64,000 bases of DNA from Pollutimonas subterranea (lineage in GTDB: Bacteria; Pseudomonadota; Gammaproteobacteria; Burkholderiales; Burkholderiaceae_B). The number at the start of each line of letters is the position of its first letter. Within the stretch, counting starts at the first letter, position 1. Where the stretch lies: contig NZ_PDNW01000001.1 in NCBI RefSeq assembly GCF_002849655.1, positions 1 to 64,000 of the forward strand, given 5' to 3'. Below the pieces are notes generated by a model. It worked only from the letters and a program-made list of their open reading frames with translations, had not been told where the DNA came from and ran no database searches. Below are positions 1-64,000 of this stretch, piece by piece. Position numbers and translations under genes: made by a program.

Positions 1-1
1 A

Positions 2-28
2 GATGTTCAGTGGTACGATTTGGCATAG
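2..28 (+). CDS. possible C-terminal tail of an upstream gene (partial)
   Basis: The first bases read in one frame as D-V-Q-W-Y-D-L-A followed by TAG at 26-28. It may be the 3' end of a plus-strand gene that begins left of the window. Eight codons are too few to name a family, so this is only a possibility. The stop codon coincides with the first base of the inverted repeat that follows. Confidence 0.3.
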   Translation, partial: DVQWYDLA

Positions 29-92
29 GCAATCCCGTTTGGTTGTGGCGTCGAATACCAGTAACCATAAGCCTTTGGCACGGGATTGCCTA
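26..92. repeat. 13-bp perfect inverted repeat (hairpin)
   Basis: TAGGCAATCCCGT (26-38) is repeated as its exact reverse complement at 80-92, and an inner TGGTT/AACCA pair can form inside the 41-base loop. There is no T-run after the second arm, so a classical intrinsic terminator is not shown. It lies between a possible upstream gene end and the ykvI-like gene and may be a processing, termination or repeat element. Confidence 0.6.
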
Positions 93-171
93 CCCGTTTC
101 TACAACAATAATGAAATTTCCGGGCTAGTACAATCGCGCCTGGCTTACAGGATCATGGTTCACACGTTGAT

Positions 172-1248
172 ATGAATAAATACGCGGTACAGCTTGCTTT
201 TGCCTACATGGGCGTGATCATCGGCGGCGGATTCGCTTCCGGTCAGGAAATTCTCCAGTTCTTTACCGGCTATGGCATGGCCAGCATTGCGGGCACCGTG
301 CTCGCCGGCTTGCTGTTCGCATTCCTGGGTATGCAGATTGCGCGCATCAGCACAACATCGCAAGCACAGTCGCACAAAGACGTGTTGTGTTTGTTGTTCG
401 GCCGTCGCGCCGGAGCGGTCATGGACATTCTGCTCACCTTTTTCCTGTTTGGGGTCGGCGTGGCCATGCTGGCGGCAGCCGGGTCTTTATTCAAGCAGCA
501 GTTTGGTTTTTCTCCGGTGGTCGGCAGTGTTTTCATGACGGTCCTGGTCGTGCTGACCTTGTGCCTGAACGTGAAACGGATCATCGATCTGGTCAGTCTC
601 GCGACGCCCTTGCTGATGGCGCTGGTCCTGGTCATTACGACGTATTCGCTGTTTACCAGCAATGCTGATCTGGATCAGTTGTTGACGCTGAGCCAGGGCC
701 AGGAAACGGTGGCGCCGCACTGGGCCCTGGGCGCAGTACTTTACGCCTCCTTCAATATTGCCGTTGGCTTCCCGATGCTGGCGGTGATCTCGGGGCGCAG
801 CCGCGACATCAAGACCACCTCGCGAGGCGGAGCGCTGGGAGGCGTCGGCTTGGGGCTATTGATCCTGCTGCTCAACGTCAGCCTGTTTTCCAACCTGAAT
901 CAGTTGCACGGCGCGGAATTGCCTACGCTCATGCTGGCATCGCGGCTCTCGCCTGTCGTCGGCATACTGATGACGGTCTCGATTACATGCATGATCTACA
1001 GCACGGCGGTGGGCATGTTCTTTGCGTTCAGTGCACGTTTTTCCAGTCCCGAAACTGGCCGGTTCCGCGTACTCAGCCTATCGTCCTGCACCATCGGCCT
1101 GGTGCTCAGCTTCGTCGGCTTTACGACCTTGGTGGGCAGCGTTTATCCCTTGCTGGGCTACCTGGGTTTGCTGTTGATCGCTGCGGTTCTCGTCAACTGG
1201 TTCCGGGGCCGGTCTATGGCGGCCGGCGTCGTGAACGACATTGCCTGA
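172..1248 (+). CDS. YkvI-family membrane protein
   Basis: This 358-residue protein is almost entirely hydrophobic, with about ten predicted membrane segments. It opens with a glycine-rich helix (YMGVIIGGGFASGQE, residues 11-25), the hallmark of the YkvI group of uncharacterised membrane proteins distantly related to amino-acid/sodium symporters. The glycine-rich break in helix 1 suggests a transporter fold, but no substrate is known. The ATG at 172 puts this motif where the family expects it; the ribosome-binding site is weak. The aminotransferase gene starts 15 bp downstream, so the two may be co-transcribed, although a folate enzyme and this transporter have no obvious shared role. Confidence 0.8.
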   Translation: MNKYAVQLAFAYMGVIIGGGFASGQEILQFFTGYGMASIAGTVLAGLLFAFLGMQIARISTTSQAQSHKDVLCLLFGRRAGAVMDILLTFFLFGVGVAMLAAAGSLFKQQFGFSPVVGSVFMTVLVVLTLCLNVKRIIDLVSLATPLLMALVLVITTYSLFTSNADLDQLLTLSQGQETVAPHWALGAVLYASFNIAVGFPMLAVISGRSRDIKTTSRGGALGGVGLGLLILLLNVSLFSNLNQLHGAELPTLMLASRLSPVVGILMTVSITCMIYSTAVGMFFAFSARFSSPETGRFRVLSLSSCTIGLVLSFVGFTTLVGSVYPLLGYLGLLLIAAVLVNWFRGRSMAAGVVNDIA

Positions 1249-1263
1249 GGCGGGACCGCAATC

Positions 1264-1902
1264 ATGTCCCAGCCTTGCATCCAGCTTATTGAAACCATAA
1301 GGATAGAAGTGGGCCGGCACGCGCCCTTGCTGGCGCTCCATTGGCAGCGCTTGCAGGACTCTTGCACGGCATTGGGCCACGCTTGGCCGGCCGATCGTTT
1401 GCTGCGCGACGCGCAGGCGCACATCGGCAAGCTGGACGCCGACAGCAGCCATCGACTGCGCGTGTTGCTGAGCCAGAACGGCGACTATTCGCTGGAGTCC
1501 AACCCCTTGCCTCCAACGTCCGAGCCCGTACGCCTGCATCTCAGCGCGACGACGCTGCAGGCTGACCGGATGTGGTTGCGGCACAAGACCACCCATAGGC
1601 CATGGTACGAGGCTGCCCAGGCCTGGCTGGCGCGCAACCCCGCATATTTCGATGTGGTGTTTTGCAACGAGCGGGACGAGGTATGTGAAGGGAGCCGCAG
1701 CAATATCTACATTCTGGATGCGGACAGCAGTACGTGGCTTACGCCGCCACTGGACTGTGGCTTGTTGCCAGGCGTCCAGCGCCGCAGCTTGCTGGATAGC
1801 GGACAGGTCCGGGAAGCCCGCATCACGCGGGAACAGTTCCTGAGGTCGCCCGCCATTCGCGTATCCAATGCATTGCGCGGCTGGCTGACTGCCACGCTTT
1901 GA
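1264..1902 (+). CDS. pabC: aminotransferase class IV, probable aminodeoxychorismate lyase
   Basis: This is a fold-type IV PLP enzyme of 212 residues. The likely PLP lysine is K108 in LRHKTTHR, and the CEGSRSNIY segment near residue 141 and the LLPGVQR segment near residue 167 match the cofactor and substrate loops of class IV enzymes. It probably converts 4-amino-4-deoxychorismate to p-aminobenzoate and pyruvate in folate synthesis. The role is supported by pabB, which lies on the opposite strand and converges on it. It is shorter than E. coli PabC (about 270 residues) because the N-terminal domain is compact. D-amino-acid or branched-chain aminotransferase activity is a less likely alternative. 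Confidence 0.85.
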   Translation: MSQPCIQLIETIRIEVGRHAPLLALHWQRLQDSCTALGHAWPADRLLRDAQAHIGKLDADSSHRLRVLLSQNGDYSLESNPLPPTSEPVRLHLSATTLQADRMWLRHKTTHRPWYEAAQAWLARNPAYFDVVFCNERDEVCEGSRSNIYILDADSSTWLTPPLDCGLLPGVQRRSLLDSGQVREARITREQFLRSPAIRVSNALRGWLTATL

Positions 1903-1920
1903 CTCTGGGTGAAAGAACGC

Positions 1921-2334
1921 TAGAGCATTTTTGGTCGAGGTGTTTACAAGGTCCGCTGCAGCGCGGAGGCGTTGGGGGCGGCTTTTCGCTCTTTAGAAAG
2001 GCGGGTGTGTCGGGCGCTGTTTCGGCTTCGCGCGCTACGCCCCTTGGCGTTGCCAGGGGTACCCGTTCCGGTCAGTCCCATCGAGGCGACCGCGGAACTC
2101 GCCCCGGTCGGACCGGTGGTCCGACACCCGTCGGGCTCAGACAGCCGCGGCCTTGCCTCCTCGATGGGACTAACCGAAACGGCGTGCGCGAGGCGCCTGC
2201 ACAGCCCCCGAGACACCCACCTTTTTGCATCTGCGAAGCTTGGACCAGTCCACACCCACCCCGGACAACGTCATCAGAGCAGGACAACGTCACTAAAGCA
2301 ACGTCCCGTAAACACTTGAACCGAAAATGCTCTA
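1921..2334. mobile_element. TA-bounded palindromic element (MITE-like)
   Basis: The ends are inverted repeats of 27 bases with 23 matches (1921-1947 and 2308-2334), each beginning TAGAGCATTTT. If TA is taken as a duplicated target, the empty site would have been CTAG, the target style of IS630/Tc1-mariner elements. The interior continues as a long imperfect palindrome: an arm near 2001-2042 pairs with 2183-2225, and an arm near 2062-2086 pairs with 2155-2180. It encodes no transposase. It fills the gap between the convergent pabC and pabB genes, and its terminal TA forms part of the pabB stop codon. The long fold could also stop transcription from both sides. The mobile origin is inferred. 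Confidence 0.6.
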
Positions 2335-3483
2335 GGGGAAACCGCCAAGCTGCAATAGGCGGGCTTTCCACTGGCATTCTTGCCACTCGAGCTCGGCATC
2401 TGAGTCGTACACAATGCCGCCTCCTACGCCGAACCTGCCTGAGCCGTCATGCTGCATGACAATGGTCCGTATGGCTACATTCAGGGAGCAGTCGCCGTCT
2501 GGAGCCAGCCAGCCCACACTGCCGCAGTAAATGCCGCGAGGGTGGACTTCCAGTTTGCGGATTTTTTTCATGGCGGCGATTTTCGGCGCACCGGTGATTG
2601 AGCCGCAAGGGAAAAGCGCCCGCAATAATTCCTCCAGGCTTTTATCCGGCGCTTGCGCACTGATGGTGGAAGTAAGCGTCCAGACCGATGGATAGCATTC
2701 CAGGGAAAAAAGCGTGTCGACCTTGACTGAACCTGGCGTAGCCAGCCGTCCCAGGTCGTTGCGCAACAGGTCGACGATCATCAGGTTTTCGGCACGGTTT
2801 TTTTCGCTACGCAAGAGCTCTTGGGCCGCCCGTTGGTCCAGCACTGGATCGGCATGGCGCGGCGCTGTTCCCTTCATGGGGCGCACGGTCAGCGTCGCAC
2901 CCTTGCGGGCAAAGAACAGCTCGGGCGAAAACGACAATATCGTGCGTGAACCGTCTTCAATATAGGCCGCATGGCCGGCGGGGTGCCGTGCAGCGATGGC
3001 CCGGTATAGATCCCGGTGCGGCGTAGCCGTGGCAACCCTTATCGGAAACGTATAGTTGGCTTGATAGAGTTCGCCGCGGCCTATGCTGGCTCGTATGTCT
3101 TCCACCTGTCGCAGATACTGATTCTTTTCGATCAGGGGATGGGTATCCAGGCCTACAGTGCTACAGGCGGCGGGGGCGCTCCATACCGGCACACGCGCCG
3201 CCTGCCCATAAACCAATGCGGTAAGGCGTGGTGCTGGGTCGGGATCCGTAGGACGCATCCCGGCTCCTGTCGATGCCGCGACCGGTGCCAGTACGGCAGG
3301 TTCCAGCCATTCGCCCAGTTCGTAATCCAGCAGCAGGGCCACCCAGTATCCTTGCCGCCGGGCGGCCTCGATGTCGGCAAATGCTGCAGGCAGCTCGTCC
3401 GCACTGCACGCCTGAATACGGTGACTGAGATCGAGCAGCTCCAGCGCCCGCCCCGACAGACGGTCTTCGAAACGACAAAGCAT
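2332..3483 (-). CDS. pabB: aminodeoxychorismate synthase component I
   Basis: A 383-residue chorismate-binding enzyme. It aminates chorismate to 4-amino-4-deoxychorismate for folate synthesis, using ammonia from a glutaminase partner that is not encoded nearby. The PMKGT motif carries the lysine nucleophile typical of PabB (TrpE has alanine there). The LMIVDLLRNDLGR, GSITGAPK and ECQWKA segments are the conserved chorismate-site blocks. The N-terminal region is short, as in the stand-alone PabB of many betaproteobacteria. It starts 11 bp after the uvrA stop and is probably read from the same transcript. Its TAG stop lies in the terminal repeat of the palindromic element. Confidence 0.93.
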   Translation of the reverse strand: MLCRFEDRLSGRALELLDLSHRIQACSADELPAAFADIEAARRQGYWVALLLDYELGEWLEPAVLAPVAASTGAGMRPTDPDPAPRLTALVYGQAARVPVWSAPAACSTVGLDTHPLIEKNQYLRQVEDIRASIGRGELYQANYTFPIRVATATPHRDLYRAIAARHPAGHAAYIEDGSRTILSFSPELFFARKGATLTVRPMKGTAPRHADPVLDQRAAQELLRSEKNRAENLMIVDLLRNDLGRLATPGSVKVDTLFSLECYPSVWTLTSTISAQAPDKSLEELLRALFPCGSITGAPKIAAMKKIRKLEVHPRGIYCGSVGWLAPDGDCSLNVAIRTIVMQHDGSGRFGVGGGIVYDSDAELEWQECQWKARLLQLGGFP

Positions 3484-3494
3484 CAGGGCCTGCC

Positions 3495-6400
3495 CTAGCT
3501 GGAGGCGTGCAGGAAAGGTCCCAATACCGCTCCCGTATGGGACTGGTCCTTCAGGCTCACGATATGCTCCGGTGTTCCTTCGGCAACCAGGCGTCCGCCA
3601 CCGTTGCCGCCTTCCGGCCCGAGGTCGAGTATCCAGTCGGCTTCAGCGATCACGTCCAGATTGTGTTCGATGACCACGACGGTATTGCCCGCGGCGACCA
3701 GGCGGTGCAACACATGGATGAGCTTCTCGACGTCGGCCATGGAAAGGCCTACCGTCGGCTCGTCAAGCACATACAGGGTATGCGGGATACGCGAAGCCCG
3801 GCCGGTCTTGATCACGCCATCGGTCAGTCTTGCCTTGGTCAGTTCCGTGACCAGCTTGATGCGCTGCGCTTCGCCGCCCGACAAGGTGGGGGAGGGCTGG
3901 CCCAGCGTCAGGTAGCCCAGGCCCACGTCCTGCATCAATTGCAAGGGACGGGAAATCTTGGAATGGGCGGCGAAATAGGTAATGGCCTCGTCGACCTCCA
4001 TTTTCAGAACTTCGCCCGCGTTCTTGTCGCGCCACGTCACATTGAGCGTATCGCGGTTGAAGCGCTCGCCGGTGCAAGCGTCGCAGAGCACCTTGACGTC
4101 CGGCAGGAAGCTCATCTCTATGGTGCGCAGTCCCTGGCCTTCGCACACCGGGCATCGTCCTTCGCCGGTATTGAATGAGAAGCGCGCCGCAGACCAGCCC
4201 CGTATGCGGGCATCGCGTGTTTCTGCAAAAAGCTTGCGCACATCATCCCAGAAGCCGATATAGGTGGCCGGGCAGGAGCGCGGTGTCTTGCCTATGGGCG
4301 TCTGGTCCACTTCGAGCACGCGGTCGATATGTTCCCATCCGGTGATCTCGACGCAGCCGTGCCACGCGGGTGCACGCCGTTGCGAAACCGCCTGGGCCAG
4401 GTTGTCCAGCAAGACGTCCCGGGCGAGGGTGGATTTACCCGATCCCGAAACGCCGGTGACCACGCTGAGGCGGCCGACAGGCAGGCTGGCCGTCACATTG
4501 TGCAGGTTATGCAAATGCGCCCGGCTGACCGTGATCATGGGGGTGTCCTTGTCCACGGGGCGGCGTGCCTGCAAGGGATGGCGCAAGGGTGTTTTCAGAT
4601 AGCGCCCGGTGATCGAGGCGGGACTGTCGATGATGTCCTGTACGCTGCCTTGCGCAACCACCATGCCGCCGCGCACACCGGCGCCGGGGCCTATGTCGAT
4701 AACGTGTGTGGCGCGCCGTATGGTGTCTTCGTCATGTTCCACGACTACCAGCGTATTGCCATTGCCTTCCAGTGCGGCCAGTGCATTCAGCAGGATCTGG
4801 TTATCGCGGGGATGCAGGCCTATGGTGGGTTCGTCCAGCACATAACAGACGCCCTGCAGGTTCGAGCCCAGTTGGGCAGCAAGCCGTATCCGCTGCGCTT
4901 CGCCGCCGGATAAGGTGGGTGCAGCGCGATCCAGTGCCAGATAGCTCAGGCCCACTTCCTGCATGAAGTCCAGGCGGCCCTGGATCTCAGCCAGGATATC
5001 GCGGGCGATTTCCACCTCGCGGCCCTGGCTGACCAAGCCTGTAAAGAAGGTACGCGCATCCGACACCGGCAGGGCCGCCAGTTCGGCAATGGAGCGCCCG
5101 CGCCAGCGGAAGGCGCGCGATACGGGATTAAGGCGATCGCCGTGACAGCTGCTGCACGTTTCCGTGGCGCCTTCATACCAGGCATTCCACGCGGTCTCTT
5201 CACCCGTTTGCTCGGCATCAAAGCCGGAAAGCTGAAGTCCGGTTCCAAAACAGGCGGTGCACCAGCCATGCTTGGAGTTGTACGAGAACATGCGTGGATC
5301 AGGCTCGGGAAAGCTGGTGCCGCAGCAGGGGCAGGCGCGTTTGACCGAGAAATGGTGCTGCGGGGACACATCGCTGAGCCCGTCCAGGCGGCGCTCCTCC
5401 ACGGTGGCGGCGTTACCGTCGGTCAGGCCGGCGAGTATGCTCAGGCTGCCCTGGCCATGCTCCAGCGCGCTGCGTATGGCTTCTCGCAGCGCCGGTTCAT
5501 GGTTGGCATCGACCAGCAAGTCGGCAATGGGCAGTTCGATACTGTGTTCCTTGTAGCGATCGAGTCGGGGCCAAGGCGCTACGGAGATAAATTCGCCGTC
5601 CACCCGCAGGTGCGAGTAGCCTTTCGTGCCCGCCCATTTCGCCAGATCGGTGTAATAGCCTTTGCGCGCGGTGACCAGCGGCGACAGCACCCCTATGTGC
5701 TGTCCCTTGTAATCACGCATAAGCTGGGCGACGATCTGCTCGGCCTTCTGCGGCTCGACGGCGACATCGCAGGTCGGACACATTTGCGTGCCCAGCTTTA
5801 CGTAGAGTAGGCGCAGGAAATGGTGGATTTCCGTCATGGTGGCCACGGTGGATTTTCGGCCACCCCGGCTGGTGCGCTGCTCGATGGCGACGGTGGGCGG
5901 AATACCGTAGATGGCGTCGACATCCGGCTTGCCCGCCGGCTGAACGATGGCGCGCGCGTAGGCGTTCAGTGATTCCAGGTAGCGGCGCTGTCCTTCATTG
6001 AACAGAATATCGAAGGCCAGCGTTGACTTACCGGAACCGGAAACTCCGGTAATCACGGTGAATGTATCGTGGGGAATGCTGACGTTGATCCCCTTGAGAT
6101 TATGCTCGCGGGCATTGACGATATCGATGCTTTGCGCCTGACCCCGCTTCTGCCTGACAAGTGTCTGCAAGGGAGTGCCGTTTTCGCTGCCATATTGCTT
6201 TACCGGTTCTGCCAGCAAGCGTGCCTGGTGGGACTTGTCTTCGTAGACGATGGCGCTGGTGTAATCGACCAGCGCCTGGCCTGTATGCGAAGCCTTGTTC
6301 TGCATAAGATCGTCTGGCGTGCCCACGCCCACCACCATGCCGCCGGCGTCGCCGCCCTCCGGACCCAGGTCGATCAGCCAGTCCGCGGCCCTGATGACAT

Positions 6401-9218
6401 CGAGATTATGTTCGATGATAAGCAGGGAATGGCCGGCGCCCAGTAGCTTGCGAAACGCGCGCATCAGTCGGGCCACGTCATCGAAGTGCAAACCTGTCGT
6501 CGGCTCGTCAAACAGGAAAAGGCTGCCTTTCTTGGCGACCTTGGCCGAGGAAATACCGCTACGCGTTGCCGCCGCCAGATGGCCGGCCAGCTTCAGCCGC
6601 TGCGCTTCGCCGCCCGACAGCGTCGGCACGGGTTGTCCCAACTGTACATACTCCAGCCCAACATCGGCCAGGGGGGCCAACCCCCATTGCACATCGCGCA
6701 GTCCGCTGAAGAACGACAGCGCTTCACTGATCGTCATCGCCAGCACCTGGTCGATGGATGCGCTGCGTCCCAGGTGTTCGACCTTGACTTCCAGGATTTC
6801 CGGGCGGAATCGTTTGCCGTCGCAATCCGGGCAACGCAGATACACATCGGACAGGAACTGCATTTCGACGTGTTCGAATCCGGTGCCGCCGCAAGTGGGG
6901 CAGCGGCCGTCTCCGGTGTTGAAGCTGAATGTGCCCGCCGTATAGCCGCGCTCCCTCGACAGGGGCGCTTGCGCAAACAGCTTGCGGATGGGATCAAAGG
7001 CGCCCACGTAACTGGCTGGATTGGAGCGCGCCGTCTTTCCGATAGGCGTCTGATCCACCATGACCACATCGGCCAGTTGCTCCACACCGAGCAGATGCTG
7101 ATGCTCTCCTGGCGCTTCGGTAGGCCTGCCTTTTTGCTTGAGGATGGCCGGATACAGCACATCCTGGATCAAGGTGGACTTGCCCGACCCGGATACGCCG
7201 GTTACGCACACGAGTCTTCCCAGCGGAATGGAAACCGAAACATTTCTGAGGTTATTGGCGTTGGCGCCTTCCAGCAGCAGCCGGGGTGTACCGGGTGCCA
7301 CCGGCATGGGCCGCGGTGCCTCCACCCGCAGGCGTCCGCCCAGATAACGCCCGGTCAGTGTGTCGGCATTGCGCAATTCCTGGGGAGTGCCGTCGAAGAC
7401 GATCTGCCCGCCGCGCTCGCCGGGGCCCGGACCGATATCCATGATGCGGTCGGCCGCTATCATGACCTGGGGATCGTGCTCGACCACAACCAGCGTATTG
7501 CCGTTGGCGCGCAGCCGGTGCATGACCTCCACGACGCGGTGCATGTCGCGGGGGTGCAAGCCGATGGACGGCTCATCGAGTACGAAAAGGGTGTTGACCA
7601 GCGAGGTGCCCAGTGCCGTGGTCAAATTGATGCGTTGGACTTCGCCGCCCGACAGCGTGCGGCTTTGACGATCCAGCGACAGGTATCCCAGCCCGACGTC
7701 GCACAGGAATTTCAGGCGCGTTCGCACCTCATCCAGCAAGAGATCGATGGCCGCGTCGATACTGGCCCCGAAGCTGATGTCGAAGAAGTGATCGCGCACC
7801 CGCTCGATCGGCAAACGCATCAGGTCATGGATGCCCAGGCCGGGCAGGGTGTTGAGTGTTTCGCGGCTCCAGCTGGCATGCACCGGCATGAACCGGGGAT
7901 AGCCCTTGTCATCGTCATGCGCGGTGTCGTTGCCCAGGCGCCAGAGCGTGGCATCGGGTTTCAGTCGCGCGCCGCCGCAAGATGGGCATGGGGTATAGCT
8001 TCTGTATTTGGACAGCAGTACGCGCACATGCATCTTGTAGGCACGGGATTCGAGCCAGTCGAAAAAGCGTTGAGCGCCATACCACTGGGTTTTCCAGGCG
8101 TTCTGTCCGCCGCGCCAGTCGGGCGTCCCGTCGATCACCCAACGTCTTTCATGCTCATCCAGCGCTTCCCATGGGACGTCCAGCCGGACGCCCGCTGCGG
8201 GCGCATACTGTTCCATCTCGGTCTGGCATTCTTTGTAGCTGGCCGTTTGCCATGGCTTGATCGCCCCGCCACGCAAGGTTTTCTTTTGATCCGGTACGAC
8301 AAGCCCGTAGTCGATACCCATGACGCGGCCGAAGCCTCGGCACGATTCGCACGCACCCAAGGGCGAGTTGAAGGAAAAAGTGCTGGGCAAGGGCGATGAA
8401 TATTCAACATCGCAATGGGCGCAATGCAGCCTGTTGCTGAAGCGCCAGGCGGTTTCCTCGTCGGCGGACTCGCCCGCCGCGTAAACGGTGATGTGGCCAT
8501 CGCCCTGTTTCAGTGCAGCGTCCAGCGCCTCCATGACCCTCTGGGGTTCCGCCGTGCCGTAGCGGAAACGATCCTGGATGACATACAACACCCTGAGCTT
8601 TTCAGCCTTGGCCGTGCGCTTGCTTTTCCCTTTGGTTTTTTGAGCAGGCGGCGCCTGCAGGCGGGTTTCTTCGTGATGAATGCGTGTGTAGCCTTGCTGG
8701 TCCAGAAAGCCGCGCACCTCTTCTTCGGTGAAATTCGCCGGTACGACGATGGGAAAGGTGATGACCAGGCGCGGATCGGCAGGCTGGGTGCGCACGGCCA
8801 ATTGCTGCTGGATGGATTCGGGATTGTCGCGCAGGACTTGAGTTCCGCAGCACTGGCAATACAGCCGGCCCAGGCGCGCATACAACAGCTTGAGATGATC
8901 ATTGAGTTCGGTCATCGTGCCCACGGTGCTGCGGGAATTGCGCACCGGATTGACCTGGTCGATGGCGATCGCCGGCAATATGCCTTCGATCCGGTCCACT
9001 TGGGGCTTATCCATGCGGTCCAGGAACTGCCGGGCATAGGGCGAGAACGTTTCCACATACCGGCGCTGCCCTTCGGCATACAGCGTGTCGAACGCCAGGG
9101 AGCTTTTCCCCGACCCTGAGACGCCTGTCAGCACCAGCAATTCGCCGGTATTGATGGAAACGTCAAGATTCTTGAGATTGTTCTGGCGCGCGCCGAAGAT
9201 GCGTATGTTTGAGCTCAT
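3495..9218 (-). CDS. uvrA: double-length UvrA (tandem excinuclease A-like ATPase)
   Basis: The protein of about 1907 residues is two complete UvrA units in one chain, with the second beginning near residue 1030. Four intact Walker A motifs (GVSGSGKS), four LSGGE signatures and four DEP Walker B motifs are present. Both halves keep the C-terminal zinc finger (GRCPTCGGTGF and GRCPVCEGQGL). Canonical UvrA (about 940 residues) dimerises to recognise bulky DNA damage; this form would be a covalent pseudo-dimer. Similar long UvrA proteins are known in several proteobacteria. The start is placed at ATG 9216-9218, because the open frame beyond it only translates a repeat. Whether a normal uvrA exists elsewhere cannot be seen. 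Confidence 0.92.
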   Translation of the reverse strand: MSSNIRIFGARQNNLKNLDVSINTGELLVLTGVSGSGKSSLAFDTLYAEGQRRYVETFSPYARQFLDRMDKPQVDRIEGILPAIAIDQVNPVRNSRSTVGTMTELNDHLKLLYARLGRLYCQCCGTQVLRDNPESIQQQLAVRTQPADPRLVITFPIVVPANFTEEEVRGFLDQQGYTRIHHEETRLQAPPAQKTKGKSKRTAKAEKLRVLYVIQDRFRYGTAEPQRVMEALDAALKQGDGHITVYAAGESADEETAWRFSNRLHCAHCDVEYSSPLPSTFSFNSPLGACESCRGFGRVMGIDYGLVVPDQKKTLRGGAIKPWQTASYKECQTEMEQYAPAAGVRLDVPWEALDEHERRWVIDGTPDWRGGQNAWKTQWYGAQRFFDWLESRAYKMHVRVLLSKYRSYTPCPSCGGARLKPDATLWRLGNDTAHDDDKGYPRFMPVHASWSRETLNTLPGLGIHDLMRLPIERVRDHFFDISFGASIDAAIDLLLDEVRTRLKFLCDVGLGYLSLDRQSRTLSGGEVQRINLTTALGTSLVNTLFVLDEPSIGLHPRDMHRVVEVMHRLRANGNTLVVVEHDPQVMIAADRIMDIGPGPGERGGQIVFDGTPQELRNADTLTGRYLGGRLRVEAPRPMPVAPGTPRLLLEGANANNLRNVSVSIPLGRLVCVTGVSGSGKSTLIQDVLYPAILKQKGRPTEAPGEHQHLLGVEQLADVVMVDQTPIGKTARSNPASYVGAFDPIRKLFAQAPLSRERGYTAGTFSFNTGDGRCPTCGGTGFEHVEMQFLSDVYLRCPDCDGKRFRPEILEVKVEHLGRSASIDQVLAMTISEALSFFSGLRDVQWGLAPLADVGLEYVQLGQPVPTLSGGEAQRLKLAGHLAAATRSGISSAKVAKKGSLFLFDEPTTGLHFDDVARLMRAFRKLLGAGHSLLIIEHNLDVIRAADWLIDLGPEGGDAGGMVVGVGTPDDLMQNKASHTGQALVDYTSAIVYEDKSHQARLLAEPVKQYGSENGTPLQTLVRQKRGQAQSIDIVNAREHNLKGINVSIPHDTFTVITGVSGSGKSTLAFDILFNEGQRRYLESLNAYARAIVQPAGKPDVDAIYGIPPTVAIEQRTSRGGRKSTVATMTEIHHFLRLLYVKLGTQMCPTCDVAVEPQKAEQIVAQLMRDYKGQHIGVLSPLVTARKGYYTDLAKWAGTKGYSHLRVDGEFISVAPWPRLDRYKEHSIELPIADLLVDANHEPALREAIRSALEHGQGSLSILAGLTDGNAATVEERRLDGLSDVSPQHHFSVKRACPCCGTSFPEPDPRMFSYNSKHGWCTACFGTGLQLSGFDAEQTGEETAWNAWYEGATETCSSCHGDRLNPVSRAFRWRGRSIAELAALPVSDARTFFTGLVSQGREVEIARDILAEIQGRLDFMQEVGLSYLALDRAAPTLSGGEAQRIRLAAQLGSNLQGVCYVLDEPTIGLHPRDNQILLNALAALEGNGNTLVVVEHDEDTIRRATHVIDIGPGAGVRGGMVVAQGSVQDIIDSPASITGRYLKTPLRHPLQARRPVDKDTPMITVSRAHLHNLHNVTASLPVGRLSVVTGVSGSGKSTLARDVLLDNLAQAVSQRRAPAWHGCVEITGWEHIDRVLEVDQTPIGKTPRSCPATYIGFWDDVRKLFAETRDARIRGWSAARFSFNTGEGRCPVCEGQGLRTIEMSFLPDVKVLCDACTGERFNRDTLNVTWRDKNAGEVLKMEVDEAITYFAAHSKISRPLQLMQDVGLGYLTLGQPSPTLSGGEAQRIKLVTELTKARLTDGVIKTGRASRIPHTLYVLDEPTVGLSMADVEKLIHVLHRLVAAGNTVVVIEHNLDVIAEADWILDLGPEGGNGGGRLVAEGTPEHIVSLKDQSHTGAVLGPFLHASS

Positions 9219-9290
9219 GACAATATGATAATCGTTCTTTTTCCGGCGCGGCGGGGCCACTTTTTTATCGCCGGGCCGCCCCAAGATAAA

Positions 9291-9338
9291 AAGCGCCCCC
9301 TCGGGGGGCAGCAAGCCGTAGGCGCAGCGTGGGGGCAC
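9291..9338. repeat. GC-rich palindromic repeat resembling Bordetella intergenic repeats
   Basis: AAGCGCCCCCTCGGGGGGCAG is followed about 25 bases later by GCGTGGGGGCAC, so the ends can pair (GTGCCCCC with GGGGGCGC-type arms). Sequences of this kind recur between genes in Bordetella and relatives, from memory. It lies in the divergent gap between uvrA and the 42-residue gene, and its minus-strand translation creates a false N-terminal extension of UvrA. Confidence 0.5.
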
Positions 9339-9342
9339 TTTT

Positions 9343-9371
9343 TTGGTGGAAGTCGATTTCTAGGTTAGAAT
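9343..9371 (+). promoter_or_regulatory. sigma-70 type promoter for the 42-residue gene
   Basis: TTGGTG (9343-9348) and TAGAAT (9366-9371) are separated by 17 bases, a good fit to a housekeeping promoter. It points at the small basic gene starting at 9438, leaving a 5' untranslated region of about 60 bases. Confidence 0.6.
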
Positions 9372-9437
9372 GGCGAGTTAACCAAATTTAGGGCCCGCGT
9401 CTTTGCGCGCCTATGCATGTAAAGATCGGAGATCATC

Positions 9438-9566
9438 ATGGCAGAAATCAAACGTACGCGTCGCAACACCCTGGAACGCAAGTGCTTGGGCAAGGCCTTC
9501 AAGCGCCTTTTCATCCGCGCACCTAAAGGCGTCTTCAAGATGCTCGAAAAGGTCAAACGCGCCTAA
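9438..9566 (+). CDS. small, highly basic 42-residue protein, function unknown
   Basis: The frame runs from ATG 9438 to TAA 9564 and encodes MAEIKRTRRNTLERK... ending VKRA. Roughly a third of the residues are lysine or arginine, with a central amphipathic part (GKAFKRLFIRAPKGVFKML). It has a GGAG ribosome-binding site 7-10 bases upstream, a promoter at 9343-9371 and an intrinsic terminator at 9664-9697, so it looks like a monocistronic, well-expressed gene. The composition suggests a nucleic-acid or ribosome-associated protein, or a membrane-active peptide. It is not ribosomal protein S20 or S21. I do not recognise the family. Confidence 0.7.
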   Translation: MAEIKRTRRNTLERKCLGKAFKRLFIRAPKGVFKMLEKVKRA

Positions 9567-9663
9567 GCCTCTTGCGCATGCCGCCGTGGTGCATCGTTTA
9601 GGGTTTTTGTAGCGAAAGCCGTATTTGTTGCACAAACTATGACGGAATGTAAGTATGGCAAGG

Positions 9664-9697
9664 AAACCGCAGATTCAATATCTGCGGTTTTTTTTTC
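9664..9697 (+). terminator. intrinsic terminator
   Basis: AAACCGCAGAT (9664-9674) pairs perfectly with ATCTGCGGTTT (9680-9690) across a five-base loop, followed by an unbroken run of T to 9696. It ends the transcript of the 42-residue gene just before the glycosyltransferase gene. Confidence 0.9.
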
Positions 9698-9739
9698 GCC
9701 TATCATCGGCTCAATACCAAAGATAGATAGAAAGAGACA

Positions 9740-10666
9740 ATGCAAACCTGGCGTCACCTGTTCACGGTAATCACGCCCACGTATAACCGGGGTCATACGT
9801 TGGAAAGAGTGTATCTTTCCCTGCGCGAGCAATCGTTCCAAGACTTCGAGTGGGTAATCGTCGACGATGGCTCGACCGACAATACCCGCACGATGGTCAT
9901 GGCTTGGCAACAAGAGGCCAGCTTCCCCATTCATTATGTATGGCAAAAGAACCAGCACAAGAAGACGGCTTTCAACCGGGGCGTGAAGAAGGCGAATGGC
10001 GAACTTGTGGTCGCTGTCGATAGCGACGACAGCCTCGACACGAACGCGCTGTATGCCATGGCGGGTGCCTGGGCTGGGATACCTGCAGGTGAAAGATCCA
10101 GGTTCGTGGCCATTACAGGCCTGTGTGCGCGACCGGACGGACATGTCGTGGGGGACATGTTCCCCAGTGATGTGTTCGACGCCACCGTGCTCGACATGAC
10201 CTTCAAATATCACATAAAGGGCGAGAAATTCGGTTGCCTGCGCACCGATGTTCTTTTGCAGTTTCCTTTTCCGGAAGAGATTGCTGGCTTTGTGCCGGAA
10301 AGCCTGGTGTGGCGTGCGATTGCCCGCGCCGGCTACCAGACGCGCTTTGTGAACCAGGTGTTCAGGGTCTACCACGACAGCGGCGATTCGCTCTCCAGGC
10401 AGGGCCGGGAAAGCCAGCAGCACGCGCTGGGTCTGTGGCTGCTGGCGCACGATACGATCGTGGAATGTCTGCCCTGGTTTCGCTACCAGCCTCAGACTTT
10501 CCTGATGGCAGCCGCGCGTTATACTCGCTTCGCCCTGCACCTGAAGCATATCGATCAGCCGTTGCCGCTTGACCGCAGCTTGCGTGGCCTGGGATCGCGG
10601 GTGCTGGTCGGCCTGATGTGGCCGGTAGGCGCTTTGCTATACATGCGGGATCGCGCCCGAACCTGA
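9740..10666 (+). CDS. family 2 glycosyltransferase
   Basis: A 308-residue GT-A fold enzyme. The N-terminal half (residues 8-110) has the typical FTVITPTYNRG start, FEWVIVDDGSTDNT nucleotide-sugar loop and the metal-binding VAVDSDDS (DXD-type) motif. The C-terminal part has the FVPESLVWRAIARAGY segment seen in relatives of amylovoran or capsule transferases. It would transfer a sugar from a nucleotide donor to a surface glycan; donor and acceptor are not predictable. It stands alone between a terminator and a gene on the opposite strand, away from the polysaccharide operon at the right end. Confidence 0.85.
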   Translation: MQTWRHLFTVITPTYNRGHTLERVYLSLREQSFQDFEWVIVDDGSTDNTRTMVMAWQQEASFPIHYVWQKNQHKKTAFNRGVKKANGELVVAVDSDDSLDTNALYAMAGAWAGIPAGERSRFVAITGLCARPDGHVVGDMFPSDVFDATVLDMTFKYHIKGEKFGCLRTDVLLQFPFPEEIAGFVPESLVWRAIARAGYQTRFVNQVFRVYHDSGDSLSRQGRESQQHALGLWLLAHDTIVECLPWFRYQPQTFLMAAARYTRFALHLKHIDQPLPLDRSLRGLGSRVLVGLMWPVGALLYMRDRART

Positions 10667-10680
10667 TCCGGCGACCTGCT

Positions 10681-11190
10681 TCAGTGCAGGGTGCGTGGCG
10701 TCGCCTCTTCGTGAGGGTCGAAGATGTCGTCATCGTCATCCGGCTCGTCGTCTTCAAGGTCGTCGATGTCGTCGCTGACCGGCTCGTCGGCCATGACGAA
10801 CGGCAGGACGTCGCGAAGGTTCTCGGACCACGCGATCTCCTCGCCTTCCTGGTCGACCTTGATGAACCGGACACCTTCGAGGTCGGACAACTGGATTGCC
10901 CAAAGGTATTCGCATTCGAATACGTCGCCGTCTGCGATGGTCAGCCCGCCCTGGTTGCCGATAATTCTGGCGCCGGGGCCGCCCACCTGAACGAGGACAA
11001 GATCGTCTGTCTTGTCGTCGACATCGAGCGGCACAGCAAACAGCGCCCATTCAAAGCCAGTTTCGTCAGCATCAATGACCTCGGCCAGTACCGGCTTGCC
11101 CATATAGGCACTTAGCGCGTCGGCAGTACGGCCGATGAGGTCGAGTTCGTCGGCCGTAAAGACCAGTGGCGATTCTTGAGTGGTAGACAT
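10681..11190 (-). CDS. conserved acidic protein, function unknown
   Basis: This 169-residue protein is soluble and very acidic. Residues 1-130 look like a folded domain with alternating beta segments (MGKPVLAEVIDADETGFEW, GLTIADGDVFECEYLW); residues 140-165 are a disordered tail almost entirely of aspartate and glutamate ending in EEATPRTLH. No catalytic motif is evident. It is a single gene between a glycosyltransferase (convergent) and ettA (divergent, 139 bp apart). It resembles hypothetical proteins annotated in Alcaligenaceae, from memory; no function is proposed. Confidence 0.7.
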   Translation of the reverse strand: MSTTQESPLVFTADELDLIGRTADALSAYMGKPVLAEVIDADETGFEWALFAVPLDVDDKTDDLVLVQVGGPGARIIGNQGGLTIADGDVFECEYLWAIQLSDLEGVRFIKVDQEGEEIAWSENLRDVLPFVMADEPVSDDIDDLEDDEPDDDDDIFDPHEEATPRTLH

Positions 11191-11329
11191 TGTGCTCGGG
11201 ATCGTGAGTGAATCACTTATTTTAAGGCAAGCGCGGCGGATGTGAGCCGGAGTTGTATTTTTCCGCCAATACTTTATTCCCGCGCCCGGCCTACAATTGG
11301 TGCTTTATCCTTTCATGGCTTTTCAGGTT

Positions 11330-13003
11330 ATGGCTCAATACGTATATTCGATGAACCGGGTCGGCAAGATCGTGCCGCCAAAACGTCAGATTCTGCGCGA
11401 CATCTCCTTGTCGTTTTTCCCCGGCGCCAAAATCGGCGTGCTGGGCCTGAACGGCTCGGGCAAATCAACCCTGCTGAAGATCATGGCAGGCCTGGATCAG
11501 GAGATCGAGGGCGAGGCTATTCCCATGGCCGGACTCAAGATTGGTTATCTGCCGCAAGAACCGTTGCTCAACGCGGAACACACGGTGCGCGAATCGGTCG
11601 AGGAAGGCCTGGGTGAACTCTTTTCGGCCAGAAAACGTCTCGAAGAGGTCTACACCGCCTATTCCGAGCCAGACGCCGATTTCGACAAGCTGGCGAACGA
11701 GCAAGCCGAACTGGAAGCCATCATTTCAGCGGCTGCCTCCAGTGGCGCCGACGACATCGAGCTTCAAATGGAAATTGCTGCGGATGCCTTGCGGCTTGCT
11801 CCCTGGGACGCCGTGATCGGCAAGCTCTCGGGCGGCGAAAAACGTCGCGTGGCCTTGTGCCGCCTGCTTTTGTCCAAGCCCGACATGTTGCTGCTGGACG
11901 AGCCCACCAACCACCTGGACGCGGAAAGCGTGGAGTGGCTGGAACAATTCCTGCGCAAGTTCCCTGGTACCGTCGTGGGCGTAACGCATGACCGCTATTT
12001 CCTGGACAACGCGGCCGAATGGATACTCGAGCTCGACCGGGGCTACGGCATACCCTGGAAAGGCAACTACAGTTCGTGGCTAGAGCAAAAGGATGATCGC
12101 CTGAAACAAGAGGAATCGTCCGAGTCGGCCCGCCAGCGCACCATCAAGAAAGAGCTGGAATGGGTCCGGCAAAACCCCAAGGGGCGGCAAGCCAAGGCCA
12201 AGGCTCGCCTCGCACGCTTCGAAGAACTTTCTTCCCATGAGTATCAGAAGCGCAACGAAACACAGGAAATCTTCATCCCTGTGTCCGAACGCCTGGGCAA
12301 CGAGGTGATTGAATTCGAGAATGTCAGCAAGGCATTCGGAGATCGCTTACTGATCGATAATCTCAGCTTCAAGGTCCCGCCTGGCGCAATCGTGGGCGTC
12401 ATCGGCCCCAACGGTGCCGGTAAATCCACCCTTTTCCGCATGATTGCCGGACAGGACCAGCCTGACTCCGGGTCTGTCAATGTCGGCAAGTCCGTCAAGC
12501 TGGCATTCGTGGACCAGTCACGCGAATCCTTGCCGGACGACAAGACCGTGTTCGATGCCGTATCCGATGGCGCCGACATCCTTACCGTGGGCCGGTTCGA
12601 GATGGCTTCGCGTGCCTACCTCGGACGCTTCAATTTCAAGGGCGGCGACCAGAACAAGCTGGTGGGCAAGCTGTCCGGCGGCGAGCGCGGACGCCTGCAC
12701 CTGGCCAAGACACTGATTGCCGGCGGAAACGTCCTGTTGCTGGATGAGCCGTCCAACGATCTGGACGTTGAAACCCTGCGGGCGCTGGAAGACGCCCTGC
12801 TGGAATTCCCGGGCAGCGTAATGGTCATCAGCCATGACCGGTGGTTTCTCGACCGTATTGCCACGCATATTCTGTCATTCGAGGGTGAATCAGAGGTGGT
12901 ATTCTTTGATGGCAACTATCAGGAGTACGAGGCCGATAAAAAGCGCCGCCTCGGTGAAGAGGGCGCCAAGCCCAAGCGCTTGCGCTATAAGGCACTCAAA
13001 TAG
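11330..13003 (+). CDS. ettA: energy-dependent translational throttle protein EttA (ABC-F)
   Basis: A 557-residue ABC-F protein, close to E. coli EttA (555). It has two ATPase domains with Walker A GLNGSGKST (near residue 40) and GPNGAGKST (near residue 365), signatures LSGGEKRRVAL and LSGGERGRLHLAK, and Walker B LLLDEPTNHLD and LLLDEPSNDLD. The charged linker between the domains (WVRQNPKGRQAKAKARL) is the P-site tRNA interaction motif. EttA binds the ribosomal E site and gates translation initiation by the ATP/ADP ratio. The start at 11330 is preferred over the in-frame codon 33 bases upstream because it gives the family N-terminus MAQYVYSMNRVGK. Confidence 0.96.
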   Translation: MAQYVYSMNRVGKIVPPKRQILRDISLSFFPGAKIGVLGLNGSGKSTLLKIMAGLDQEIEGEAIPMAGLKIGYLPQEPLLNAEHTVRESVEEGLGELFSARKRLEEVYTAYSEPDADFDKLANEQAELEAIISAAASSGADDIELQMEIAADALRLAPWDAVIGKLSGGEKRRVALCRLLLSKPDMLLLDEPTNHLDAESVEWLEQFLRKFPGTVVGVTHDRYFLDNAAEWILELDRGYGIPWKGNYSSWLEQKDDRLKQEESSESARQRTIKKELEWVRQNPKGRQAKAKARLARFEELSSHEYQKRNETQEIFIPVSERLGNEVIEFENVSKAFGDRLLIDNLSFKVPPGAIVGVIGPNGAGKSTLFRMIAGQDQPDSGSVNVGKSVKLAFVDQSRESLPDDKTVFDAVSDGADILTVGRFEMASRAYLGRFNFKGGDQNKLVGKLSGGERGRLHLAKTLIAGGNVLLLDEPSNDLDVETLRALEDALLEFPGSVMVISHDRWFLDRIATHILSFEGESEVVFFDGNYQEYEADKKRRLGEEGAKPKRLRYKALK

Positions 13004-13026
13004 GCTTATAAAACGGAGAAATGCCC

Positions 13027-13563
13027 ATGCTGAGCACCCACGATTCAATGGTTCTGTTGGTCGATATGCAATCGGCCTTGCTGCCGGCCATCCATGATCG
13101 CGAACGGGTGCTGGCGTGCGCCGAGCGCCTGGCGCGTGCAGCGCAACTATTGGGCGTTCCCGTGATTGCCACCGAGCATTGCGCCGGCAAAATAGGCGCG
13201 ACCGACCCGGTGCTTAGGCGCTGGGTCGATCATGTCATTCACAAGACCCATTTCGACGCTACGCGCGAATCGCACTTTCGCCCCGATCTGCCTACGGGTC
13301 GCACTAACGTGTTGCTAATCGGCACCGAGGCCCATGTGTGCGTGTTACAAACCGGCTTGGGGCTCGCCCGCATTGGCTTGCAGCCCATTCTTGTCATCGA
13401 TTGCGTGGGCTCGCGCCACCTGCACGACCAGCGGGCTGCAAGCCTGCGCTGGTCCCATTATGGACTCGAACAAATCACGTCCGAGATGGCGATGTTCGAA
13501 TGGCTGGAAACCCCGGACCATCCGCAGTTCAAAGAAGTGCTCGCTCTCATTAAGGCCGGTTAA
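13027..13563 (+). CDS. isochorismatase-family cysteine hydrolase
   Basis: About 178 residues with the isochorismatase-like fold. The catalytic triad is visible as the Asp in LLVDMQ (near residue 13), the Lys in IHKTHFD (near residue 78) and the Cys in GTEAHVCVLQT (near residue 107). The substrate is not predictable; members hydrolyse amides or vinyl ethers, and the YcaC/nicotinamidase-like subgroup is the closest match. Two ATG codons (13021 and 13027) are in frame. 13027 is chosen because GGAG at 13015-13018 is then eight bases away. It follows ettA by 23 bp and is probably co-transcribed. Confidence 0.85.
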   Translation: MLSTHDSMVLLVDMQSALLPAIHDRERVLACAERLARAAQLLGVPVIATEHCAGKIGATDPVLRRWVDHVIHKTHFDATRESHFRPDLPTGRTNVLLIGTEAHVCVLQTGLGLARIGLQPILVIDCVGSRHLHDQRAASLRWSHYGLEQITSEMAMFEWLETPDHPQFKEVLALIKAG

Positions 13564-13675
13564 GTATTCCTGATACAACTGTTTCGCCTGTTAACCACGT
13601 AGTTCTTTCAGGGGTGCCGGTTCAGCGAAAACTGGAGTAACGTAAAGCATTGCTTGTAATGTCTGGAGATTGAAT

Positions 13676-13903
13676 ATGAAATTATCGTCCTTCACAAAGC
13701 TCGGCGCGGTAGGTGTACTGGCTTTCACCATGGCTGGCTGTTCCACATGGGACGGCATGAGTAGCCGCCAAAAAAGTGCAGCAACTGGCGCGGGTGTTGG
13801 AGCGGTGGGCGGTGCAGTACTGTCCAACGGTGGTGTGCTGGGTACGGTGGGCGGTGCGGCCATCGGTGGCGTCATCGGCGACCAAGTCGGCAAAAATCGA
13901 TAA
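13676..13903 (+). CDS. small glycine-zipper outer-membrane lipoprotein (OsmB-like)
   Basis: 75 residues. The N-terminus is a lipoprotein signal with lipobox AFTMAGC and the acylated Cys at residue 21. The mature part contains a Gly/Ala-rich two-helix zipper (GAGVGAVGGAVLSNGG and GGAAIGGVIGDQVG) as in OsmB and Rickettsia 17-kDa-type antigens. It is probably anchored in the outer membrane and may be stress-related. The ATG at 13676 is preferred over the TTG at 13670 because GGAG (13665-13668) is seven bases from it. The gene is followed by a strong terminator. Confidence 0.88.
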   Translation: MKLSSFTKLGAVGVLAFTMAGCSTWDGMSSRQKSAATGAGVGAVGGAVLSNGGVLGTVGGAAIGGVIGDQVGKNR

Positions 13904-13915
13904 GATTGCTTCTGT

Positions 13916-13949
13916 AAAAAGCCGGCTCATCAAGAGCCGGCTTTTTTTT
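13916..13949 (+). terminator. intrinsic terminator after the lipoprotein gene
   Basis: GCCGGCTC (13921-13928) and GAGCCGGC (13934-13941) flank a five-base loop. Runs of A before and T after make it usable in both directions, serving the lipoprotein gene on the plus strand and the minCDE operon end on the minus strand. Confidence 0.92.
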
Positions 13950-13968
13950 ACCTTTACGCTTTTTCTGC

Positions 13969-14229
13969 TTAGCGCGTTTCGGGTTGGGGCATCTCGATTT
14001 TGACCTCAAGGATTTCGAGCGAATCCTGGCGGTCAAGATTTACCTTGATGTCTTCAGGATTGATCTTGACGTAGCGCGAGATTACCTCGACCAGTTCTTT
14101 CTGCAAGCGGGGCAGATAATCGGGAGTGATGCCATCGCCACGTTCGTTGATGAGGATGAGCTGCAAGCGGTCTTTGGCGACGCTGGCAGAAGTCTTTTTT
14201 TCACCGAGCAGGAAAGACAGAAAGGACAT
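13969..14229 (-). CDS. minE: cell division topological specificity factor MinE
   Basis: 86 residues, the usual MinE length. The N-terminal amphipathic membrane-targeting segment ([12 protein letters not shown]) is followed by the MinD-activating helix/strand ([13 protein letters not shown]) and the dimeric beta domain ending in LEVKIEMPQ. MinE triggers MinD ATPase and drives the pole-to-pole oscillation that restricts division to mid-cell. It begins one base after the minD stop; its ribosome-binding site GGAGGA sits inside the end of minD, consistent with translational coupling. The longer open frame upstream is minD in the wrong frame. Confidence 0.96.
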
Positions 14230-14230
14230 A

Positions 14231-15046
14231 TTATTTTCCTCCGAAGAGGCGCTTGAACAGGCCTGGTTTTTCGTAATCGACGAAACGCAGAGGTTTTTCT
14301 TCGCCCAGATAGCGCGCCACGATGTCTTGGTAAGCGGCCGATACATCGCTATCGCGTATGTGGATGGCCGGAACGCCTTGGTTGGATGCCTGCAGCACCG
14401 ATTCGGATTCGGGAACCACACCCAACAGCTTGATGCGCAGGATGTCTTCGATGTCTTTAAGCGACAGCATTTCACCATCGGCGACGCGCTTGGGACTGTA
14501 TCGGGTAAGCAGCAGATATTCTTTGATGGGATCCTCGCCTTTTTCGGCACGCCGCGACTTGGCGGACAGTATCCCCAGGATGCGATCGGAGTCGCGTACC
14601 GAGGAAACCTCCGGATTGGTCACTACGAGCGCGTCGTCGGCGAAATACGATGCCATCAAGGCCCCGGTCTCGATACCGGCGGGTGAATCACATACGATGT
14701 ATTCAAAGCCCATGCCGGCGAGGTCTTTGAGGGCCTTTTCGACACCTTCCTTGCTCAGCGCGTCTTTGTCACGGGTTTGGGATGCGGGCAGAATAAACAG
14801 GTTTTCAAGTTGCTTGTCACGGATAAGCGCCTGGTTAAGCGTGGCTTCCCCTTGGATGACATTTACGAAATCGTAAACGACGCGGCGCTCGCAACCCATG
14901 ATGAGGTCGAGGTTGCGCAAGCCCACGTCGAAGTCGATAACCACTGTTTTATGGCCCCGCATCGCCAGTCCGGAAGAGAAGCTGGCACTGGTGGTTGTTT
15001 TGCCCACCCCGCCTTTGCCGGAAGTCACCACAACAATTCGCGCCAT
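14231..15046 (-). CDS. minD: septum site-determining ATPase MinD
   Basis: 271 residues. The deviant Walker A motif GKGGVGKTT lies at residues 10-18, with the switch segment CDSPAGIE near residue 120. The C-terminus ([12 protein letters not shown]) is the amphipathic helix that binds the membrane in the ATP state. MinD recruits MinC to the inner membrane and is removed by MinE. It is the middle gene of the minus-strand operon minC-minD-minE; 109 bp separate it from minC, a wider gap than between minD and minE, with an AAGGAA ribosome-binding site before the start. Confidence 0.97.
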
Positions 15047-15155
15047 GACGATTGAATTCCTTTAGTTTGGGTAAATCACGTAATCGTATAGCAAAATCGT
15101 CACATAGTGCCCGATCTTGCTCCTATTTGTGCTTGGCTTGGCAACAAAAGATATC

Positions 15156-15935
15156 TTACTTGCCCAGTGCCGTAATCTTCAATTGATCGTCATCGAGCTG
15201 CACAATGGTGGGCTGGTTGAGCAGGCTTGGATCGAGCCGGGTTTCGATGACGCGATAAACACCCGCAATGGCCAGCAATTCGGGGTCGAGCTGAGTGGTG
15301 AATATTCGGGCGCTCGTGTCGCCCCGGGCGCCTGCCATCGCCTTGCCCCGGAGGGGGCCATAGACGTGGATGTTGCCGTCGGCAATAATTTCCGCACCCT
15401 GGCTTACGACACCAATAACGATAAGGTCGGTGTTGCGCGCGTAAATTCTCTGGCCCGATCGAAGCTGCCGGTTAATGACCATGGCGGCGGGAGCCACCTC
15501 GGGTGTCGCCGGTTCGGTCGGCAGATTGGCGGGCACTTCATCGGCCACGGGGGGCGCGACCACCGGTACGTCTTTATCGGCGACGGGCGTACTGGCGGGG
15601 CGGGGCGCCGGATTGGCCAGGTCGACCGTCACCAGGCCGCAGCGCTGTGCGGCTTCGAGGTTGGGGCCTTGCGCCACGACGCCGACCGGATGCAGGCGGT
15701 GTTCACTGAGCGCCTGGATCAATGCGGCCCAGTCTATGGGCTCGTCAATCTGGTTCGTGTCGATGACGACCGGCTCGTTCTCGAAGAACGAGCCCGCGTC
15801 ACGCATGCGCTGTGCAAGGGCCGCGATGAGCTCGGTCGTATCGTGGCTATGCAGGACCACGCGCAAGGCGTAGAGCGTGGCGCTTTTGAAGTCCAGGGCC
15901 AGTTTGCCCTTGCGGTTTGAAGTTGAGTCGCTCAC
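15156..15935 (-). CDS. minC: septum site-determining protein MinC
   Basis: 259 residues. The N-terminal FtsZ-inhibiting domain covers about residues 10-110, a Pro/Ala-rich linker covers about 115-150, and the C-terminal beta-helix domain ([21 protein letters not shown] onward in shorter blocks, with [16 protein letters not shown]) binds MinD. MinC blocks FtsZ polymerisation near the poles. It is the first gene of the min operon on the minus strand and follows glnS by 44 bp, so part of its transcription may come from glnS. Confidence 0.95.
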
Positions 15936-15979
15936 GGATCAAGTTTTCATAAGTAAGAAGTGGGTTATCTGTCGGCGCG

Positions 15980-17746
15980 TCAAGTTTTTTGCACCCAGGA
16001 ATCCTTGAGCGTGACGGCGCGATTGATGACGGGTTTTTCTGGCGTGGACTCATGACGGTCTGCCACGAAGTAGCCTAGCCGCTCAAATTGCCAGGTAGCG
16101 CCCGGCGCTGCCTGTGTGCCGGGTTCGAGCCAGCCCTGTACGACCTGGCACGATTCGGGGTTCAAGGCAGCGAGAAAGTCTTTATCGCCCGCATCAGGAT
16201 GCGGATCGCTGAACAGCCGGTCGTACATGCGGATTTCGGCCGCTACTGCATGTGCTGCGCTGACCCAGGTGATATTGCCTTTCACTTTGACGGAGTCGGA
16301 GCCTGGTGTGCCGCTTTTCGTTTCCGGAAGGTATTCGGCCTGGACTTCTATTACGTCTCCGTGTTCATTCTTGACGCAGCCCGTGCATTTGACGATATAG
16401 CCGTACTTCAGGCGTACCGTATTTCCCGGAAATAGCCGGAAATACTTCTTGGGCGGATCTTCCTTGAAGTCATCGCGTTCTATCCATAGTTCGCGCGTGA
16501 AGGGGAATTCGCGGGAACCGGCCGCGGAGTCATGGGGGGTGCGGGGCGCGTGGCACAGCTCGGTCTGGCCTTCCGGGTAATTGGTAATGACCAGCTTGAC
16601 GGGATCGATGACCGCAACCGTGCGCATGGCCTTGGGGTCCAGATCGTCGCGCAAGGCTTGTTCCAGGACGCTATAGTCGATGCGCGAGTCGGCCTTGGAT
16701 ACGCCCAGACGTTCACAAAAAAGACGTATGGATTCAGGCGTGTAGCCGCGTCGACGCAAGCCGGCCAGCGTAGGCATGCGCGGATCGTCCCAGCCGTTCA
16801 CGCGGCCTTCCCGTACCAACTGCAGCAGCTTGCGCTTGCTGGTGACGACATAACTGAGGTTCAGGCGTGCGAACTCGTATTGCCGTGGCAATGGCAGGGA
16901 GAGCTGGCCCAGTTCGGCAAGGTGATTGAGTATCCAGTCGTAAAAAGGTCGCTGGTCTTCGAATTCCAGTGTGCAGACGCTGTGCGTAATGCCTTCCAGC
17001 GCGTCCTCGACGGGATGCGCCCACGCGTACATGGGATATATGCACCACTCGTTGCCGCTGCGGTGATGCGCCGCGTGTCGGATCCGATACATGACCGGGT
17101 CGCGCATATTCATATTGGGCGAGCCCATGTCGATCTTGGCGCGCAGCGCCAGGCTGCCGTCAGGATGCTTGCCCTGGCGCATTTCCTCGAGGAGCGCAAG
17201 CGATTCCTCGGCGGGACGGTTGCGCCATGGCGAGTCTTTGCCTTTCTCGGTAAGCGTTCCGCGCATGGCGCGTATTTGCTCGGCGTTTTGCTCATCGACA
17301 TAGGCGTGTCCGGCTCGCACCAGCTCTTGTGCGAACAGGTACATGTAGCCAAAGTAGTCGCTGGCAAAGTAGCAGTTGGATTCCTCGCCGTACGTCCAGT
17401 CGAAGCCCAGCCACTGCACCATGTCGATAATGGCGTTGACGTATTCTTCTTCTTCTTTTTCGGGGTTCGTGTCGTCGAAGCGCAAATGGCAGGCACCGTG
17501 GTAATCGCGGGCCAGCCCGAAATTCAGGCAAATTGCCTTGGCATGTCCGATATGCAGGTAGCCGTTGGGCTCGGGCGGAAAACGCGTACGGATTTGAGCG
17601 GTGTCGACGCTGCCTTGCTGCTGCACCGACGCTGGCCCGGGCTTGCCTGCCCAGCGCTTGCCGGCATAGCGGCCCTTGGCAAGGTCGTTGTCGATGATGG
17701 TGCGCAGGAAATTCGAGAGGGGAGCAGGGCTCGGTACAGAAGTCAT
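15980..17746 (-). CDS. glnS: glutaminyl-tRNA synthetase
   Basis: 588-residue class I synthetase charging tRNA-Gln in the cytoplasm. The HIGH motif is in PPEPNGYLHIGHAK (near residue 47) and the KMSKS counterpart is VTSKRK (near residue 280). The DDTNPEKEEEEYV and VCTLEFEDQRPFYDW segments are conserved in GlnRS. ATG at 17744-17746 (MTSVPSPAPLSNF) is taken as the start because the preceding 24 in-frame codons read like spacer DNA. It is divergent from the cyd-like operon, with about 110 bp between the start codons. Confidence 0.96.
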   Translation of the reverse strand: MTSVPSPAPLSNFLRTIIDNDLAKGRYAGKRWAGKPGPASVQQQGSVDTAQIRTRFPPEPNGYLHIGHAKAICLNFGLARDYHGACHLRFDDTNPEKEEEEYVNAIIDMVQWLGFDWTYGEESNCYFASDYFGYMYLFAQELVRAGHAYVDEQNAEQIRAMRGTLTEKGKDSPWRNRPAEESLALLEEMRQGKHPDGSLALRAKIDMGSPNMNMRDPVMYRIRHAAHHRSGNEWCIYPMYAWAHPVEDALEGITHSVCTLEFEDQRPFYDWILNHLAELGQLSLPLPRQYEFARLNLSYVVTSKRKLLQLVREGRVNGWDDPRMPTLAGLRRRGYTPESIRLFCERLGVSKADSRIDYSVLEQALRDDLDPKAMRTVAVIDPVKLVITNYPEGQTELCHAPRTPHDSAAGSREFPFTRELWIERDDFKEDPPKKYFRLFPGNTVRLKYGYIVKCTGCVKNEHGDVIEVQAEYLPETKSGTPGSDSVKVKGNITWVSAAHAVAAEIRMYDRLFSDPHPDAGDKDFLAALNPESCQVVQGWLEPGTQAAPGATWQFERLGYFVADRHESTPEKPVINRAVTLKDSWVQKT

Positions 17747-17856
17747 ACGGGATAAGCAGTGAAATGGCGGGCGAAGTAAGCATTTTGCCACGTTCAGGCT
17801 TAATTGCCTGCGCGCCACGGCAGAAATCGCGAACTGGCTCTAAACTAGCGCACATT

Positions 17857-19197
17857 ATGACGTACTCGACCTTGTGGTTATCGCAAATCCAGTTCTTTTC
17901 GAGCCTGGGCTTTATGGTGCTGTTCCTTGTCATAGAACTGGGACTGGCATGGGTGCTGCTGTATTTCAAAATACGCTCGCTCGGGGCCGGCAAATCGCCA
18001 TGGACCGAGGCGTATCGCTTCTGGGTGCGTGTGTTTGCGCTGGCCTTTGTCCTGAGCCTTGCCTCCGGCATGCCGGTACTGATCCAGTTCGGAAGTCTTT
18101 GGCCGACGCTCATGGACAAGATTGGCGACGTGGCTGGCCCGTTGCTAGCCGCCGCTATCCTGTCCACCTTCATTTTCAAATCCTGTTTCCTGGGCGCCAT
18201 GCTTTTCGGACAACGCTACGTTTCCGACAAGGTACATGCCTTGCTGGTATTCATGGTCGCCGTGGGTGTGCTGGTTTCATGCTTCTGGCTATTGGTATTG
18301 TTGTCGTGGATGCATACGCCCTCAGGCGTCAGCTGGACGGAAGGGCAATATCAGGTGGTGGACTGGTGGGCGGTGCTGCTTAATCCCGCCTTGCCCTGGT
18401 ATGCGGCTATTTTCCTTTTTTCCAGCGCACTCACGGTGGGCTTCCTGATGCTGGGCGTAGGTGCCGCACAAGCCCTGCGCCGGCCGGTCAACGAAAGTGA
18501 ACGCCTCGTGTTCAGAACTGCCGCCTCTATCGCCTGTGTTGCGGTAGTGCTTCAAGGACTGGCGGTGGTGGGGGCGGGCCGTATGACCGCGCAATACCAG
18601 CCTGCCAAGGCAGCTGCTGCGGCCGCCTACTGGCGCAGCGGCCCGCAGGCTGATTTGATCTTGTTCGCGATGCCGGACGAGCAGGCGGCGGTCAATCGCA
18701 TGGACTGGACATGGCGCAATGCCGGTAGTCACTGGCTGCAGCGTGATGACAGCGGCAACCTCAGGGGATTGGACCGGTTCGCAGGGATGGCGCCACCGGT
18801 GGGCCTGACCTTCTGGTCGTTCAGGCTGGCATTCCTGATAGGCGTGATCATGGCGCTTGTTGCCTCGATCACCCTGTGGCGCGCGCATCGTGTTCACTAC
18901 GACCCGGGCGCCTTGTCGCGCGGATGGCGGCATGTCCTTGCCGGCATGACATTTTCGGGCTGGATGCTGTTGTTGACCGGTCTTGCCTATTTGCTCTTTG
19001 GCTCTTTCCCCTATGCCGTCACGGGCACCATTACGGTAAGCGAGATCGCGGGAAGTATCCATTTCGACGCATTGCTGGGCGGGTATATTGCCTACCTGGT
19101 GCTTTACGCCGCGCTGCTGGCGGGCTTCTTCCAGCTTCTGCGGCATATTGCGCGATATGGTGTCGTTCCCATCGCCCGGCGCAGGGGGCGCGCATGA
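17857..19197 (+). CDS. CydA-like cytochrome bd subunit I homologue lacking haem ligands
   Basis: 446 residues with about nine membrane segments and a clear CydA backbone: LSQIQF near residue 9, GMPVLIQFGSLW near 71, DVAGPLLA near 91, SWMHTPSG near 150, AVLLNP near 172 and FWSFR near 319. Compared from memory with E. coli CydA, H19 corresponds to M20, E99 to A100, E107 to K108, H186 to I185 and M393 to A325. GRQPW is replaced by GSFPY near 382, and the glutamate before it is missing. The first histidine in the chain is H127. It therefore seems unable to bind the three haems in the usual way. It overlaps the cydB-like gene by four bases. Role unknown. Confidence 0.85.
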   Translation: MTYSTLWLSQIQFFSSLGFMVLFLVIELGLAWVLLYFKIRSLGAGKSPWTEAYRFWVRVFALAFVLSLASGMPVLIQFGSLWPTLMDKIGDVAGPLLAAAILSTFIFKSCFLGAMLFGQRYVSDKVHALLVFMVAVGVLVSCFWLLVLLSWMHTPSGVSWTEGQYQVVDWWAVLLNPALPWYAAIFLFSSALTVGFLMLGVGAAQALRRPVNESERLVFRTAASIACVAVVLQGLAVVGAGRMTAQYQPAKAAAAAAYWRSGPQADLILFAMPDEQAAVNRMDWTWRNAGSHWLQRDDSGNLRGLDRFAGMAPPVGLTFWSFRLAFLIGVIMALVASITLWRAHRVHYDPGALSRGWRHVLAGMTFSGWMLLLTGLAYLLFGSFPYAVTGTITVSEIAGSIHFDALLGGYIAYLVLYAALLAGFFQLLRHIARYGVVPIARRRGRA

Positions 19198-20273
19198 TTG
19201 CTACGCTTGCTACGGCGCTTGGGGTGAACGCCCACGATCCGGCGTTCTGGATGCCACTGGTTTTCATGGCCTTGTTGTTTGCCATTATCGTGGCCGGAAC
19301 GGTACTGGACGGATTCGATATCGGCGTAGGTTGCCTGGCTTTGTTCGCGCCATCCGACTTGCGCCCGCGCATGCTTTCATTGCTCAGTCCCTGGCGCGAC
19401 GCGAATGAATTCTGGCTGTTCCTGGGCATGGGTCTCTTCGTCGCGGCGTTCCCTCACGCCTGGGGAAGCGTCATGGGTGAGCTTTACCTGCCGTTGTGCA
19501 TTCTTGCGCTGGGTGTGCTGTTGCGCTCGGTGGCTTTCGAACTGCGTTTGCGCTCGCCGGTAGAGCTGCAGTCCCGCTGGCTGTTCGGCTTCGCATTGGG
19601 TTCCCTTATCACCGCGCTGGCGCATGGCTTCCTGCTGGCCCAAGTCGTGGTCACGTATCAGGACGACGTCGGCTATCTATGGTTCTCGCTGTTCGTGGGC
19701 TTATCAGCGGTTGCGGCCTATTGCCTGCTGGGCTCGGCCTGGCTGATCATGCGCGTGGGAGGGGAGCTGCGCGCCAGGGCGGTGATGTGGGGGCGGCGCG
19801 CCGTTCGTTGGGCGGCAGCAGGAGCAGTTGGTGTCTCGGTGGTGCTTGCTTTCGGAAATGCCGGCATTTTCCTGAAATGGAGCGACGGCCCGCACTGGTC
19901 CATCGTGGTGGCCATGTGGTTCAGTGTGCTGATCTGTTTTGTCTCCATCGAAATGTGCTTTCAACGGATGATCAACAGCAGTTACCGCACGACAGCCCTG
20001 CCGTTTGTCATGACCCTTATGGTATTCCTCATTACCTTGGGCGGGCTCGGCTACAGCTTTTTTCCTTACCTGGTGCTGGACGATATAACCATCTGGGATG
20101 CCGCGGCATCGGTTGATTCGCTACGGCTGGTTCTCGCCGCCACGGTGGTGGCCTTGCCCGTCGCCCTGATCTTCAATCTGTGGGTCTATTGGCGAATGTT
20201 CGGTTTATCCATAGCGCCCACACCTCCCGAATTCAAGGATCAGCGCGCTGGCGGCGGCAACATCGTTGTGTGA
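19194..20273 (+). CDS. CydB-like cytochrome bd subunit II homologue
   Basis: 359 residues, eight to nine membrane segments. The CydB hallmark VLDGFDIGVG near residue 40, followed by SPWRDANEFWLF near residue 65, LFVAAFPHAW and LLRSVAFELR, is kept. CydB normally binds no catalytic haem but is needed for assembly with CydA. The ATGA overlap with the CydA-like gene shows translational coupling and implies that the two form a complex. Since subunit I lacks the haem ligands, the heterodimer is probably not a conventional quinol oxidase. There is no CydX-sized frame directly downstream; risS ends four bases later on the opposite strand. Confidence 0.88.
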   Translation: MIATLATALGVNAHDPAFWMPLVFMALLFAIIVAGTVLDGFDIGVGCLALFAPSDLRPRMLSLLSPWRDANEFWLFLGMGLFVAAFPHAWGSVMGELYLPLCILALGVLLRSVAFELRLRSPVELQSRWLFGFALGSLITALAHGFLLAQVVVTYQDDVGYLWFSLFVGLSAVAAYCLLGSAWLIMRVGGELRARAVMWGRRAVRWAAAGAVGVSVVLAFGNAGIFLKWSDGPHWSIVVAMWFSVLICFVSIEMCFQRMINSSYRTTALPFVMTLMVFLITLGGLGYSFFPYLVLDDITIWDAAASVDSLRLVLAATVVALPVALIFNLWVYWRMFGLSIAPTPPEFKDQRAGGGNIVV

Positions 20274-20277
20274 TGCC

Positions 20278-21681
20278 TCAGAGCACCTTCAGGCGTGGAA
20301 GAGTGATAGTGACTTGCAGCCCGCCCGAGGGAGCCTGGCCCAGGTCCAGCGTGCCGTGGTGTGCCTTGACGATCGCGTCGGCCAATGCCAACCCCAGTCC
20401 CACCGAACCGGTGAGCGTGCGGGCCTCATCCAGCCGCGAGAACGGGCGTAATGCTTCTTCCCGCCGTTCGGCCGAGATTCCCGGGCCGTGGTCGGAAACG
20501 GTAATGATCGCATCGTCCTTCGTGGCGTCCAGAGCGACTTCCACCGGCGCCTTTCCATGGTTCAGTGCATTGGTGATCAGGTTGTCGAGCAACCGGCCCA
20601 TTGCCAGCCGATCGGCTTCAAGAGTCAACGGCTGCGCGCTGGAGCGGACCAGCGTCACGGGGCTGCCTGTGCTTTCCCATGCCGCAACCTGCTCTTCAAG
20701 CCAGGTGTTCACGTCCAGGGCGGCGAACTGGTAGGAGCCCGGGTCGGAGCCGCGCACGAAGCCGATGAACTGGTTCACCATGCGCTGCATGTCCTGAACG
20801 TCCTTGAGCATGCCCTCTTTGAAGGTGGCGTCCTCCATCATTTCGATGCGTAGCCACATGCGCGACAGCGGTCCTTTCAGGTCGTGGGGCAAGCCGGCGA
20901 GCAACGTTCGCTGTACCGCCGCGGATTGTTCCAGGGTGTCGAGCATGGCATTGAAACGTTCGCCGAGAACCCGTGTCTCGCTGGGCCCGGACGGTGTGAC
21001 GCGCTGGGGCTGGCCGGCGGCAAGTTGATCCGCCGCCTTGGCCAGCCGGGTCAGGGGACGGGTAATGTGCCAGGAAAATGCCGCTGCCAATAGCAGGAAC
21101 ACTCCCATGCCGGTCAGCCATACGGCGATCAACGGCGTTGCCACGGGCGGCGCGATCCGGTCCAGCGGAATGACCATCCATTCCCGGTTGCGCCGGGATT
21201 CGTCCAGGTCCGCATCAGGCAACATCGATATGTACAGGCGCGGCTCTGGTCCGCGCGAAAGCGCGACACGCGTGTCGTCGCTTAGCCGCCTGTTCAGCGC
21301 CTGGACAAATGTGCGCAGGTTGTTCCTGATGTCATTGGGAGGCGGGCGGTGGTCGTGCCGATTCTCCCGCGCGGGGCGCCGTTCTTCGAGGCTGGCGTCC
21401 GAAGGCAGGCTGCGCGACCACAGATGCCATTGGTTTTGCGAGGCAGTACGTACGAAACCCGGCCGCTGCTCTGCAGGAATTTCCGCCAGTGCGGCCCGCA
21501 GGGTGCGTATGGTCGTGGCCGTGAATTCGACGGCAACCTCTTCGGTGAACTGCTTGCGATAGTGGGATACGGTGGCAAAGGTGGCAGCCTGGACCAATAA
21601 TATGGTCCCCAGCGTAAGCAGAACCATGCGCGTGCGCAGCGACCGAGGCAACAATGAACGCAGCGTCATCGTGCGAGTCAC
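20278..21681 (-). CDS. risS: RisS-type sensor histidine kinase
   Basis: 467 residues. A membrane helix near residues 18-38 and another near 190-210 enclose a periplasmic domain of about 150 residues rich in Arg and Asp. Then come HAMP (ITRPLTRLAKAADQL), the H-box LAGLPHDLKGPLSR with the phosphorylated His, the N-box LLDNLITNALNHG and the ATP-lid glycines DHGPGIS and GSVGLGLA. It resembles EnvZ and the Bordetella RisS. It starts at GTG 21681, overlapping the risA stop by four bases (GTGA). The frame is intact, unlike the risS pseudogene reported in B. pertussis. Confidence 0.9.
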   Translation of the reverse strand: MTRTMTLRSLLPRSLRTRMVLLTLGTILLVQAATFATVSHYRKQFTEEVAVEFTATTIRTLRAALAEIPAEQRPGFVRTASQNQWHLWSRSLPSDASLEERRPARENRHDHRPPPNDIRNNLRTFVQALNRRLSDDTRVALSRGPEPRLYISMLPDADLDESRRNREWMVIPLDRIAPPVATPLIAVWLTGMGVFLLLAAAFSWHITRPLTRLAKAADQLAAGQPQRVTPSGPSETRVLGERFNAMLDTLEQSAAVQRTLLAGLPHDLKGPLSRMWLRIEMMEDATFKEGMLKDVQDMQRMVNQFIGFVRGSDPGSYQFAALDVNTWLEEQVAAWESTGSPVTLVRSSAQPLTLEADRLAMGRLLDNLITNALNHGKAPVEVALDATKDDAIITVSDHGPGISAERREEALRPFSRLDEARTLTGSVGLGLALADAIVKAHHGTLDLGQAPSGGLQVTITLPRLKVL

Positions 21682-22379
21682 GGCGAAAACCGGTAGCCGA
21701 CTCCCCAGACGGTCTGTATCCAGCGCGGCTGCTTGGGATCGTCCTCGATGGCGCGACGCAGGCGCAGCACCGCAATGTCGATGGCCCGGTCATTGCGTTC
21801 GCCTTCGTCATCGTCACGTGCCAGGGCCAGCAGGCGATCCCTGGACAAGGGCTTTCCGGGGTTATTGATCAAGGCCTCCAGCAAATTGACTTCACCTCCG
21901 GTCAGCTTGATGATGGCGTCTTCCTTGCTGAGTTGCCGGGTAGAAGGGTCGAAGACGAATGGACCAAACACTACCGGCTTGTCCTTGGTGAGTGCCGATG
22001 CGCCTTTTTTTCGACGTAATACCGCCTCGATGCGCGCCAGGAGTTCGCGCGGGTCAAAAGGCTTGCCCAGGTAATCGTCAGCCCCGGCCTCCAGGCCGAT
22101 GACGCGGTCCACGGTCTCGTCGCGTCCAGTGAGTAAAATAACGGGGATGTCCTCACCCTGCTGCCGCAGGCGGCGGCAGGCTTCCGCCCCATCGCCGTCC
22201 GGCATCATGCGGTCGAGTACGATCAGGTCGGGTGAATACCGTTGAATGCGGGCAGCCAGGTCGCTGGCGTCGGGCGCAAGCAGCGTGTCGTAACTATGAC
22301 GGTTAAGATAGTCGGCAAGCAGTTGGCGCAAGGCGGGATCGTCGTCAACGACCAGTACTTTTACTAGGGGATTTTCCAT
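21678..22379 (-). CDS. risA: RisA/OmpR-type response regulator
   Basis: 233 residues. The receiver domain has the acidic pair in VVDDDPALR, the phosphoacceptor Asp in LIVLDRMMPDGDG (near residue 55), Thr in ILLTGRDE and Lys in YLGKPFDP. The C-terminal winged-helix domain is of the OmpR type (LTGGEVNLLEALINNPGKPL, VLRLRRAIEDDP, TVWGVGYRF). It probably controls outer-membrane or stress genes in response to its partner kinase. The start ATG at 22377-22379 (MENPLVKV) is preferred over the upstream in-frame codon, as the family N-terminus begins just before KVLVVDDD. Confidence 0.93.
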   Translation of the reverse strand: MENPLVKVLVVDDDPALRQLLADYLNRHSYDTLLAPDASDLAARIQRYSPDLIVLDRMMPDGDGAEACRRLRQQGEDIPVILLTGRDETVDRVIGLEAGADDYLGKPFDPRELLARIEAVLRRKKGASALTKDKPVVFGPFVFDPSTRQLSKEDAIIKLTGGEVNLLEALINNPGKPLSRDRLLALARDDDEGERNDRAIDIAVLRLRRAIEDDPKQPRWIQTVWGVGYRFSP

Positions 22380-22485
22380 AGGCCAAAGTGTGCCCCTTGG
22401 CCTGGCGTCTGGCAAGCGCCGGAAATCGACTGAAATAGGTGTCGGCGCCGATGCATGGCTTCATGTTTATTTACACGGGAAACAA

Positions 22486-24276
22486 ATGATAGGGCACCCC
22501 ATACATTCCATGCGCAAGCGCCTCGCCGGCTATTCGTGGCTATCGGATTTGCCCGCTATGTTGTGCTGGGCCGCATTGACCGGGGTCCTGGGTGCATTCA
22601 GCACCATCCTGTTTCACGAGGGCATGCACCTTATACAGAACCTGGTCGCCGGCCGTAGCGGCTCTATTGTGGGCGTCACACAGAGTCTCCCATCGTATGG
22701 GCGCTTGCTGTTTCCTGCCGTCGGCGGGCTGGTGGCAGGTATCTTGTTGTGGCTGGCATCAAAAATGGGCGCCGGAGCGCACTCCGACTATATGGAAGCG
22801 GTGGCCCTCGGAGATGGCCGGTTGTCGATACGGCAAGGCCTGTTGCGCTCGCTTTCATCGTTATTCACGGTGGCGTCGGGCGGCTCCATCGGACGCGAAG
22901 GCGCCATGGTGCATATGGCGGCGCTCGGCGCATCGGCAATAGGCCGGTTCACGTCTTTCGGCACGTCCCGCTTGCGCCTGCTGGTGGCGTGTGGCGCGGC
23001 GGCGGGCGTGGCGTCCGCTTATGGTGCGCCCATCGCAGGCGCATTGTTCGTGGCTGAAATCGTACTGGGCACGATGACCATGCAGAGCTTCGGCCCGCTG
23101 CTTGTGGCGGCGGCCTCCGCGAACGTCGTCATGCGCATGACCGGGCATTATCAAACTACATACGCCATGGCCGATATGCCGGAAGTTCCCGGCATTGAAG
23201 TGCTTCCCTTCGTACTGCTGGGCGGGGTGGCCGGTCTGGCCGCTCCCATGTTCCTGAAGTTCCTGGATGTCGCGCGCAATCGATTCAAAAGTACCGGGCT
23301 GCCGCTGCCCATACGCCTGGCCCTGGGCGGCGCCTTGCTGGGCGCGTTGCTGATGATGCTGCCTGAAGTGGCGGGCAATGGCTACAGCGTGGTGTCTTCC
23401 TTGCTGCACACATCCTGGACCTGGCATGCCGTTGTCCTGATTCTGATTTGCAAGGTGCTGGCCACAGCGCTGACCGTGGGCTCGGGGGCGGTAGGGGGGG
23501 TATTCACGCCCGCTCTTTTTGTGGGCGGGGCCATCGGGACACTGTTCGGGAAGCTAATGGAGCTGGCCTGGCCGGGCATGACGACCGAGATATACATGTA
23601 TACATTGGTTGGCATGGGGAGTTTCCTGGGGGCGGCGACCAGTGCTCCGCTCATGGCTATATTGATGATATTCGAGATGACCCTGAGCTATCAATTGGTC
23701 CTGCCCCTGATGCTCGCCTGCGTGATTGCGTATTTCGTATCGCGTGCAGTGGCCGAGGTCGCCATGTATGATGTAACGGTTGTGCGCGAACGCGATGCTG
23801 TGTTGCGCCAACAACTGCGCAGCACGATGCTCGACGAACTGTTGCGCCCGGCTACGACCGTCGTCGTGACGACGTCGCCGGTCAGCGAGGCGCTGCAGAT
23901 GTTCCTGGACTATCCCGTCAGGTATCTGTATGTGGTCGACGAGGAAAATATTTTCCAGGGCGTCATCGCCCAGCAGGATCTGACCAGCTTATTGCTGGGC
24001 CAAAGCGACATACACGCGAGGCTGGCCGGCGAGGTGTTGCGCCGCGATTTCGTCAAGACGCTGCATCCCGGCATGACACTGGACGAAGCCCAGGATATCT
24101 TCGTGCAGTTCCAGGGCGAGCGCCTGCCCGTGGTCAGCCGCGGCGAGCAACCCACGCTGCTTGGCGTGGTCTACAAGTCATCGGTGCTGGAAAAATATAG
24201 CGCCATCAAGCGATCCTTGGATGCCGGCGGCGAGGCCATGTTGGCGTTTGGACCCATACGCCGCCCACGTAACTGA
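22486..24276 (+). CDS. CLC-family chloride channel/transporter with CBS domains
   Basis: About 596 residues. The CLC core (residues 10-430) shows GGSIGREGAMVH with the gating glutamate, and GAVGGVFTPALFVGGAIG. The C-terminus has two CBS motifs (LRPATTVVVTTSPVSEALQ and FVKTLHPGMTLDEAQ regions) that usually sense nucleotides. In the helix corresponding to the internal proton glutamate of E. coli ClcA, the segment LFVAEIVLG has isoleucine where E203 is expected. This may mean channel-like or uncoupled transport, an inference from one residue. The start at 22486 has GGGA six bases upstream. It is transcribed away from risA. Confidence 0.88.
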   Translation: MIGHPIHSMRKRLAGYSWLSDLPAMLCWAALTGVLGAFSTILFHEGMHLIQNLVAGRSGSIVGVTQSLPSYGRLLFPAVGGLVAGILLWLASKMGAGAHSDYMEAVALGDGRLSIRQGLLRSLSSLFTVASGGSIGREGAMVHMAALGASAIGRFTSFGTSRLRLLVACGAAAGVASAYGAPIAGALFVAEIVLGTMTMQSFGPLLVAAASANVVMRMTGHYQTTYAMADMPEVPGIEVLPFVLLGGVAGLAAPMFLKFLDVARNRFKSTGLPLPIRLALGGALLGALLMMLPEVAGNGYSVVSSLLHTSWTWHAVVLILICKVLATALTVGSGAVGGVFTPALFVGGAIGTLFGKLMELAWPGMTTEIYMYTLVGMGSFLGAATSAPLMAILMIFEMTLSYQLVLPLMLACVIAYFVSRAVAEVAMYDVTVVRERDAVLRQQLRSTMLDELLRPATTVVVTTSPVSEALQMFLDYPVRYLYVVDEENIFQGVIAQQDLTSLLLGQSDIHARLAGEVLRRDFVKTLHPGMTLDEAQDIFVQFQGERLPVVSRGEQPTLLGVVYKSSVLEKYSAIKRSLDAGGEAMLAFGPIRRPRN

Positions 24277-24320
24277 GCTCACGCTCCGAATTTACCGAGA
24301 CAACGATTTCCCTGGTTTAC

Positions 24321-25484
24321 ATGACGTTTTTTCCAACGATACAGCGATTGACCTGCATAGCCACGTGGTGCATGTTGGCAGCTTCCACCTGGACCGATAG
24401 CGCCGGAGCGCGATCCGGCCCTACGCTGCGCGACCTGGCGCCCATACAGTTGTATGCGGTGCCTGAGGTATCGGTTGATCCGCCACGCCCCTTGTCCGAT
24501 CCGGCCGATGCCGGGCCGATGTCAGGCGTACCCATATTGGACGCAATGGATTCTGCCGATGCGCTCGAGATTCCGGATATTCCCTACGATTATTTCTGGG
24601 GCGAGACCGATTTTCAGAAGTGGCATCGAACCAAAGTTTCGAGGGCCTCGCCGGGCTTGCTCGGCTCGCTGGGACGGCAGCGCGCGCCGCGCTTGCGGGC
24701 CAGATGGTTGTCGACACCGTCCCAGGGTCCATGGACATTCGGGGCCAGCAACTGGCGCTATACCGGAGAACAGGGACTGGGCGTGAGCCTGGGCAATAAC
24801 GAAATCGAGGTGCCGGCCTGGGGCAACACGGCGCGGATGGGCGGCATCAGCGTGTCGCAATCGTCCCAGGCGGGCTCTGATAGCCAGCGGTGGCAGTATG
24901 CCGTATCGGTGGGCGCTTTGGATTATTCCAGCCAGCCTCAAGGCGACCTGAACTATGGCCCGACGGCAAGCAACACGGTTTTGCGTTATCAGGTCAATCC
25001 GCAGGTCACGCTGGAGTCCCAGCTGGAGACGGCGCCCGATTTGATTACCACGGGCGTAGGAGGGCGTTACGCCACCGACGGCTGGGGCGCCTGGAGCGCC
25101 GGCGTTGCCAAGGCCAGCTACGGCATGCATCAAGGCTGGCGATATCAGGCGGCCTACGAGGTCGATGTGCTCGATACCCTGCAGCTATCCTGGCTGAGCG
25201 AGCGCCACACCACCGGCTTCGCCGACCTTAGTCGCTACGCCGACGGCATATCGGTCGGTGGCGTCCGGCAGCAGGTATCAGCCAGCGTACCCTTGGGGCG
25301 CTGGGGAGACGTAGCAGGGATGTATGAAAGTTCGCGTCCTTCCGTCGGAGATACGCAACGCAGCTTTGGGCTTACGCAACAGTTCTGGTACAGCCCTAAT
25401 CTTCGCATCGGCCTCAAGGCAGAGCGCCAGCTTGTCACTGGCGACTATGATGTAGGCATTCGTTTTTCAGTTCCTATCAATTAG
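24321..25484 (+). CDS. predicted outer-membrane beta-barrel-like protein, function unknown
   Basis: 387 residues with an N-terminal hydrophobic signal-like stretch ([17 protein letters not shown]). Residues 35-130 are Pro/Asp-rich and probably disordered; residues 130-387 alternate hydrophobic and polar residues with many aromatic and Gly residues, as in outer-membrane barrels ([34 protein letters not shown]). The pattern faintly resembles the barrel part of fimbrial ushers, but plug and chaperone-binding domains are absent. It ends one base before the recQ start codon, so the two are probably on one transcript. I cannot assign a family. Confidence 0.65.
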
Positions 25485-25485
25485 C

Positions 25486-27303
25486 ATGCACACCTCGTCC
25501 CTCGAAACGCTACAGCAAATTTTTGGTTACGACTCTTTTCGTGGCGACCAGCAGGCTATCATCGACCATGTCGTACAGGGTGGTGACGCCTTGGTGCTCA
25601 TGCCGACCGGTGGCGGGAAATCTCTTTGCTATCAGATTCCGGCGCTGGTTCGTCCGGGAACCGGCATCGTGATTTCGCCCCTGATTGCACTCATGCAAGA
25701 CCAGGTCGACGCCTTGCTCGAGCTGGGCGTGAGGGCGGCTTTCCTGAACTCTTCGCAAGACTGGCGTACCTCGCGCGACGTGGAGCAAGCGTTCCTGGCC
25801 GGCGAATTGGACTTGTTGTACGTCGCGCCGGAAAGGCTGCTGACAGACCGGTGCCTGGAACTCTTGTCCGGCGGGCGGATTTCACTGTTTGCCATCGATG
25901 AGGCGCATTGTGTATCGCAGTGGGGGCACGATTTCCGGCCCGAATATCTGGGCTTGTCGCTGCTGCATGAGCGATGGCCAAATGTGCCGCGACTGGCTCT
26001 GACGGCGACAGCAACCACCGTTACGCGGCGTGAAATCGCCGAGCGCCTGGCTCTGGACGATGCGCCGCATTTCGTCGCCAGTTTCGATCGGCCCAATATC
26101 CGTTACCGCATCATTGAAAAGAACGAAGTCAGGCGGCAATTGCTGGCCTTTATCCAGGCCGAGCACACGGGCGATTGCGGAATCGTGTATTGCCTTTCCC
26201 GCGCCCGCGTGGAGGAGACCGCCGAATTCCTGTGCCAGAACGGAATCGATGCGCTTCCTTACCATGCGGGATTGAATCCTGCCGTGCGTGCTGCGAATCA
26301 AGCGCGTTTCTTGCGTGAAGAAGGCATGGTCATGGTGGCCACTATTGCATTTGGCATGGGAGTGAACAAACCGGACGTACGGTTTGTTGCGCACATAGAT
26401 TTGCCCAAATCGGTGGAAGGCTATTATCAGGAAACAGGCCGAGCAGGACGCGATGGGCAGCCGGCAACCGCATGGTTGGCTTATGGGCTGCAAGATGTGG
26501 TCCAACAGCGCCGCATGATCAATGAATCGGCCGGCGACGACGCATTCAGGCGTCGCCTGGGAGCGCAGCTTGATGCCATGCTGGGCCTGTGTGAAACCGT
26601 CACGTGCCGGCGCCAGCGGTTGCTGGCCTATTTCGAACAGACCATAGAGCCTTGTGGCAATTGCGACACCTGCCTGGAGCCGCCCCAGGCGTGGGACGGT
26701 ACGATTGCCGCCCAGAAGATTCTGTCGGCGGTCTATCGTTTATGGCGTGAACGGGGTCAGCGTTTTGGCGCCGGCCATCTGATCGATATCCTGCGTGGCA
26801 AGTCTACAGACAGAATCCAGCAATACCAGCATGAAACGATGACTGTTTACGGAATAGGCGCTGACTTGTCGGAACAGGCGTGGCGCGGTGTACTAAGGCA
26901 ATTGCTGGCCCAAAGCCTCCTGGCTGTCGACCATGAGGGATACGGTACCCTGGCGCTCACGGATGCTAGCCGTGCAGTGCTCAAGGGCGAACGCACCTTG
27001 ATGTTTCGTCGCGAGCCGGAAAAGAAAGCGCGCAGTTCGCGCAGCACGGGCGCAAGCAAAAGCAAGGAAGCCATTGTCCTGCCCGGAGAAGCCCAGCAGC
27101 GTTTCGAGCATCTCCGGACATGGCGCTCGGAAGTGGCGCGCAGCCATGGCGTGCCGGCCTACGTCATCTTTCATGACGCCACCTTGCGGGAAATTGCGTT
27201 GTCGTGCCCGCAAACGCTGGACGACCTCGGTGGCATCAGCGGCGTGGGCGTGCGCAAGCGCGATGCCTATGGGGAAGAGTTGTTGCGGTGTGTACGGGGC
27301 TAG
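25486..27303 (+). CDS. recQ: ATP-dependent DNA helicase RecQ
   Basis: 605 residues, the usual RecQ length. Walker A is [12 protein letters not shown] (near residue 43), the DEAH box is [19 protein letters not shown] with the aromatic loop (near residue 138), and motif VI is [13 protein letters not shown] zinc-binding RQC domain ([10 protein letters not shown]...CGNCDTC) and an HRDC domain (residues 525-600) complete the family layout. RecQ unwinds recombination and stalled-fork intermediates with a 3'-5' polarity. It is translationally close to the preceding outer-membrane-like gene and is followed by a long inverted repeat. Confidence 0.96.
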
Positions 27304-27308
27304 TTTTT

Positions 27309-27506
27309 GATGACGTTGCCCGGGGTGGGTGACGGCAGTCCGGCACGGCGTGCTTATTTCCGCGTCTGCCTCGTCCAGCCGGGCGTCGGCCGAACTCCCT
27401 GCGCTTCGCTCCGGTCAGACAGCGGCCGACGACACCTCCCGGCTTCCCTTCGGCAGCACGCGGCGCACGCCTACTCGCCGGACTGCCCCCGCCCACCCCG
27501 TACAAC
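27309..27506. repeat. long imperfect inverted repeat between recQ and ruvB
   Basis: The outer arms 27312-27344 and 27477-27506 pair imperfectly (GGGGTGGG...GCAGTCCGGC against GCCGGACTGC...CCCACCCC). Inner arms such as GTCGGCCG and CGGCCGAC pair near 27386 and 27424. The 23 bases at 27309-27331 match 22 of 23 with the reverse complement of 2253-2275 in the element between pabC and pabB, so both belong to one repeat family. It sits in the gap between the convergent recQ and ruvB genes, where it could also terminate both. Confidence 0.65.
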
Positions 27507-27586
27507 TGCGCAATAGGAAACTTGCCGGCCTTACGGCCTGATTCCGGCTTCAAATCAAACGTGCACTTTGTCGCCGGTGATTCAAG

Positions 27587-28651
27587 TCAGGAAAACAAGT
27601 CGGGTGTTCCGGCGGGTTTGGGCGGTGCAAGACCCAGGTGCTTCCAGGTGTTTTGTGTGGCCATGCGGCCCCTGGGAGTGCGTTGCAGGTAGCCGTGCTG
27701 TATCAGGAAAGGCTCGATCACGTCTTCGATGGTGTCGCGTTCTTCGCCGATGGCGGCGGCCAGGCTGTCTACCCCGACCGGCCCGCCGTCGAATTTGTGG
27801 ATGATCGCTTCCAGCAGCTTGCGGTCCATGAGGTCCAGGCCCTGTGGGTCGACTTCCAGCATGGCCAGTGCCGCGCCAGCCACGGCTACATCGATACGGC
27901 CGTCGGCCTTGACCTCGGCATAGTCGCGCACGCGGCGCAGCAGGCGGTTGGCAATGCGCGGTGTGCCGCGTGCACGGCGCGCTATTTCGGCGGCGCCGTC
28001 GGGCGTGGTTTGTGCGTTCAAGAGTTGTGCGCTGCGCTTGACGATATGGGTGAGATCCTCGGCACTATAGAACTCCAGGCGGGACACAATACCGAACCGG
28101 TCGCGCAGCGGATTGGTCAGCATGCCCGCGCGTGTCGTCGCCCCTACCAGGGTGAAGGGCTGCAGATCGATTTTTACGCTGCGTGCCGCAGGTCCTTCAC
28201 CGATGAGGATGTCGATCTGGAAGTCTTCCAGGGCCGGATACAGGATTTCTTCCACTACCGGCGACAGGCGGTGGATTTCGTCGATGAACAGGACGTCATT
28301 TTTTTCGAGGTTGGTGAGCAGGGCGGCAAGGTCGCCGGGTCGCTCGAGCACCGGACCCGACGTTTGTCGTAGTTGCACGCCCATTTCATGCGCCACGATA
28401 TGGGCCAGGGTAGTCTTGCCCAAGCCGGGCGGGCCGAACAGCAATACATGGTCGAGGGCCTCGCCGCGATTCCTGGCGGCCGCAATGAAGATTTCAAGCT
28501 GTTCGCGCACCCGATGCTGTCCGATGTATTCGCTGAGTGCGCGCGGCCGCAAGGCGCGTTCGACCGAATCTTCGTTGGGAGAGGCGCTTTGCGGCGCGAC
28601 AATGCGCTCGATTGCTGCAATGCTGGACAGTGAGTCGGAATGAATGGCCAT
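27587..28651 (-). CDS. ruvB: Holliday junction branch migration ATPase RuvB
   Basis: 354 residues. The AAA+ motor has Walker [10 protein letters not shown] (near residue 73), Walker B FIDEIHRL and sensor segment GATTRAGML, then the winged-helix DNA-binding domain ending with [10 protein letters not shown]. RuvB hexamers pull DNA through the RuvA-bound Holliday junction. In this genome it is separated from ruvC-ruvA by a plus-strand ammonia-lyase gene instead of following ruvA directly. A 3' repeat lies between it and recQ. No SOS-type LexA box was noticed upstream. Confidence 0.97.
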
Positions 28652-28781
28652 GGGATTGTTGCTGATTATATTTACAGTGCTTATCGTACTCTACTCCGCA
28701 ACCGTTGCGCAGACCTACGCCGATTGCAGCATAATTCCGGCTGTCGCGGTTATCGTATTTTCTTGAGCCGAGCGTATTTCA

Positions 28782-29750
28782 ATGAATTCCACACTACCCA
28801 CTTATGACGATGTCGCCGCTGCCAGCCAGCTTCTCAGCCAGGTGGTACACCGTAGCCCGGTTCTAGTCTCACAGACACTGAACAAGCGCCTGGGGGCAGA
28901 GGTGTTCTTCAAGTGCGAAAACTTCCAGCGCATCGGCGCGTTCAAGTTCCGTGGCGGCTACAACGCCGTGGCCAGGCTATCGGATGAGCAGCGCAGGGCG
29001 GGCGTCGTGGCATTTTCGTCCGGCAACCATGCGCAGGCAATTGCGCTGGCCTCCCAACTGCTGAACGTCTCGGCCACCATCGTGATGCCACATGACGCGC
29101 CCGCCGCAAAGGTAGCGGCCACTATCGGGTATGGCGCCCGCGTTGTCAGCTACGACCGCTACACTGAAAACCGTGAACAAATTGCACTTTCGCTGGTCAA
29201 TGAGCAAGGCCTGACCCTGATCCCACCCTATGATCATCCCGATGTTATCGCGGGCCAGGGCACCGCGGTTCAGGAGCTCCTTGAAGACGTAGGCGGCCTG
29301 GATTCGCTGTTTGTACCGTTGGGCGGCGGCGGTTTGCTGTCGGGGTCCTTGCTATCGGCCCATGCGCTCGCGCCGGAATGCGCCGTGTATGGTGTGGAGC
29401 CAGAGGCCGGCAGCGATGGCCAGCAATCGTTCCGCAGCGGTCAGATCGTGACCATCGCTCCGCCCAGCTCCATTGCCGACGGGGCGCTTACCGCCGGCCT
29501 GGGCACGCTTACTTTCCCCATCATTAAGGAATATGCACGCGACATTCTTACCGTCGACGACTCGCAATTGATACAAGCCATGCGGTTTTTTGCTGAACGC
29601 ATGAAAATGGTGGTGGAGCCTACAGGCTGCCTGGGCGCGGCAGCCGTACTGAACGAGATCGTGCCGGTCCGGGGCCAGCGCATAGGCGTAGTGCTGAGTG
29701 GCGGCAATGTCGATCTGGCGGCTTATGCAGGGTTTCTGCAAACGGTTTGA
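28782..29750 (+). CDS. PLP-dependent threonine/threo-3-hydroxyaspartate ammonia-lyase
   Basis: 322-residue fold-type II PLP enzyme. The cofactor lysine is in GAFKFRGGYNA (near residue 54), the SSGNHAQA loop near residue 79 binds the substrate carboxylate, and LGGGGLLSG (near residue 180) binds the phosphate. It has no C-terminal ACT regulatory domain, so it is the catabolic or serine-racemase-like type. The best match by length and motifs is threo-3-hydroxyaspartate ammonia-lyase, which makes oxaloacetate; catabolic threonine dehydratase is the alternative. It interrupts the ruv genes on the opposite strand and is divergent from ruvB (130 bp gap). Confidence 0.85.
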   Translation: MNSTLPTYDDVAAASQLLSQVVHRSPVLVSQTLNKRLGAEVFFKCENFQRIGAFKFRGGYNAVARLSDEQRRAGVVAFSSGNHAQAIALASQLLNVSATIVMPHDAPAAKVAATIGYGARVVSYDRYTENREQIALSLVNEQGLTLIPPYDHPDVIAGQGTAVQELLEDVGGLDSLFVPLGGGGLLSGSLLSAHALAPECAVYGVEPEAGSDGQQSFRSGQIVTIAPPSSIADGALTAGLGTLTFPIIKEYARDILTVDDSQLIQAMRFFAERMKMVVEPTGCLGAAAVLNEIVPVRGQRIGVVLSGGNVDLAAYAGFLQTV

Positions 29751-29796
29751 CCCGCTGGCGGGGCGCTGTCCACGTTCTTCTGCGGCGGGTGCCCCG

Positions 29797-30372
29797 TCAG
29801 CCGCGGGCCAATGATTTCAGGGCAAATCGAATTCCCTCGGCAACCTCCAGGTCTTCGGGAAGGTTCTTCAGGGCCGCTTGCGATTCGCTGGTGGAATAGC
29901 CCAGCGACAGCAAGGCATTGAGAATGTCGTCCCGGCCAGCCGAGTGCGAACCGGGTGTATGGCCAAGGTCTGCGCCCAGCTTGCCGCGTAATTCGAGCAA
30001 CAAGCGTTCGGCTGTCTTCTTGCCGATACCTGGAACGCGCGTAAGGCGACCGCTTTCCTGTTGCGTGATTGCGCTGGCCAGCTCTTCCACGGTCATGCCG
30101 GATAACACCGCCAGCGCGGTGCGCGCCCCGATGCCGCTTACCTTGATAAGCAAGCGAAATGCGCTGCGTTCCCCGGCAGTGGAGAAGCCGTATAGCGTAT
30201 GGGCGTCTTCCCGTACCGCCAGATGTGTGTGCAAGGTGACCTTGGCGCCATTTTCCGGCAGGTTGTACAGGGTACTCATGGGTACATCGATTTCATAGCC
30301 CACGCCGCCCACGTCGATACAAACGACGGGAGGGGTCTTTTCCAGCAGCGTGCCGGTAATTCTTCCGATCAT
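29797..30372 (-). CDS. ruvA: Holliday junction-binding protein RuvA
   Basis: 191 residues, starting at [12 protein letters not shown]. Domain I is the OB fold with [14 protein letters not shown]. Domain II has the two helix-hairpin-helix motifs ([13 protein letters not shown] and [16 protein letters not shown]). Domain III (residues 145-191) binds RuvB. A tetramer holds the four-way junction flat. The longer open frame upstream of ATG 30372 is ruvC read in another frame and is not used. It lies 29 bp after ruvC and is the last gene of the dusB-fis-purH-ruvC-ruvA cluster. Confidence 0.96.
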
Positions 30373-30401
30373 GGAGCCGTCCTCTTTACAAATTTTACAG
30401 A

Positions 30402-30947
30402 TTAGCTGACCAGCCGCCCGCCGCGTACCCGGGCGGTATGGCTCGCGGTGAGCTGCCCGGTTTCCTTGAGGCGCTGGGTCAGCGGATTGAAATGCGCATG
30501 GCAAATGGCGCAAGCCAGGGCGTCGGCCGAATCGGCTGCGGGCAGGCCGCTCAAGGCCAGCAAATGCTGGACCATTTTCTGTACCTGCTCCTTGGCGGCA
30601 TGCCCATTTCCGACGACCGATTTCTTTACTTGCAGCGCTGTGTATTCGTACACGTCCAGGTCGCTGTCGGCCAGCGCGCACATGGCTGCACCGCGAGCCT
30701 GCCCCAGCAACAAGGTGGACGCCGGGTTGGTGTTGACGAACACCTTTTCCAGCGCCGACACCGTAGGCTGGGTGCTTTGTACCACTTCGCGGATGTTGTC
30801 CAGTATGACCTTCAGGCGTTGGGCCAGAGGCTGGTCAGGCGGCACGATAATGGTGCCGCTGGCCACGTAGTGCAGGCGCGAACCCAGGACGTCGATGACG
30901 CCAAAGCCGGTACGCCGCAACCCTGGATCGATTCCGAGTATGCGCAT
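30402..30947 (-). CDS. ruvC: crossover junction endodeoxyribonuclease RuvC
   Basis: 181 residues. The four acidic catalytic residues of the RNase H-like fold are visible: Asp in [12 protein letters not shown] (residue 7), Glu in ALEKVFV (near residue 67), and the two Asp in [13 protein letters not shown] (near residues 140-143). RuvC cuts Holliday junctions after branch migration by RuvAB. The start overlaps the purH stop by one base (TGATG arrangement), so its translation is probably coupled to purH. Confidence 0.96.
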
Positions 30948-32539
30948 CAGTGGCGGAAGTGCCGCGCGCCGGTCAGGACCATGGCAATACCCCGTTCATT
31001 GGCTGCGGCGATCACTTCGTCGTCGCGCATGCTGCCGCCGGGCTGGATGACGCACGTGGCGCCAGCGTCGGCCACGACATCGAGGCCATCGCGAAACGGA
31101 AAGAATGCGTCCGAGGCGACTACCGAGCCGGCCAGCACCAGGCCGGCGTTCTCGGCCTTGATGGAAGCAATTCGGGCGGAATCGATTCGGCTCATTTGGC
31201 CCGCGCCTACGCCCAGCGTCATGCCGTTGCCCACGAAAACGATGGCATTGGACTTGACGTACTTGGCTACCTTCCAGGCGAACATCAGGTCCTTCATTTG
31301 TTGTTCGCTGGGGGCGACCGCCGTGACCAGCTTGAATTCGTCTTGTGGGACCTGAAGGCAATCGGGATTCTGCACCAGCCATCCGCCACCGACACGCTTG
31401 ATGTCGAAGGCATTCTGGGCATCTCCCAGAGGCACTTGCAATACACGCACGTTTTTCTTGGCGGCAAAGATGGCCAGGGCTTCGCTGGAGTATTCAGGCG
31501 CCAGCAACACTTCCACGAACTGTGTACTGATGGCTTGAGCAGTCGGCCCGTCCACCGGACGGTTGAAGGCAATAATGCCGCCAAACGCGGATGTGGGATC
31601 GGTCTTGAAGGCTTGCTGGTACGCATGCAAGGGGCTATCGCCCAGGGCAACGCCGCAGGGATTGGCGTGTTTGACGATCACGCAGGCGGTGCTTTCAAAG
31701 CTGCGTACACATTCCCATGCGGCATCCGCGTCGGCGATATTGTTGTAGGAAAGTTCCTTGCCCTGCAACTGGTGATAGCTGCCGAGCAGCCCGGCGCCGA
31801 TGGGCTGGTCCACGTAAAAGGCGGCGGCCTGATGCGGATTCTCGCCGTAGCGCAGGACTTGCTGCTGCTTGAGCTGGACCGTAAGCGTACGCGGCCATGT
31901 GCTGCGTTCCGGGGCCTGGTCTTGTACCGGTTCCGCCACCGAAAGGCTGCTCAGGTAGGCCGCAATGGCGCCGTCGTAGGCGGCGGTGTGTGCGTAGGTT
32001 TTGGTCGCCAATTCCAGGCGCAAGCCATAAGAAGGGTGCCCATGAGGGCCGTCCATGTCGGCAAGGACGCGCTGGTAATCGGCGGGGTCGATCACGACAG
32101 TAACGCCGCCCTCGGGTGTGCCGTGATTCTTTGCAGCCGCACGCAGCATGGCCGGCCCACCGATATCGATGTTCTCGACGGCGTCGGCAAAGGTGCAGTC
32201 CAGTTTGGCGACGGTTTCGCGAAATGGGTACAAATTGACGACCAGCATGTCGATGCGGTCGATTCCATGGTCTTCCAGGGTCGCCAGATGTGCCGCACTG
32301 TCGCGACGTGCCAGCAGCCCACCATGTATCTTGGGATGCAAGGTCTTGACGCGCCCATCGAGGATTTCCGGGGAGCCGGTATGCGCGGCGACCTCGGTCA
32401 CGGCCAGACCAGCCTGCGCCAGCAGTTTGGCCGTGCCTCCGGTCGACAGCAGGCGCACGCCCCGCTGGGTCAAAGCCTGGGCAAATTCAACAATACCGGT
32501 CTTGTCGGAAACCGAGAGTAGGGCTGTCTGGATTTTCAT
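30947..32539 (-). CDS. purH: bifunctional AICAR transformylase/IMP cyclohydrolase
   Basis: 530 residues. The N-terminal IMP cyclohydrolase domain (residues 1-200) shows [18 protein letters not shown] and [13 protein letters not shown]. The C-terminal transformylase domain has the [14 protein letters not shown] and [12 protein letters not shown] motifs with catalytic Lys and His. It performs the last two steps of purine synthesis. It is the third gene in the dusB-fis-purH-ruvC run; 25 bp separate it from fis. The long antisense frame across the whole gene is a codon-bias shadow. Confidence 0.97.
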
Positions 32540-32564
32540 GGTTGGATTCAGGAATTAAAGAAGA

Positions 32565-32804
32565 TTAGGGTTGCAGATTATGGGCGAGCAGTTTCTTGCG
32601 CAGGGTACTTCGCGTGATGCCCAGCATCTCGGCGGCCTTGGATTGATTTCCGCGGGATTTCTCCAGTGCAACCTGCAGCACGGGACGTTCGACGCAGTTG
32701 ACGACCATGGCCAGCATGTCGCGCGGCTCCGAGTCGCCCAGGTCCGTGAAATAGCGTTCAAGCCGATCGCGCACGGATTGCTCTAGGGGGTTTGTGTTGC
32801 TCAT
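32565..32804 (-). CDS. fis: Fis-family nucleoid-associated DNA-binding protein
   Basis: 79 residues. The C-terminal helix-turn-helix (GNQSKAAEMLGITRSTLRKKL) is the signature of Fis and of NtrC-type C-termini. The N-terminal region is shorter than in E. coli Fis (98 residues), as is normal in betaproteobacteria. Fis bends DNA and regulates rRNA and growth-phase genes. The dusB-fis pairing is the classical context and supports the name. It follows dusB by 31 bp and presumably shares its promoter. Confidence 0.93.
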   Translation of the reverse strand: MSNTNPLEQSVRDRLERYFTDLGDSEPRDMLAMVVNCVERPVLQVALEKSRGNQSKAAEMLGITRSTLRKKLLAHNLQP

Positions 32805-32835
32805 GATCCTTGCTATTGATAGTGTGCGACGTGCT

Positions 32836-33852
32836 TCAGGCTTGCGCCTGGGCCGTCTGAGCCTTTATGGGCTCGTTGGGTGGATGGCGATCAAACCAGC
32901 GCTGGAGCGCCAGGGTTTGGTCGCGCGTGTTGCCAATTTCATTGATGCCAGGCAGCCAGTCTGCGGAGTCCGGCATCGTGGACAGGTACCAGCCAATATG
33001 CTTGCGCGCCGATCGCACGCCCGTATATTCGCCGTAAAACCGATAGTGGTCTTCCAGGTGATCCAGCAGGCAATCCCGCAGCTCGCCATACGTTGGCGGC
33101 GGCAAGTATTGCCCCGTCATCAGGTAATGGCTGATTTCCCGGAAAATCCAGGGCCTGCCCTGGGCGGCCCGCCCCACCATGATGGCATCGGCACCCGTAT
33201 ACTCTAGTACGTATTTTGCTTTATCGGGACTATCGATATCCCCATTGGCAATGACAGGAATTGTGAGCGCCTGTTTTACGTCCCGTATCGTATCGTACTC
33301 GGCCTGGCCCAGGTACATGTCGCAGCGGGTACGGCCGTGCAGGGTCAGCGCGGCAATACCAATATCTTGCGCCAGTCGCCCGACCCTGACCGCATTGCGC
33401 GATGCGCGGTCCCAGCCGGTGCGGGTCTTCAGGGTGACGGGTACATTCATCGGCCGACAGGCCGTCACTACTGCATCCAATATCCTTGCTATGCGGTCTT
33501 CGTCGCGCAACAGCGCTGAACCTGACGCCACATTGCATACTTTCTTGACTGGGCAGCCCATGTTGATGTCGATGATGCGGGCGCCCTTGTTGATGTTGAA
33601 CACGGCGGCCTCAGCCATCATGTTGGGGTCTGAGCCGGCGATCTGGACGGCGATGGGATCTATTTCCCCTTCGTGATCCAGGCGCCGTGATGTTTTGACG
33701 CTATCCCAGAGCTTCGGGTTGCTGGCCGCCATTTCAGACACGGCGTAGCCCGCTCCCAGCATTTTGCAGAGCTTGCGGTAGGGGCGGTCGGTTACGCCGG
33801 CCATGGGAGCGACGAAAACCGGATTGGGAAGAGACCACGGGCCGATGAACAT
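32836..33852 (-). CDS. dusB: tRNA-dihydrouridine synthase B
   Basis: 338-residue FMN-dependent TIM-barrel enzyme. It starts with the FMN-binding VFVAPMAGVTDRPYRKLC; the catalytic cysteine lies in CPVKKVCNVASGSALL (near residue 105), and the HGRTRCDMYLG and GRAAQGRPWIF segments bind cofactor and tRNA. It reduces uridines in the D-loop of tRNA with NADPH. It is the first gene of the fis operon. The gap to the UbiH-type gene is 40 bp with no clear terminator. Confidence 0.95.
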   Translation of the reverse strand: MFIGPWSLPNPVFVAPMAGVTDRPYRKLCKMLGAGYAVSEMAASNPKLWDSVKTSRRLDHEGEIDPIAVQIAGSDPNMMAEAAVFNINKGARIIDINMGCPVKKVCNVASGSALLRDEDRIARILDAVVTACRPMNVPVTLKTRTGWDRASRNAVRVGRLAQDIGIAALTLHGRTRCDMYLGQAEYDTIRDVKQALTIPVIANGDIDSPDKAKYVLEYTGADAIMVGRAAQGRPWIFREISHYLMTGQYLPPPTYGELRDCLLDHLEDHYRFYGEYTGVRSARKHIGWYLSTMPDSADWLPGINEIGNTRDQTLALQRWFDRHPPNEPIKAQTAQAQA

Positions 33853-33892
33853 CGGGGGATTTTAAACCCGAACGGATTTCCTGGCTTAAGGC

Positions 33893-35062
33893 TCAGGTAC
33901 GTAGCCCTTGCAATAGCTGGCGCGCCAGTGAGTTGCGCAGTGGAGGCACAAGGTCCAGAGTCAATAGGGCCAGACCGCAGGCATGTTCCACCAATGGGTT
34001 GCCGGTGGTGAAGACGCGGGGCAGGAAATCAGTGATTCCTGCCGTCAGCCAGCGGTCGGGACGCCGGTTGCGGGCAAACTGATCCAGCAGGTGGGTCGCG
34101 TCGCCTTGCGGTCGGGCCAGCCAAGGTGCCAGGGCCTGGCCTAATTGAGCCGCGTCGCGCAACCCCAGGTTCAGACCCTGCCCGGCGACCGGATGCAGGG
34201 TCTGGGCCGCGTTGCCAATGGCGATCGTGCGCACATTCACCAGTGACGGGCCGGCGTGCAGCGACAAGGGAAATACGTGCCGCTCGCCGATGCATTGAAA
34301 CCGACCCAAGCGGTCCCCGAACGTTTCGTGCAGGACGGCACTGAAGGCTTCGTCGGATTGCGCCATGAGCGTTTCGGCTTGGATAGGAGAACAGCACCAT
34401 ACGATGCCGTACAGGTCCTTGCCCTGCGGCTGCGGCAAGGCGGCCAGCGGTCCTTGCGCCGTGAATCGTTCGAAGGCCCATCCCGGCTTGGGCCGGACGG
34501 CGCGCACGGTGGCCAGGACGGCATGCTGGTTGTAGTGACGTTGGACTCCGCGCGGCCTGGAACCGTCAGACTGAACCGCAAGCGCGCTGCTGATGTGCTT
34601 GTCGCCAATCTTAAACCTGACCCGCGCGCCGTCGACATGGCCCGGCGGCGACGCATCGATGAGCGTTACGCCGCTGGCGCGCAAGGCGCCGTGCAGGCTG
34701 CCCAGCAGCGCGTCGTAGGCAACGACGCTGCCAAGGCGCGGGACGCCGAGTTCCTGGTGGTCGATAAGCGTTCGCCCGAGCCGCCCTTGCTGGGAAACAT
34801 GCACGGCATCGATGTTGGCGGACTGTTCCGGCCACGCGCCCAGTTGCTCCAGCAATACACGACTGCCGTGATTCAGCGCCAGCGTTCGCGGGTCCGGCGG
34901 GCGCGTGGGCGAACCGCCAGTCGTGTCGTCGGGCTGGGTCATGTGACGCCCCAGAAGCGCAATGCGAGTGGGATCGGGCGACTTGCTGGCCAGAATGAGA
35001 GCCAGTGCGCTGCCCACGGGGCCTGCTCCGCTTATGGCGATGTCGTATGTGGGGGAGTCCAT
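33893..35062 (-). CDS. FAD-dependent ubiquinone-pathway hydroxylase (UbiH/VisC type)
   Basis: 389 residues of the p-hydroxybenzoate hydroxylase superfamily. The dinucleotide-binding AISGAGPVGSALAL lies at residues 7-20, and the second FAD motif IAIGNAAQTLHPVAGQGLNLGLRD (shown in parts) lies near residue 290; that GN/GD...P.AGQG pattern is the UbiH/COQ6 signature. It probably hydroxylates an octaprenyl-phenol ring in ubiquinone synthesis; which position (UbiH or another) is not decided by motifs. The start at ATG 35060-35062 (MDSPTYDIAISG) is preferred to the upstream in-frame codon. It is divergent from the TM2 gene. Confidence 0.88.
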   Translation of the reverse strand: MDSPTYDIAISGAGPVGSALALILASKSPDPTRIALLGRHMTQPDDTTGGSPTRPPDPRTLALNHGSRVLLEQLGAWPEQSANIDAVHVSQQGRLGRTLIDHQELGVPRLGSVVAYDALLGSLHGALRASGVTLIDASPPGHVDGARVRFKIGDKHISSALAVQSDGSRPRGVQRHYNQHAVLATVRAVRPKPGWAFERFTAQGPLAALPQPQGKDLYGIVWCCSPIQAETLMAQSDEAFSAVLHETFGDRLGRFQCIGERHVFPLSLHAGPSLVNVRTIAIGNAAQTLHPVAGQGLNLGLRDAAQLGQALAPWLARPQGDATHLLDQFARNRRPDRWLTAGITDFLPRVFTTGNPLVEHACGLALLTLDLVPPLRNSLARQLLQGLRT

Positions 35063-35126
35063 GCGTGTTCCATGCTCAACTACAATGTGCACAAGTTTTT
35101 TTACGTTTCTGTGACCGGGGTTCTAT

Positions 35127-35564
35127 ATGAAGCAATTTAACACTCCTGTCCGGCATCGCAGCAAGGTGCTTGCTGCGTGGCTAGCCTTCCTGTTGGGCGT
35201 CGTGGGCGCGCATTGGTGGTATATGGGAAGACGAGGCGCATGGCTGCTTACGGCATTTGCCCTTGTTATGCTGGGGTTGACCCGGCTTTATCCCGTGTGG
35301 TGGGATAGTCCTCCTTTTCTCATACTGATTGTGCCCATTGCCGCCGGGTTCATCGAGGCGCTGGTCTTCGCGCTCATGGCCGATGAAAAATTCGACGCGA
35401 AATACAATCCAGGTTCCGGCATTGCCACGCGCACCGGCTGGAATGCGGTCATTGCCGCCATCGTTACCACGTTCGTGGGCGGTAGCGTGCTGATGTTCGG
35501 CATCGCACTGATCGTCGTCCATGTGTACACCGCCATGGGCTGGCTGGATGGCTATGTGTTGTAG
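35127..35564 (+). CDS. TM2-domain-like membrane protein
   Basis: 145 residues. The segment LAAWLAFLLGVVGAHWWYMGR (residues 15-35, quoted in part by its key G-x-x-G-x-H-x-x-Y-x-G pattern) matches the TM2 domain; two further hydrophobic helices near 65-82 and 105-135 follow. A cytoplasmic stretch (MADEKFDAKYNPGSG) lies between them. The function of TM2 proteins is unknown in bacteria. It is a single gene, divergent from the UbiH-type gene by 64 bp and followed by an independent promoter. Confidence 0.75.
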   Translation: MKQFNTPVRHRSKVLAAWLAFLLGVVGAHWWYMGRRGAWLLTAFALVMLGLTRLYPVWWDSPPFLILIVPIAAGFIEALVFALMADEKFDAKYNPGSGIATRTGWNAVIAAIVTTFVGGSVLMFGIALIVVHVYTAMGWLDGYVL

Positions 35565-35616
35565 GCACACGCCGTTGTTTGCTGTCCCAATGCCTTGAAA
35601 TTCCAGGCTTTAAGGC

Positions 35617-35645
35617 TTGTCCGAACCGGGCCAAGCGGCTACAAT
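35617..35645 (+). promoter_or_regulatory. sigma-70 type promoter
   Basis: TTGTCC (35617-35622) and TACAAT (35640-35645) are spaced by 17 bases. Transcription would start near 35652 and run through a short leader frame and a hairpin toward the ACT-like gene at 35917, giving a 5' leader of about 265 bases. Confidence 0.6.
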
Positions 35646-35675
35646 GCTATGTGTTCAATTTATAGGAGCTGTGCG

Positions 35676-35759
35676 GTGAATTCCGACCCCGGCGATAGTA
35701 GCAGTCGATCTAGTATCGGCTATTTCATTTCCAGGCGCGTCCAGGCAGAAGCAGCTTAA
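35676..35759 (+). CDS. 27-residue leader peptide candidate
   Basis: GTG at 35676 opens a frame of 27 codons ending with TAA at 35757 (peptide starting MNSDPGDSSSRSSIG). AGGAG at 35664-35668 is seven bases before it, a good ribosome-binding site. The peptide is Ser-rich in its first half and polar in its second half, with no membrane helix. It sits between a promoter and a strong hairpin in the leader of the ACT-like gene, so it could be a regulatory upstream frame or a small protein in its own right. Coding is inferred from the site arrangement only. Confidence 0.5.
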   Translation: MNSDPGDSSSRSSIGYFISRRVQAEAA

Positions 35760-35776
35760 ATTCAGCACAGCTTTAG

Positions 35777-35803
35777 CCACGCCCTGGTTTTCCATGGGCG
35801 TGG
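35777..35803 (+). promoter_or_regulatory. leader hairpin before the ACT-like gene
   Basis: CCACGCCC (35777-35784) pairs with GGGCGTGG (35796-35803), and the loop can add TGG/CCA pairs around TTTT, giving an 11-bp stem with one bulge. It lies 18 bases after the leader frame stop. It is followed by TGGTTTG instead of a T-run, so it could be an attenuator-like or processing structure more than a strong terminator. Confidence 0.5.
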
Positions 35804-35916
35804 TGGTTTGAAGATACTTCGCGTATTCGAACTCCCGTCAATTCAAAAAACAACCTGTTGCGCGCGTCGCGGCAGGTTTATGTGCTGTCTTGCAGCACAC
35901 TGACTGCGGAGGGTCT

Positions 35917-36252
35917 ATGCGCCTTTTCAATTTATTTCTACGCCGTGCAGGCGTCCAGACTGCGCCAGTTCGCGTCCCCAGCTCAGTCTCGCGTTTGACC
36001 GTAGTGTGCCCGCGCCATATTCTGGCCGATGTACGCAAGCAGATCTATCAAGACTTCGAGGCAGCCGGCCTGAGCGTTGCCAACTTGCTGGTCGATCATG
36101 CGCCGCAGCAGGGTATGGCTACGGCGTGCGTTACGGTAAATTGCCCGCCGGAACTGCGTTCCGTGCTCATGTCGCAAGCACGCCAGATCAGTGCCTACCC
36201 GGGCGTGCAACGCGTGCAGTGGGGCGATCGTCGTCACATTGCATTAAACTAG
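35917..36252 (+). CDS. small protein resembling the C-terminal ACT-like domain of MgtC
   Basis: 111 residues. After a basic N-terminal 25 residues (MRLFNLFLRRAG), the sequence SRLTVVCPRHILADVRKQI...VNCPPELRSVLMSQARQISAYPGVQRVQWG has the beta-alpha-beta pattern of ACT domains and ends like the regulatory tail of MgtC/SapB proteins. No membrane part of MgtC is present. It may therefore be a free-standing regulatory or metal-homeostasis domain; this is inferred from resemblance. GGAGGG at 35907-35913 is the ribosome-binding site for ATG 35917. Its long leader carries a small frame and a hairpin. Confidence 0.6.
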   Translation: MRLFNLFLRRAGVQTAPVRVPSSVSRLTVVCPRHILADVRKQIYQDFEAAGLSVANLLVDHAPQQGMATACVTVNCPPELRSVLMSQARQISAYPGVQRVQWGDRRHIALN

Positions 36253-36280
36253 CAGGGTCGCGCTTACCGGATTCTTACCC

Positions 36281-37144
36281 ATGACTGTTATCGATTGGCT
36301 TACACCCTGGGAGCTCTCTCCCGCGTTGTTGCTGATGTTTTTCGTGGGAAGCTGGGCATTCATACGCGGAACGCGCGTCCATAAAGTCACGGCGACTCGC
36401 CAGGCCTTCTTCTGGATCGGCATGGTGCTGCTCTATCTGTCGATGCACACGCGCGTCGACTACTACGCCGAGCGCATGTTCTTCATACACCGGCTCCAGC
36501 ATCTGGTATTGCATCACCTTGGGCCGCTATTCATCATGGGCGCTTATCCCGGCCAAGTGATGCGCGCGGGCCTGCCCAAGTCATGGCGCCTGCGCCTGCG
36601 CGACTTCCGTGTCAGCAGGCCGGGGCGCATGCTTATTGCCGTCCTTACCAACAAAATCTTCGTGCCGGTGCTGTTTGTGGTCCTGGTGCTCGGGTTCCTG
36701 ATCCCTACCGTACAGTTCTACTCCATGCTCGACTGGCGCCTGTATCGATTCATGAATTGGTCGGTCGTCATAAGCGGGTTCATGTACTGGAACCTCATTC
36801 TCGATCGGCGGCCAAGCCCTCCGGCGGTGTTGTCGCCGGGCGGGCGAATCATTTCTCCCGTCCTGACCATGGTTCCCCAGATGGTCGTGGGCGCCATCAT
36901 CACATTCACCGAATACGATCTTTACCCCATTTTCGACCTGTGCGGACGGGCCATACCGGGTATGACGGCCCTGACCGATCAGGCTATAGGCGGTCTTACC
37001 ATGTGGGTGCTGGCGGGATTTGTCGAGGTGTTCGGCCTGTTGTTTGCCCTTGCCACGCTTATGCGGCTTTCCGGCAGGAATCGCTTACCCAACAAACAAG
37101 ATGTCTTGCGAGCGCGGCAGTCTGCCGTGTCGCCGGCATCGTGA
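36281..37144 (+). CDS. CtaG-type (caa3) cytochrome c oxidase assembly protein
   Basis: 287 residues with seven membrane segments. The histidine-rich motif IHRLQHLVLHHLGPLF (near residue 70) and the conserved MYWNLILDRRPSP and VPQMVVGAIITF segments identify the Bacillus-type CtaG family, which is unrelated to the copper chaperone Cox11/CtaG of mitochondria. Such proteins are thought to help copper insertion into haem-copper oxidases. The histidines could ligate copper in the membrane. It is followed 16 bp later by bepA. Confidence 0.85.
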   Translation: MTVIDWLTPWELSPALLLMFFVGSWAFIRGTRVHKVTATRQAFFWIGMVLLYLSMHTRVDYYAERMFFIHRLQHLVLHHLGPLFIMGAYPGQVMRAGLPKSWRLRLRDFRVSRPGRMLIAVLTNKIFVPVLFVVLVLGFLIPTVQFYSMLDWRLYRFMNWSVVISGFMYWNLILDRRPSPPAVLSPGGRIISPVLTMVPQMVVGAIITFTEYDLYPIFDLCGRAIPGMTALTDQAIGGLTMWVLAGFVEVFGLLFALATLMRLSGRNRLPNKQDVLRARQSAVSPAS

Positions 37145-37160
37145 TAGCAGTTTCCATGCC

Positions 37161-38669
37161 ATGACTGTTTCCCGACCCGCCCTGCGAACTACTCCATGCG
37201 CCACGTTTCTGTGCGCGGGCCTGCTTTCGCTGCTGTGCTGGTCGGTTCCCGTACATGCCCAGCCGATGGGGTTGCCCAGCATGGGGTCTGCGTCGTCCGC
37301 CGAATTGCCGCCTTCGCTGGAGCGTACGCTGGGCGACGCCATCATGGAGCAGGGGCGTCGCGATCCCGACTACATCGGGGACCCCGACATCAGCCAGTAC
37401 CTTACTGCAATGGGCCGGAACCTGGCGGCGCATGCGCCGGTCAGCCCGGGGCAGCCTATTACGGTCTTCGGGGTACGAGACCCGCAAATCAATGCGTTCG
37501 CCTTGCCAGGGGGATACATCGGCATCAATAGCGGACTGCTGGTATCGGCGCAAAATGAGTCTGAAGTCGCCTCGGTCATTGCGCACGAGATCGGCCACGT
37601 TGCACAACGCCATATTGCGCGCGGCATGACGCAACAATCGCAAAGCAGTGGCGTCATGATGGCAGCCGTGGCGGCCGCGCTTTTGGCCGCGCTTTCGGGC
37701 AGCGGCGACCTGGCCATGGGTATCGCCGCGTTCGGGCAGGCGGCGGCCGTCGACAGGCAGCTTGGCTTTTCGCGACAAGCAGAACAGGAAGCTGACCGCG
37801 CGGGGTTCGAAATGATGCGCAAGGGGGGCTACGATCCGCGCGGCATGGTGAGCATGTTCAATTTATTGTCGAACTCGGCACGGCTTAACGAAGGCAAGGG
37901 CGGCGGCGACTATGCCAGTACGCACCCGCTATCCATCCAGCGCATGTCCGATATCGAGAATCGTGTCAGCGACATGCCGCTGGCCAACCCAACGAGCAGC
38001 GACTCATTCTGGTACATCCGCGCCAAGCTGCGTGTTGTGCAGGCACGAAACAGCCAGGCACAGCGTATGGCTGTCGAGAAATTGCAACTTGATGCACAGC
38101 GGGCAACCGGACTGGAACAGTCCGCCGCATGGTATGGCCTGGCGTATGTCGCGCTCCAGAAAAAGGACCTCGCCCGGGCTGAACAAGCCTTGCGCAATGC
38201 CCAGAAAGACGGCGGAAACTCACCTGAAGTTGCGGGGCTTGCCGTTTCCCTTGCCGTGGCGCAGAGGAATACAGCCGGGGCGTTGACCCTTGCCGATGAT
38301 GCATGGCGGCGCTGGCCCGATAGTCAGGGCATTGCCCTGAGCCGGATCGAAGCATTACAGAAGACGGGTCAAGACTCCGTCGCCGTGTCGTTTCTTCAGC
38401 AAAGAATCAAGCAATGGCCCGATGTTCCCCGCCTGCACCAGTTGCTGGCGCAAAGCCAGGAGCGCCTAGGGGAAAAGGTTGCCGCCCGGCGCACAATGGC
38501 AGCCTATTACGATCTTACCGGGGCGCTGCCGACTGCCGTGGAGCAGCTGCAGCAGGCGCGCAGCATGACCACGGACTTCTATGTCCAGTCGGAACTCGAT
38601 GTGCAGATCCGAACCCTTAAAGAACGATTGAAAGCAGACCGAGCACTGCTCGAACGATTCAAGTCGTAG
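37161..38669 (+). CDS. bepA: periplasmic M48 metalloprotease/chaperone BepA
   Basis: 502 residues. A signal peptide ends at VPVHAQP near residue 33. The zinc site is VIAHEIGHVAQRH (HEXXH near residue 140) with the third ligand in EQEADRAGFE. The C-terminal half is a TPR superhelix (residues 310-490). BepA degrades or assists assembly of outer-membrane proteins such as LptD at the Bam complex. The start at ATG 37161 (MTVSRPALRT) gives a proper signal peptide; the longer upstream frame lies inside ctaG. Confidence 0.92.
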   Translation: MTVSRPALRTTPCATFLCAGLLSLLCWSVPVHAQPMGLPSMGSASSAELPPSLERTLGDAIMEQGRRDPDYIGDPDISQYLTAMGRNLAAHAPVSPGQPITVFGVRDPQINAFALPGGYIGINSGLLVSAQNESEVASVIAHEIGHVAQRHIARGMTQQSQSSGVMMAAVAAALLAALSGSGDLAMGIAAFGQAAAVDRQLGFSRQAEQEADRAGFEMMRKGGYDPRGMVSMFNLLSNSARLNEGKGGGDYASTHPLSIQRMSDIENRVSDMPLANPTSSDSFWYIRAKLRVVQARNSQAQRMAVEKLQLDAQRATGLEQSAAWYGLAYVALQKKDLARAEQALRNAQKDGGNSPEVAGLAVSLAVAQRNTAGALTLADDAWRRWPDSQGIALSRIEALQKTGQDSVAVSFLQQRIKQWPDVPRLHQLLAQSQERLGEKVAARRTMAAYYDLTGALPTAVEQLQQARSMTTDFYVQSELDVQIRTLKERLKADRALLERFKS

Positions 38670-38690
38670 GGGCGAGATCAGGGGCGGTAC

Positions 38691-39782
38691 TTATGTGCCG
38701 CTTTCGAAGAAGCGCGCCATTCGTCCGGGTAGCCATCCGAGATGTCCCGGAAAACTGCCTGTAACGAATCCCACATGACCGCCTTCGGCGGGCTGCTGCA
38801 ACACCACGCTTGATGAGCAATCATGCGAACCGGGTAGCGAAGGCTCAGGAATGAAGGGGTCGTTGCGCGCATTCACGATCAGTGTCGGTACGCCGATGGT
38901 TTTCAGGTGCGGCTTGCTGGAGGCCCTGGTCCAGTAATCGAGCGCATTCTTGTAGCCGTGCATGGGCGCGGTATACAGGTCGTCGAATTCGCGCAGGGTT
39001 TTGACCTGGCTTAGGCGCAACGCATCGATATTCCCGGGAAACCGCTTGGCTTTTTCCATGATCTTGGTTCTCATGGTGATCAGGAAATGCCGCGAATACA
39101 AATGCCTGCCCAAGCGCGTCTCGGAAAGGCAGTTGCCGCAGGCAACCAGATCCAGGGGTACCGAGATGGCAACACTTGCGGCGAGCCACGATAAGGCTTC
39201 GCCTTGCTCACCGATATATTTTAGCATGGCATTACCGCCAAGCGAGACACCCGCCGCATGCCACCGGGCGTTGGGCAGGCGCTGCCGCAGCGTGTCAAGG
39301 ATGAATCGGATATCTTCGGAATCGCCGGAAAAATAGGAACGCGCCATTCGATTCGGAAAGCCCGAGCAGCCGCGAAAATGGGCGATAACGACTATCCATC
39401 CGCGAGCGCGGAAATGCTGGGTGATGGCTTGGGCGTAATGGCTGTGACTGCTTCCTTCCAGGCCGTGGAAAAGTACCAGTGCAGGTGTGTCGACTGCGCT
39501 GGGTAAACTGAGCCAGTCTTCGTCCTGCATCCAGCGCCTGGCCGCGGTCTTCGCCAGCCGAACATCTGGCTTGGACACCGTGCCATTAGCCAGCTTGTCG
39601 GTAAAAAGCCCCGGTCCCGTCCAATCCAGGTCCAGAAAATCGCCATCCGGCGTGGTGAGGCGTTCGCGCACAAACGAAATATGGTGATAGCGGGCCACGA
39701 GGGCGCCATAAAGCGTCTGCAGGTGACCGCCGGGCAGCCAGCCGGGAGTCGGACAGGGAGAGGTATCGATCTGTGCTGTCAC
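38691..39782 (-). CDS. alpha/beta hydrolase of the YheT family
   Basis: 363 residues. The oxyanion-side motif is LFHGLEGSSHSHYAQA (near residue 110), the nucleophile elbow is AAGVSLGGNAMLKYIG (Ser near residue 180), and the catalytic Asp and His are likely in NARNDPFIP (near 307) and EGGHVGF (near 337). This matches the YheT/ABHD1 group. The physiological substrate is unknown, probably an ester or lipid. It is the last gene of a minus-strand run from ilvE through a zinc-finger protein and an NTF2-like protein, nine bp after the latter. Confidence 0.88.
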   Translation of the reverse strand: MTAQIDTSPCPTPGWLPGGHLQTLYGALVARYHHISFVRERLTTPDGDFLDLDWTGPGLFTDKLANGTVSKPDVRLAKTAARRWMQDEDWLSLPSAVDTPALVLFHGLEGSSHSHYAQAITQHFRARGWIVVIAHFRGCSGFPNRMARSYFSGDSEDIRFILDTLRQRLPNARWHAAGVSLGGNAMLKYIGEQGEALSWLAASVAISVPLDLVACGNCLSETRLGRHLYSRHFLITMRTKIMEKAKRFPGNIDALRLSQVKTLREFDDLYTAPMHGYKNALDYWTRASSKPHLKTIGVPTLIVNARNDPFIPEPSLPGSHDCSSSVVLQQPAEGGHVGFVTGSFPGHLGWLPGRMARFFESGT

Positions 39783-39791
39783 GTACCGCCT

Positions 39792-40214
39792 TCAGTGCAA
39801 GGTGTCCGGATGGTCCTGCAGGCCGAACATGTCGATATTCTGCGGAGCATGCGATGCGTGATGAAGTACCATTTTCCATCCGGTGCGGCCTTTGTGGAAA
39901 ACGTTGGTCGTGTAGCAATTGGCTGTCTTGTCGCCTTCGGATGTCTTGACCGAGACCTGCTCCACCAGCACATGGACGGAACTCATGACCGTCGTGAGGA
40001 CCATGGGCCGCAAGGGAGTTATGGTCATGGCGCCGCTGCTGAATATTTGTTGCCACGCGCTCTGGATTGCGTCCAGGCCAATGACACGCATGCCGCCCGG
40101 ATGTACGCAGACGATCTCTTCGTCGTCGGCCCAGACGCGCATCATCAATGCCAGGTCGGCTTTCTGAAGCGCCTCGTAGAAGGCGTGTTCAGCTTCTTGC
40201 GGGGTAGTAAACAT
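39792..40214 (-). CDS. NTF2-like (SnoaL/ketosteroid-isomerase fold) protein
   Basis: 140 residues, starting MFTTPQEAEHAFYEALQK. The cone-shaped NTF2 fold is suggested by helix 1 (AEHAFYEALQKADLALMMRVW), the CVHPGGMRVIGLDAIQSAW segment and four long beta strands (TVMSSVHVLVEQVSVKT, NVFHKGRTGWKMVLHHAS). Such proteins may be small enzymes or stress proteins; no active site can be named with confidence. The start at 40214 is chosen because the upstream in-frame residues are non-coding in character. Confidence 0.8.
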   Translation of the reverse strand: MFTTPQEAEHAFYEALQKADLALMMRVWADDEEIVCVHPGGMRVIGLDAIQSAWQQIFSSGAMTITPLRPMVLTTVMSSVHVLVEQVSVKTSEGDKTANCYTTNVFHKGRTGWKMVLHHASHAPQNIDMFGLQDHPDTLH

Positions 40215-40285
40215 AAAAATGCGAACCGTAATGTGGCGGGCGGCCGGCAATGGCATGAGCCCATGGAGTAGTGCCAGACAGCACC

Positions 40286-40498
40286 CTAGTGTGCGTGGGC
40301 CTTTTCGCCTTCTTTCAGTTCGTATGCCGTGCCGCAGTAAGGGCAGATTGCCTTGCCCGTCTTGACCACCTCGATGAAGACCCGTGGATGCATGCTCCAT
40401 AGGGGAGCATCCGGGCGCGGACAATAGACCGGCAGGTCTTTGGCTTCGACGAATATGGTTTCGTTGTGCGGAATGACGTGGGAGGGGGCGCTGCTCAT
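40286..40498 (-). CDS. small zinc-finger domain protein (CHCC type)
   Basis: 70 residues. The metal site is His in SMHPRVFIEV (near residue 37) with Cys in YCPRPDAP and CPYCGTAYELKEG; this CHCC pattern is the NDUFS6-like zinc-finger family found in bacterial proteins often encoded beside ilvE. The C-terminal KAHAH may add ligands. It starts with ATG 40498, 43 bp after the ilvE stop, and probably shares its transcript. Confidence 0.85.
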   Translation of the reverse strand: MSSAPSHVIPHNETIFVEAKDLPVYCPRPDAPLWSMHPRVFIEVVKTGKAICPYCGTAYELKEGEKAHAH

Positions 40499-40541
40499 GG
40501 TGTGTCCTAGAGTGATGGGGCCTGGTACAGCCAGGCGGGTT

Positions 40542-41462
40542 TTATACTTTACTGAGCCAGTGGTGATAGTTGGGATTCTTGCCATTGACCAGCTCGAAAA
40601 ACGCATGCTGCAACTTTTCAGTGATAGGGCCACGGACACCCGAGCCGATGACTCGCCGGTCGACCTCGCGTATGGGTGTGACTTCGGCCGCAGTTCCCGT
40701 GAAAAAGGCTTCGTCGGCAATATACAGGTCGTCGCGCGTAAGGCGCTTGGTTTGTATGGGGATGCCCAGGTCGGAGGCCAGCGCATGGATGGTTGAACGC
40801 GTTATGCCCGTCAGTGCAGAAGCGATTTCGGGCTCGCACAGCACACCGTCCTTGACGATGAAAATGTTTTCGCCCGAGCCTTCGGCGACAAAACCATCGG
40901 TATCAAGAAGTATGGCCTCGTCGTAACCATGATCGAGTGCCTCGGCGTTGGCAATGATGGAGTTGGCGTATGTGCTGGCCACCTTGGCGCGGGGCATGGT
41001 GACATTGACGTGCTGGCGCGCATAAGACGAGATCTTTACCCGTATGCCGTGTTTCAGGGCCTCATCGCCCAGATAGGCGCCCCATGGCCACGCCGCAATG
41101 GCGATATGGACCTTGGCGCCTTTGGGCGAAACGCCCATTTTTTCGGAGCCGTAGAACACCAACGGACGTATATAGCAGGATTCGAGCTTATTGCTGCGAA
41201 CGACTTCCAGCTGCGCCGCGTTGATGGCGTCCTGGTCGTAAGGCATCTCCATCTGGTAGATATGGGCCGAATTGAATAGTCGCCGGGTGTGATCCTGCAG
41301 CCGGAAGATGGCCGTGCCTATGTCAGTGTTGTAGGCGCGCACACCTTCGAAAACAGCCAGTCCGTAATGCAGGGAATGCGTAAGCACGTGGGTTGTAGCG
41401 TCGCGCCAGGGCACGAGCTTGCCGTCATACCAGATGAAACCGTCGCGATCAGACATGGACAT
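40542..41462 (-). CDS. ilvE: branched-chain amino acid aminotransferase
   Basis: 306-residue fold-type IV PLP enzyme of IlvE length. The LTHSLHYGLAVFEGVRAY block near residue 28, the cofactor lysine in MPRAKVASTYANSI (near residue 158), and GFVAEGSGENIFIV and LTGITRSTI segments are typical of IlvE. It transaminates the keto-acids of Leu, Ile and Val with glutamate. The first of two in-frame ATGs (41462) is preferred because GGGAG lies seven bases upstream. It is divergent from azlCD, which exports branched-chain amino acids, a meaningful pairing. Confidence 0.95.
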   Translation of the reverse strand: MSMSDRDGFIWYDGKLVPWRDATTHVLTHSLHYGLAVFEGVRAYNTDIGTAIFRLQDHTRRLFNSAHIYQMEMPYDQDAINAAQLEVVRSNKLESCYIRPLVFYGSEKMGVSPKGAKVHIAIAAWPWGAYLGDEALKHGIRVKISSYARQHVNVTMPRAKVASTYANSIIANAEALDHGYDEAILLDTDGFVAEGSGENIFIVKDGVLCEPEIASALTGITRSTIHALASDLGIPIQTKRLTRDDLYIADEAFFTGTAAEVTPIREVDRRVIGSGVRGPITEKLQHAFFELVNGKNPNYHHWLSKV

Positions 41463-41550
41463 TAGGCTCTCCCAAAGATGAGGCTTGATTGTACCAAGGG
41501 CTGCAGCCTTACAATACCGACTTTCCGAAAGGTTGCATAAGGTAAGCGTG

Positions 41551-42291
41551 GTGGCACAGATCCGAGTGGTTCCGGGATGGCTGAATTCCCCTAAATGGCG
41601 TAACTTCAAAGCCGGGACACGCGACGCCGTTCCCGCCCTTATCGCCACCGGCACCTGGGGTTTCGTGACCGGCATTGCCTTGGTCAAGTCGGGCCTCACG
41701 GAAGGCATGGCAACACTCATGACCTTGGTGGTGTATGCCGGATCAGCCCAGCTGACCTCACTACCGCTAATGGAGTCCGCCGCGCCGCTGTGGCTGATAT
41801 TTGCCGCCGGACTGGTGGTCAACATCCGTTTTATCATTTTTGGCGCAGCGCTTCAGCCATTCTTTCGGCACTTGCCCTGGCGCAAACGGATGGGCCTGGG
41901 ATTTTTCTCGACCGATGTGTCCTTTGTACTTTTCATGGGACGCTATGGAGAGAGCAGGGAGCGCGGCAGTGCCGAGCAATTGTGGTATTTCCTCGGCCTC
42001 ATTGTTCCGGGCTGGTTTGCCTGGAATGCTTGTTCACTGCTTGGCATATACCTCGGTGCGATGGTGCCGGCGTCATGGTCGCTGGAGTTCGCGGCGGTGC
42101 TGGCGCTGATGGCAATCGTTGTGCCCCTGATTCAGACACGGCCCATGGTGATGTGCCTCTTGGCCGCCGGGCTGATTGCCTGGATAGGCCAACCCCTGCC
42201 TTTGCGGTTGGGTTTGGCGGCGGCGGTCATAGGCGGGGTGGTGGCCGGTGTTGTCACCGAGCGCTTGACCGAAAAGGCAAAAGCGTCATGA
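41551..42291 (+). CDS. azlC: branched-chain amino acid exporter large subunit AzlC
   Basis: About 246 residues with seven membrane segments. The AzlC/YgaZ signature is seen in FKAGTRDAVPALIATG, VYAGSAQLTSL and the basic RHLPWRKRMGLGFF segment. With AzlD it forms a two-part exporter for branched-chain amino acids or their analogues. The start is uncertain between GTG 41548 and GTG 41551; AAGG at 41539-41542 serves both. The gene overlaps azlD by four bases and is divergent from ilvE. Confidence 0.88.
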   Translation: MAQIRVVPGWLNSPKWRNFKAGTRDAVPALIATGTWGFVTGIALVKSGLTEGMATLMTLVVYAGSAQLTSLPLMESAAPLWLIFAAGLVVNIRFIIFGAALQPFFRHLPWRKRMGLGFFSTDVSFVLFMGRYGESRERGSAEQLWYFLGLIVPGWFAWNACSLLGIYLGAMVPASWSLEFAAVLALMAIVVPLIQTRPMVMCLLAAGLIAWIGQPLPLRLGLAAAVIGGVVAGVVTERLTEKAKAS

Positions 42292-42635
42292 TCGGCGATC
42301 TGCATTTTGACTTGTATGTGCTGGGCGCAATTGCGCTTCTGGCGGTCTGCAGTTTCGTGACCCGAGCCGGATACTTCCTGTTTGGCGACTATTTTCCTCT
42401 CTCTGATGGCGTGCGGCGGGCTTTGCGTTACGCGCCCACCGCGGCGCTGATCGGTATCGTTGTGCCGGAATTGCTTCCCTGGCATGCCGACACCGGTTAT
42501 GTATTCGACATCAAGGTACTGGCCGCAGTGGCGGCGGTGGCCTTGTATTGGCGCACGCGCAGCACGCTGCTGGTGATCGTTGGAGGCATGATCGCGTACT
42601 GGATATTGCGCTTGCTGTCTGATCTTCCGCTTTAA
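42288..42635 (+). CDS. azlD: branched-chain amino acid exporter small subunit AzlD
   Basis: 115 residues with four membrane helices, starting MIGDLHFDLYVLG. The FVTRAGYFLFGDYFPLSDGVRRAL (shown for its R-x-x-P/Y-x-x-L core) and APTAALIGIVVPELL segments fit the AzlD/YgaH family, which acts only with AzlC. ATGA overlap with azlC indicates coupled translation. The gap to rhlE (167 bp) holds a possible TATAAA box but no clear -35 element. Confidence 0.87.
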   Translation: MIGDLHFDLYVLGAIALLAVCSFVTRAGYFLFGDYFPLSDGVRRALRYAPTAALIGIVVPELLPWHADTGYVFDIKVLAAVAAVALYWRTRSTLLVIVGGMIAYWILRLLSDLPL

Positions 42636-42802
42636 ACCTTATCGTAACAAAGCGTATGCTTTTAGCGACACTATCCCCTTTTTATGGCATTGCATGGTCG
42701 CCGCCCAGCCCTAAACACTGATCCGCAGCCCGGCTGAGTTAAAATTACCGCGTTATAAATGCTTTACGTGGGCTATTCCTGCGTGGGGCGCAACCACTTT
42801 CA

Positions 42803-44155
<1,353 letters not shown>

Positions 44156-44176
<21 letters not shown>

Positions 44177-44566
44177 TAACAAGGTGCGCAGCGAGGCCGG
44201 CCCACCTTCAATAGCCGGCGAGGCCTCGTCCAGATGACTGATCAGGCGCTCGAGATGGGCAATATGCGGCAACATCGTGCCGTAGAAAAGGTTTCCTTTT
44301 TGGGGATCCTGAATGAGGATGGTCGGAAAGTTTTCGACGTCGTCATCATCCAGCAGTTCCGGGCTCTCTTCAATATCGACCCATACAAACGTGTGTTGCG
44401 GCCATAGTGCGGCCAGCTCGTCGAAGCCAGGCCGGTATTGGGTGCAGGTGTCGCACCATCCGGCGCAATAACAGGCAACGGTCAGCCCCTGGTCCAGTTG
44501 CAGGCGGGCGTTCAGCGCAAGCGCATCAAATTTAGGGTCGAGCACTGACATAGAGACAAATGGCAT
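44156..44566 (-). CDS. thioredoxin-like protein
   Basis: About 136 residues (131 if the internal ATG at 44551 is used). The active site is AGWCDTCTQYRPGFDEL, a CxxC pair near residue 38, and the cis-proline segment is ENFPTILIQ (near residue 83). There is no signal peptide, so it should act in the cytoplasm as a disulfide reductase or thiol-binding protein. It is convergent with rhlE, overlapping by 21 bases, and divergent from the EI24 gene by 45 bp. No clear ribosome-binding site decides between the two starts. Confidence 0.85.
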
Positions 44567-44611
44567 CCGGTTTGACTATGATAGTCGTGTCATCAATTCA
44601 AGATTTCTTCA

Positions 44612-45430
44612 ATGAATAATACTAATTTGGCAGTTCGTGGCTCACGACCGGCCGTAACAGGCTTGGCGGCCGTGGGTGTGGCGTTCAAGCGGGCGCTGGT
44701 TTCACAATGCCACCCGAAGATGCTCGCGGCATTGTTCCTGCCTTTCATTATCGCCCTGTTAGGTGCCATTATATTGCTTTGGGCTTTCTGGGCTCCACTG
44801 ACCGCCTGGCTCAACGCCGAAGCCGCCAATTGGGAAATCATCAATCAAGTCGATGAATGGATGTTGGCACTGGGCCTGTTCTCCCTGAAGCTATACCTGG
44901 TCCCTCTGCTTGCCGTGGCCATACTCTTGCCGATGTCCGGGATACTGGGCTTGGTCATTGCCGCGGTCTTCGTCATGCCTATTGTCTTGCGCCATCTTGA
45001 AAAGCGCGAATATCAAGGGATATCGCGACAGGGAAAATACAGCACGGCGGTAGGCGCCTGGAATGCAATATGGGTGGGAACACTGTTCGTCCTGGCATGG
45101 CTGGTAACCATGCCCTTGTGGCTGATCCCTCCCTTGCCTCTTGTTCTGCCGGTAATATTATGGGCGTTTGCCTTCACCCGCATGTTGCGCGTGGATGCCA
45201 TTGTCGAACATGCAAGCCATCAAGAGCGCCGGCTGATCTGGAAGCGGCATAACCGCCAGCTATGGCTGATCGGGTTGGGCCTTGCGCTGATCAATCTGTT
45301 TCCTCCCGCCTGGCTCATCCTGCCGGTATTCTCGGCATTGGTGTTCGCACATTTCAGTCTGGAGTCGTTGCGGCAGTTGCGTGACCAGACCATCATCGAT
45401 CAAGTAGAGCTTAAACGGACACGACCATGA
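44612..45430 (+). CDS. EI24-domain membrane protein
   Basis: 272 residues with six or so membrane segments. The N-terminal FKRALVSQCHPKMLAALFLPF and the central RGK...GAWNAIWVGTLFVLAWLVTMPLWLIPPLP region match the EI24/CysZ-like family. CysZ imports sulfate, but this protein lies far from sulfur genes and its substrate is unknown. ATGA overlap with the CinA-like gene (45427-45430) couples the two. It is divergent from the thioredoxin-like gene. Confidence 0.8.
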   Translation: MNNTNLAVRGSRPAVTGLAAVGVAFKRALVSQCHPKMLAALFLPFIIALLGAIILLWAFWAPLTAWLNAEAANWEIINQVDEWMLALGLFSLKLYLVPLLAVAILLPMSGILGLVIAAVFVMPIVLRHLEKREYQGISRQGKYSTAVGAWNAIWVGTLFVLAWLVTMPLWLIPPLPLVLPVILWAFAFTRMLRVDAIVEHASHQERRLIWKRHNRQLWLIGLGLALINLFPPAWLILPVFSALVFAHFSLESLRQLRDQTIIDQVELKRTRP

Positions 45431-46239
45431 CCATGCTTATAACGGCAATACCCAAGGTGCGCCTGATCATTATCGGCGACGAAATACTTTCCGGAAGGCG
45501 CCAGGACAAGCACTTTTCCAAGCTTGTCGAACTATTGTCTCAACGCGGCATGCAGCTGTCGGGGGCGGAATTCATCTCGGACGAGCGTGACGTGATTGCG
45601 ACCACGCTGGCGCGCAGCTTTGCTACGCCGGACATTGTCTTTTGTTGTGGAGGCATAGGGGCCACGCCGGATGACCAAACCCGTCAGGCTGCAGCACAGG
45701 CTCTTGGCCTGGAACTGGTCCTGCATCCCGAAGCTGCGCGCCTGATTGCCGAGCGTTGCGCCGAGAACGAACGGCGTGGCCAGGGCAGCGGCGATATGTC
45801 CTTGCCCGAGAACCAACAGCGCCTGCAGATGGGTGTATTTCCCACAGGGGCCGAAATCGTGCCCAACCCGTACAACAAGATCCCGGGTTTCTTCATTGCC
45901 AATCACACCTTCATGCCTGGCTTTCCCGTCATGGCATGGCCCATGATGGAGTGGACGCTCGATACCCGGTACGCATCGTTTCACCACGCCACGACGCGCG
46001 TGGAGCACTCTTTTCTGGCCTTTCGCTTACCCGAGTCCCGCATAACGCCGGCACTGGAAGAGCTCGAACTGAAGTGGCCGGGGGTCAAGGCGTTCAGCTT
46101 GCCCAGCATGGGCGATACCGGTCATCCTCATATCGATCTTGGCGTCAAAGGCGAGCCGGAAGCCGCTGCCGAGGCACTTGCGTTCCTGCGGGCGGAGGTC
46201 GTACGGCAAGGTGGTCAGCTTACTCCGCCAGAAAAATAA
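45427..46239 (+). CDS. CinA-like molybdopterin-binding-domain protein
   Basis: 270 residues with the MoaB/Mog-like fold of the CinA N-terminal domain: IIGDEILSGRRQDKH (near residue 16) and FCCGGIGATPDDQTRQA (near residue 72). The C-terminal pyridine nucleotide deamidase domain of full CinA is absent. Relatives include stand-alone COG1058 proteins with possible nucleotide pyrophosphatase activity. It overlaps the EI24 gene by four bases. A frame that joins its 3' part to the next gene in another phase is not a real fusion. Confidence 0.85.
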   Translation: MTMLITAIPKVRLIIIGDEILSGRRQDKHFSKLVELLSQRGMQLSGAEFISDERDVIATTLARSFATPDIVFCCGGIGATPDDQTRQAAAQALGLELVLHPEAARLIAERCAENERRGQGSGDMSLPENQQRLQMGVFPTGAEIVPNPYNKIPGFFIANHTFMPGFPVMAWPMMEWTLDTRYASFHHATTRVEHSFLAFRLPESRITPALEELELKWPGVKAFSLPSMGDTGHPHIDLGVKGEPEAAAEALAFLRAEVVRQGGQLTPPEK

Positions 46240-46301
46240 AACTTGCGGATCGGCTCTTTGTTTCATATTATGGAATTGTTGCATTGCGGCATAACGTGAC
46301 T

Positions 46302-47108
46302 ATGACTCGAACCATGCTTCCCATTTCTTCGCACAGCGCATCGTCCATGAGTGATTCGCCCATAACCATACAGGTGTTGGAGCGAGCCATGCGTCTGCTT
46401 GATGTACTCGCCGGACATGCTCATCCCATGCCCCTGAAAGACCTTGCCGCCACGACGGGCCTGCATACTTCCACCACGCATCGAATCCTGAACGACTTGG
46501 TGGTTGGGCGTTATGTCGAGCGGGTAGACAGCGGCCTGTATCAGCTCGGCATGCGCTTGCTGGAGCTTGGTTCTTTGGTCAAGGGTCGGTTGAACGTGCG
46601 TGAAGTGGCCGTCGAGCCCATGCGCGAGTTGCACAAGATCACTGGTCAGACTGTAAATCTGTCTTTGCAGCAGGGCGATGAAATCGTGTACATCGAACGT
46701 GCATGGAGCGAGCGCTCCGGCATGCAGGTGGTGCGCGCCATAGGTGGCCGTGCACCGTTGCATCTGACGTCTACGGGAAAATTGTTCCTGTCGGTAAGCG
46801 ACCCCAGGCAGGTAAAGGCCTATGCGATGCGTACAGGGCTGGCCGGCACGACGCGCAACAGCATTACACAAACTGATTTGCTTGAACGGGATCTGGCGTT
46901 GGTGCGCCGTCATGGCTATTCGCGCGATAATGAAGAGCTTGAGCTGGGTGTTCGGTGCATCGCCGCGGGTGTGTATGACGATACTGGAAAATTGCAGGCC
47001 GGCTTGTCAATTTCCGCCCCGGCGGAACGCATGCGCGATGAGTGGATACCCATATTGCTGAGTACTGCGGCCAAGATATCCGAGGCCCTGGGCTACGAAG
47101 TTTCGTAG
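46302..47108 (+). CDS. IclR-family transcriptional regulator
   Basis: About 268 residues (253 if ATG 46347 is the start). The winged helix-turn-helix is at residues 25-85 (MPLKDLAATTGLHTSTTHRIL), followed by the effector-binding domain with HLTSTGKLFL and LELGVRCIAAGVYDD. Such regulators often control catabolic or uptake genes, here possibly the adjacent tctC gene. The two starts cannot be told apart by a ribosome-binding site; the first 15 residues look unstructured. The upstream sequence holds TTGCATTGCGGCAT, shared in near-identical form with the phasin promoter region. Confidence 0.88.
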   Translation: MTRTMLPISSHSASSMSDSPITIQVLERAMRLLDVLAGHAHPMPLKDLAATTGLHTSTTHRILNDLVVGRYVERVDSGLYQLGMRLLELGSLVKGRLNVREVAVEPMRELHKITGQTVNLSLQQGDEIVYIERAWSERSGMQVVRAIGGRAPLHLTSTGKLFLSVSDPRQVKAYAMRTGLAGTTRNSITQTDLLERDLALVRRHGYSRDNEELELGVRCIAAGVYDDTGKLQAGLSISAPAERMRDEWIPILLSTAAKISEALGYEVS

Positions 47109-47130
47109 CGGCCCAGGCCTGGCGGTATAC

Positions 47131-47155
47131 AGGCCCGCAGCCGCGTTGCGGGCCT
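47131..47155. terminator. hairpin between iclR and tctC genes
   Basis: AGGCCCGCA (47131-47139) pairs perfectly with TGCGGGCCT (47147-47155) across a seven-base loop. It lies between the convergent iclR and tctC genes and probably ends both, although the T-tracts on each side are weak. Confidence 0.7.
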
Positions 47156-47167
47156 GATATATGTTGC

Positions 47168-48148
47168 TTATTGTGCTTGTACGCCGACTTTCTTGAACAA
47201 GTCAGCCCATTGGGGAACTTGCTGTTCGACTTTCTTGGTCAGGGCTTCGGGATTGGCTTCCGAGGTCAGGACGGTTGCGCCGAGGGCAGCCATGCGTTTC
47301 TGGAAGTCGGGAGTTGCCATGCCGGCCTGCAGCGCGCTGATGAGCTTGTCGGTAACGGGTTTTGGTGTCCCTGCGGGAGCCCACATGCCGTGCCAGATGC
47401 CCACTTCAAAATCCTTGAAGCCTGATTCCTGCATGGTTGGCAGGTTGGGAAGTGTGGAAACGCGCTCTTTGCTGGTGACGGCGTAGGCTTTGACTGTGCC
47501 GGCCTTGATGTGCTGAGTGGTATTGGTGGTTTGATCGCACAGGAGATCGACTTGCTTGCCGAGCAGGTCGTTCATGGCCGGCCCAGTGCCCTTGTAAGGG
47601 ACGGTCAGCAGATCGACGCCGATGGCTTGCGAGAACATGGTGCCGCAAAGATGGCTGGCAGCGCCGATGCCGGCGTTGGCCAATGACACTTTGTCTTTAT
47701 TGGCCTTGATGTATTCGATCAGTTCCTTGATGTTATTGGCAGGGAAGTCTGAGCGCGCGATGATCGTCATCGGAACGTCGACAACGAGGCCTATGGGCTG
47801 GAAGCTGGTTTTAGCGTCGTAGTTGGGATTTTTATACAGCGACGGAGCTGTCGAGAAGCCGATGTGCATCAGCAAAATGCTATAGCCATCGGGTTTGGCA
47901 CGCGCTATCTGCGAAGTACCAATCGTTCCGCCTGCTCCCGCTTTGTTTTCGACCACAATGGTCTGGCCCAGCGTAGGCCGCATGGCCTCGGCCAGCGAAC
48001 GCGCTACGTTGTCAGTAGGTCCGCCAGCCGAGAAAGGGACGACCATATTGATGCTGTGGTCGGGATAGTCGGCCGCGTGGGCGGCTCCGGCGGCAAGCAT
48101 GGTACCCACAATCAATGCGGAGCTTAACTTCATGGTGCGATACGTCAT
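47168..48148 (-). CDS. Bug-family (TctC) periplasmic substrate-binding protein
   Basis: 326 residues with a signal peptide (cleavage likely after AGAAHA near residue 25). The SINMVVPFSAGGPTDNVARSL motif and DVPMTIIARSDFPA are typical of tripartite tricarboxylate transporter receptors, which are greatly expanded in Bordetellaceae/Alcaligenaceae. It binds a carboxylate or related small molecule in the periplasm; the TctAB membrane partners are not encoded here. GGGAG seven bases before ATG 48148 supports the start. It is convergent with the IclR gene. Confidence 0.93.
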   Translation of the reverse strand: MTYRTMKLSSALIVGTMLAAGAAHAADYPDHSINMVVPFSAGGPTDNVARSLAEAMRPTLGQTIVVENKAGAGGTIGTSQIARAKPDGYSILLMHIGFSTAPSLYKNPNYDAKTSFQPIGLVVDVPMTIIARSDFPANNIKELIEYIKANKDKVSLANAGIGAASHLCGTMFSQAIGVDLLTVPYKGTGPAMNDLLGKQVDLLCDQTTNTTQHIKAGTVKAYAVTSKERVSTLPNLPTMQESGFKDFEVGIWHGMWAPAGTPKPVTDKLISALQAGMATPDFQKRMAALGATVLTSEANPEALTKKVEQQVPQWADLFKKVGVQAQ

Positions 48149-48324
48149 TTAGTCTCCCTTTGCCATTCGGCAAAGTAAAAGTGTAGATTTTTAATACAGT
48201 TAGCTGCTAACAGTGTCATTACGCTGCCTGAATGCTATGGGAAATCGTCTGGTTTGTCGCTTAGGTATAGCCCTTATATCCTAATCCATTCGGTCCGAAA
48301 TGCGTGAATTCTTGATTTTCCGCA

Positions 48325-48341
48325 ATGTTGCAACGCAACAT
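48325..48341. promoter_or_regulatory. 17-bp perfect palindrome upstream of the phasin promoter
   Basis: ATGTTGC-AAC-GCAACAT is an exact inverted repeat ending eight bases before the -35 box. It is a likely operator for a dimeric regulator. The region 48149-48515 otherwise holds the tctC upstream region and the phasin leader and no further gene. Confidence 0.55.
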
Positions 48342-48348
48342 TTAATTG

Positions 48349-48376
48349 TTGACATCACGGTTGAATCAGGTAGAAT
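48349..48376 (+). promoter_or_regulatory. sigma-70 promoter of the phasin gene
   Basis: TTGACA (48349-48354), a perfect -35 box, is followed after 16 bases by TAGAAT (48371-48376). A TGTGCATTGCAGCATGG segment at 48383-48399 overlaps the expected start of transcription and may be an operator for a PhaR-like repressor; that link is inferred. Confidence 0.7.
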
Positions 48377-48515
48377 TTGTTTTGTGCATTGCAGCATGGA
48401 AGGTTTTCACAGTTGCAGGTGATTTGCTTAACCTTCTTTATTCTTACGCTTGAACTTCAGTTCAACCATTCAAACCGCGCGGCATAACCGGCGGCTTACT
48501 TATAAAGGAAACACA

Positions 48516-49103
48516 ATGAGCGCGATCCCTCAACAAGTTTTGGCCAATCAAAAAGCCACTCTCGACAATTTTCTGGCTATCCAGGGCACTTTCTTCAGCG
48601 GCTTTGAAAAGCTGGTCGACTTGAACCTCAAGGTCATCAAGGCAACCATGGACGAAGTTGCGCAAAAATCGCAGCAAGCGGTCGAAGTTAAAGATGCTCA
48701 GGAAGCATTGAGCTTCACGTCGGCTTTCCAGCCGAATGCTGAAAAGGCGTTGGCCTACAGCAAGCATGTGTATGACATCTTCTCAGGCGTGCAAGTTGAT
48801 CTGTCCAAGTTGACCGAAGAGCAGATTGCCCAAGGACAACAACAGGTTTCCGCAGCAATCGACCAGATCGCCAAGAACGCTCCTACGGGTTCCGAAGGCG
48901 CCGTGGCACTGCTCAAGTCTTCGCTGAACACAGTGAACAGTGCTTATGATTCGGTTGCCAAGGCCACTCGCCAAGCCGCTGACGCTGCAGAATCGAACAT
49001 CACCGCAGCAACCAACGCAACCTTCAAGGCTGCCGCGGACGCCGCAGAGGCCGCTGACGCCGCCAAGTCGGGTGCTGCCCGTGCCCGTCGCTCCGCTGCC
49101 TAA
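48516..49103 (+). CDS. phaP: phasin (polyhydroxyalkanoate granule protein)
   Basis: 195 residues. The phasin domain (residues 5-115) starts with QQVLANQKATLDNFLAIQ and contains FFSGFEKLVDLNLKVIKA, helical and amphipathic throughout. The C-terminal 40 residues are Ala/Lys-rich (AADAAEAADAAKSG), like the tail of other betaproteobacterial phasins. Phasins coat PHA granules and control their size. AAGGAA at 48505-48510 precedes ATG 48516 by five bases. It is monocistronic, with a strong promoter upstream and a strong terminator after it. Confidence 0.93.
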   Translation: MSAIPQQVLANQKATLDNFLAIQGTFFSGFEKLVDLNLKVIKATMDEVAQKSQQAVEVKDAQEALSFTSAFQPNAEKALAYSKHVYDIFSGVQVDLSKLTEEQIAQGQQQVSAAIDQIAKNAPTGSEGAVALLKSSLNTVNSAYDSVAKATRQAADAAESNITAATNATFKAAADAAEAADAAKSGAARARRSAA

Positions 49104-49120
49104 GTAAAGGCGAGCTCGCT

Positions 49121-49150
49121 AAGCCTGGTCTAGCCTGGTCTAGCCTGGCT
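49121..49150 (+). repeat. three tandem copies of a 10-bp unit
   Basis: AAGCCTGGTC, TAGCCTGGTC and TAGCCTGGCT follow each other directly between the phasin stop and its terminator. This is probably replication-slippage DNA without a function of its own. Confidence 0.8.
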
Positions 49151-49159
49151 GGGCCAGTA

Positions 49160-49200
49160 GAAGAGCCCCGAAGAAGCAATTCTTCGGGGCTCTTCTTTTT
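49160..49200 (+). terminator. strong intrinsic terminator after phasin gene
   Basis: A 15-bp perfect stem (GAAGAGCCCCGAAGA, 49160-49174, with 49181-49195) across a six-base loop, followed by five T. It ends the phasin transcript and lies 18 bp from the pyrD stop on the opposite strand, for which it could also serve. Confidence 0.93.
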
Positions 49201-49217
49201 GATGCCTGTATTGACGT

Positions 49218-50285
49218 CTAAGCGGTATTCCGCGCCGTGTCGACGAGTTCGCCCGCGGCTTGCACGCATTCCGCGATCAGGGCCGGACCCCGGTATATCA
49301 GGCCGGTGTACAACTGTACGGCATTGGCTCCTGCGAGGATTTTTTCCCTTGCCTGCTGGCCCGACAAAATACCGCCGACGCCGATAATGGCAAAGGACGT
49401 GCCGAGTTGCTGCCGAAGCCGGGAAATAACCCGTAGCGACAACTCATGCACCGGTGGGCCCGACAGGCCGCCGGCCTCGGCGGCATGGGGCAGGCCCAAA
49501 ACAGCCGCGCGCGACAAGGTGGTATTGGTGGCAATTACGCCGTCGATATCGTAGCGGGGAAGCAAGTCGGCAATGACGTCTATTTGCTGGATGCTGAGGT
49601 CGGGTGCGATTTTTACCACCATGGGAACGCGGCGCCCGTGCTGGTCGGCCAGCGCCTTGCGCTTCTCCTGCAATGGCAGGAGCAAACCGGCAAGTTCATC
49701 CTGGCCCTGCAAGGCACGCAGGTTCTGTGTATTGGGCGACGAAATATTGACCGTGACGTAATCGGCGTGCGGGTACACGCCTTCCAGGCCCAGCAGGTAA
49801 TCATCCACGGCGTGTTCGATCGGTGTTGTCGCATTCTTGCCGATGTTCAGCCCCAGGATGCCGCCTGTACTGCGCCATTGGCTGTTTTGCACATTGGTGA
49901 TGAACGTGCCGAGGCCCTGATTGTTGAACCCGAGCCTGTTGATCAGTGCTTGGGCCCGGGGCAAGCGGAACATGCGAGGCGTGGGATTGCCGTCTTGCGG
50001 CTTCGGCGTAACCGTACCCACTTCCACGAACCCGAAACCGAGATGACCCAGTGCGTCGATATGCGCGCCATTCTTGTCCAGGCCCGCTGCCAGGCCGACT
50101 GGATTACGCAAGGACATGCCCATGAGCGTACAGGGCCGGAGTGGACGGGTGCCGAGCAGGTTGCGGGTGAACCTGCAGTCGTAGGCTTTCTGCAATGACG
50201 TTAGGGTGACGTCGTGCGCGGCTTCGGCATCCAGGGAGAAAAGTGCGGCGCGCGCCAAAGGGTAAGTATTGAATAAAAATGACAT
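49218..50285 (-). CDS. pyrD: dihydroorotate dehydrogenase (quinone), class 2
   Basis: 355-residue FMN enzyme. The class 2 N-terminal membrane-binding helices precede [19 protein letters not shown] (near residue 54); the catalytic serine is in [12 protein letters not shown] (near residue 180); [10 protein letters not shown] and [15 protein letters not shown] bind FMN. It oxidises dihydroorotate to orotate with ubiquinone at the inner membrane in pyrimidine synthesis. It is last in the minus-strand run aat-bpt-pyrD, starting six bp after the bpt stop. Confidence 0.97.
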
Positions 50286-50291
50286 TAGGGC

Positions 50292-51020
50292 TTATGGCGT
50301 GGGAGGCTCGGTCCAGGCTCCATTCTGCAGGATCTGGTAGGGAGTGTACTGTGACTTGTACGCCATTTTACGGCTTTCCTGGATCCAGTATCCCAGATAC
50401 AGCCACGGCAGCCCCATGGCGCGGCATTGGTCGATTTGCCACAATATGCCATAAGTGCCAAGGCTGCCTTGAACCTCGGGATCGTAGAAGGTATATACCG
50501 ACGACAACCCGGTTTCCAGGGTGTCCACGACCGACACCATTTGCAGCGTGCCATCGGGCAGCCGGAATTCGACCAGACGCGAATCCACACGGCTTGTCAG
50601 CAAAAACTGCTTGTATTGGGTCTGGCTGTCTTCGTCCATGCCGGCGCCAGGGTGACGACCGTGCTGATAGCGGTCATACAGTTGGAAATGCTCGGTGTCC
50701 CACTGCAGAGGCATGATGCGGGTCTGCAGGCTGTCGTGCCTTTTCCAGGCTTTACGCTGACTGCGGTTGGGCCGGAAACGGTGGGTGTCTATCCGTATGG
50801 GCAGGCATGCACGGCAGCTGTCGCAATGCGGACGATACGTGAACAGGCCACTACGGCGGAAGCCTTGTTCGACCAGCCCCGAATAAGTGGAGGCGTCGAT
50901 GAGGTGCGTGGGCGCGGCAACTTGGGAACGGGCATCGAGTCCGGGGAGATAGCTGCAGGGATAAATAGCCGTGGAGTAGAATTGCAGGGCTTTGAATGTC
51001 AGTTCGGTCGGATGGCTCAT
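50292..51020 (-). CDS. bpt: aspartate/glutamate leucyltransferase Bpt (arginyltransferase family)
   Basis: 242 residues of the ATE1-like family. The N-terminal cysteine cluster [16 protein letters not shown] (near residue 63) and the GNAT-like core with [22 protein letters not shown] fit bacterial Bpt. Bpt attaches leucine to proteins with N-terminal Asp or Glu, marking them for ClpS/ClpAP. It stands next to aat, which leucylates other N-termini, giving a small N-end-rule module. Confidence 0.92.
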
Positions 51021-51060
51021 AACTGGACTCGGTAAGGCTATACAGTCATTATGGCGTCAT

Positions 51061-51801
51061 TTATCCGATGCTTGCAAGCGCGCCCGACTGCAGTATTTCA
51101 CCGGGGCTCCACGGCGGCGCTGCATCGTGTACGACGCTGTCCAGCAAAGCCAAAAAATTCCGCCGGCTCATCGGCATGGCGCCCAGGCTTGCCAGATGGC
51201 TGGTTTGCTGCTGGCAGTCGATATGGCGAATGCCGCGAGCCTGCAGAAACCTGACCAGGTAAGCCAATGCCAGTTTGCTGGCGTCGGAGGCTCGGCTGAA
51301 CATGGACTCGCCAAAGAAGAAGCCTCCCAGGTTGATGCCATAGGCTCCGCCCGCAAGCTGTCCATCTATCCACGTTTCAATGCTGTGCGCGGTGCCGGCG
51401 TAATGCCAGGCCAGATAGGCCGACTGCATGGCGGGTGAGATCCAGGTTCCCGGCTGTGTGGCTCTCGGTGCAGCGCAGGCCGCAATGACACGCGCGAAGG
51501 CAGTGTCGGTGGTTATCCGTATTCGGGCGCTAGGCGTGCGCTCATTCCCGGCTATCTGCCGCAATTTCTTGGCCAGGGAATGGGACACCTTGAAGTTCTC
51601 GCAGGCCAACACCATGCGAGGATCCGGGCTCCACCACAAGACCGGCTCGCCCTCGTTGAACCATGGAAAGATGCCTTTGCCATAAGCTTCTGTCAGTCGT
51701 GCCAGGGTGAGGCTTCCGCCGGCCGCCAGCAGTCCGTCCGCAGGGGCATGGTCCGGCGACGGCAGTGGCGTTTGCTCGTCAATCCAGATTAATCTTGCCA
51801 T
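51061..51801 (-). CDS. aat: leucyl/phenylalanyl-tRNA-protein transferase
   Basis: 246 residues. The family motifs GLLAAGGSLTLARLTEAYGKGIFPWF (residues 22-47, cited by its core GIFPWF), ENFKVSHSLAKKLR, AGTAHSIETWI and GGFFFGESMFSR are present. Aat transfers Leu or Phe from tRNA to proteins with N-terminal Lys or Arg, making substrates for ClpS/ClpAP. The start overlaps the end of the Nudix gene by 23 bases. The bpt gene follows after 40 bp. Confidence 0.96.
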   Translation of the reverse strand: MARLIWIDEQTPLPSPDHAPADGLLAAGGSLTLARLTEAYGKGIFPWFNEGEPVLWWSPDPRMVLACENFKVSHSLAKKLRQIAGNERTPSARIRITTDTAFARVIAACAAPRATQPGTWISPAMQSAYLAWHYAGTAHSIETWIDGQLAGGAYGINLGGFFFGESMFSRASDASKLALAYLVRFLQARGIRHIDCQQQTSHLASLGAMPMSRRNFLALLDSVVHDAAPPWSPGEILQSGALASIG

Positions 51802-52402
51802 GTCGCGAAGTGGTACTGCCTGGAGCGGGCAGGGGTATATCGTAGTGGTGCATCGGAAATATGCCTGTCTTCACGTCGACAAGATAGTGTTCCAGCGTAG
51901 TGATGATGGTGCGGAAAGCCAGCTCGCCCCACGGGATATCGTCCAGGGCAAAGAATGCGGCCTCCAGACTCTCAGGGCCGGGGAAAAGGTCTTCGCTCAA
52001 GACTTTGGCCAGGTAAAAGAAATGCACTTGTTCCGCATGCGGAACATCGATCACCGTATACAGGGGACCCAGCTCGATTTGCGCGCCGGCTTCTTCCTGT
52101 GTTTCGCGCATGGCGCCCTGCGCAGTTGTTTCGCCAAGCTCCATAAACCCGGCGGGTAGCGTCCATTTGTCGTAACGCGGTTCGATGGCGCGGCGGCAAA
52201 GCAGGATCTTGTCTTGCCAAACCGGCAATACTCCGACCACATTGCGCGGGTTCTGGTAATGCACTGCACCGCAGTGCTGGCAGACATCTCGAAGTCGGTT
52301 GTCGTCGGGTGGGATGAGCTGGTTGAGGACAGTGCCACACTGGCTGCAGAATTTTTGCGCACGAGGGGCCGGGAAGTAAAAACTGGAAGCTTGCGATGTC
52401 AT
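51779..52402 (-). CDS. Nudix hydrolase with N-terminal zinc ribbon
   Basis: 207 residues. A zinc ribbon (FCSQCG near residue 18 and CQHCG near residue 41) is followed by the Nudix box GFMELGETTAQGAMRETQEEAG (23 residues in the family, seen here around residues 87-108 with the E-x-x-E-E core). The zinc ribbon plus Nudix layout is that of NudC-like or ADP-ribose pyrophosphatase-like proteins; the SQPWPFPxS motif of NAD-decapping NudC is missing. The substrate is probably a nucleoside diphosphate derivative. It overlaps aat by 23 bases. Confidence 0.88.
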   Translation of the reverse strand: MTSQASSFYFPAPRAQKFCSQCGTVLNQLIPPDDNRLRDVCQHCGAVHYQNPRNVVGVLPVWQDKILLCRRAIEPRYDKWTLPAGFMELGETTAQGAMRETQEEAGAQIELGPLYTVIDVPHAEQVHFFYLAKVLSEDLFPGPESLEAAFFALDDIPWGELAFRTIITTLEHYLVDVKTGIFPMHHYDIPLPAPGSTTSRHGKINLD

Positions 52403-52442
52403 GGTTTGATTCTACCCAAAGCGTGGTCGGGACGTGGCGCCT

Positions 52443-53111
52443 TCATTGTTCGGGGCGAGGATTAGCCGCGAACCCAAGCCTTGTCGGGATGTCCGCCGCC
52501 GGGCAAGTTTGAAACGGAACCGCCGGTGCTGCTGCGGCATTCGATTCGCCCAGGGCGCGCAATGACAGGGCCTTTGCCGAACCTGTATCAGCCTCCAGGG
52601 CGTTCAGGAGGCTCACGCCTTCAGTCGTGTACAAGGCATCGAGCACAGCCGGCAGGTCGCGGCCTGCAACCAGGCCAGGCCCGTGCTCGGTGCGGGCATA
52701 AAGCCTGCCGCCGTCATCCAGCCACCACTCCTGGATCGCCACTTCCAGCCCTGTATGGGTAACGAGGAAAACGGCATCGCTGCTGGTCTTTACGTGGGTG
52801 CGCAGGATATAGGGGGCGGCATCCAGCCTAACGTAGACTCTCTGTGGACCGTTCTGGAAAAACCATCGACCCTGATCGTCGTGGTTATAGTTGCGGTCGA
52901 TGAATCGAATGATCTGGGGGCTGGTAATGGACTCACCGGCTGCGGCCTTATCGTCGGCCTGCGGGGCTGTGTCAGCGGAGCCACGCGAGGACTGGCAGGC
53001 ATCGCCTCGCGGGTGCAGGCGCCACAGCCCCCCGGCTGTGAGCGAAAGCCAGCCGTACACGTCCGGTACATTGGGCCAGCGTGCCATTGCGGCAATTACG
53101 TTATCGTCCAT
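52443..53111 (-). CDS. conserved protein of unknown function
   Basis: 222 residues, starting MDDNVIAAMARWPNVPDVYGWLSL. The N-terminal 50 residues and a region of beta strands (FIDRNYNHDDQGRWFFQNGPQ, PYILRTHVKTSSDAVFLVT, LYARTEHGPGLVAGRD) look folded, separated by a low-complexity stretch of Ala, Asp and Ser (residues 40-60) that differs from the rest. The C-terminus is Ala/Pro-rich. No catalytic motif is evident. Similar proteins occur next to Nudix or aat genes in related genomes, from memory. It probably shares a transcript with the Nudix gene. Confidence 0.7.
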   Translation of the reverse strand: MDDNVIAAMARWPNVPDVYGWLSLTAGGLWRLHPRGDACQSSRGSADTAPQADDKAAAGESITSPQIIRFIDRNYNHDDQGRWFFQNGPQRVYVRLDAAPYILRTHVKTSSDAVFLVTHTGLEVAIQEWWLDDGGRLYARTEHGPGLVAGRDLPAVLDALYTTEGVSLLNALEADTGSAKALSLRALGESNAAAAPAVPFQTCPAADIPTRLGFAANPRPEQ

Positions 53112-53202
53112 GATCAAATTTTACCCAAGCATCATACGTGCCAAAGATAGTACTACTGGACGGACTCAAATAGATGCCGGGCATGGTATAGGCGGCTCCA
53201 AT

Positions 53203-53238
53203 AAAAAAACCTGCCCGGCATCGCATGCAAGGCAGGTT
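53203..53238 (-). terminator. terminator of the metNIQ operon
   Basis: On the minus strand AACCTGCC pairs with GGCAGGTT (53231-53238 with 53208-53215 in plus coordinates) and is followed by a run of seven T (53203-53209). It lies 35 bases after the metQ stop. Confidence 0.85.
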
Positions 53239-53272
53239 ATGGCGCAGCAGGGCGGTGTGATAGCCGTTCAGC

Positions 53273-54073
53273 TTACCAGGCGGTGATGACTGAGTTCTTG
53301 AACGTGGAAGTTACGAATTCCTTGGTTTCCGGAGAGTGGTACGCCTTTACCAGCTTGGCGACCCAGGCCTGGTCCTTGTCTTCGACGCGTACGGCGATGA
53401 GGTTGGCGTAAGGACCTTTTGCATCTTCCATGGCGATGGCGTCCGTCACGGGATTCAAGCCCGCCGATGCCGCGTAGTTGCCGTTGACGGCTGCGGCGTC
53501 GAGGTCTGACAGCGACCGGGGCAGTTGTGCGGCATCAAGTTCAATAATATCCAGCTTTTTGGGGTTCTCGGCGATGTCCAGGGGGGTCGCCTTCAAGCCT
53601 GCGTCAGCTTTCAACTTCAGAAGACCTTGCGACTGCAAGACGAGCAGGGCACGCCCTCCATTGGTCGGGTCGTTCGGTACACCTACGCGTGCGCCGTTCT
53701 TCAACTCGTCCAGGGTCTTGACCTTTTTGGAATAGATGCCCATGGGAAAGGTGATGGTATAGCCTACATTGGCCATCTTATATCCGCGATCCTTGATCTG
53801 CGCATCCAGGTAAGGTTCGTGCTGGAAGCTGTTGGCGTCCAGGTCGCCCGCGGCCAGGGCCGCGTTGGGCTGCACATAGTCGCTGAATTCGATCACTTCG
53901 ATCTTCAGGCCGTCTTTAGCGGCCAGGCCTTTCACGAACTCCATGATCTGTGCGTGCGGGCCCGCTGTGACGCCGACCTTGTAGGTCTTGTCCTGTGACA
54001 TCGCCGGGGTGGCGGTCAGGCTCATTACGATCCCCAGTCCGGCGACCAACTGCAGTAATTGACGACGTTTCAT
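53273..54073 (-). CDS. metQ: MetQ/NlpA-family methionine-binding protein
   Basis: 266 residues. A signal peptide ends at TATPAMSQ (near residue 26); there is no lipobox cysteine, so this copy is probably a soluble periplasmic protein. The core (YKVGVTAGPHAQIMEFVKG, VEFSDYVQPNAALAAGDLDANSFQH in parts, GVPNDPTNGGRALLVLQ) is that of the NlpA family binding methionine. It is the last gene of the metN-metI-metQ operon on the minus strand and lies 48 bp after metI. Confidence 0.94.
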   Translation of the reverse strand: MKRRQLLQLVAGLGIVMSLTATPAMSQDKTYKVGVTAGPHAQIMEFVKGLAAKDGLKIEVIEFSDYVQPNAALAAGDLDANSFQHEPYLDAQIKDRGYKMANVGYTITFPMGIYSKKVKTLDELKNGARVGVPNDPTNGGRALLVLQSQGLLKLKADAGLKATPLDIAENPKKLDIIELDAAQLPRSLSDLDAAAVNGNYAASAGLNPVTDAIAMEDAKGPYANLIAVRVEDKDQAWVAKLVKAYHSPETKEFVTSTFKNSVITAW

Positions 54074-54121
54074 TTTTTTCCTCTTGAGAAACAGTTGTGG
54101 ATGCGCAAAGGCGCCATAGGC

Positions 54122-54775
54122 CTAGCGATGACTTAAACGGCGGACCAGGATATCGCCCAGGGTCTGCACTAATTGAACAAAAACGATCAGGATGAACACA
54201 ACCAACAGCATTACCTCGGGCAGGAAGCGTTGATAGCCATAACGGATGCCCAGGTCGCCCAAGCCGCCGCCGCCGACGGCGCCCGCCATGGCGGAGTAGC
54301 CGACCAGGCTGACCAGCGTGATGGTGAGGCCGGCGATAATGCCGGGGAAGGCTTCCGGTACCAGCACTTTGTAGACGATCTGCCAAGTGCTTGCGCCCAT
54401 CGCTTGCGCCGCTTCGACCAGGCCGCGGTCCACTTCGCGCAGGGCGGTCTCCACCAGCCGTGCGACAAATGGGGCGGCTGCTATCGTCAGCGGCACGATG
54501 GCAGCCGCTGTGCCGATGGATGTGCCGACGAAAAAGCGGGTCAGCGGAATAATGGCCACCAGCAAAATGATGAACGGTGTCGAGCGCACGGCATTGACCA
54601 CAATACCCACGGTCCGGTTCAGGCTAAGTGCCGGCAGTACACCGTTCCGATCTGTCAAATGCAGCAGGATGCCCAGTGGCACGCCCACCAGCGACCCCAC
54701 GACCCCTGACACCCCCACCATCAGCACCGTTTCAAGAAATGACTTTATAAACAGGTCAATCAGCTGTGATGACAT
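54122..54775 (-). CDS. metI: methionine ABC transporter permease MetI
   Basis: 217 residues with five membrane helices. The coupling-loop EAA motif is [23 protein letters not shown] (near residue 130), and the [16 protein letters not shown] segment is typical. As a dimer it forms the methionine channel between MetN and MetQ. Its start overlaps the metN stop by 20 bases, so translation is coupled. Confidence 0.95.
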
Positions 54776-55814
54776 GATTCAGCTCCTCTACCGTTACTCC
54801 GCGCGAACGCATGAATGCCTTCGCCTGTTCAATTTGATCGTCGGTACCCCTGGCCAGTATTGCCAGAGAGCCGAACGCCTGCTCCTGGATCTCGTCGATC
54901 TGGCCGTGCAGGATGTTGAAGTCCAGGCCGAAGCGGCGCACGACATCCGACAGCAAGGGGTCCTCGACGCCGGTACCGGTAAAGGCCAGGCGCAGCAAGT
55001 GATCCTGACCGTCGCCGTCGCGAGTCTGTGCCAGGCGCGCACGCACGCGCTGCAAGACGCCTTTGGGTAAATCCTGCGAAATGACATCGCCTATCATCGC
55101 CCGCGTTACAGGGTGCTGGGGCGCGCGAAAGATATCCAGCACGGATCCGTGTTCGATGAGTTCACCCGCTTCCATGACCGCCATGCGATCGCAGATCAGC
55201 TTGATCACTTCCATCTGGTGCGTGATGAGCACGATGGTCAAACCCAGTTCCCGGTTGATCTTCTTCAACAGTTCAAGAATGGACTTGGTCGTTTCAGGAT
55301 CCAGTGCCGACGTCGCTTCGTCCGAGAGCAGGACTTTTGGATCGTTGGCCAAGGCCCGTGCAATGCCGACACGCTGCTTCTGTCCACCGCTGATCTGCGC
55401 CGGATAGCGGTCAGACAAGGCACTGAGGTCGACGAGCTCCAGCAGTTCGCGCACTTTGCGATCAATCTCTGTCTTGGCGACGCCGGCCAGCTCGAGAGGC
55501 AATGCAATATTGCCATACACGGTTCGTGACGAAAGCAGGTTGAAGTGCTGGAAAATCATGCCGATCTGACGGCGTGCATTGCGCAAGGCTTCCGGTTTCA
55601 GGGAAGTCATGTCCTGGCCGTCCAGGACGATATGGCCGGAAGTAGGGCGGTTCAACAGGTTCAGCGTTCGCACCAGTGTGCTTTTGCCGGCGCCGCTGCG
55701 CCCGATAATGCCGAACACTTCGCCCTTGCGTATCGTCAGGGTGACGTCGCGTATGGCGTCGACGGGCCCGGAGGGTCCACCGAAGCGCTGGGATACTGCT
55801 TTTATTTCTATCAT
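54756..55814 (-). CDS. metN: methionine ABC transporter ATP-binding protein MetN
   Basis: 352 residues. Walker [19 protein letters not shown]-loop [12 protein letters not shown], signature [15 protein letters not shown], Walker [14 protein letters not shown] and the C-terminal NIL domain (residues 270-350), which senses internal methionine for trans-inhibition, are all present. The start ATG (55812-55814) lacks a visible Shine-Dalgarno sequence (the upstream bases are TTTTCCCCC). A hairpin ends 15 bases before it. Both points suggest a leader-based control, but no known SAM riboswitch was recognised. Confidence 0.94.
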
Positions 55815-55829
55815 GGGGGAAAACAAAAG

Positions 55830-55863
55830 GGCAGCAGTCCGTTGCAAAGACGGTTCTGCTGCC
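55830..55863 (-). promoter_or_regulatory. leader hairpin before metN
   Basis: On the minus strand GGCAGCAG (55856-55863) pairs with CTGCTGCC (55830-55837), with an inner CCGT/ACGG pair. CTTTTGTTTT follows, so it resembles an intrinsic terminator located in the 5' untranslated region of metN, just before the start codon. It may act as an attenuator or block translation. Confidence 0.55.
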
Positions 55864-55925
55864 GTGGATGCTGTAAAAGTTAAGGAATTGTAAGGGCGGG
55901 CGTTATTATATCTAAGGAATTTATT

Positions 55926-55945
55926 AATACATTTATATATGTATT
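55926..55945. promoter_or_regulatory. AT-rich palindrome upstream of metN
   Basis: AATACAT (55926-55932) and ATGTATT (55939-55945) are a perfect inverted repeat across six bases, within a 60-base stretch that is far more AT-rich than the rest of the window. GATATAATAAC just downstream on the minus strand (around 55905) can serve as a -10 box, so the palindrome would lie near the -35 position and may be an operator of the metNIQ operon. Confidence 0.5.
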
Positions 55946-56037
55946 GGTTATATAGAACGCGGATATCGTCGGACGACGATGTGTACGGGTTAGGGGGATC
56001 GCTAATAGTCGTCATGGGTCATGCTTCTGACGTCGCT

Positions 56038-56189
56038 GGCACGATGGGAAGGATGTCCGCTCCTCGTGGCGCTATCCGGCGCCGCCGCGCCGAACCAGCG
56101 TGGCTTGGCTCATCCGCCCGTTCGGGCTCCTTTCGCCGACAGCCCGCTGGGGCGCCCCGAAAGTCGCGAACATCCTCCCCCATCGTTCC
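56038..56189 (-). repeat. GC-rich inverted-repeat element, copy 1
   Basis: Ends 56038-56060 and 56166-56189 pair with about 20 of 24 matches (GGCACGATGGG...GGATGTCCGC type). The core 56077-56136, read on the minus strand, aligns well with 56745-56807 on the plus strand (shared GCTGGTTCGGCGCG and GCGAA-GGAG-CCCGAA blocks). It lies in the gene-free stretch between metN and the polysaccharide operon. Confidence 0.6.
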
Positions 56190-56348
56190 AACGACTGCAT
56201 AATGAATGCGCGTGACGGCGCTGGGGCGATGTGTGCTTGACATTCTTCTGACACGGCGGTGGCTGGCCGAAGAGGTTTGGGGGCCGTCGAGCGCCGGTCC
56301 CGTTGGACCTGCTCTCGACATTCGCGACTGATATTGCCACTGGCTCCT

Positions 56349-56425
56349 GCGCTATTTTCGTGCTATTTCAGTGCTATGTCAGTATTGTCTTAGTGCCATC
56401 TCGCTATCACCTCAGCGCTACGCTC
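56349..56425 (+). repeat. degenerate tandem array of an 11-bp unit
   Basis: Seven consecutive units of GYGCTATNTCA-type sequence lie in 77 bases: GCGCTATTTTC, GTGCTATTTCA, GTGCTATGTCA, GTATTGTCTTA, then two less regular units of 10 and 12, then GCGCTACGCTC. The period is close to one helical turn, so the same face of DNA is presented each time, as in multi-site operators. It is not a CRISPR (no spacers). Function unknown. Confidence 0.65.
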
Positions 56426-56561
56426 AATCGGCTCCAGCTAGGTCGCGTCCGGTGTTTGCGAATCGCGCTCCTCGGTAAACCGGAGCATGGTTATTTGGCG
56501 AGCGGTCCGGTATGTGGTCTTGCGAGTGATTTGGTACTTGATCCAATTTCACAGGTCCAAT

Positions 56562-56596
56562 GCACTGTGCCGCCCGGGTGGCGGGCGGCACAGTGC
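56562..56596. repeat. 13-bp perfect inverted repeat
   Basis: GCACTGTGCCGCC (56562-56574) is followed after nine bases by its exact reverse complement (56584-56596). There is no T-run on either side. It could be a transcription barrier or protein site in the intergenic stretch. Confidence 0.6.
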
Positions 56597-56697
56597 GAGC
56601 GTGTCAGCTGTTTCAACTCGATTAAACGATGGCAAGAATGCCAAGCACCCAGTTCGTCACAGACACCCGGACAGTCAAGCTTGATGCAGTCGAGGGC

Positions 56698-56844
56698 GCG
56701 GCGCTGGGCCGATCCGGTCCTTTGGAGCCTCCAGCAAGCCGCACGCGAAGGGAGTCCCGAAGGGGACGGACGAGCGGGGCGATGCTGGTTCGGCGCGCAG
56801 GGCGCCGAACCGGGCTCCGCGGGACCGGTTCGGCCCAGCGCCGC
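56698..56844 (+). repeat. GC-rich inverted-repeat element, copy 2
   Basis: The ends GCGGCGCTGGGCCGATCCGG (start 56698) and its reverse complement (end 56844) match 22 of 23 bases. The interior at 56745-56807 is homologous to copy 1 in the opposite orientation, so the two copies face each other about 500 bp apart. It encodes no transposase. Confidence 0.6.
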
Positions 56845-56894
56845 ACCCGCGACGTCTAAAAGATTAATGACCCGCGACATCTAAAAGACTAAAG
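56845..56894 (+). repeat. two tandem 25-bp repeats
   Basis: ACCCGCGACGTCTAAAAGAT... (56845-56869) is followed directly by a second copy (56870-56894) with 22 of 25 matches. It sits immediately after copy 2 of the palindromic element and 36 bp before the end of the polysaccharide operon. Confidence 0.75.
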
Positions 56895-56930
56895 GCCGGC
56901 AACGTCCCACATCGCTGTCGGCATGACGTA

Positions 56931-58979
56931 TCAGACCCGTTCCGCCGGCTGCCTGCGCCGCTCGTGAATCAGATCCACAATCCCGCCCTCCGGCTTATAC
57001 CCATCCACCAGCCGAAAAAACAACTCCCGTACTTCCGAGTAATTGTCGTTCTTGATTGCCGCCGACAACTCCGCGAGCGATATCTTCAGCACACCCCAGC
57101 CCAGCTGCTTCTCTTGCGCACGCATAATCATCGGGTGCTCAGTCTGCGTCACATTGTCACCGATCAGCAATTCTTCATACAATTTCTCGCCAGGTCGCAG
57201 CCCCGTAAACTCGATCGCGATATCGCCATCCAGGTTGCGGGCTGAGCGTACGCTCAGGCCTGACAGCTGCACCATCTTTTCGGCCAGCTGTGCAATTTTC
57301 ACGGGCTCGCCCATATCCAGCACGAACACATCGCCACCCGAGCCCATCGATCCGGCCTGGATCACCAGTTGTGCTGCTTCGGGTATGGTCATGAAGTAGC
57401 GCGTGATGTCCGGGTGAGTCACGGTGACCGGGCCGCCCTTGCGGATCTGCTCGCGAAATAGAGGGATGACCGATCCCGACGAACCCAGGACATTGCCGAA
57501 GCGCACCATCGTAAAACGGGTTCTGTTTACGGTGGCGCCGGCGCCAGCGTTGCGCTCGTAAAGAAACGGCATGGACTCGCTGGCGAGCGCCTGGAGTACC
57601 AGCTCGGCCAGCCGCTTGGTGCTTCCCATGATGTTGGTCGGGCGCACTGCCTTGTCGGTCGAAATCAGTACAAAATTCTGCACTCCGGCGCGCAACGCGG
57701 CCTGCGCGGCGTACAGGGTGCCGAAGGTGTTGTTGACGATCCCTTCGGCGATATTTCGTTCGACCATGGGCACATGCTTGTACGCCGCGGCATGATAGAC
57801 GGTGTTGACTTTCCATGCGCTCATCACGTCGAACAGGCGGCTCTGGTTGCGCACAGATCCGAGAATGGGAATGATGCGAAGCTTGCGTCCTGAGTTGCGC
57901 AAATGTGTTTCAAGCTCGATATGCACGCTGTAGAGGCCGAACTCCGAATGTTCGAAAAGGATCAATGCTTTGGGACTGCTGCGCACGATCTGGCGGCAAA
58001 GCTCCGAGCCTATCGACCCTCCGGCCCCCGTGACCATGACTACCTGATCCTTGATGCAGCGCTCGAACAGGTCGGGCCGGGGTTGCACCGGATCGCGCCC
58101 GAGCAAGTCATCAATGTCGACCTCGCGCAGTTCCTCGACCTGGACTCGACCGCTGGCCAGGTCCATGAAGCCGGGAATCGTCCGCACGTATACGGGATAG
58201 GACGCCAGCATATTGATGATTTCATTGCGCCGCATACGGGATGCGGACGGAATTGCCAGCAGGACCTCGTCCGCGCCGGTGTCCTCCAATAGTTGGCCCA
58301 ATTCACCGGCGGGATGAACCGTCAGCCCTGCCATGATCCGTCCGCTGAGCTCCGGATTGTCGTCGATGAAGGCCACGGGGATCATCTCGCGGCCGACACG
58401 CAAGGCCAGCAGCAATTGATTTCCGGCGGCGCCCGCGCCATAGATAATGACCAGCGGACGCGCATCTTTTCGCTTGCCGTCGTGGCGCCCGGACGGCCGT
58501 GTCCGTAAGCTGATGCGGTCGCTGCTGAAATACTGCCTCATGACGACACGCAACCCGCCCACAAACATCAGGCACAGCATCCAGTAGATGATGACGATGG
58601 ATCGTGGAATGATGGCCGGCGGCTTGCCATAGATGTAAATGGCAATCGCGAGCAGGGCAGTGGCGGCCGTAACGGCTTTGGCTATGGTGGTGAACGCCTG
58701 GTTGCCAAAGTAGCGCATCACGGCGCGATAAAGCCCGAACCGTGCGAACAGGGGTATGGCAAGCACAGGCGCCAGTGCGAACAGCCATGCATGTCCGCCC
58801 AAGGGTTCTACCTTCGATGCGTCATCAAGCCGTATGAAAAAAGCCAGCCATAGTGCGGTCCAGATGAGAAGTGTATCGGTGAGAATCTGCAGCAAGCACT
58901 TCTGGTCGCGGGACAAGGCGAGCAAACGCTCACGCAGGTCAGGAATATGGCTTTTTAGTTCAGGGAACATCGCGTTCAC
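56931..58979 (-). CDS. membrane-bound UDP-sugar 4,6-dehydratase (WbpM/PglF/CapD type)
   Basis: 682 residues. Four N-terminal membrane helices (residues 30-145), a CoA-binding-like domain (IIYGAGAAGNQLL near 185) and a C-terminal SDR domain with VTGAGGSIGSELCRQI (near 315) make the large-dehydratase layout. The active site STDKAVRPTNIMGSTKR has Met in place of the usual Tyr, the SMK triad of WbpM and PglF. It converts UDP-GlcNAc to the 4-keto-6-deoxy intermediate. The start overlaps the aminotransferase gene by 20 bases; MFPEL nine bases inside is the other candidate start. Confidence 0.93.
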   Translation of the reverse strand: MNAMFPELKSHIPDLRERLLALSRDQKCLLQILTDTLLIWTALWLAFFIRLDDASKVEPLGGHAWLFALAPVLAIPLFARFGLYRAVMRYFGNQAFTTIAKAVTAATALLAIAIYIYGKPPAIIPRSIVIIYWMLCLMFVGGLRVVMRQYFSSDRISLRTRPSGRHDGKRKDARPLVIIYGAGAAGNQLLLALRVGREMIPVAFIDDNPELSGRIMAGLTVHPAGELGQLLEDTGADEVLLAIPSASRMRRNEIINMLASYPVYVRTIPGFMDLASGRVQVEELREVDIDDLLGRDPVQPRPDLFERCIKDQVVMVTGAGGSIGSELCRQIVRSSPKALILFEHSEFGLYSVHIELETHLRNSGRKLRIIPILGSVRNQSRLFDVMSAWKVNTVYHAAAYKHVPMVERNIAEGIVNNTFGTLYAAQAALRAGVQNFVLISTDKAVRPTNIMGSTKRLAELVLQALASESMPFLYERNAGAGATVNRTRFTMVRFGNVLGSSGSVIPLFREQIRKGGPVTVTHPDITRYFMTIPEAAQLVIQAGSMGSGGDVFVLDMGEPVKIAQLAEKMVQLSGLSVRSARNLDGDIAIEFTGLRPGEKLYEELLIGDNVTQTEHPMIMRAQEKQLGWGVLKISLAELSAAIKNDNYSEVRELFFRLVDGYKPEGGIVDLIHERRRQPAERV

Positions 58980-60156
58980 CCGTTGCGGCGGCTTGGAGCA
59001 TCACGTGCTCCAGCGCCTGGCATGTTTTCTCGATTTCCGATTCGGCGAGTGTTGGGTGCACCAGGAACATCAAGGCCGTTACACCCAGCTCGCGCGCACC
59101 GGGCAGGCGCTGGGGCGGACGCCAGCCCGTATCGTCGAAGGCCTTTTCCAGATATACCTCGGAGCAGGATCCCGTGAAGCAGGGCACGCCCATGGCGCTG
59201 ATTTCGCTTTGTATGCGGTCGCGGCTCCAGCCAGGCGCAAGCTGCGTGGGCTCTACGAAGACATAGCATTTATAGGCCGCATGGCGCATGTCATGCTGCG
59301 GAATAGGAACGCGCAAACCGGGAAGCCGGGCGGCGCGTTCCCAGATGCGCTGCGCATTATTCAGGCGTTGGGCTTGCCAGTCCTGCATGCGACGCAATTG
59401 GATGCGTCCGATGGCGGCCTGGGTTTCCATCATGCGCCAGTTGGTCCCGAAGCTTTCATGCAGCCAGCGGAATCCCGGCGGATGATCACGCTCGTAAACA
59501 GCCTCCCAGCTCTTTCCGTGATCTTTATAAGACCACATTCTTGACCACAGGTCCCGGTTGCGGGTTGTCGCCACGCCGCCTTCACCACCGGTGCTCATGA
59601 TCTTGTCCTGGCAGAAAGACCAGGCACCGATATGCCCGATGGATCCGACCGGCCTGCCTTTGTACAGCGCTCCATGGGCCTGCGCGCAGTCTTCGATCAC
59701 ATGGAGTCGGTGCTCCGCCGCCAGCGCCATGATCGGGTCCATGTCGCAGGGCCAGCCGGCCAGGTGAACGCAGATGACGGCGCGGGTATTCGGCGTCAGG
59801 ACGGCTTGTATCGTCTGCGCCGTGATGTTTTGCGAGTCGCGGTCGACGTCGGCGAAGACGGGTGTCGCGCCGGCATTGATAATGCAGGAAACCGATGCCA
59901 GGAAGGTACGGGGCGTGACGACGACTTCGTCGCCGGGGCCGATGCCCAGGGCCTTGAGCGCCACGTCCAGCGCGAGCGTACCGTTACTCACCGCGACGGC
60001 ATGCTCGCAGCCGGCCCACTCGGCAAATTCCTGTTCGAACTTCCGGCATTCCTGGCCTGTCCAGTAATTCACCTTGTTTGACAGGATGACGTCGCGCACA
60101 GCGTTGGCTTCTTCCTCGGAAAAAGACGGCCATGCGGCAAAGGAGGTATTCAACAT
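58960..60156 (-). CDS. DegT/DnrJ/EryC1/StrS sugar aminotransferase (PglE type)
   Basis: 398 residues, fold-type I PLP enzyme. The cofactor lysine is in WSFCQDKIMSTGGEGG (near residue 190); AVSNGTLALDVALKALGIGPGD (near 55) and VIEDCAQAHGALYKG (near 155) bind PLP. It probably adds the 4-amino group to the UDP-4-keto-6-deoxy sugar made by the dehydratase gene that follows. The acetyltransferase gene ends four bp upstream, so the operon order is transferase, acetyltransferase, aminotransferase, dehydratase. Confidence 0.93.
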   Translation of the reverse strand: MLNTSFAAWPSFSEEEANAVRDVILSNKVNYWTGQECRKFEQEFAEWAGCEHAVAVSNGTLALDVALKALGIGPGDEVVVTPRTFLASVSCIINAGATPVFADVDRDSQNITAQTIQAVLTPNTRAVICVHLAGWPCDMDPIMALAAEHRLHVIEDCAQAHGALYKGRPVGSIGHIGAWSFCQDKIMSTGGEGGVATTRNRDLWSRMWSYKDHGKSWEAVYERDHPPGFRWLHESFGTNWRMMETQAAIGRIQLRRMQDWQAQRLNNAQRIWERAARLPGLRVPIPQHDMRHAAYKCYVFVEPTQLAPGWSRDRIQSEISAMGVPCFTGSCSEVYLEKAFDDTGWRPPQRLPGARELGVTALMFLVHPTLAESEIEKTCQALEHVMLQAAATGERDVP

Positions 60157-60160
60157 GTTC

Positions 60161-60820
60161 TTACTTCCTTACAAGAGGCGTGGCCGGGTTGCCCACGACC
60201 GTGGTACCGGGGGGTACGCTGCGTGTAACGACGGCGCCCATCCCGACGATGGCGCCGCGACCGATGACCAGGGGTTGATCGGGCTTGCCTTGCTTGATCA
60301 CGGCGTCGGCCCCGATGTAGGCATGGTCATGAATATGAATGTTGCCGTTGCACTTGACTCCCGGCGCGAAGGTGACGAAGTCGCCGATGATGCAGTCGTG
60401 CTCGACATAGCTGTAGAGATTGGCGTGGAAATGCTTGCCGATGCGGATGTTCGAGGTCAAAGTCACAAAAGGGCTTAAAGCGGCGCCTTCTCCCACGGTG
60501 ACGTCGTCCATCGTGATCACATTGGCGGCGCGCACGCTCCATGGGTGGACCTCGTCGGCGGCACAGCGGCGAGCCAGTGTTTCGCGCACGTTTCCGTTGG
60601 CAATGGCCAGAATCGCATAGTGGATGCTGGCCTCGCACTCCAGGAATTCGCCGTAGGTCAGTACGCGATGTCCGTTGATAAGATCCGCTGCGGGGTTGTC
60701 GTCGATAAATACCAGCCGTTCCGCGGCTATGCCTTGCTCATGGAGCTGGGCCTTGGCCAGGGGCATGATGCCGCGACCGCAGCCGCTCGCACCGTATACG
60801 GCATACAAGGGAGTTTTCAT
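60161..60820 (-). CDS. sugar O/N-acetyltransferase of the NeuD/PglD family
   Basis: 219 residues. A short Rossmann-like N-terminal domain (YAVYGASGCGRGIMPLAK, residues 6-23) binds the nucleotide sugar, and a left-handed beta-helix with hexapeptide repeats (residues 95-219) binds acetyl-CoA; the catalytic base is probably the His in YVEHDCIIGDF (near residue 140). PglD acetylates the 4-amino group of the UDP-trideoxyhexose. It overlaps the sugar-transferase gene by four bases. Confidence 0.9.
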   Translation of the reverse strand: MKTPLYAVYGASGCGRGIMPLAKAQLHEQGIAAERLVFIDDNPAADLINGHRVLTYGEFLECEASIHYAILAIANGNVRETLARRCAADEVHPWSVRAANVITMDDVTVGEGAALSPFVTLTSNIRIGKHFHANLYSYVEHDCIIGDFVTFAPGVKCNGNIHIHDHAYIGADAVIKQGKPDQPLVIGRGAIVGMGAVVTRSVPPGTTVVGNPATPLVRK

Positions 60821-61449
60821 GCTTGGCGCCTTGTCGTTTCAGTTTGTGTTGTTGAAAGCTCCGATCCGGTGAATCGGGAGGTTGTTGCCTCACCTTCCGC
60901 GCGGATTCCGTCGCGAAGGACTACTTTTTTCAATGTCATGAATAGAATCTTTATGTCCAGCCACAGCGATTGATGTTCGACATACCAGACGTCGAGCTTG
61001 AACTTGTCTTCCCAGCTCAGGGCGTTGCGGCCATTGACCTGGGCCCAGCCGGTTACGCCCGGGCGGACTTCATGTCGCCGGTATTGCTCGGCGTTGTACA
61101 AGGGCAGGTATTCCATAAGCAGGGGTCGGGGTCCGACCAGGCTCATGTCGCCCTTAAGCACGTTCCAAAGTTCGGGCAATTCATCCAGGCTGGTGGAACG
61201 CAGGAGGCTGCCGAATGCGGTAAGCCGTTGATCGTCAGGCAGCGGTCGTCCGTCCGCATCGACGGCATCGCGCATGGAACGGAACTTGACCATTTCGAAG
61301 GGGCGGCCACCCAGTCCAGGTCTCTTCTGGCGAAACAGTACGGGCGAACCCAGTTTTCGTGAGATCTGCCATGCCACGATGCCCATCACGGGCGCGAGCA
61401 GCACCAAGGCAGCTGCCGAAACCGTTATATCAAGTAGACGTTTAACCAT
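60817..61449 (-). CDS. undecaprenyl-phosphate sugar phosphotransferase (PglC type)
   Basis: 210 residues with a single re-entrant N-terminal helix (residues 5-27), the monotopic PGT fold. The KFRSMRDAVDADG, STSLDELPELWNVLKGDMS (Asp-Glu catalytic pair) and GPRPLLMEYLPLY motifs are present. It transfers the phospho-sugar to undecaprenyl phosphate and starts the glycan. ATG 61449 (MVKRLLDITVSA) is preferred, with AGGATAGGA directly upstream; the additional 12 codons beyond it are unneeded. The C-terminal 20 residues are a polar Thr/Ser-rich tail. Confidence 0.92.
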   Translation of the reverse strand: MVKRLLDITVSAAALVLLAPVMGIVAWQISRKLGSPVLFRQKRPGLGGRPFEMVKFRSMRDAVDADGRPLPDDQRLTAFGSLLRSTSLDELPELWNVLKGDMSLVGPRPLLMEYLPLYNAEQYRRHEVRPGVTGWAQVNGRNALSWEDKFKLDVWYVEHQSLWLDIKILFMTLKKVVLRDGIRAEGEATTSRFTGSELSTTQTETTRRQA

Positions 61450-61465
61450 TCCTATCCTGTTTTCT

Positions 61466-62602
61466 TCAATTGATGCACGCGACACCCATCTCGCGCAGCA
61501 TCACTGCGTTGACCTTGTGCACGTCGTATTTCGTTTCCGCAATCTCGCGCGACTGGGCCCCCATGCGTGCGGCCAGCATCGGTTCGTCCAGGAATCGCTG
61601 CATGGCCCCGGCCAGGGCGTTGGCTGACCTGACCGGCACCAGCCAGCCATTTACGCCGTCGACCACCGTTTCGCGGCAGCCCGGCGCATCCGTCGTAATG
61701 ACGGCACGGCCCATGGCCATTGCCTCGAGCACCGTGCGTGGGGTGCCTTCGCGGTAAGAGGGCAGGACGTAGACACTGCATGCCGCTATGGCGGGTCGCA
61801 CGTCGGCGAGCCGGCCCAGGTAATTCAATGTGCCTTGCCCTGTCCAGACGTCAAGCTCGACCTGCTTGATGGCGTCGGGGTTTTCATCTATCCATCCCAC
61901 GAGGCTGAACTGGATGTCGGGACGCTTGGCGCGAATGTGCGCCGCGGCGTCTGCATACTCACGCACTCCCTTGTCGCCCAGAAGGCGTGCGATCAAAAGG
62001 AAGTGGGGTGAAGGGGGTAGCGCCGCGGGATGGTATTCGGCGACGTTCACGCCGGAGCCATTGACCACGCAGGAGGGCGTGCCGGGTGACAGTATCCCCA
62101 GCGTCCGGAACAGGGCTTCATCGTCCGGATTCTGGAAAAAAACCTTTTTGGCCTTGCGCAAGCCGATGGAGTAGAGACCCTGCACCAGGGAACGCAGCAG
62201 GCGGCGGGCTTTCCCATCGCCATGCTGGCCTTGAAATGCATAACCGAGGCCGGTAACCAAGGCAAACCGGTGGGGTACGCGGGCGAGCCATGCTGCCAGC
62301 GAGCCGTAGATGACGGGCTTGACCGTGTAGCCCATGACGAAGTCAGGTTTTACGGTTCGCATCAGCCGCCATAGATGCAGCATGCATTTAAGGTCGGCCG
62401 CTGGATTCATGCCGGTACGGCGCAGTGGAATGTCGTGAATGACCAGTCCTTTTGCCTCCAAGCGCCGGCGCATGGCACTGCCCGCCGGAAGATCCGGTGC
62501 CGCGACATGCACCTCCAGGTTCTCGGCTTGGAGCGCTTCGATCAAGGGGCCGCGAAATTGCAGCAAGGAGTCGGGAAAGCCCGCTATCAACAAGAACTTC
62601 AC
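61466..62602 (-). CDS. family 4 glycosyltransferase
   Basis: 378 residues, GT-B fold. The N-terminal acceptor domain (KFLLIAGFPDSLLQFRGPLI) and the C-terminal donor motif PSYREGTPRTVLEAMAMGRAVI with the E-x7-E pattern (near residue 280) fit the WbaZ/PglA-like GT4 subgroup that adds GalNAc or similar to an undecaprenyl-linked sugar. The start is GTG 62602, which overlaps the stop of the preceding gene (GTGA) and gives the family N-terminus. The longer upstream frame lies within that gene and is rejected. Confidence 0.9.
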   Translation of the reverse strand: MKFLLIAGFPDSLLQFRGPLIEALQAENLEVHVAAPDLPAGSAMRRRLEAKGLVIHDIPLRRTGMNPAADLKCMLHLWRLMRTVKPDFVMGYTVKPVIYGSLAAWLARVPHRFALVTGLGYAFQGQHGDGKARRLLRSLVQGLYSIGLRKAKKVFFQNPDDEALFRTLGILSPGTPSCVVNGSGVNVAEYHPAALPPSPHFLLIARLLGDKGVREYADAAAHIRAKRPDIQFSLVGWIDENPDAIKQVELDVWTGQGTLNYLGRLADVRPAIAACSVYVLPSYREGTPRTVLEAMAMGRAVITTDAPGCRETVVDGVNGWLVPVRSANALAGAMQRFLDEPMLAARMGAQSREIAETKYDVHKVNAVMLREMGVACIN

Positions 62603-63795
62603 GATACGGTCTCTTTTGTCGGAATAATGTGTGACGATGGGCGTGTGGAACGGCGTACCGCCGGCTGGCGCCGCAGCTTGCCCAGCAAGGAGATGAACAG
62701 GAAGATCAGCATGGGGGCGAACATCCATTTCTGCCGTACCGAAATGCCCAGGTTGGCGGTGGTCATGGCCAGGATGATCCAGGTCAATAGCGAGTACAGC
62801 CACAAAAAGGTCCGGTTGCTCTCCACCGTGTACTTGCCGCGTTTCAACATCTTTATTCCGCCGGCGATGAACAGGAAAAGCAGCACGGCGTTGTCGAGCG
62901 AGGCGGCCAGGGCGAAAACGCTCCGGGCTTCAAACGGCAAGGGCCTGAACAGATAGCTGTACAGCTGCAAGGGCAGGCTCATGGAGGCTATGTCGATACT
63001 GCTGCCGCCCTGCGTATTGTAGGATTGCCGCTTTTCCACATAGCTCATCAGCTCATCGGTGCCGGCACCTTCGCCGACGCCGGCATAGTTCAAAGCGAAC
63101 GGAATCATGGCGGCCGTCGCCGCAAGCGCCACGCCGCCTAGCATCAACCGTTGTGGCAAGGGGATCCTGCCCTGAACGACGATAGAAGCAGTCAACGCAA
63201 TAATCATTGTTCCCGCAATGTGCGGGCGCACCACTAGCATGATGCCTATCGAGCACGCCATTATCAGCATCCTGCGCCTCATGTCCATTGCACACCAAAG
63301 CACCAGGCCGGCGGACATGAACGCGAGCGAATCCTTGCCCAGTGCCGCCGTCCAGAAACTGATGGACGGTAGGAAGACGACCATCGTGGCAAAGCGGCGC
63401 ATCAGCCGGGATTTGTCCGCAGTCGCGGCTCGTAAACTGGCATCGAAGGCCAGCAGGCCTATGCTGCCAAAGATGTTGAACAACAGGCATGCGCCAAGGA
63501 ACGACAAGTTGAGGCCAGTCACGAAAATCGTGGCGATACTGACGATGGCATCGGTACCGACCGCAAGCATGAATTCGCCGTTGGACGCCTTCAGGTAGTA
63601 CACCAGGGCGTCGGCGCCGTTGGTGAGGGCGTAAAGTGTATAGACAATACAAAACAGTGAATGCCAGATATAAAGCGCGAAGGCCCGTCGAACCGGTATG
63701 CCTAGGCGCTTGCCCACTGAGAGGGAGATAAACAAACCGGCCAGGAATACCAGTAATGTGCTGGCGAGCTGGATTGGCGAATCGATCAAGGACAT
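62599..63795 (-). CDS. multi-pass membrane protein, possible O-antigen polymerase
   Basis: 398 residues with about ten hydrophobic helices and two larger soluble loops (one with YVEKRQSYNTQGGSSID near residue 235). This topology and its place between glycosyltransferases are those of Wzy-type polymerases, although Wzy sequences are too variable for a firm call. FLPSISFWTAALGKDSLAF is a segment often seen in related exopolysaccharide membrane proteins. ATG 63795 (MSLIDSPIQLAS) is chosen over the TTG 21 bases upstream. It overlaps the next gene by four bases. Confidence 0.65.
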   Translation of the reverse strand: MSLIDSPIQLASTLLVFLAGLFISLSVGKRLGIPVRRAFALYIWHSLFCIVYTLYALTNGADALVYYLKASNGEFMLAVGTDAIVSIATIFVTGLNLSFLGACLLFNIFGSIGLLAFDASLRAATADKSRLMRRFATMVVFLPSISFWTAALGKDSLAFMSAGLVLWCAMDMRRRMLIMACSIGIMLVVRPHIAGTMIIALTASIVVQGRIPLPQRLMLGGVALAATAAMIPFALNYAGVGEGAGTDELMSYVEKRQSYNTQGGSSIDIASMSLPLQLYSYLFRPLPFEARSVFALAASLDNAVLLFLFIAGGIKMLKRGKYTVESNRTFLWLYSLLTWIILAMTTANLGISVRQKWMFAPMLIFLFISLLGKLRRQPAVRRSTRPSSHIIPTKETVS

Positions 63796-63894
63796 CGGAC
63801 TTAGCTTTCCCCGCAAGGGAATAAGTCCAAAATGGACAGACGATGTGGCAGTTTCAGGCCATACATAAAGATCCTTGCATGAGAATTATCAGAC

Positions 63895-64000
63895 TTAACG
63901 TGAGCAGTTAGGGGCCAAGACGTTCAGATAGGCGTCGACGGCATGGGTGACGCCGAAGGCTTCCGCTCGTTTCTTTACGTCCGGTGGCGACGCATCGGCG
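63895..64000 (-). CDS. C-terminal fragment of a glycosyltransferase-like gene (partial)
   Basis: Thirty-four codons run from the right edge to TAA at 63895-63897 and encode ADASPPDVKKRAEAFGVTH, then AVDAYLNVLAPNCSR. The ERAEAFGV-like ending is common at the C-terminus of family 4 glycosyltransferases. It is the next gene upstream in the polysaccharide operon, 99 bp before the polymerase-like gene. Most of it lies outside the window, so the family is only suggested. Confidence 0.55.
   Translation of the reverse strand, partial: ADASPPDVKKRAEAFGVTHAVDAYLNVLAPNCSR

Follow-up and report, generated by a model that had tools for sequence, protein, structure and literature searches.

The CydA-CydB gene pair and its surroundings

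The window, a 64,000-nucleotide stretch of Pollutimonas subterranea DNA, carries two overlapping genes for homologues of the cytochrome bd subunits CydA and CydB. The locus is composed of the following features:

15980..17743 (start approximate), minus strand: glnS, divergent neighbour, assigned by Pfam
17841..17846, plus strand: -10-like box TAAACT, 10 nt before the cydA start codon
17857..19197, plus strand: CydA-like gene of the haem-less type, ligand sites lost; 446 aa, PF01654 match of 311 bits
19194..20273, plus strand: CydB-like gene, 359 aa, PF02322 match of 187 bits; ATGA overlap with cydA
20278..21681, minus strand: sensor kinase, tail to tail with cydB (Pfam HAMP and HATPase_c)
21678..22415, minus strand: OmpR-type response regulator (Pfam Response_reg and Trans_reg_C)

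By descent, both products belong to the bd superfamily. The Pfam scores are far above the cut-off, with the CydA homologue covering positions 1–417 of 418 in PF01654 and the CydB homologue positions 1–302 of 302 in PF02322, and both proteins gave profile matches to solved bd structures. The pair scored below the curated cut-offs of the NCBIfam bd oxidase equivalogs (NF011677, 86.6 bits against 968; NF011609, 77.4 against 1025; TIGR00203, 77.5 against 117.3). An earlier sequence-only reading of this DNA had described an intact cydA frame coupled to cydB through an ATGA junction, and the open reading frames of 446 and 359 aa bear this out. The same junction is found at most homologous loci, and at those examined the CydB match comes after cydA. 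The nearest named relative is Pollutimonas nitritireducens (91% identity).

In 35 of 40 loci the motif TA[AC]ACT is placed exactly 10 nt 5' of the cydA start codon. Positions -18 to -6 of cydA were also scanned for GGAG, GAGG or AGGA as a Shine-Dalgarno-like core, which none of the 40 loci has. Based on this combination, a conserved leaderless cydA transcript is suggested (window 17841–17859). An FNR/ANR-like box with up to two mismatches was present in 2 of 40 upstream regions, compared with 6% of shuffles, and we claim no oxygen-regulated promoter.

The glnS, kinase and regulator genes of the window all lie on the strand opposite to cydAB. The kinase and regulator (20278–22415) correspond to RisK (BP3223) and BP3222 of B. 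pertussis, and beyond the regulator lies a gene for a CBS-domain ClC chloride channel (22390–24276). At four loci (L050, L058, L071 and L076) the kinase and regulator are absent and the ClC gene directly follows cydAB on its 3' side, on the same strand. We considered the neighbours as a functional link to cydAB and set this aside; glnS, the min genes, the sensor kinase, the regulator and clcB are common by descent.

Ligand sites in the window CydA

Ligand sites were read from alignments with the solved E. coli CydA (6rko) and with the canonical CydA of the same genome. Both alignments are nearly gap-free in the relevant blocks, as the sequence-only reading had maintained, and its E. coli numbering is correct against 6rko. 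The sites concerned, placed by alignment, are:

17914..17916, plus strand: codon of M20, at E. coli H19 (haem d ligand)
18154..18156, plus strand: codon of A100, at E. coli E99
18178..18180, plus strand: codon of K108, at E. coli E107; Glu in 72 of 72 canonical rows
18409..18411, plus strand: codon of I185, at E. coli H186 (haem b558 ligand)
18829..18831, plus strand: codon of A325, at E. coli M393 (haem b558 ligand)
18994..18996, plus strand: codon of L380, at E. coli E445 (haem b595 ligand), preceding GSFPY

Each of the five substitutions proposed earlier (H19 to M20, E99 to A100, E107 to K108, H186 to I185 and M393 to A325) holds in both alignments. The glutamate said to be missing before GRQPW is indeed replaced, by L380, and the motif itself reads GSFPY. 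The window protein thus has none of the axial ligands of the three haems (H19, H186, M393 and E445), and its first histidine is residue 127, also as first read. The quinol site keeps K252 and has alanine in place of E257. E99 and E107 are the proton-path glutamates of bd oxidases, and neither is present. In all three respects the protein departs from a functional bd oxidase. The search for a normal bd oxidase elsewhere in the genome, which the earlier reading had proposed, identified a second CydA/CydB pair of the CIO type (CioAB/CydAB, short Q-loop) with every ligand present.

Ligand loss across the family

We scanned 268 genomes of the GTDB family of the window, whose named members in this set are Alcaligenaceae, with a profile built from close homologues. 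A match of at least 483 bits was found in 147 of them; the best canonical CydA read in the family scored 458 bits (L064), and the 147 genomes were taken as haem-less. Ligands were read in 54 distinct haem-less rows from this family, after two fragments (L099 and L100) were excluded and five repeats (L109, L111, L112, L113 and L115) dropped. None of the 54 rows keeps H186, E99, E107 or E257; E107 is replaced by lysine in 53 and by arginine in one. No axial ligand remains in 42 rows, including L078, which has no residue at position 19. The other 12, mostly early-branching, retain one to three (H19 in eight, E445 in six and M393 in four). R391 is retained throughout.

Scans of the order (399 genomes) and the phylum (398 genomes), with E up to 1e-110, yielded 55 fetched loci in which ligands were read. 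The seven that fall inside the family are all haem-less. The 48 outside it carry the complete set of 11 checked residues, so that no haem-less CydA was found among the outside loci read. Chance is excluded by the loss of H186, E99, E107 and E257 in 54 of 54 homologues against a full set in 48 of 48 outside relatives, and on these alignments we regard the ligand loss as confirmed and as extending well beyond the window.

It could be argued that the complex is still a working oxidase, with its haem held by other residues or with a reduced haem set. R391 and the rows that keep H19 or E445 would fit this reading, as would the varying placement of haems b595 and d among known bd oxidases (PMC8951039). 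The early branches with one to three axial ligands may in fact bind haem, and M20 could in principle ligate haem in the members that have it, the residue at this position varying across the clade between M, L, F and V. Against this reading stand the loss of H186 in every row, the complete lack of axial ligands in 42 of 54 and the loss of E257, E99 and E107 as well. Also, a check for substitute ligands, which the sequence-only reading had called for, found no newly conserved His, Met or Cys near the old sites across the 54 rows. Canonical CydA conserves H127 and M115 to the same degree, M133 has only partly replaced leucine, and H430, the one newly conserved histidine, lies near the C-terminus. 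We consider a working oxidase improbable.

Phylogeny, synteny and origin

A quick maximum-likelihood search on 72 rows (L099, L100, L077, L078, L089 and L098 excluded) gave a tree in which a branch of SH-aLRT 100 separates 49 haem-less or partly haem-less rows from 23 canonical ones. H19 is kept in eight rows; seven of them belong to genus g27 and group with L093, from which H19 is gone. The eighth, L056, is an early branch of unsure placement, and the early branch order in this tree is not resolved. On the simplest account, H186, E99, E107 and E257 would have been lost first, along with the change of CydB W57 to arginine, and H19 and E445 would have followed. The locus L088 (G034) has a branch of 1.99 changes per site and keeps only E445 of the axial ligands.

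Of 51 distinct haem-less loci, 50 have glnS within the stretch that was fetched (52 of 53 if L033 and L035, which repeat L039 and L040, are counted), the sole exception being a contig that ends in cydA. None of six tested neighbours was found at 77 canonical loci, most of which had flanks of only ~1.5 kb. The shared glnS neighbourhood and its absence at canonical loci fit one insertion followed by vertical inheritance; as judged from tree and gene order, the haem-less state is clade-wide and vertically inherited. The nearest relatives of the window CydA, at 36–40% identity, are of the CIO kind, and descent from a CIO-type bd oxidase is the best reading of these comparisons.

The neighbourhood also bears on the proposal that the CydAB scaffold is a redox or ligand sensor, possibly quinone-binding, that signals to the adjacent RisK-type kinase. 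The kinase gene lies in the fetched stretch at 35 of the 51 distinct loci, mostly directly tail to tail with cydB, and the B. pertussis kinase BP3223 (RisK) is required for full RisA activity (PMC5020355). However, at 16 of the 51 loci the stretch fetched contains no such kinase, including some loci whose flanks are complete, and the kinase and cydAB are convergent and form no operon. Common descent of the block accounts for the neighbourhood without a functional link, and we regard sensing as unlikely.

Selection and the CydB subunit

Ratios of dN/dS (Nei-Gojobori) were 0.066–0.358 for cydA over eight pairs, seven of them at or below 0.17, and 0.027–0.130 for cydB over seven pairs; several dS values exceed 1, which makes the ratios rough. 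At this resolution, the haem-less pair is seen to be under purifying selection. The earlier description of a maintained complex and not of decay is sustained by these low ratios together with clade-wide loss, a single clade, kept synteny and new fixed residues in both subunits.

In the 12 genomes that encode both kinds of complex, the haem-less CydB is closer to its window counterpart than the haem-less CydA is in all 12, by a mean of +9.4 points (blastp). For the canonical CIO complex of the same genomes, CydB is the closer subunit in six of 12, with a mean of -1.1 points (tblastn). By this measure, CydB is the better conserved subunit of the haem-less complex. Comparison of 41 haem-less with 71 canonical CydB rows (L055 and L037 excluded) identified one site of particular relevance:

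19395..19400, plus strand: codons of CydB R68-D69, at E. coli W57-D58, by alignment

R68 is arginine in 41 of 41 haem-less rows and tryptophan in the 71 canonical rows, and D69 is retained in both sets. Other positions that are fixed or nearly so in haem-less CydB are R120 and R187 (for Lys), W242 (for Pro), F327 (for Tyr), S112 (for Gly) and F73 (for Thr). Along with E107 and E99 of CydA, D58 of CydB is part of the bd oxidase proton path. According to a review, this path follows transmembrane helices 2 and 3 at the CydA/CydB interface, and a conserved CydB aspartate that is essential in E. coli lies on one of its branches (PMC8951039). The fixed charged residues K108 of CydA and R68 of CydB, along with the kept D69, align with this cytoplasmic path. 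From these positions we infer that the path was rebuilt, the K108/R68/D69 group replacing proton uptake by what would be an ion-pair network.

These subunits might also serve another bd oxidase as accessory or assembly factors in mixed complexes, as many of these genomes also encode a CIO or a longer bd-type CydA. Yet haem-less CydA has its own co-evolved CydB, and it is the only PF01654 protein in G001, G010, G175 and G167, four genomes chosen for a single match in the family scan and each 99% complete. Such genomes without any other CydA leave an accessory role very unlikely.

An emptied core and the proposed function

Summed over 425 aligned columns, the residues of haem-less CydA occupy ~790 cubic angstroms less than those of canonical CydA from the same family, and the Kyte-Doolittle sum is 341 for the haem-less and 260 for the canonical protein. 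Both volume and hydrophobicity are consistent between the canonical rows of the family (20) and those from outside it (52). The smaller volume is crude evidence that the haem pockets were not simply filled by larger side chains. Either the helices are repacked or another hydrophobic ligand occupies the former haem pockets, and the emptied, more hydrophobic core is predicted to hold no haem. CydDC as an indicator of haem need was rejected; the TIGR02857 cut-off was reached in only two of 10 genomes (G139 and G007), and CIO-bearing genomes lack CydDC too.

By descent this is a bd-family complex, and by the features that we compared at the level of sequence it is not a bd oxidase. We consider it likely that the pair forms a haem-free, non-respiratory CydA-CydB complex on the bd scaffold, a pseudo-oxidase, which in the window would be unable to oxidise quinol or reduce O2. 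As to its activity, the reduced side-chain volume and more hydrophobic core speak for membrane transport or the binding of a hydrophobic ligand, with CydB and the subunit interface as the active part; we hold this to be a possible role, short of a probable one. Similarly tentative is a composite proposal: that the branch, maintained across much of the bacterial family, is wholly haem-free and is a CydB-centred transporter or hydrophobic-ligand receptor, possibly with input to the RisK-type kinase, and is counted as an oxidase in Bordetella. On that view, the early branches that keep H19 and E445 would record the stepwise dismantling of a respiratory enzyme.

The haem-less pair is alike CIO-type cytochrome bd in fold, length and the overlap of the cydA and cydB genes. 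In contrast to that type, the window pair lacks the haem ligands, E99, E107 and E257, CydB of the clade has arginine for W57, and conservation is higher in CydB than in CydA. Murali and colleagues reportedly described, in 2021, an OR-N family and CydAA', diverged CydA paralogues whose cofactor or donor sites are altered. These are reportedly regarded as oxygen reductases, with a CydA-CydA' pairing proposed. Compared by description only, they resemble haem-less CydA as divergent paralogues with altered sites; unlike in their pairing, the partner of the window CydA is a full PF02322 CydB, and its origin is CIO-like. Our literature search brought up no published CydA that lacks its haem ligands, and an earlier mention, for example by Murali et al, 2021, is possible.

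Haems are the defining feature of bd oxidases. A ligand-less branch kept by selection implies a scaffold with a use beyond respiration, and provides a natural control for the function of the haem sites. The haem-less pair probably has a different membrane job in a family that includes Bordetella.

The Bordetella member, cydAB3

In G139, which we take to be B. pertussis 18323, cydA is intact (446 aa), cydB is interrupted by a break in a run of 11 G (nt 268), and the two genes beside cydB are the kinase and the regulator. A premature stop in cydB3 has been published for strain 18323 (PMC11257404), and BP3223 is RisK and BP3222 OmpR-like (PMC5020355). The stated ends of the published 2373-bp cydAB3 deletion (PMC11257404) fit the haem-less gene geometry to within one base. 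Based on the geometry, the cydB broken at its G run and the kinase and regulator neighbours, cydAB3 (BB4012-4011; BP3225-3224) was taken as the Bordetella member.

On the grounds of sequence similarity, cydAB3 has been published as a high-affinity bd oxidase, and the available parts of these treatments make no mention of missing haem ligands (PMC11257404, PMC13367067). B. bronchiseptica has eight cytochrome oxidase loci (PMC11257404). The terminal oxidase counts of Bordetella and its relatives probably include one non-oxidase, which would alter the reading of published deletion series. In PMC11257404, a B. bronchiseptica strain with cyd3 as sole oxidase could not be made, the delta-cyd3 strain grew like wild type and cyd3 transcripts were low. 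The failure of cyd3 alone agrees with a lost oxidase function without proving it, given these low transcripts and the four other loci that likewise failed as sole oxidase (cco, cio, ctaD2 and cyo2; PMC11257404).

The missing growth phenotype of delta-cyd3 and the loss of the locus in half of B. pertussis strains (PMC11257404) count against a haem-free complex with a function. A decaying oxidase, a pseudogene in progress, would similarly be favoured by the cydB of G139, broken at its G run, and by the finding that 50% of 14 B. pertussis strains have an undamaged locus (PMC11257404). For the clade, however, decay is contradicted by the low dN/dS; frames are open in nearly all loci read, the start region is kept, and the decay observed concerns a single, host-restricted species. 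We therefore regard decay as hardly tenable and retain the maintained, haem-free complex as our reading.

BP3224/BB4011 is listed among genes with homopolymeric tracts, with a C/G tract of 9 and 6 (PMC1891110), and on this basis cydB may be phase-variable in Bordetella. The cydB of L051 (G007) has a run of 6 G where the broken cydB of L055 (G139) has 11.
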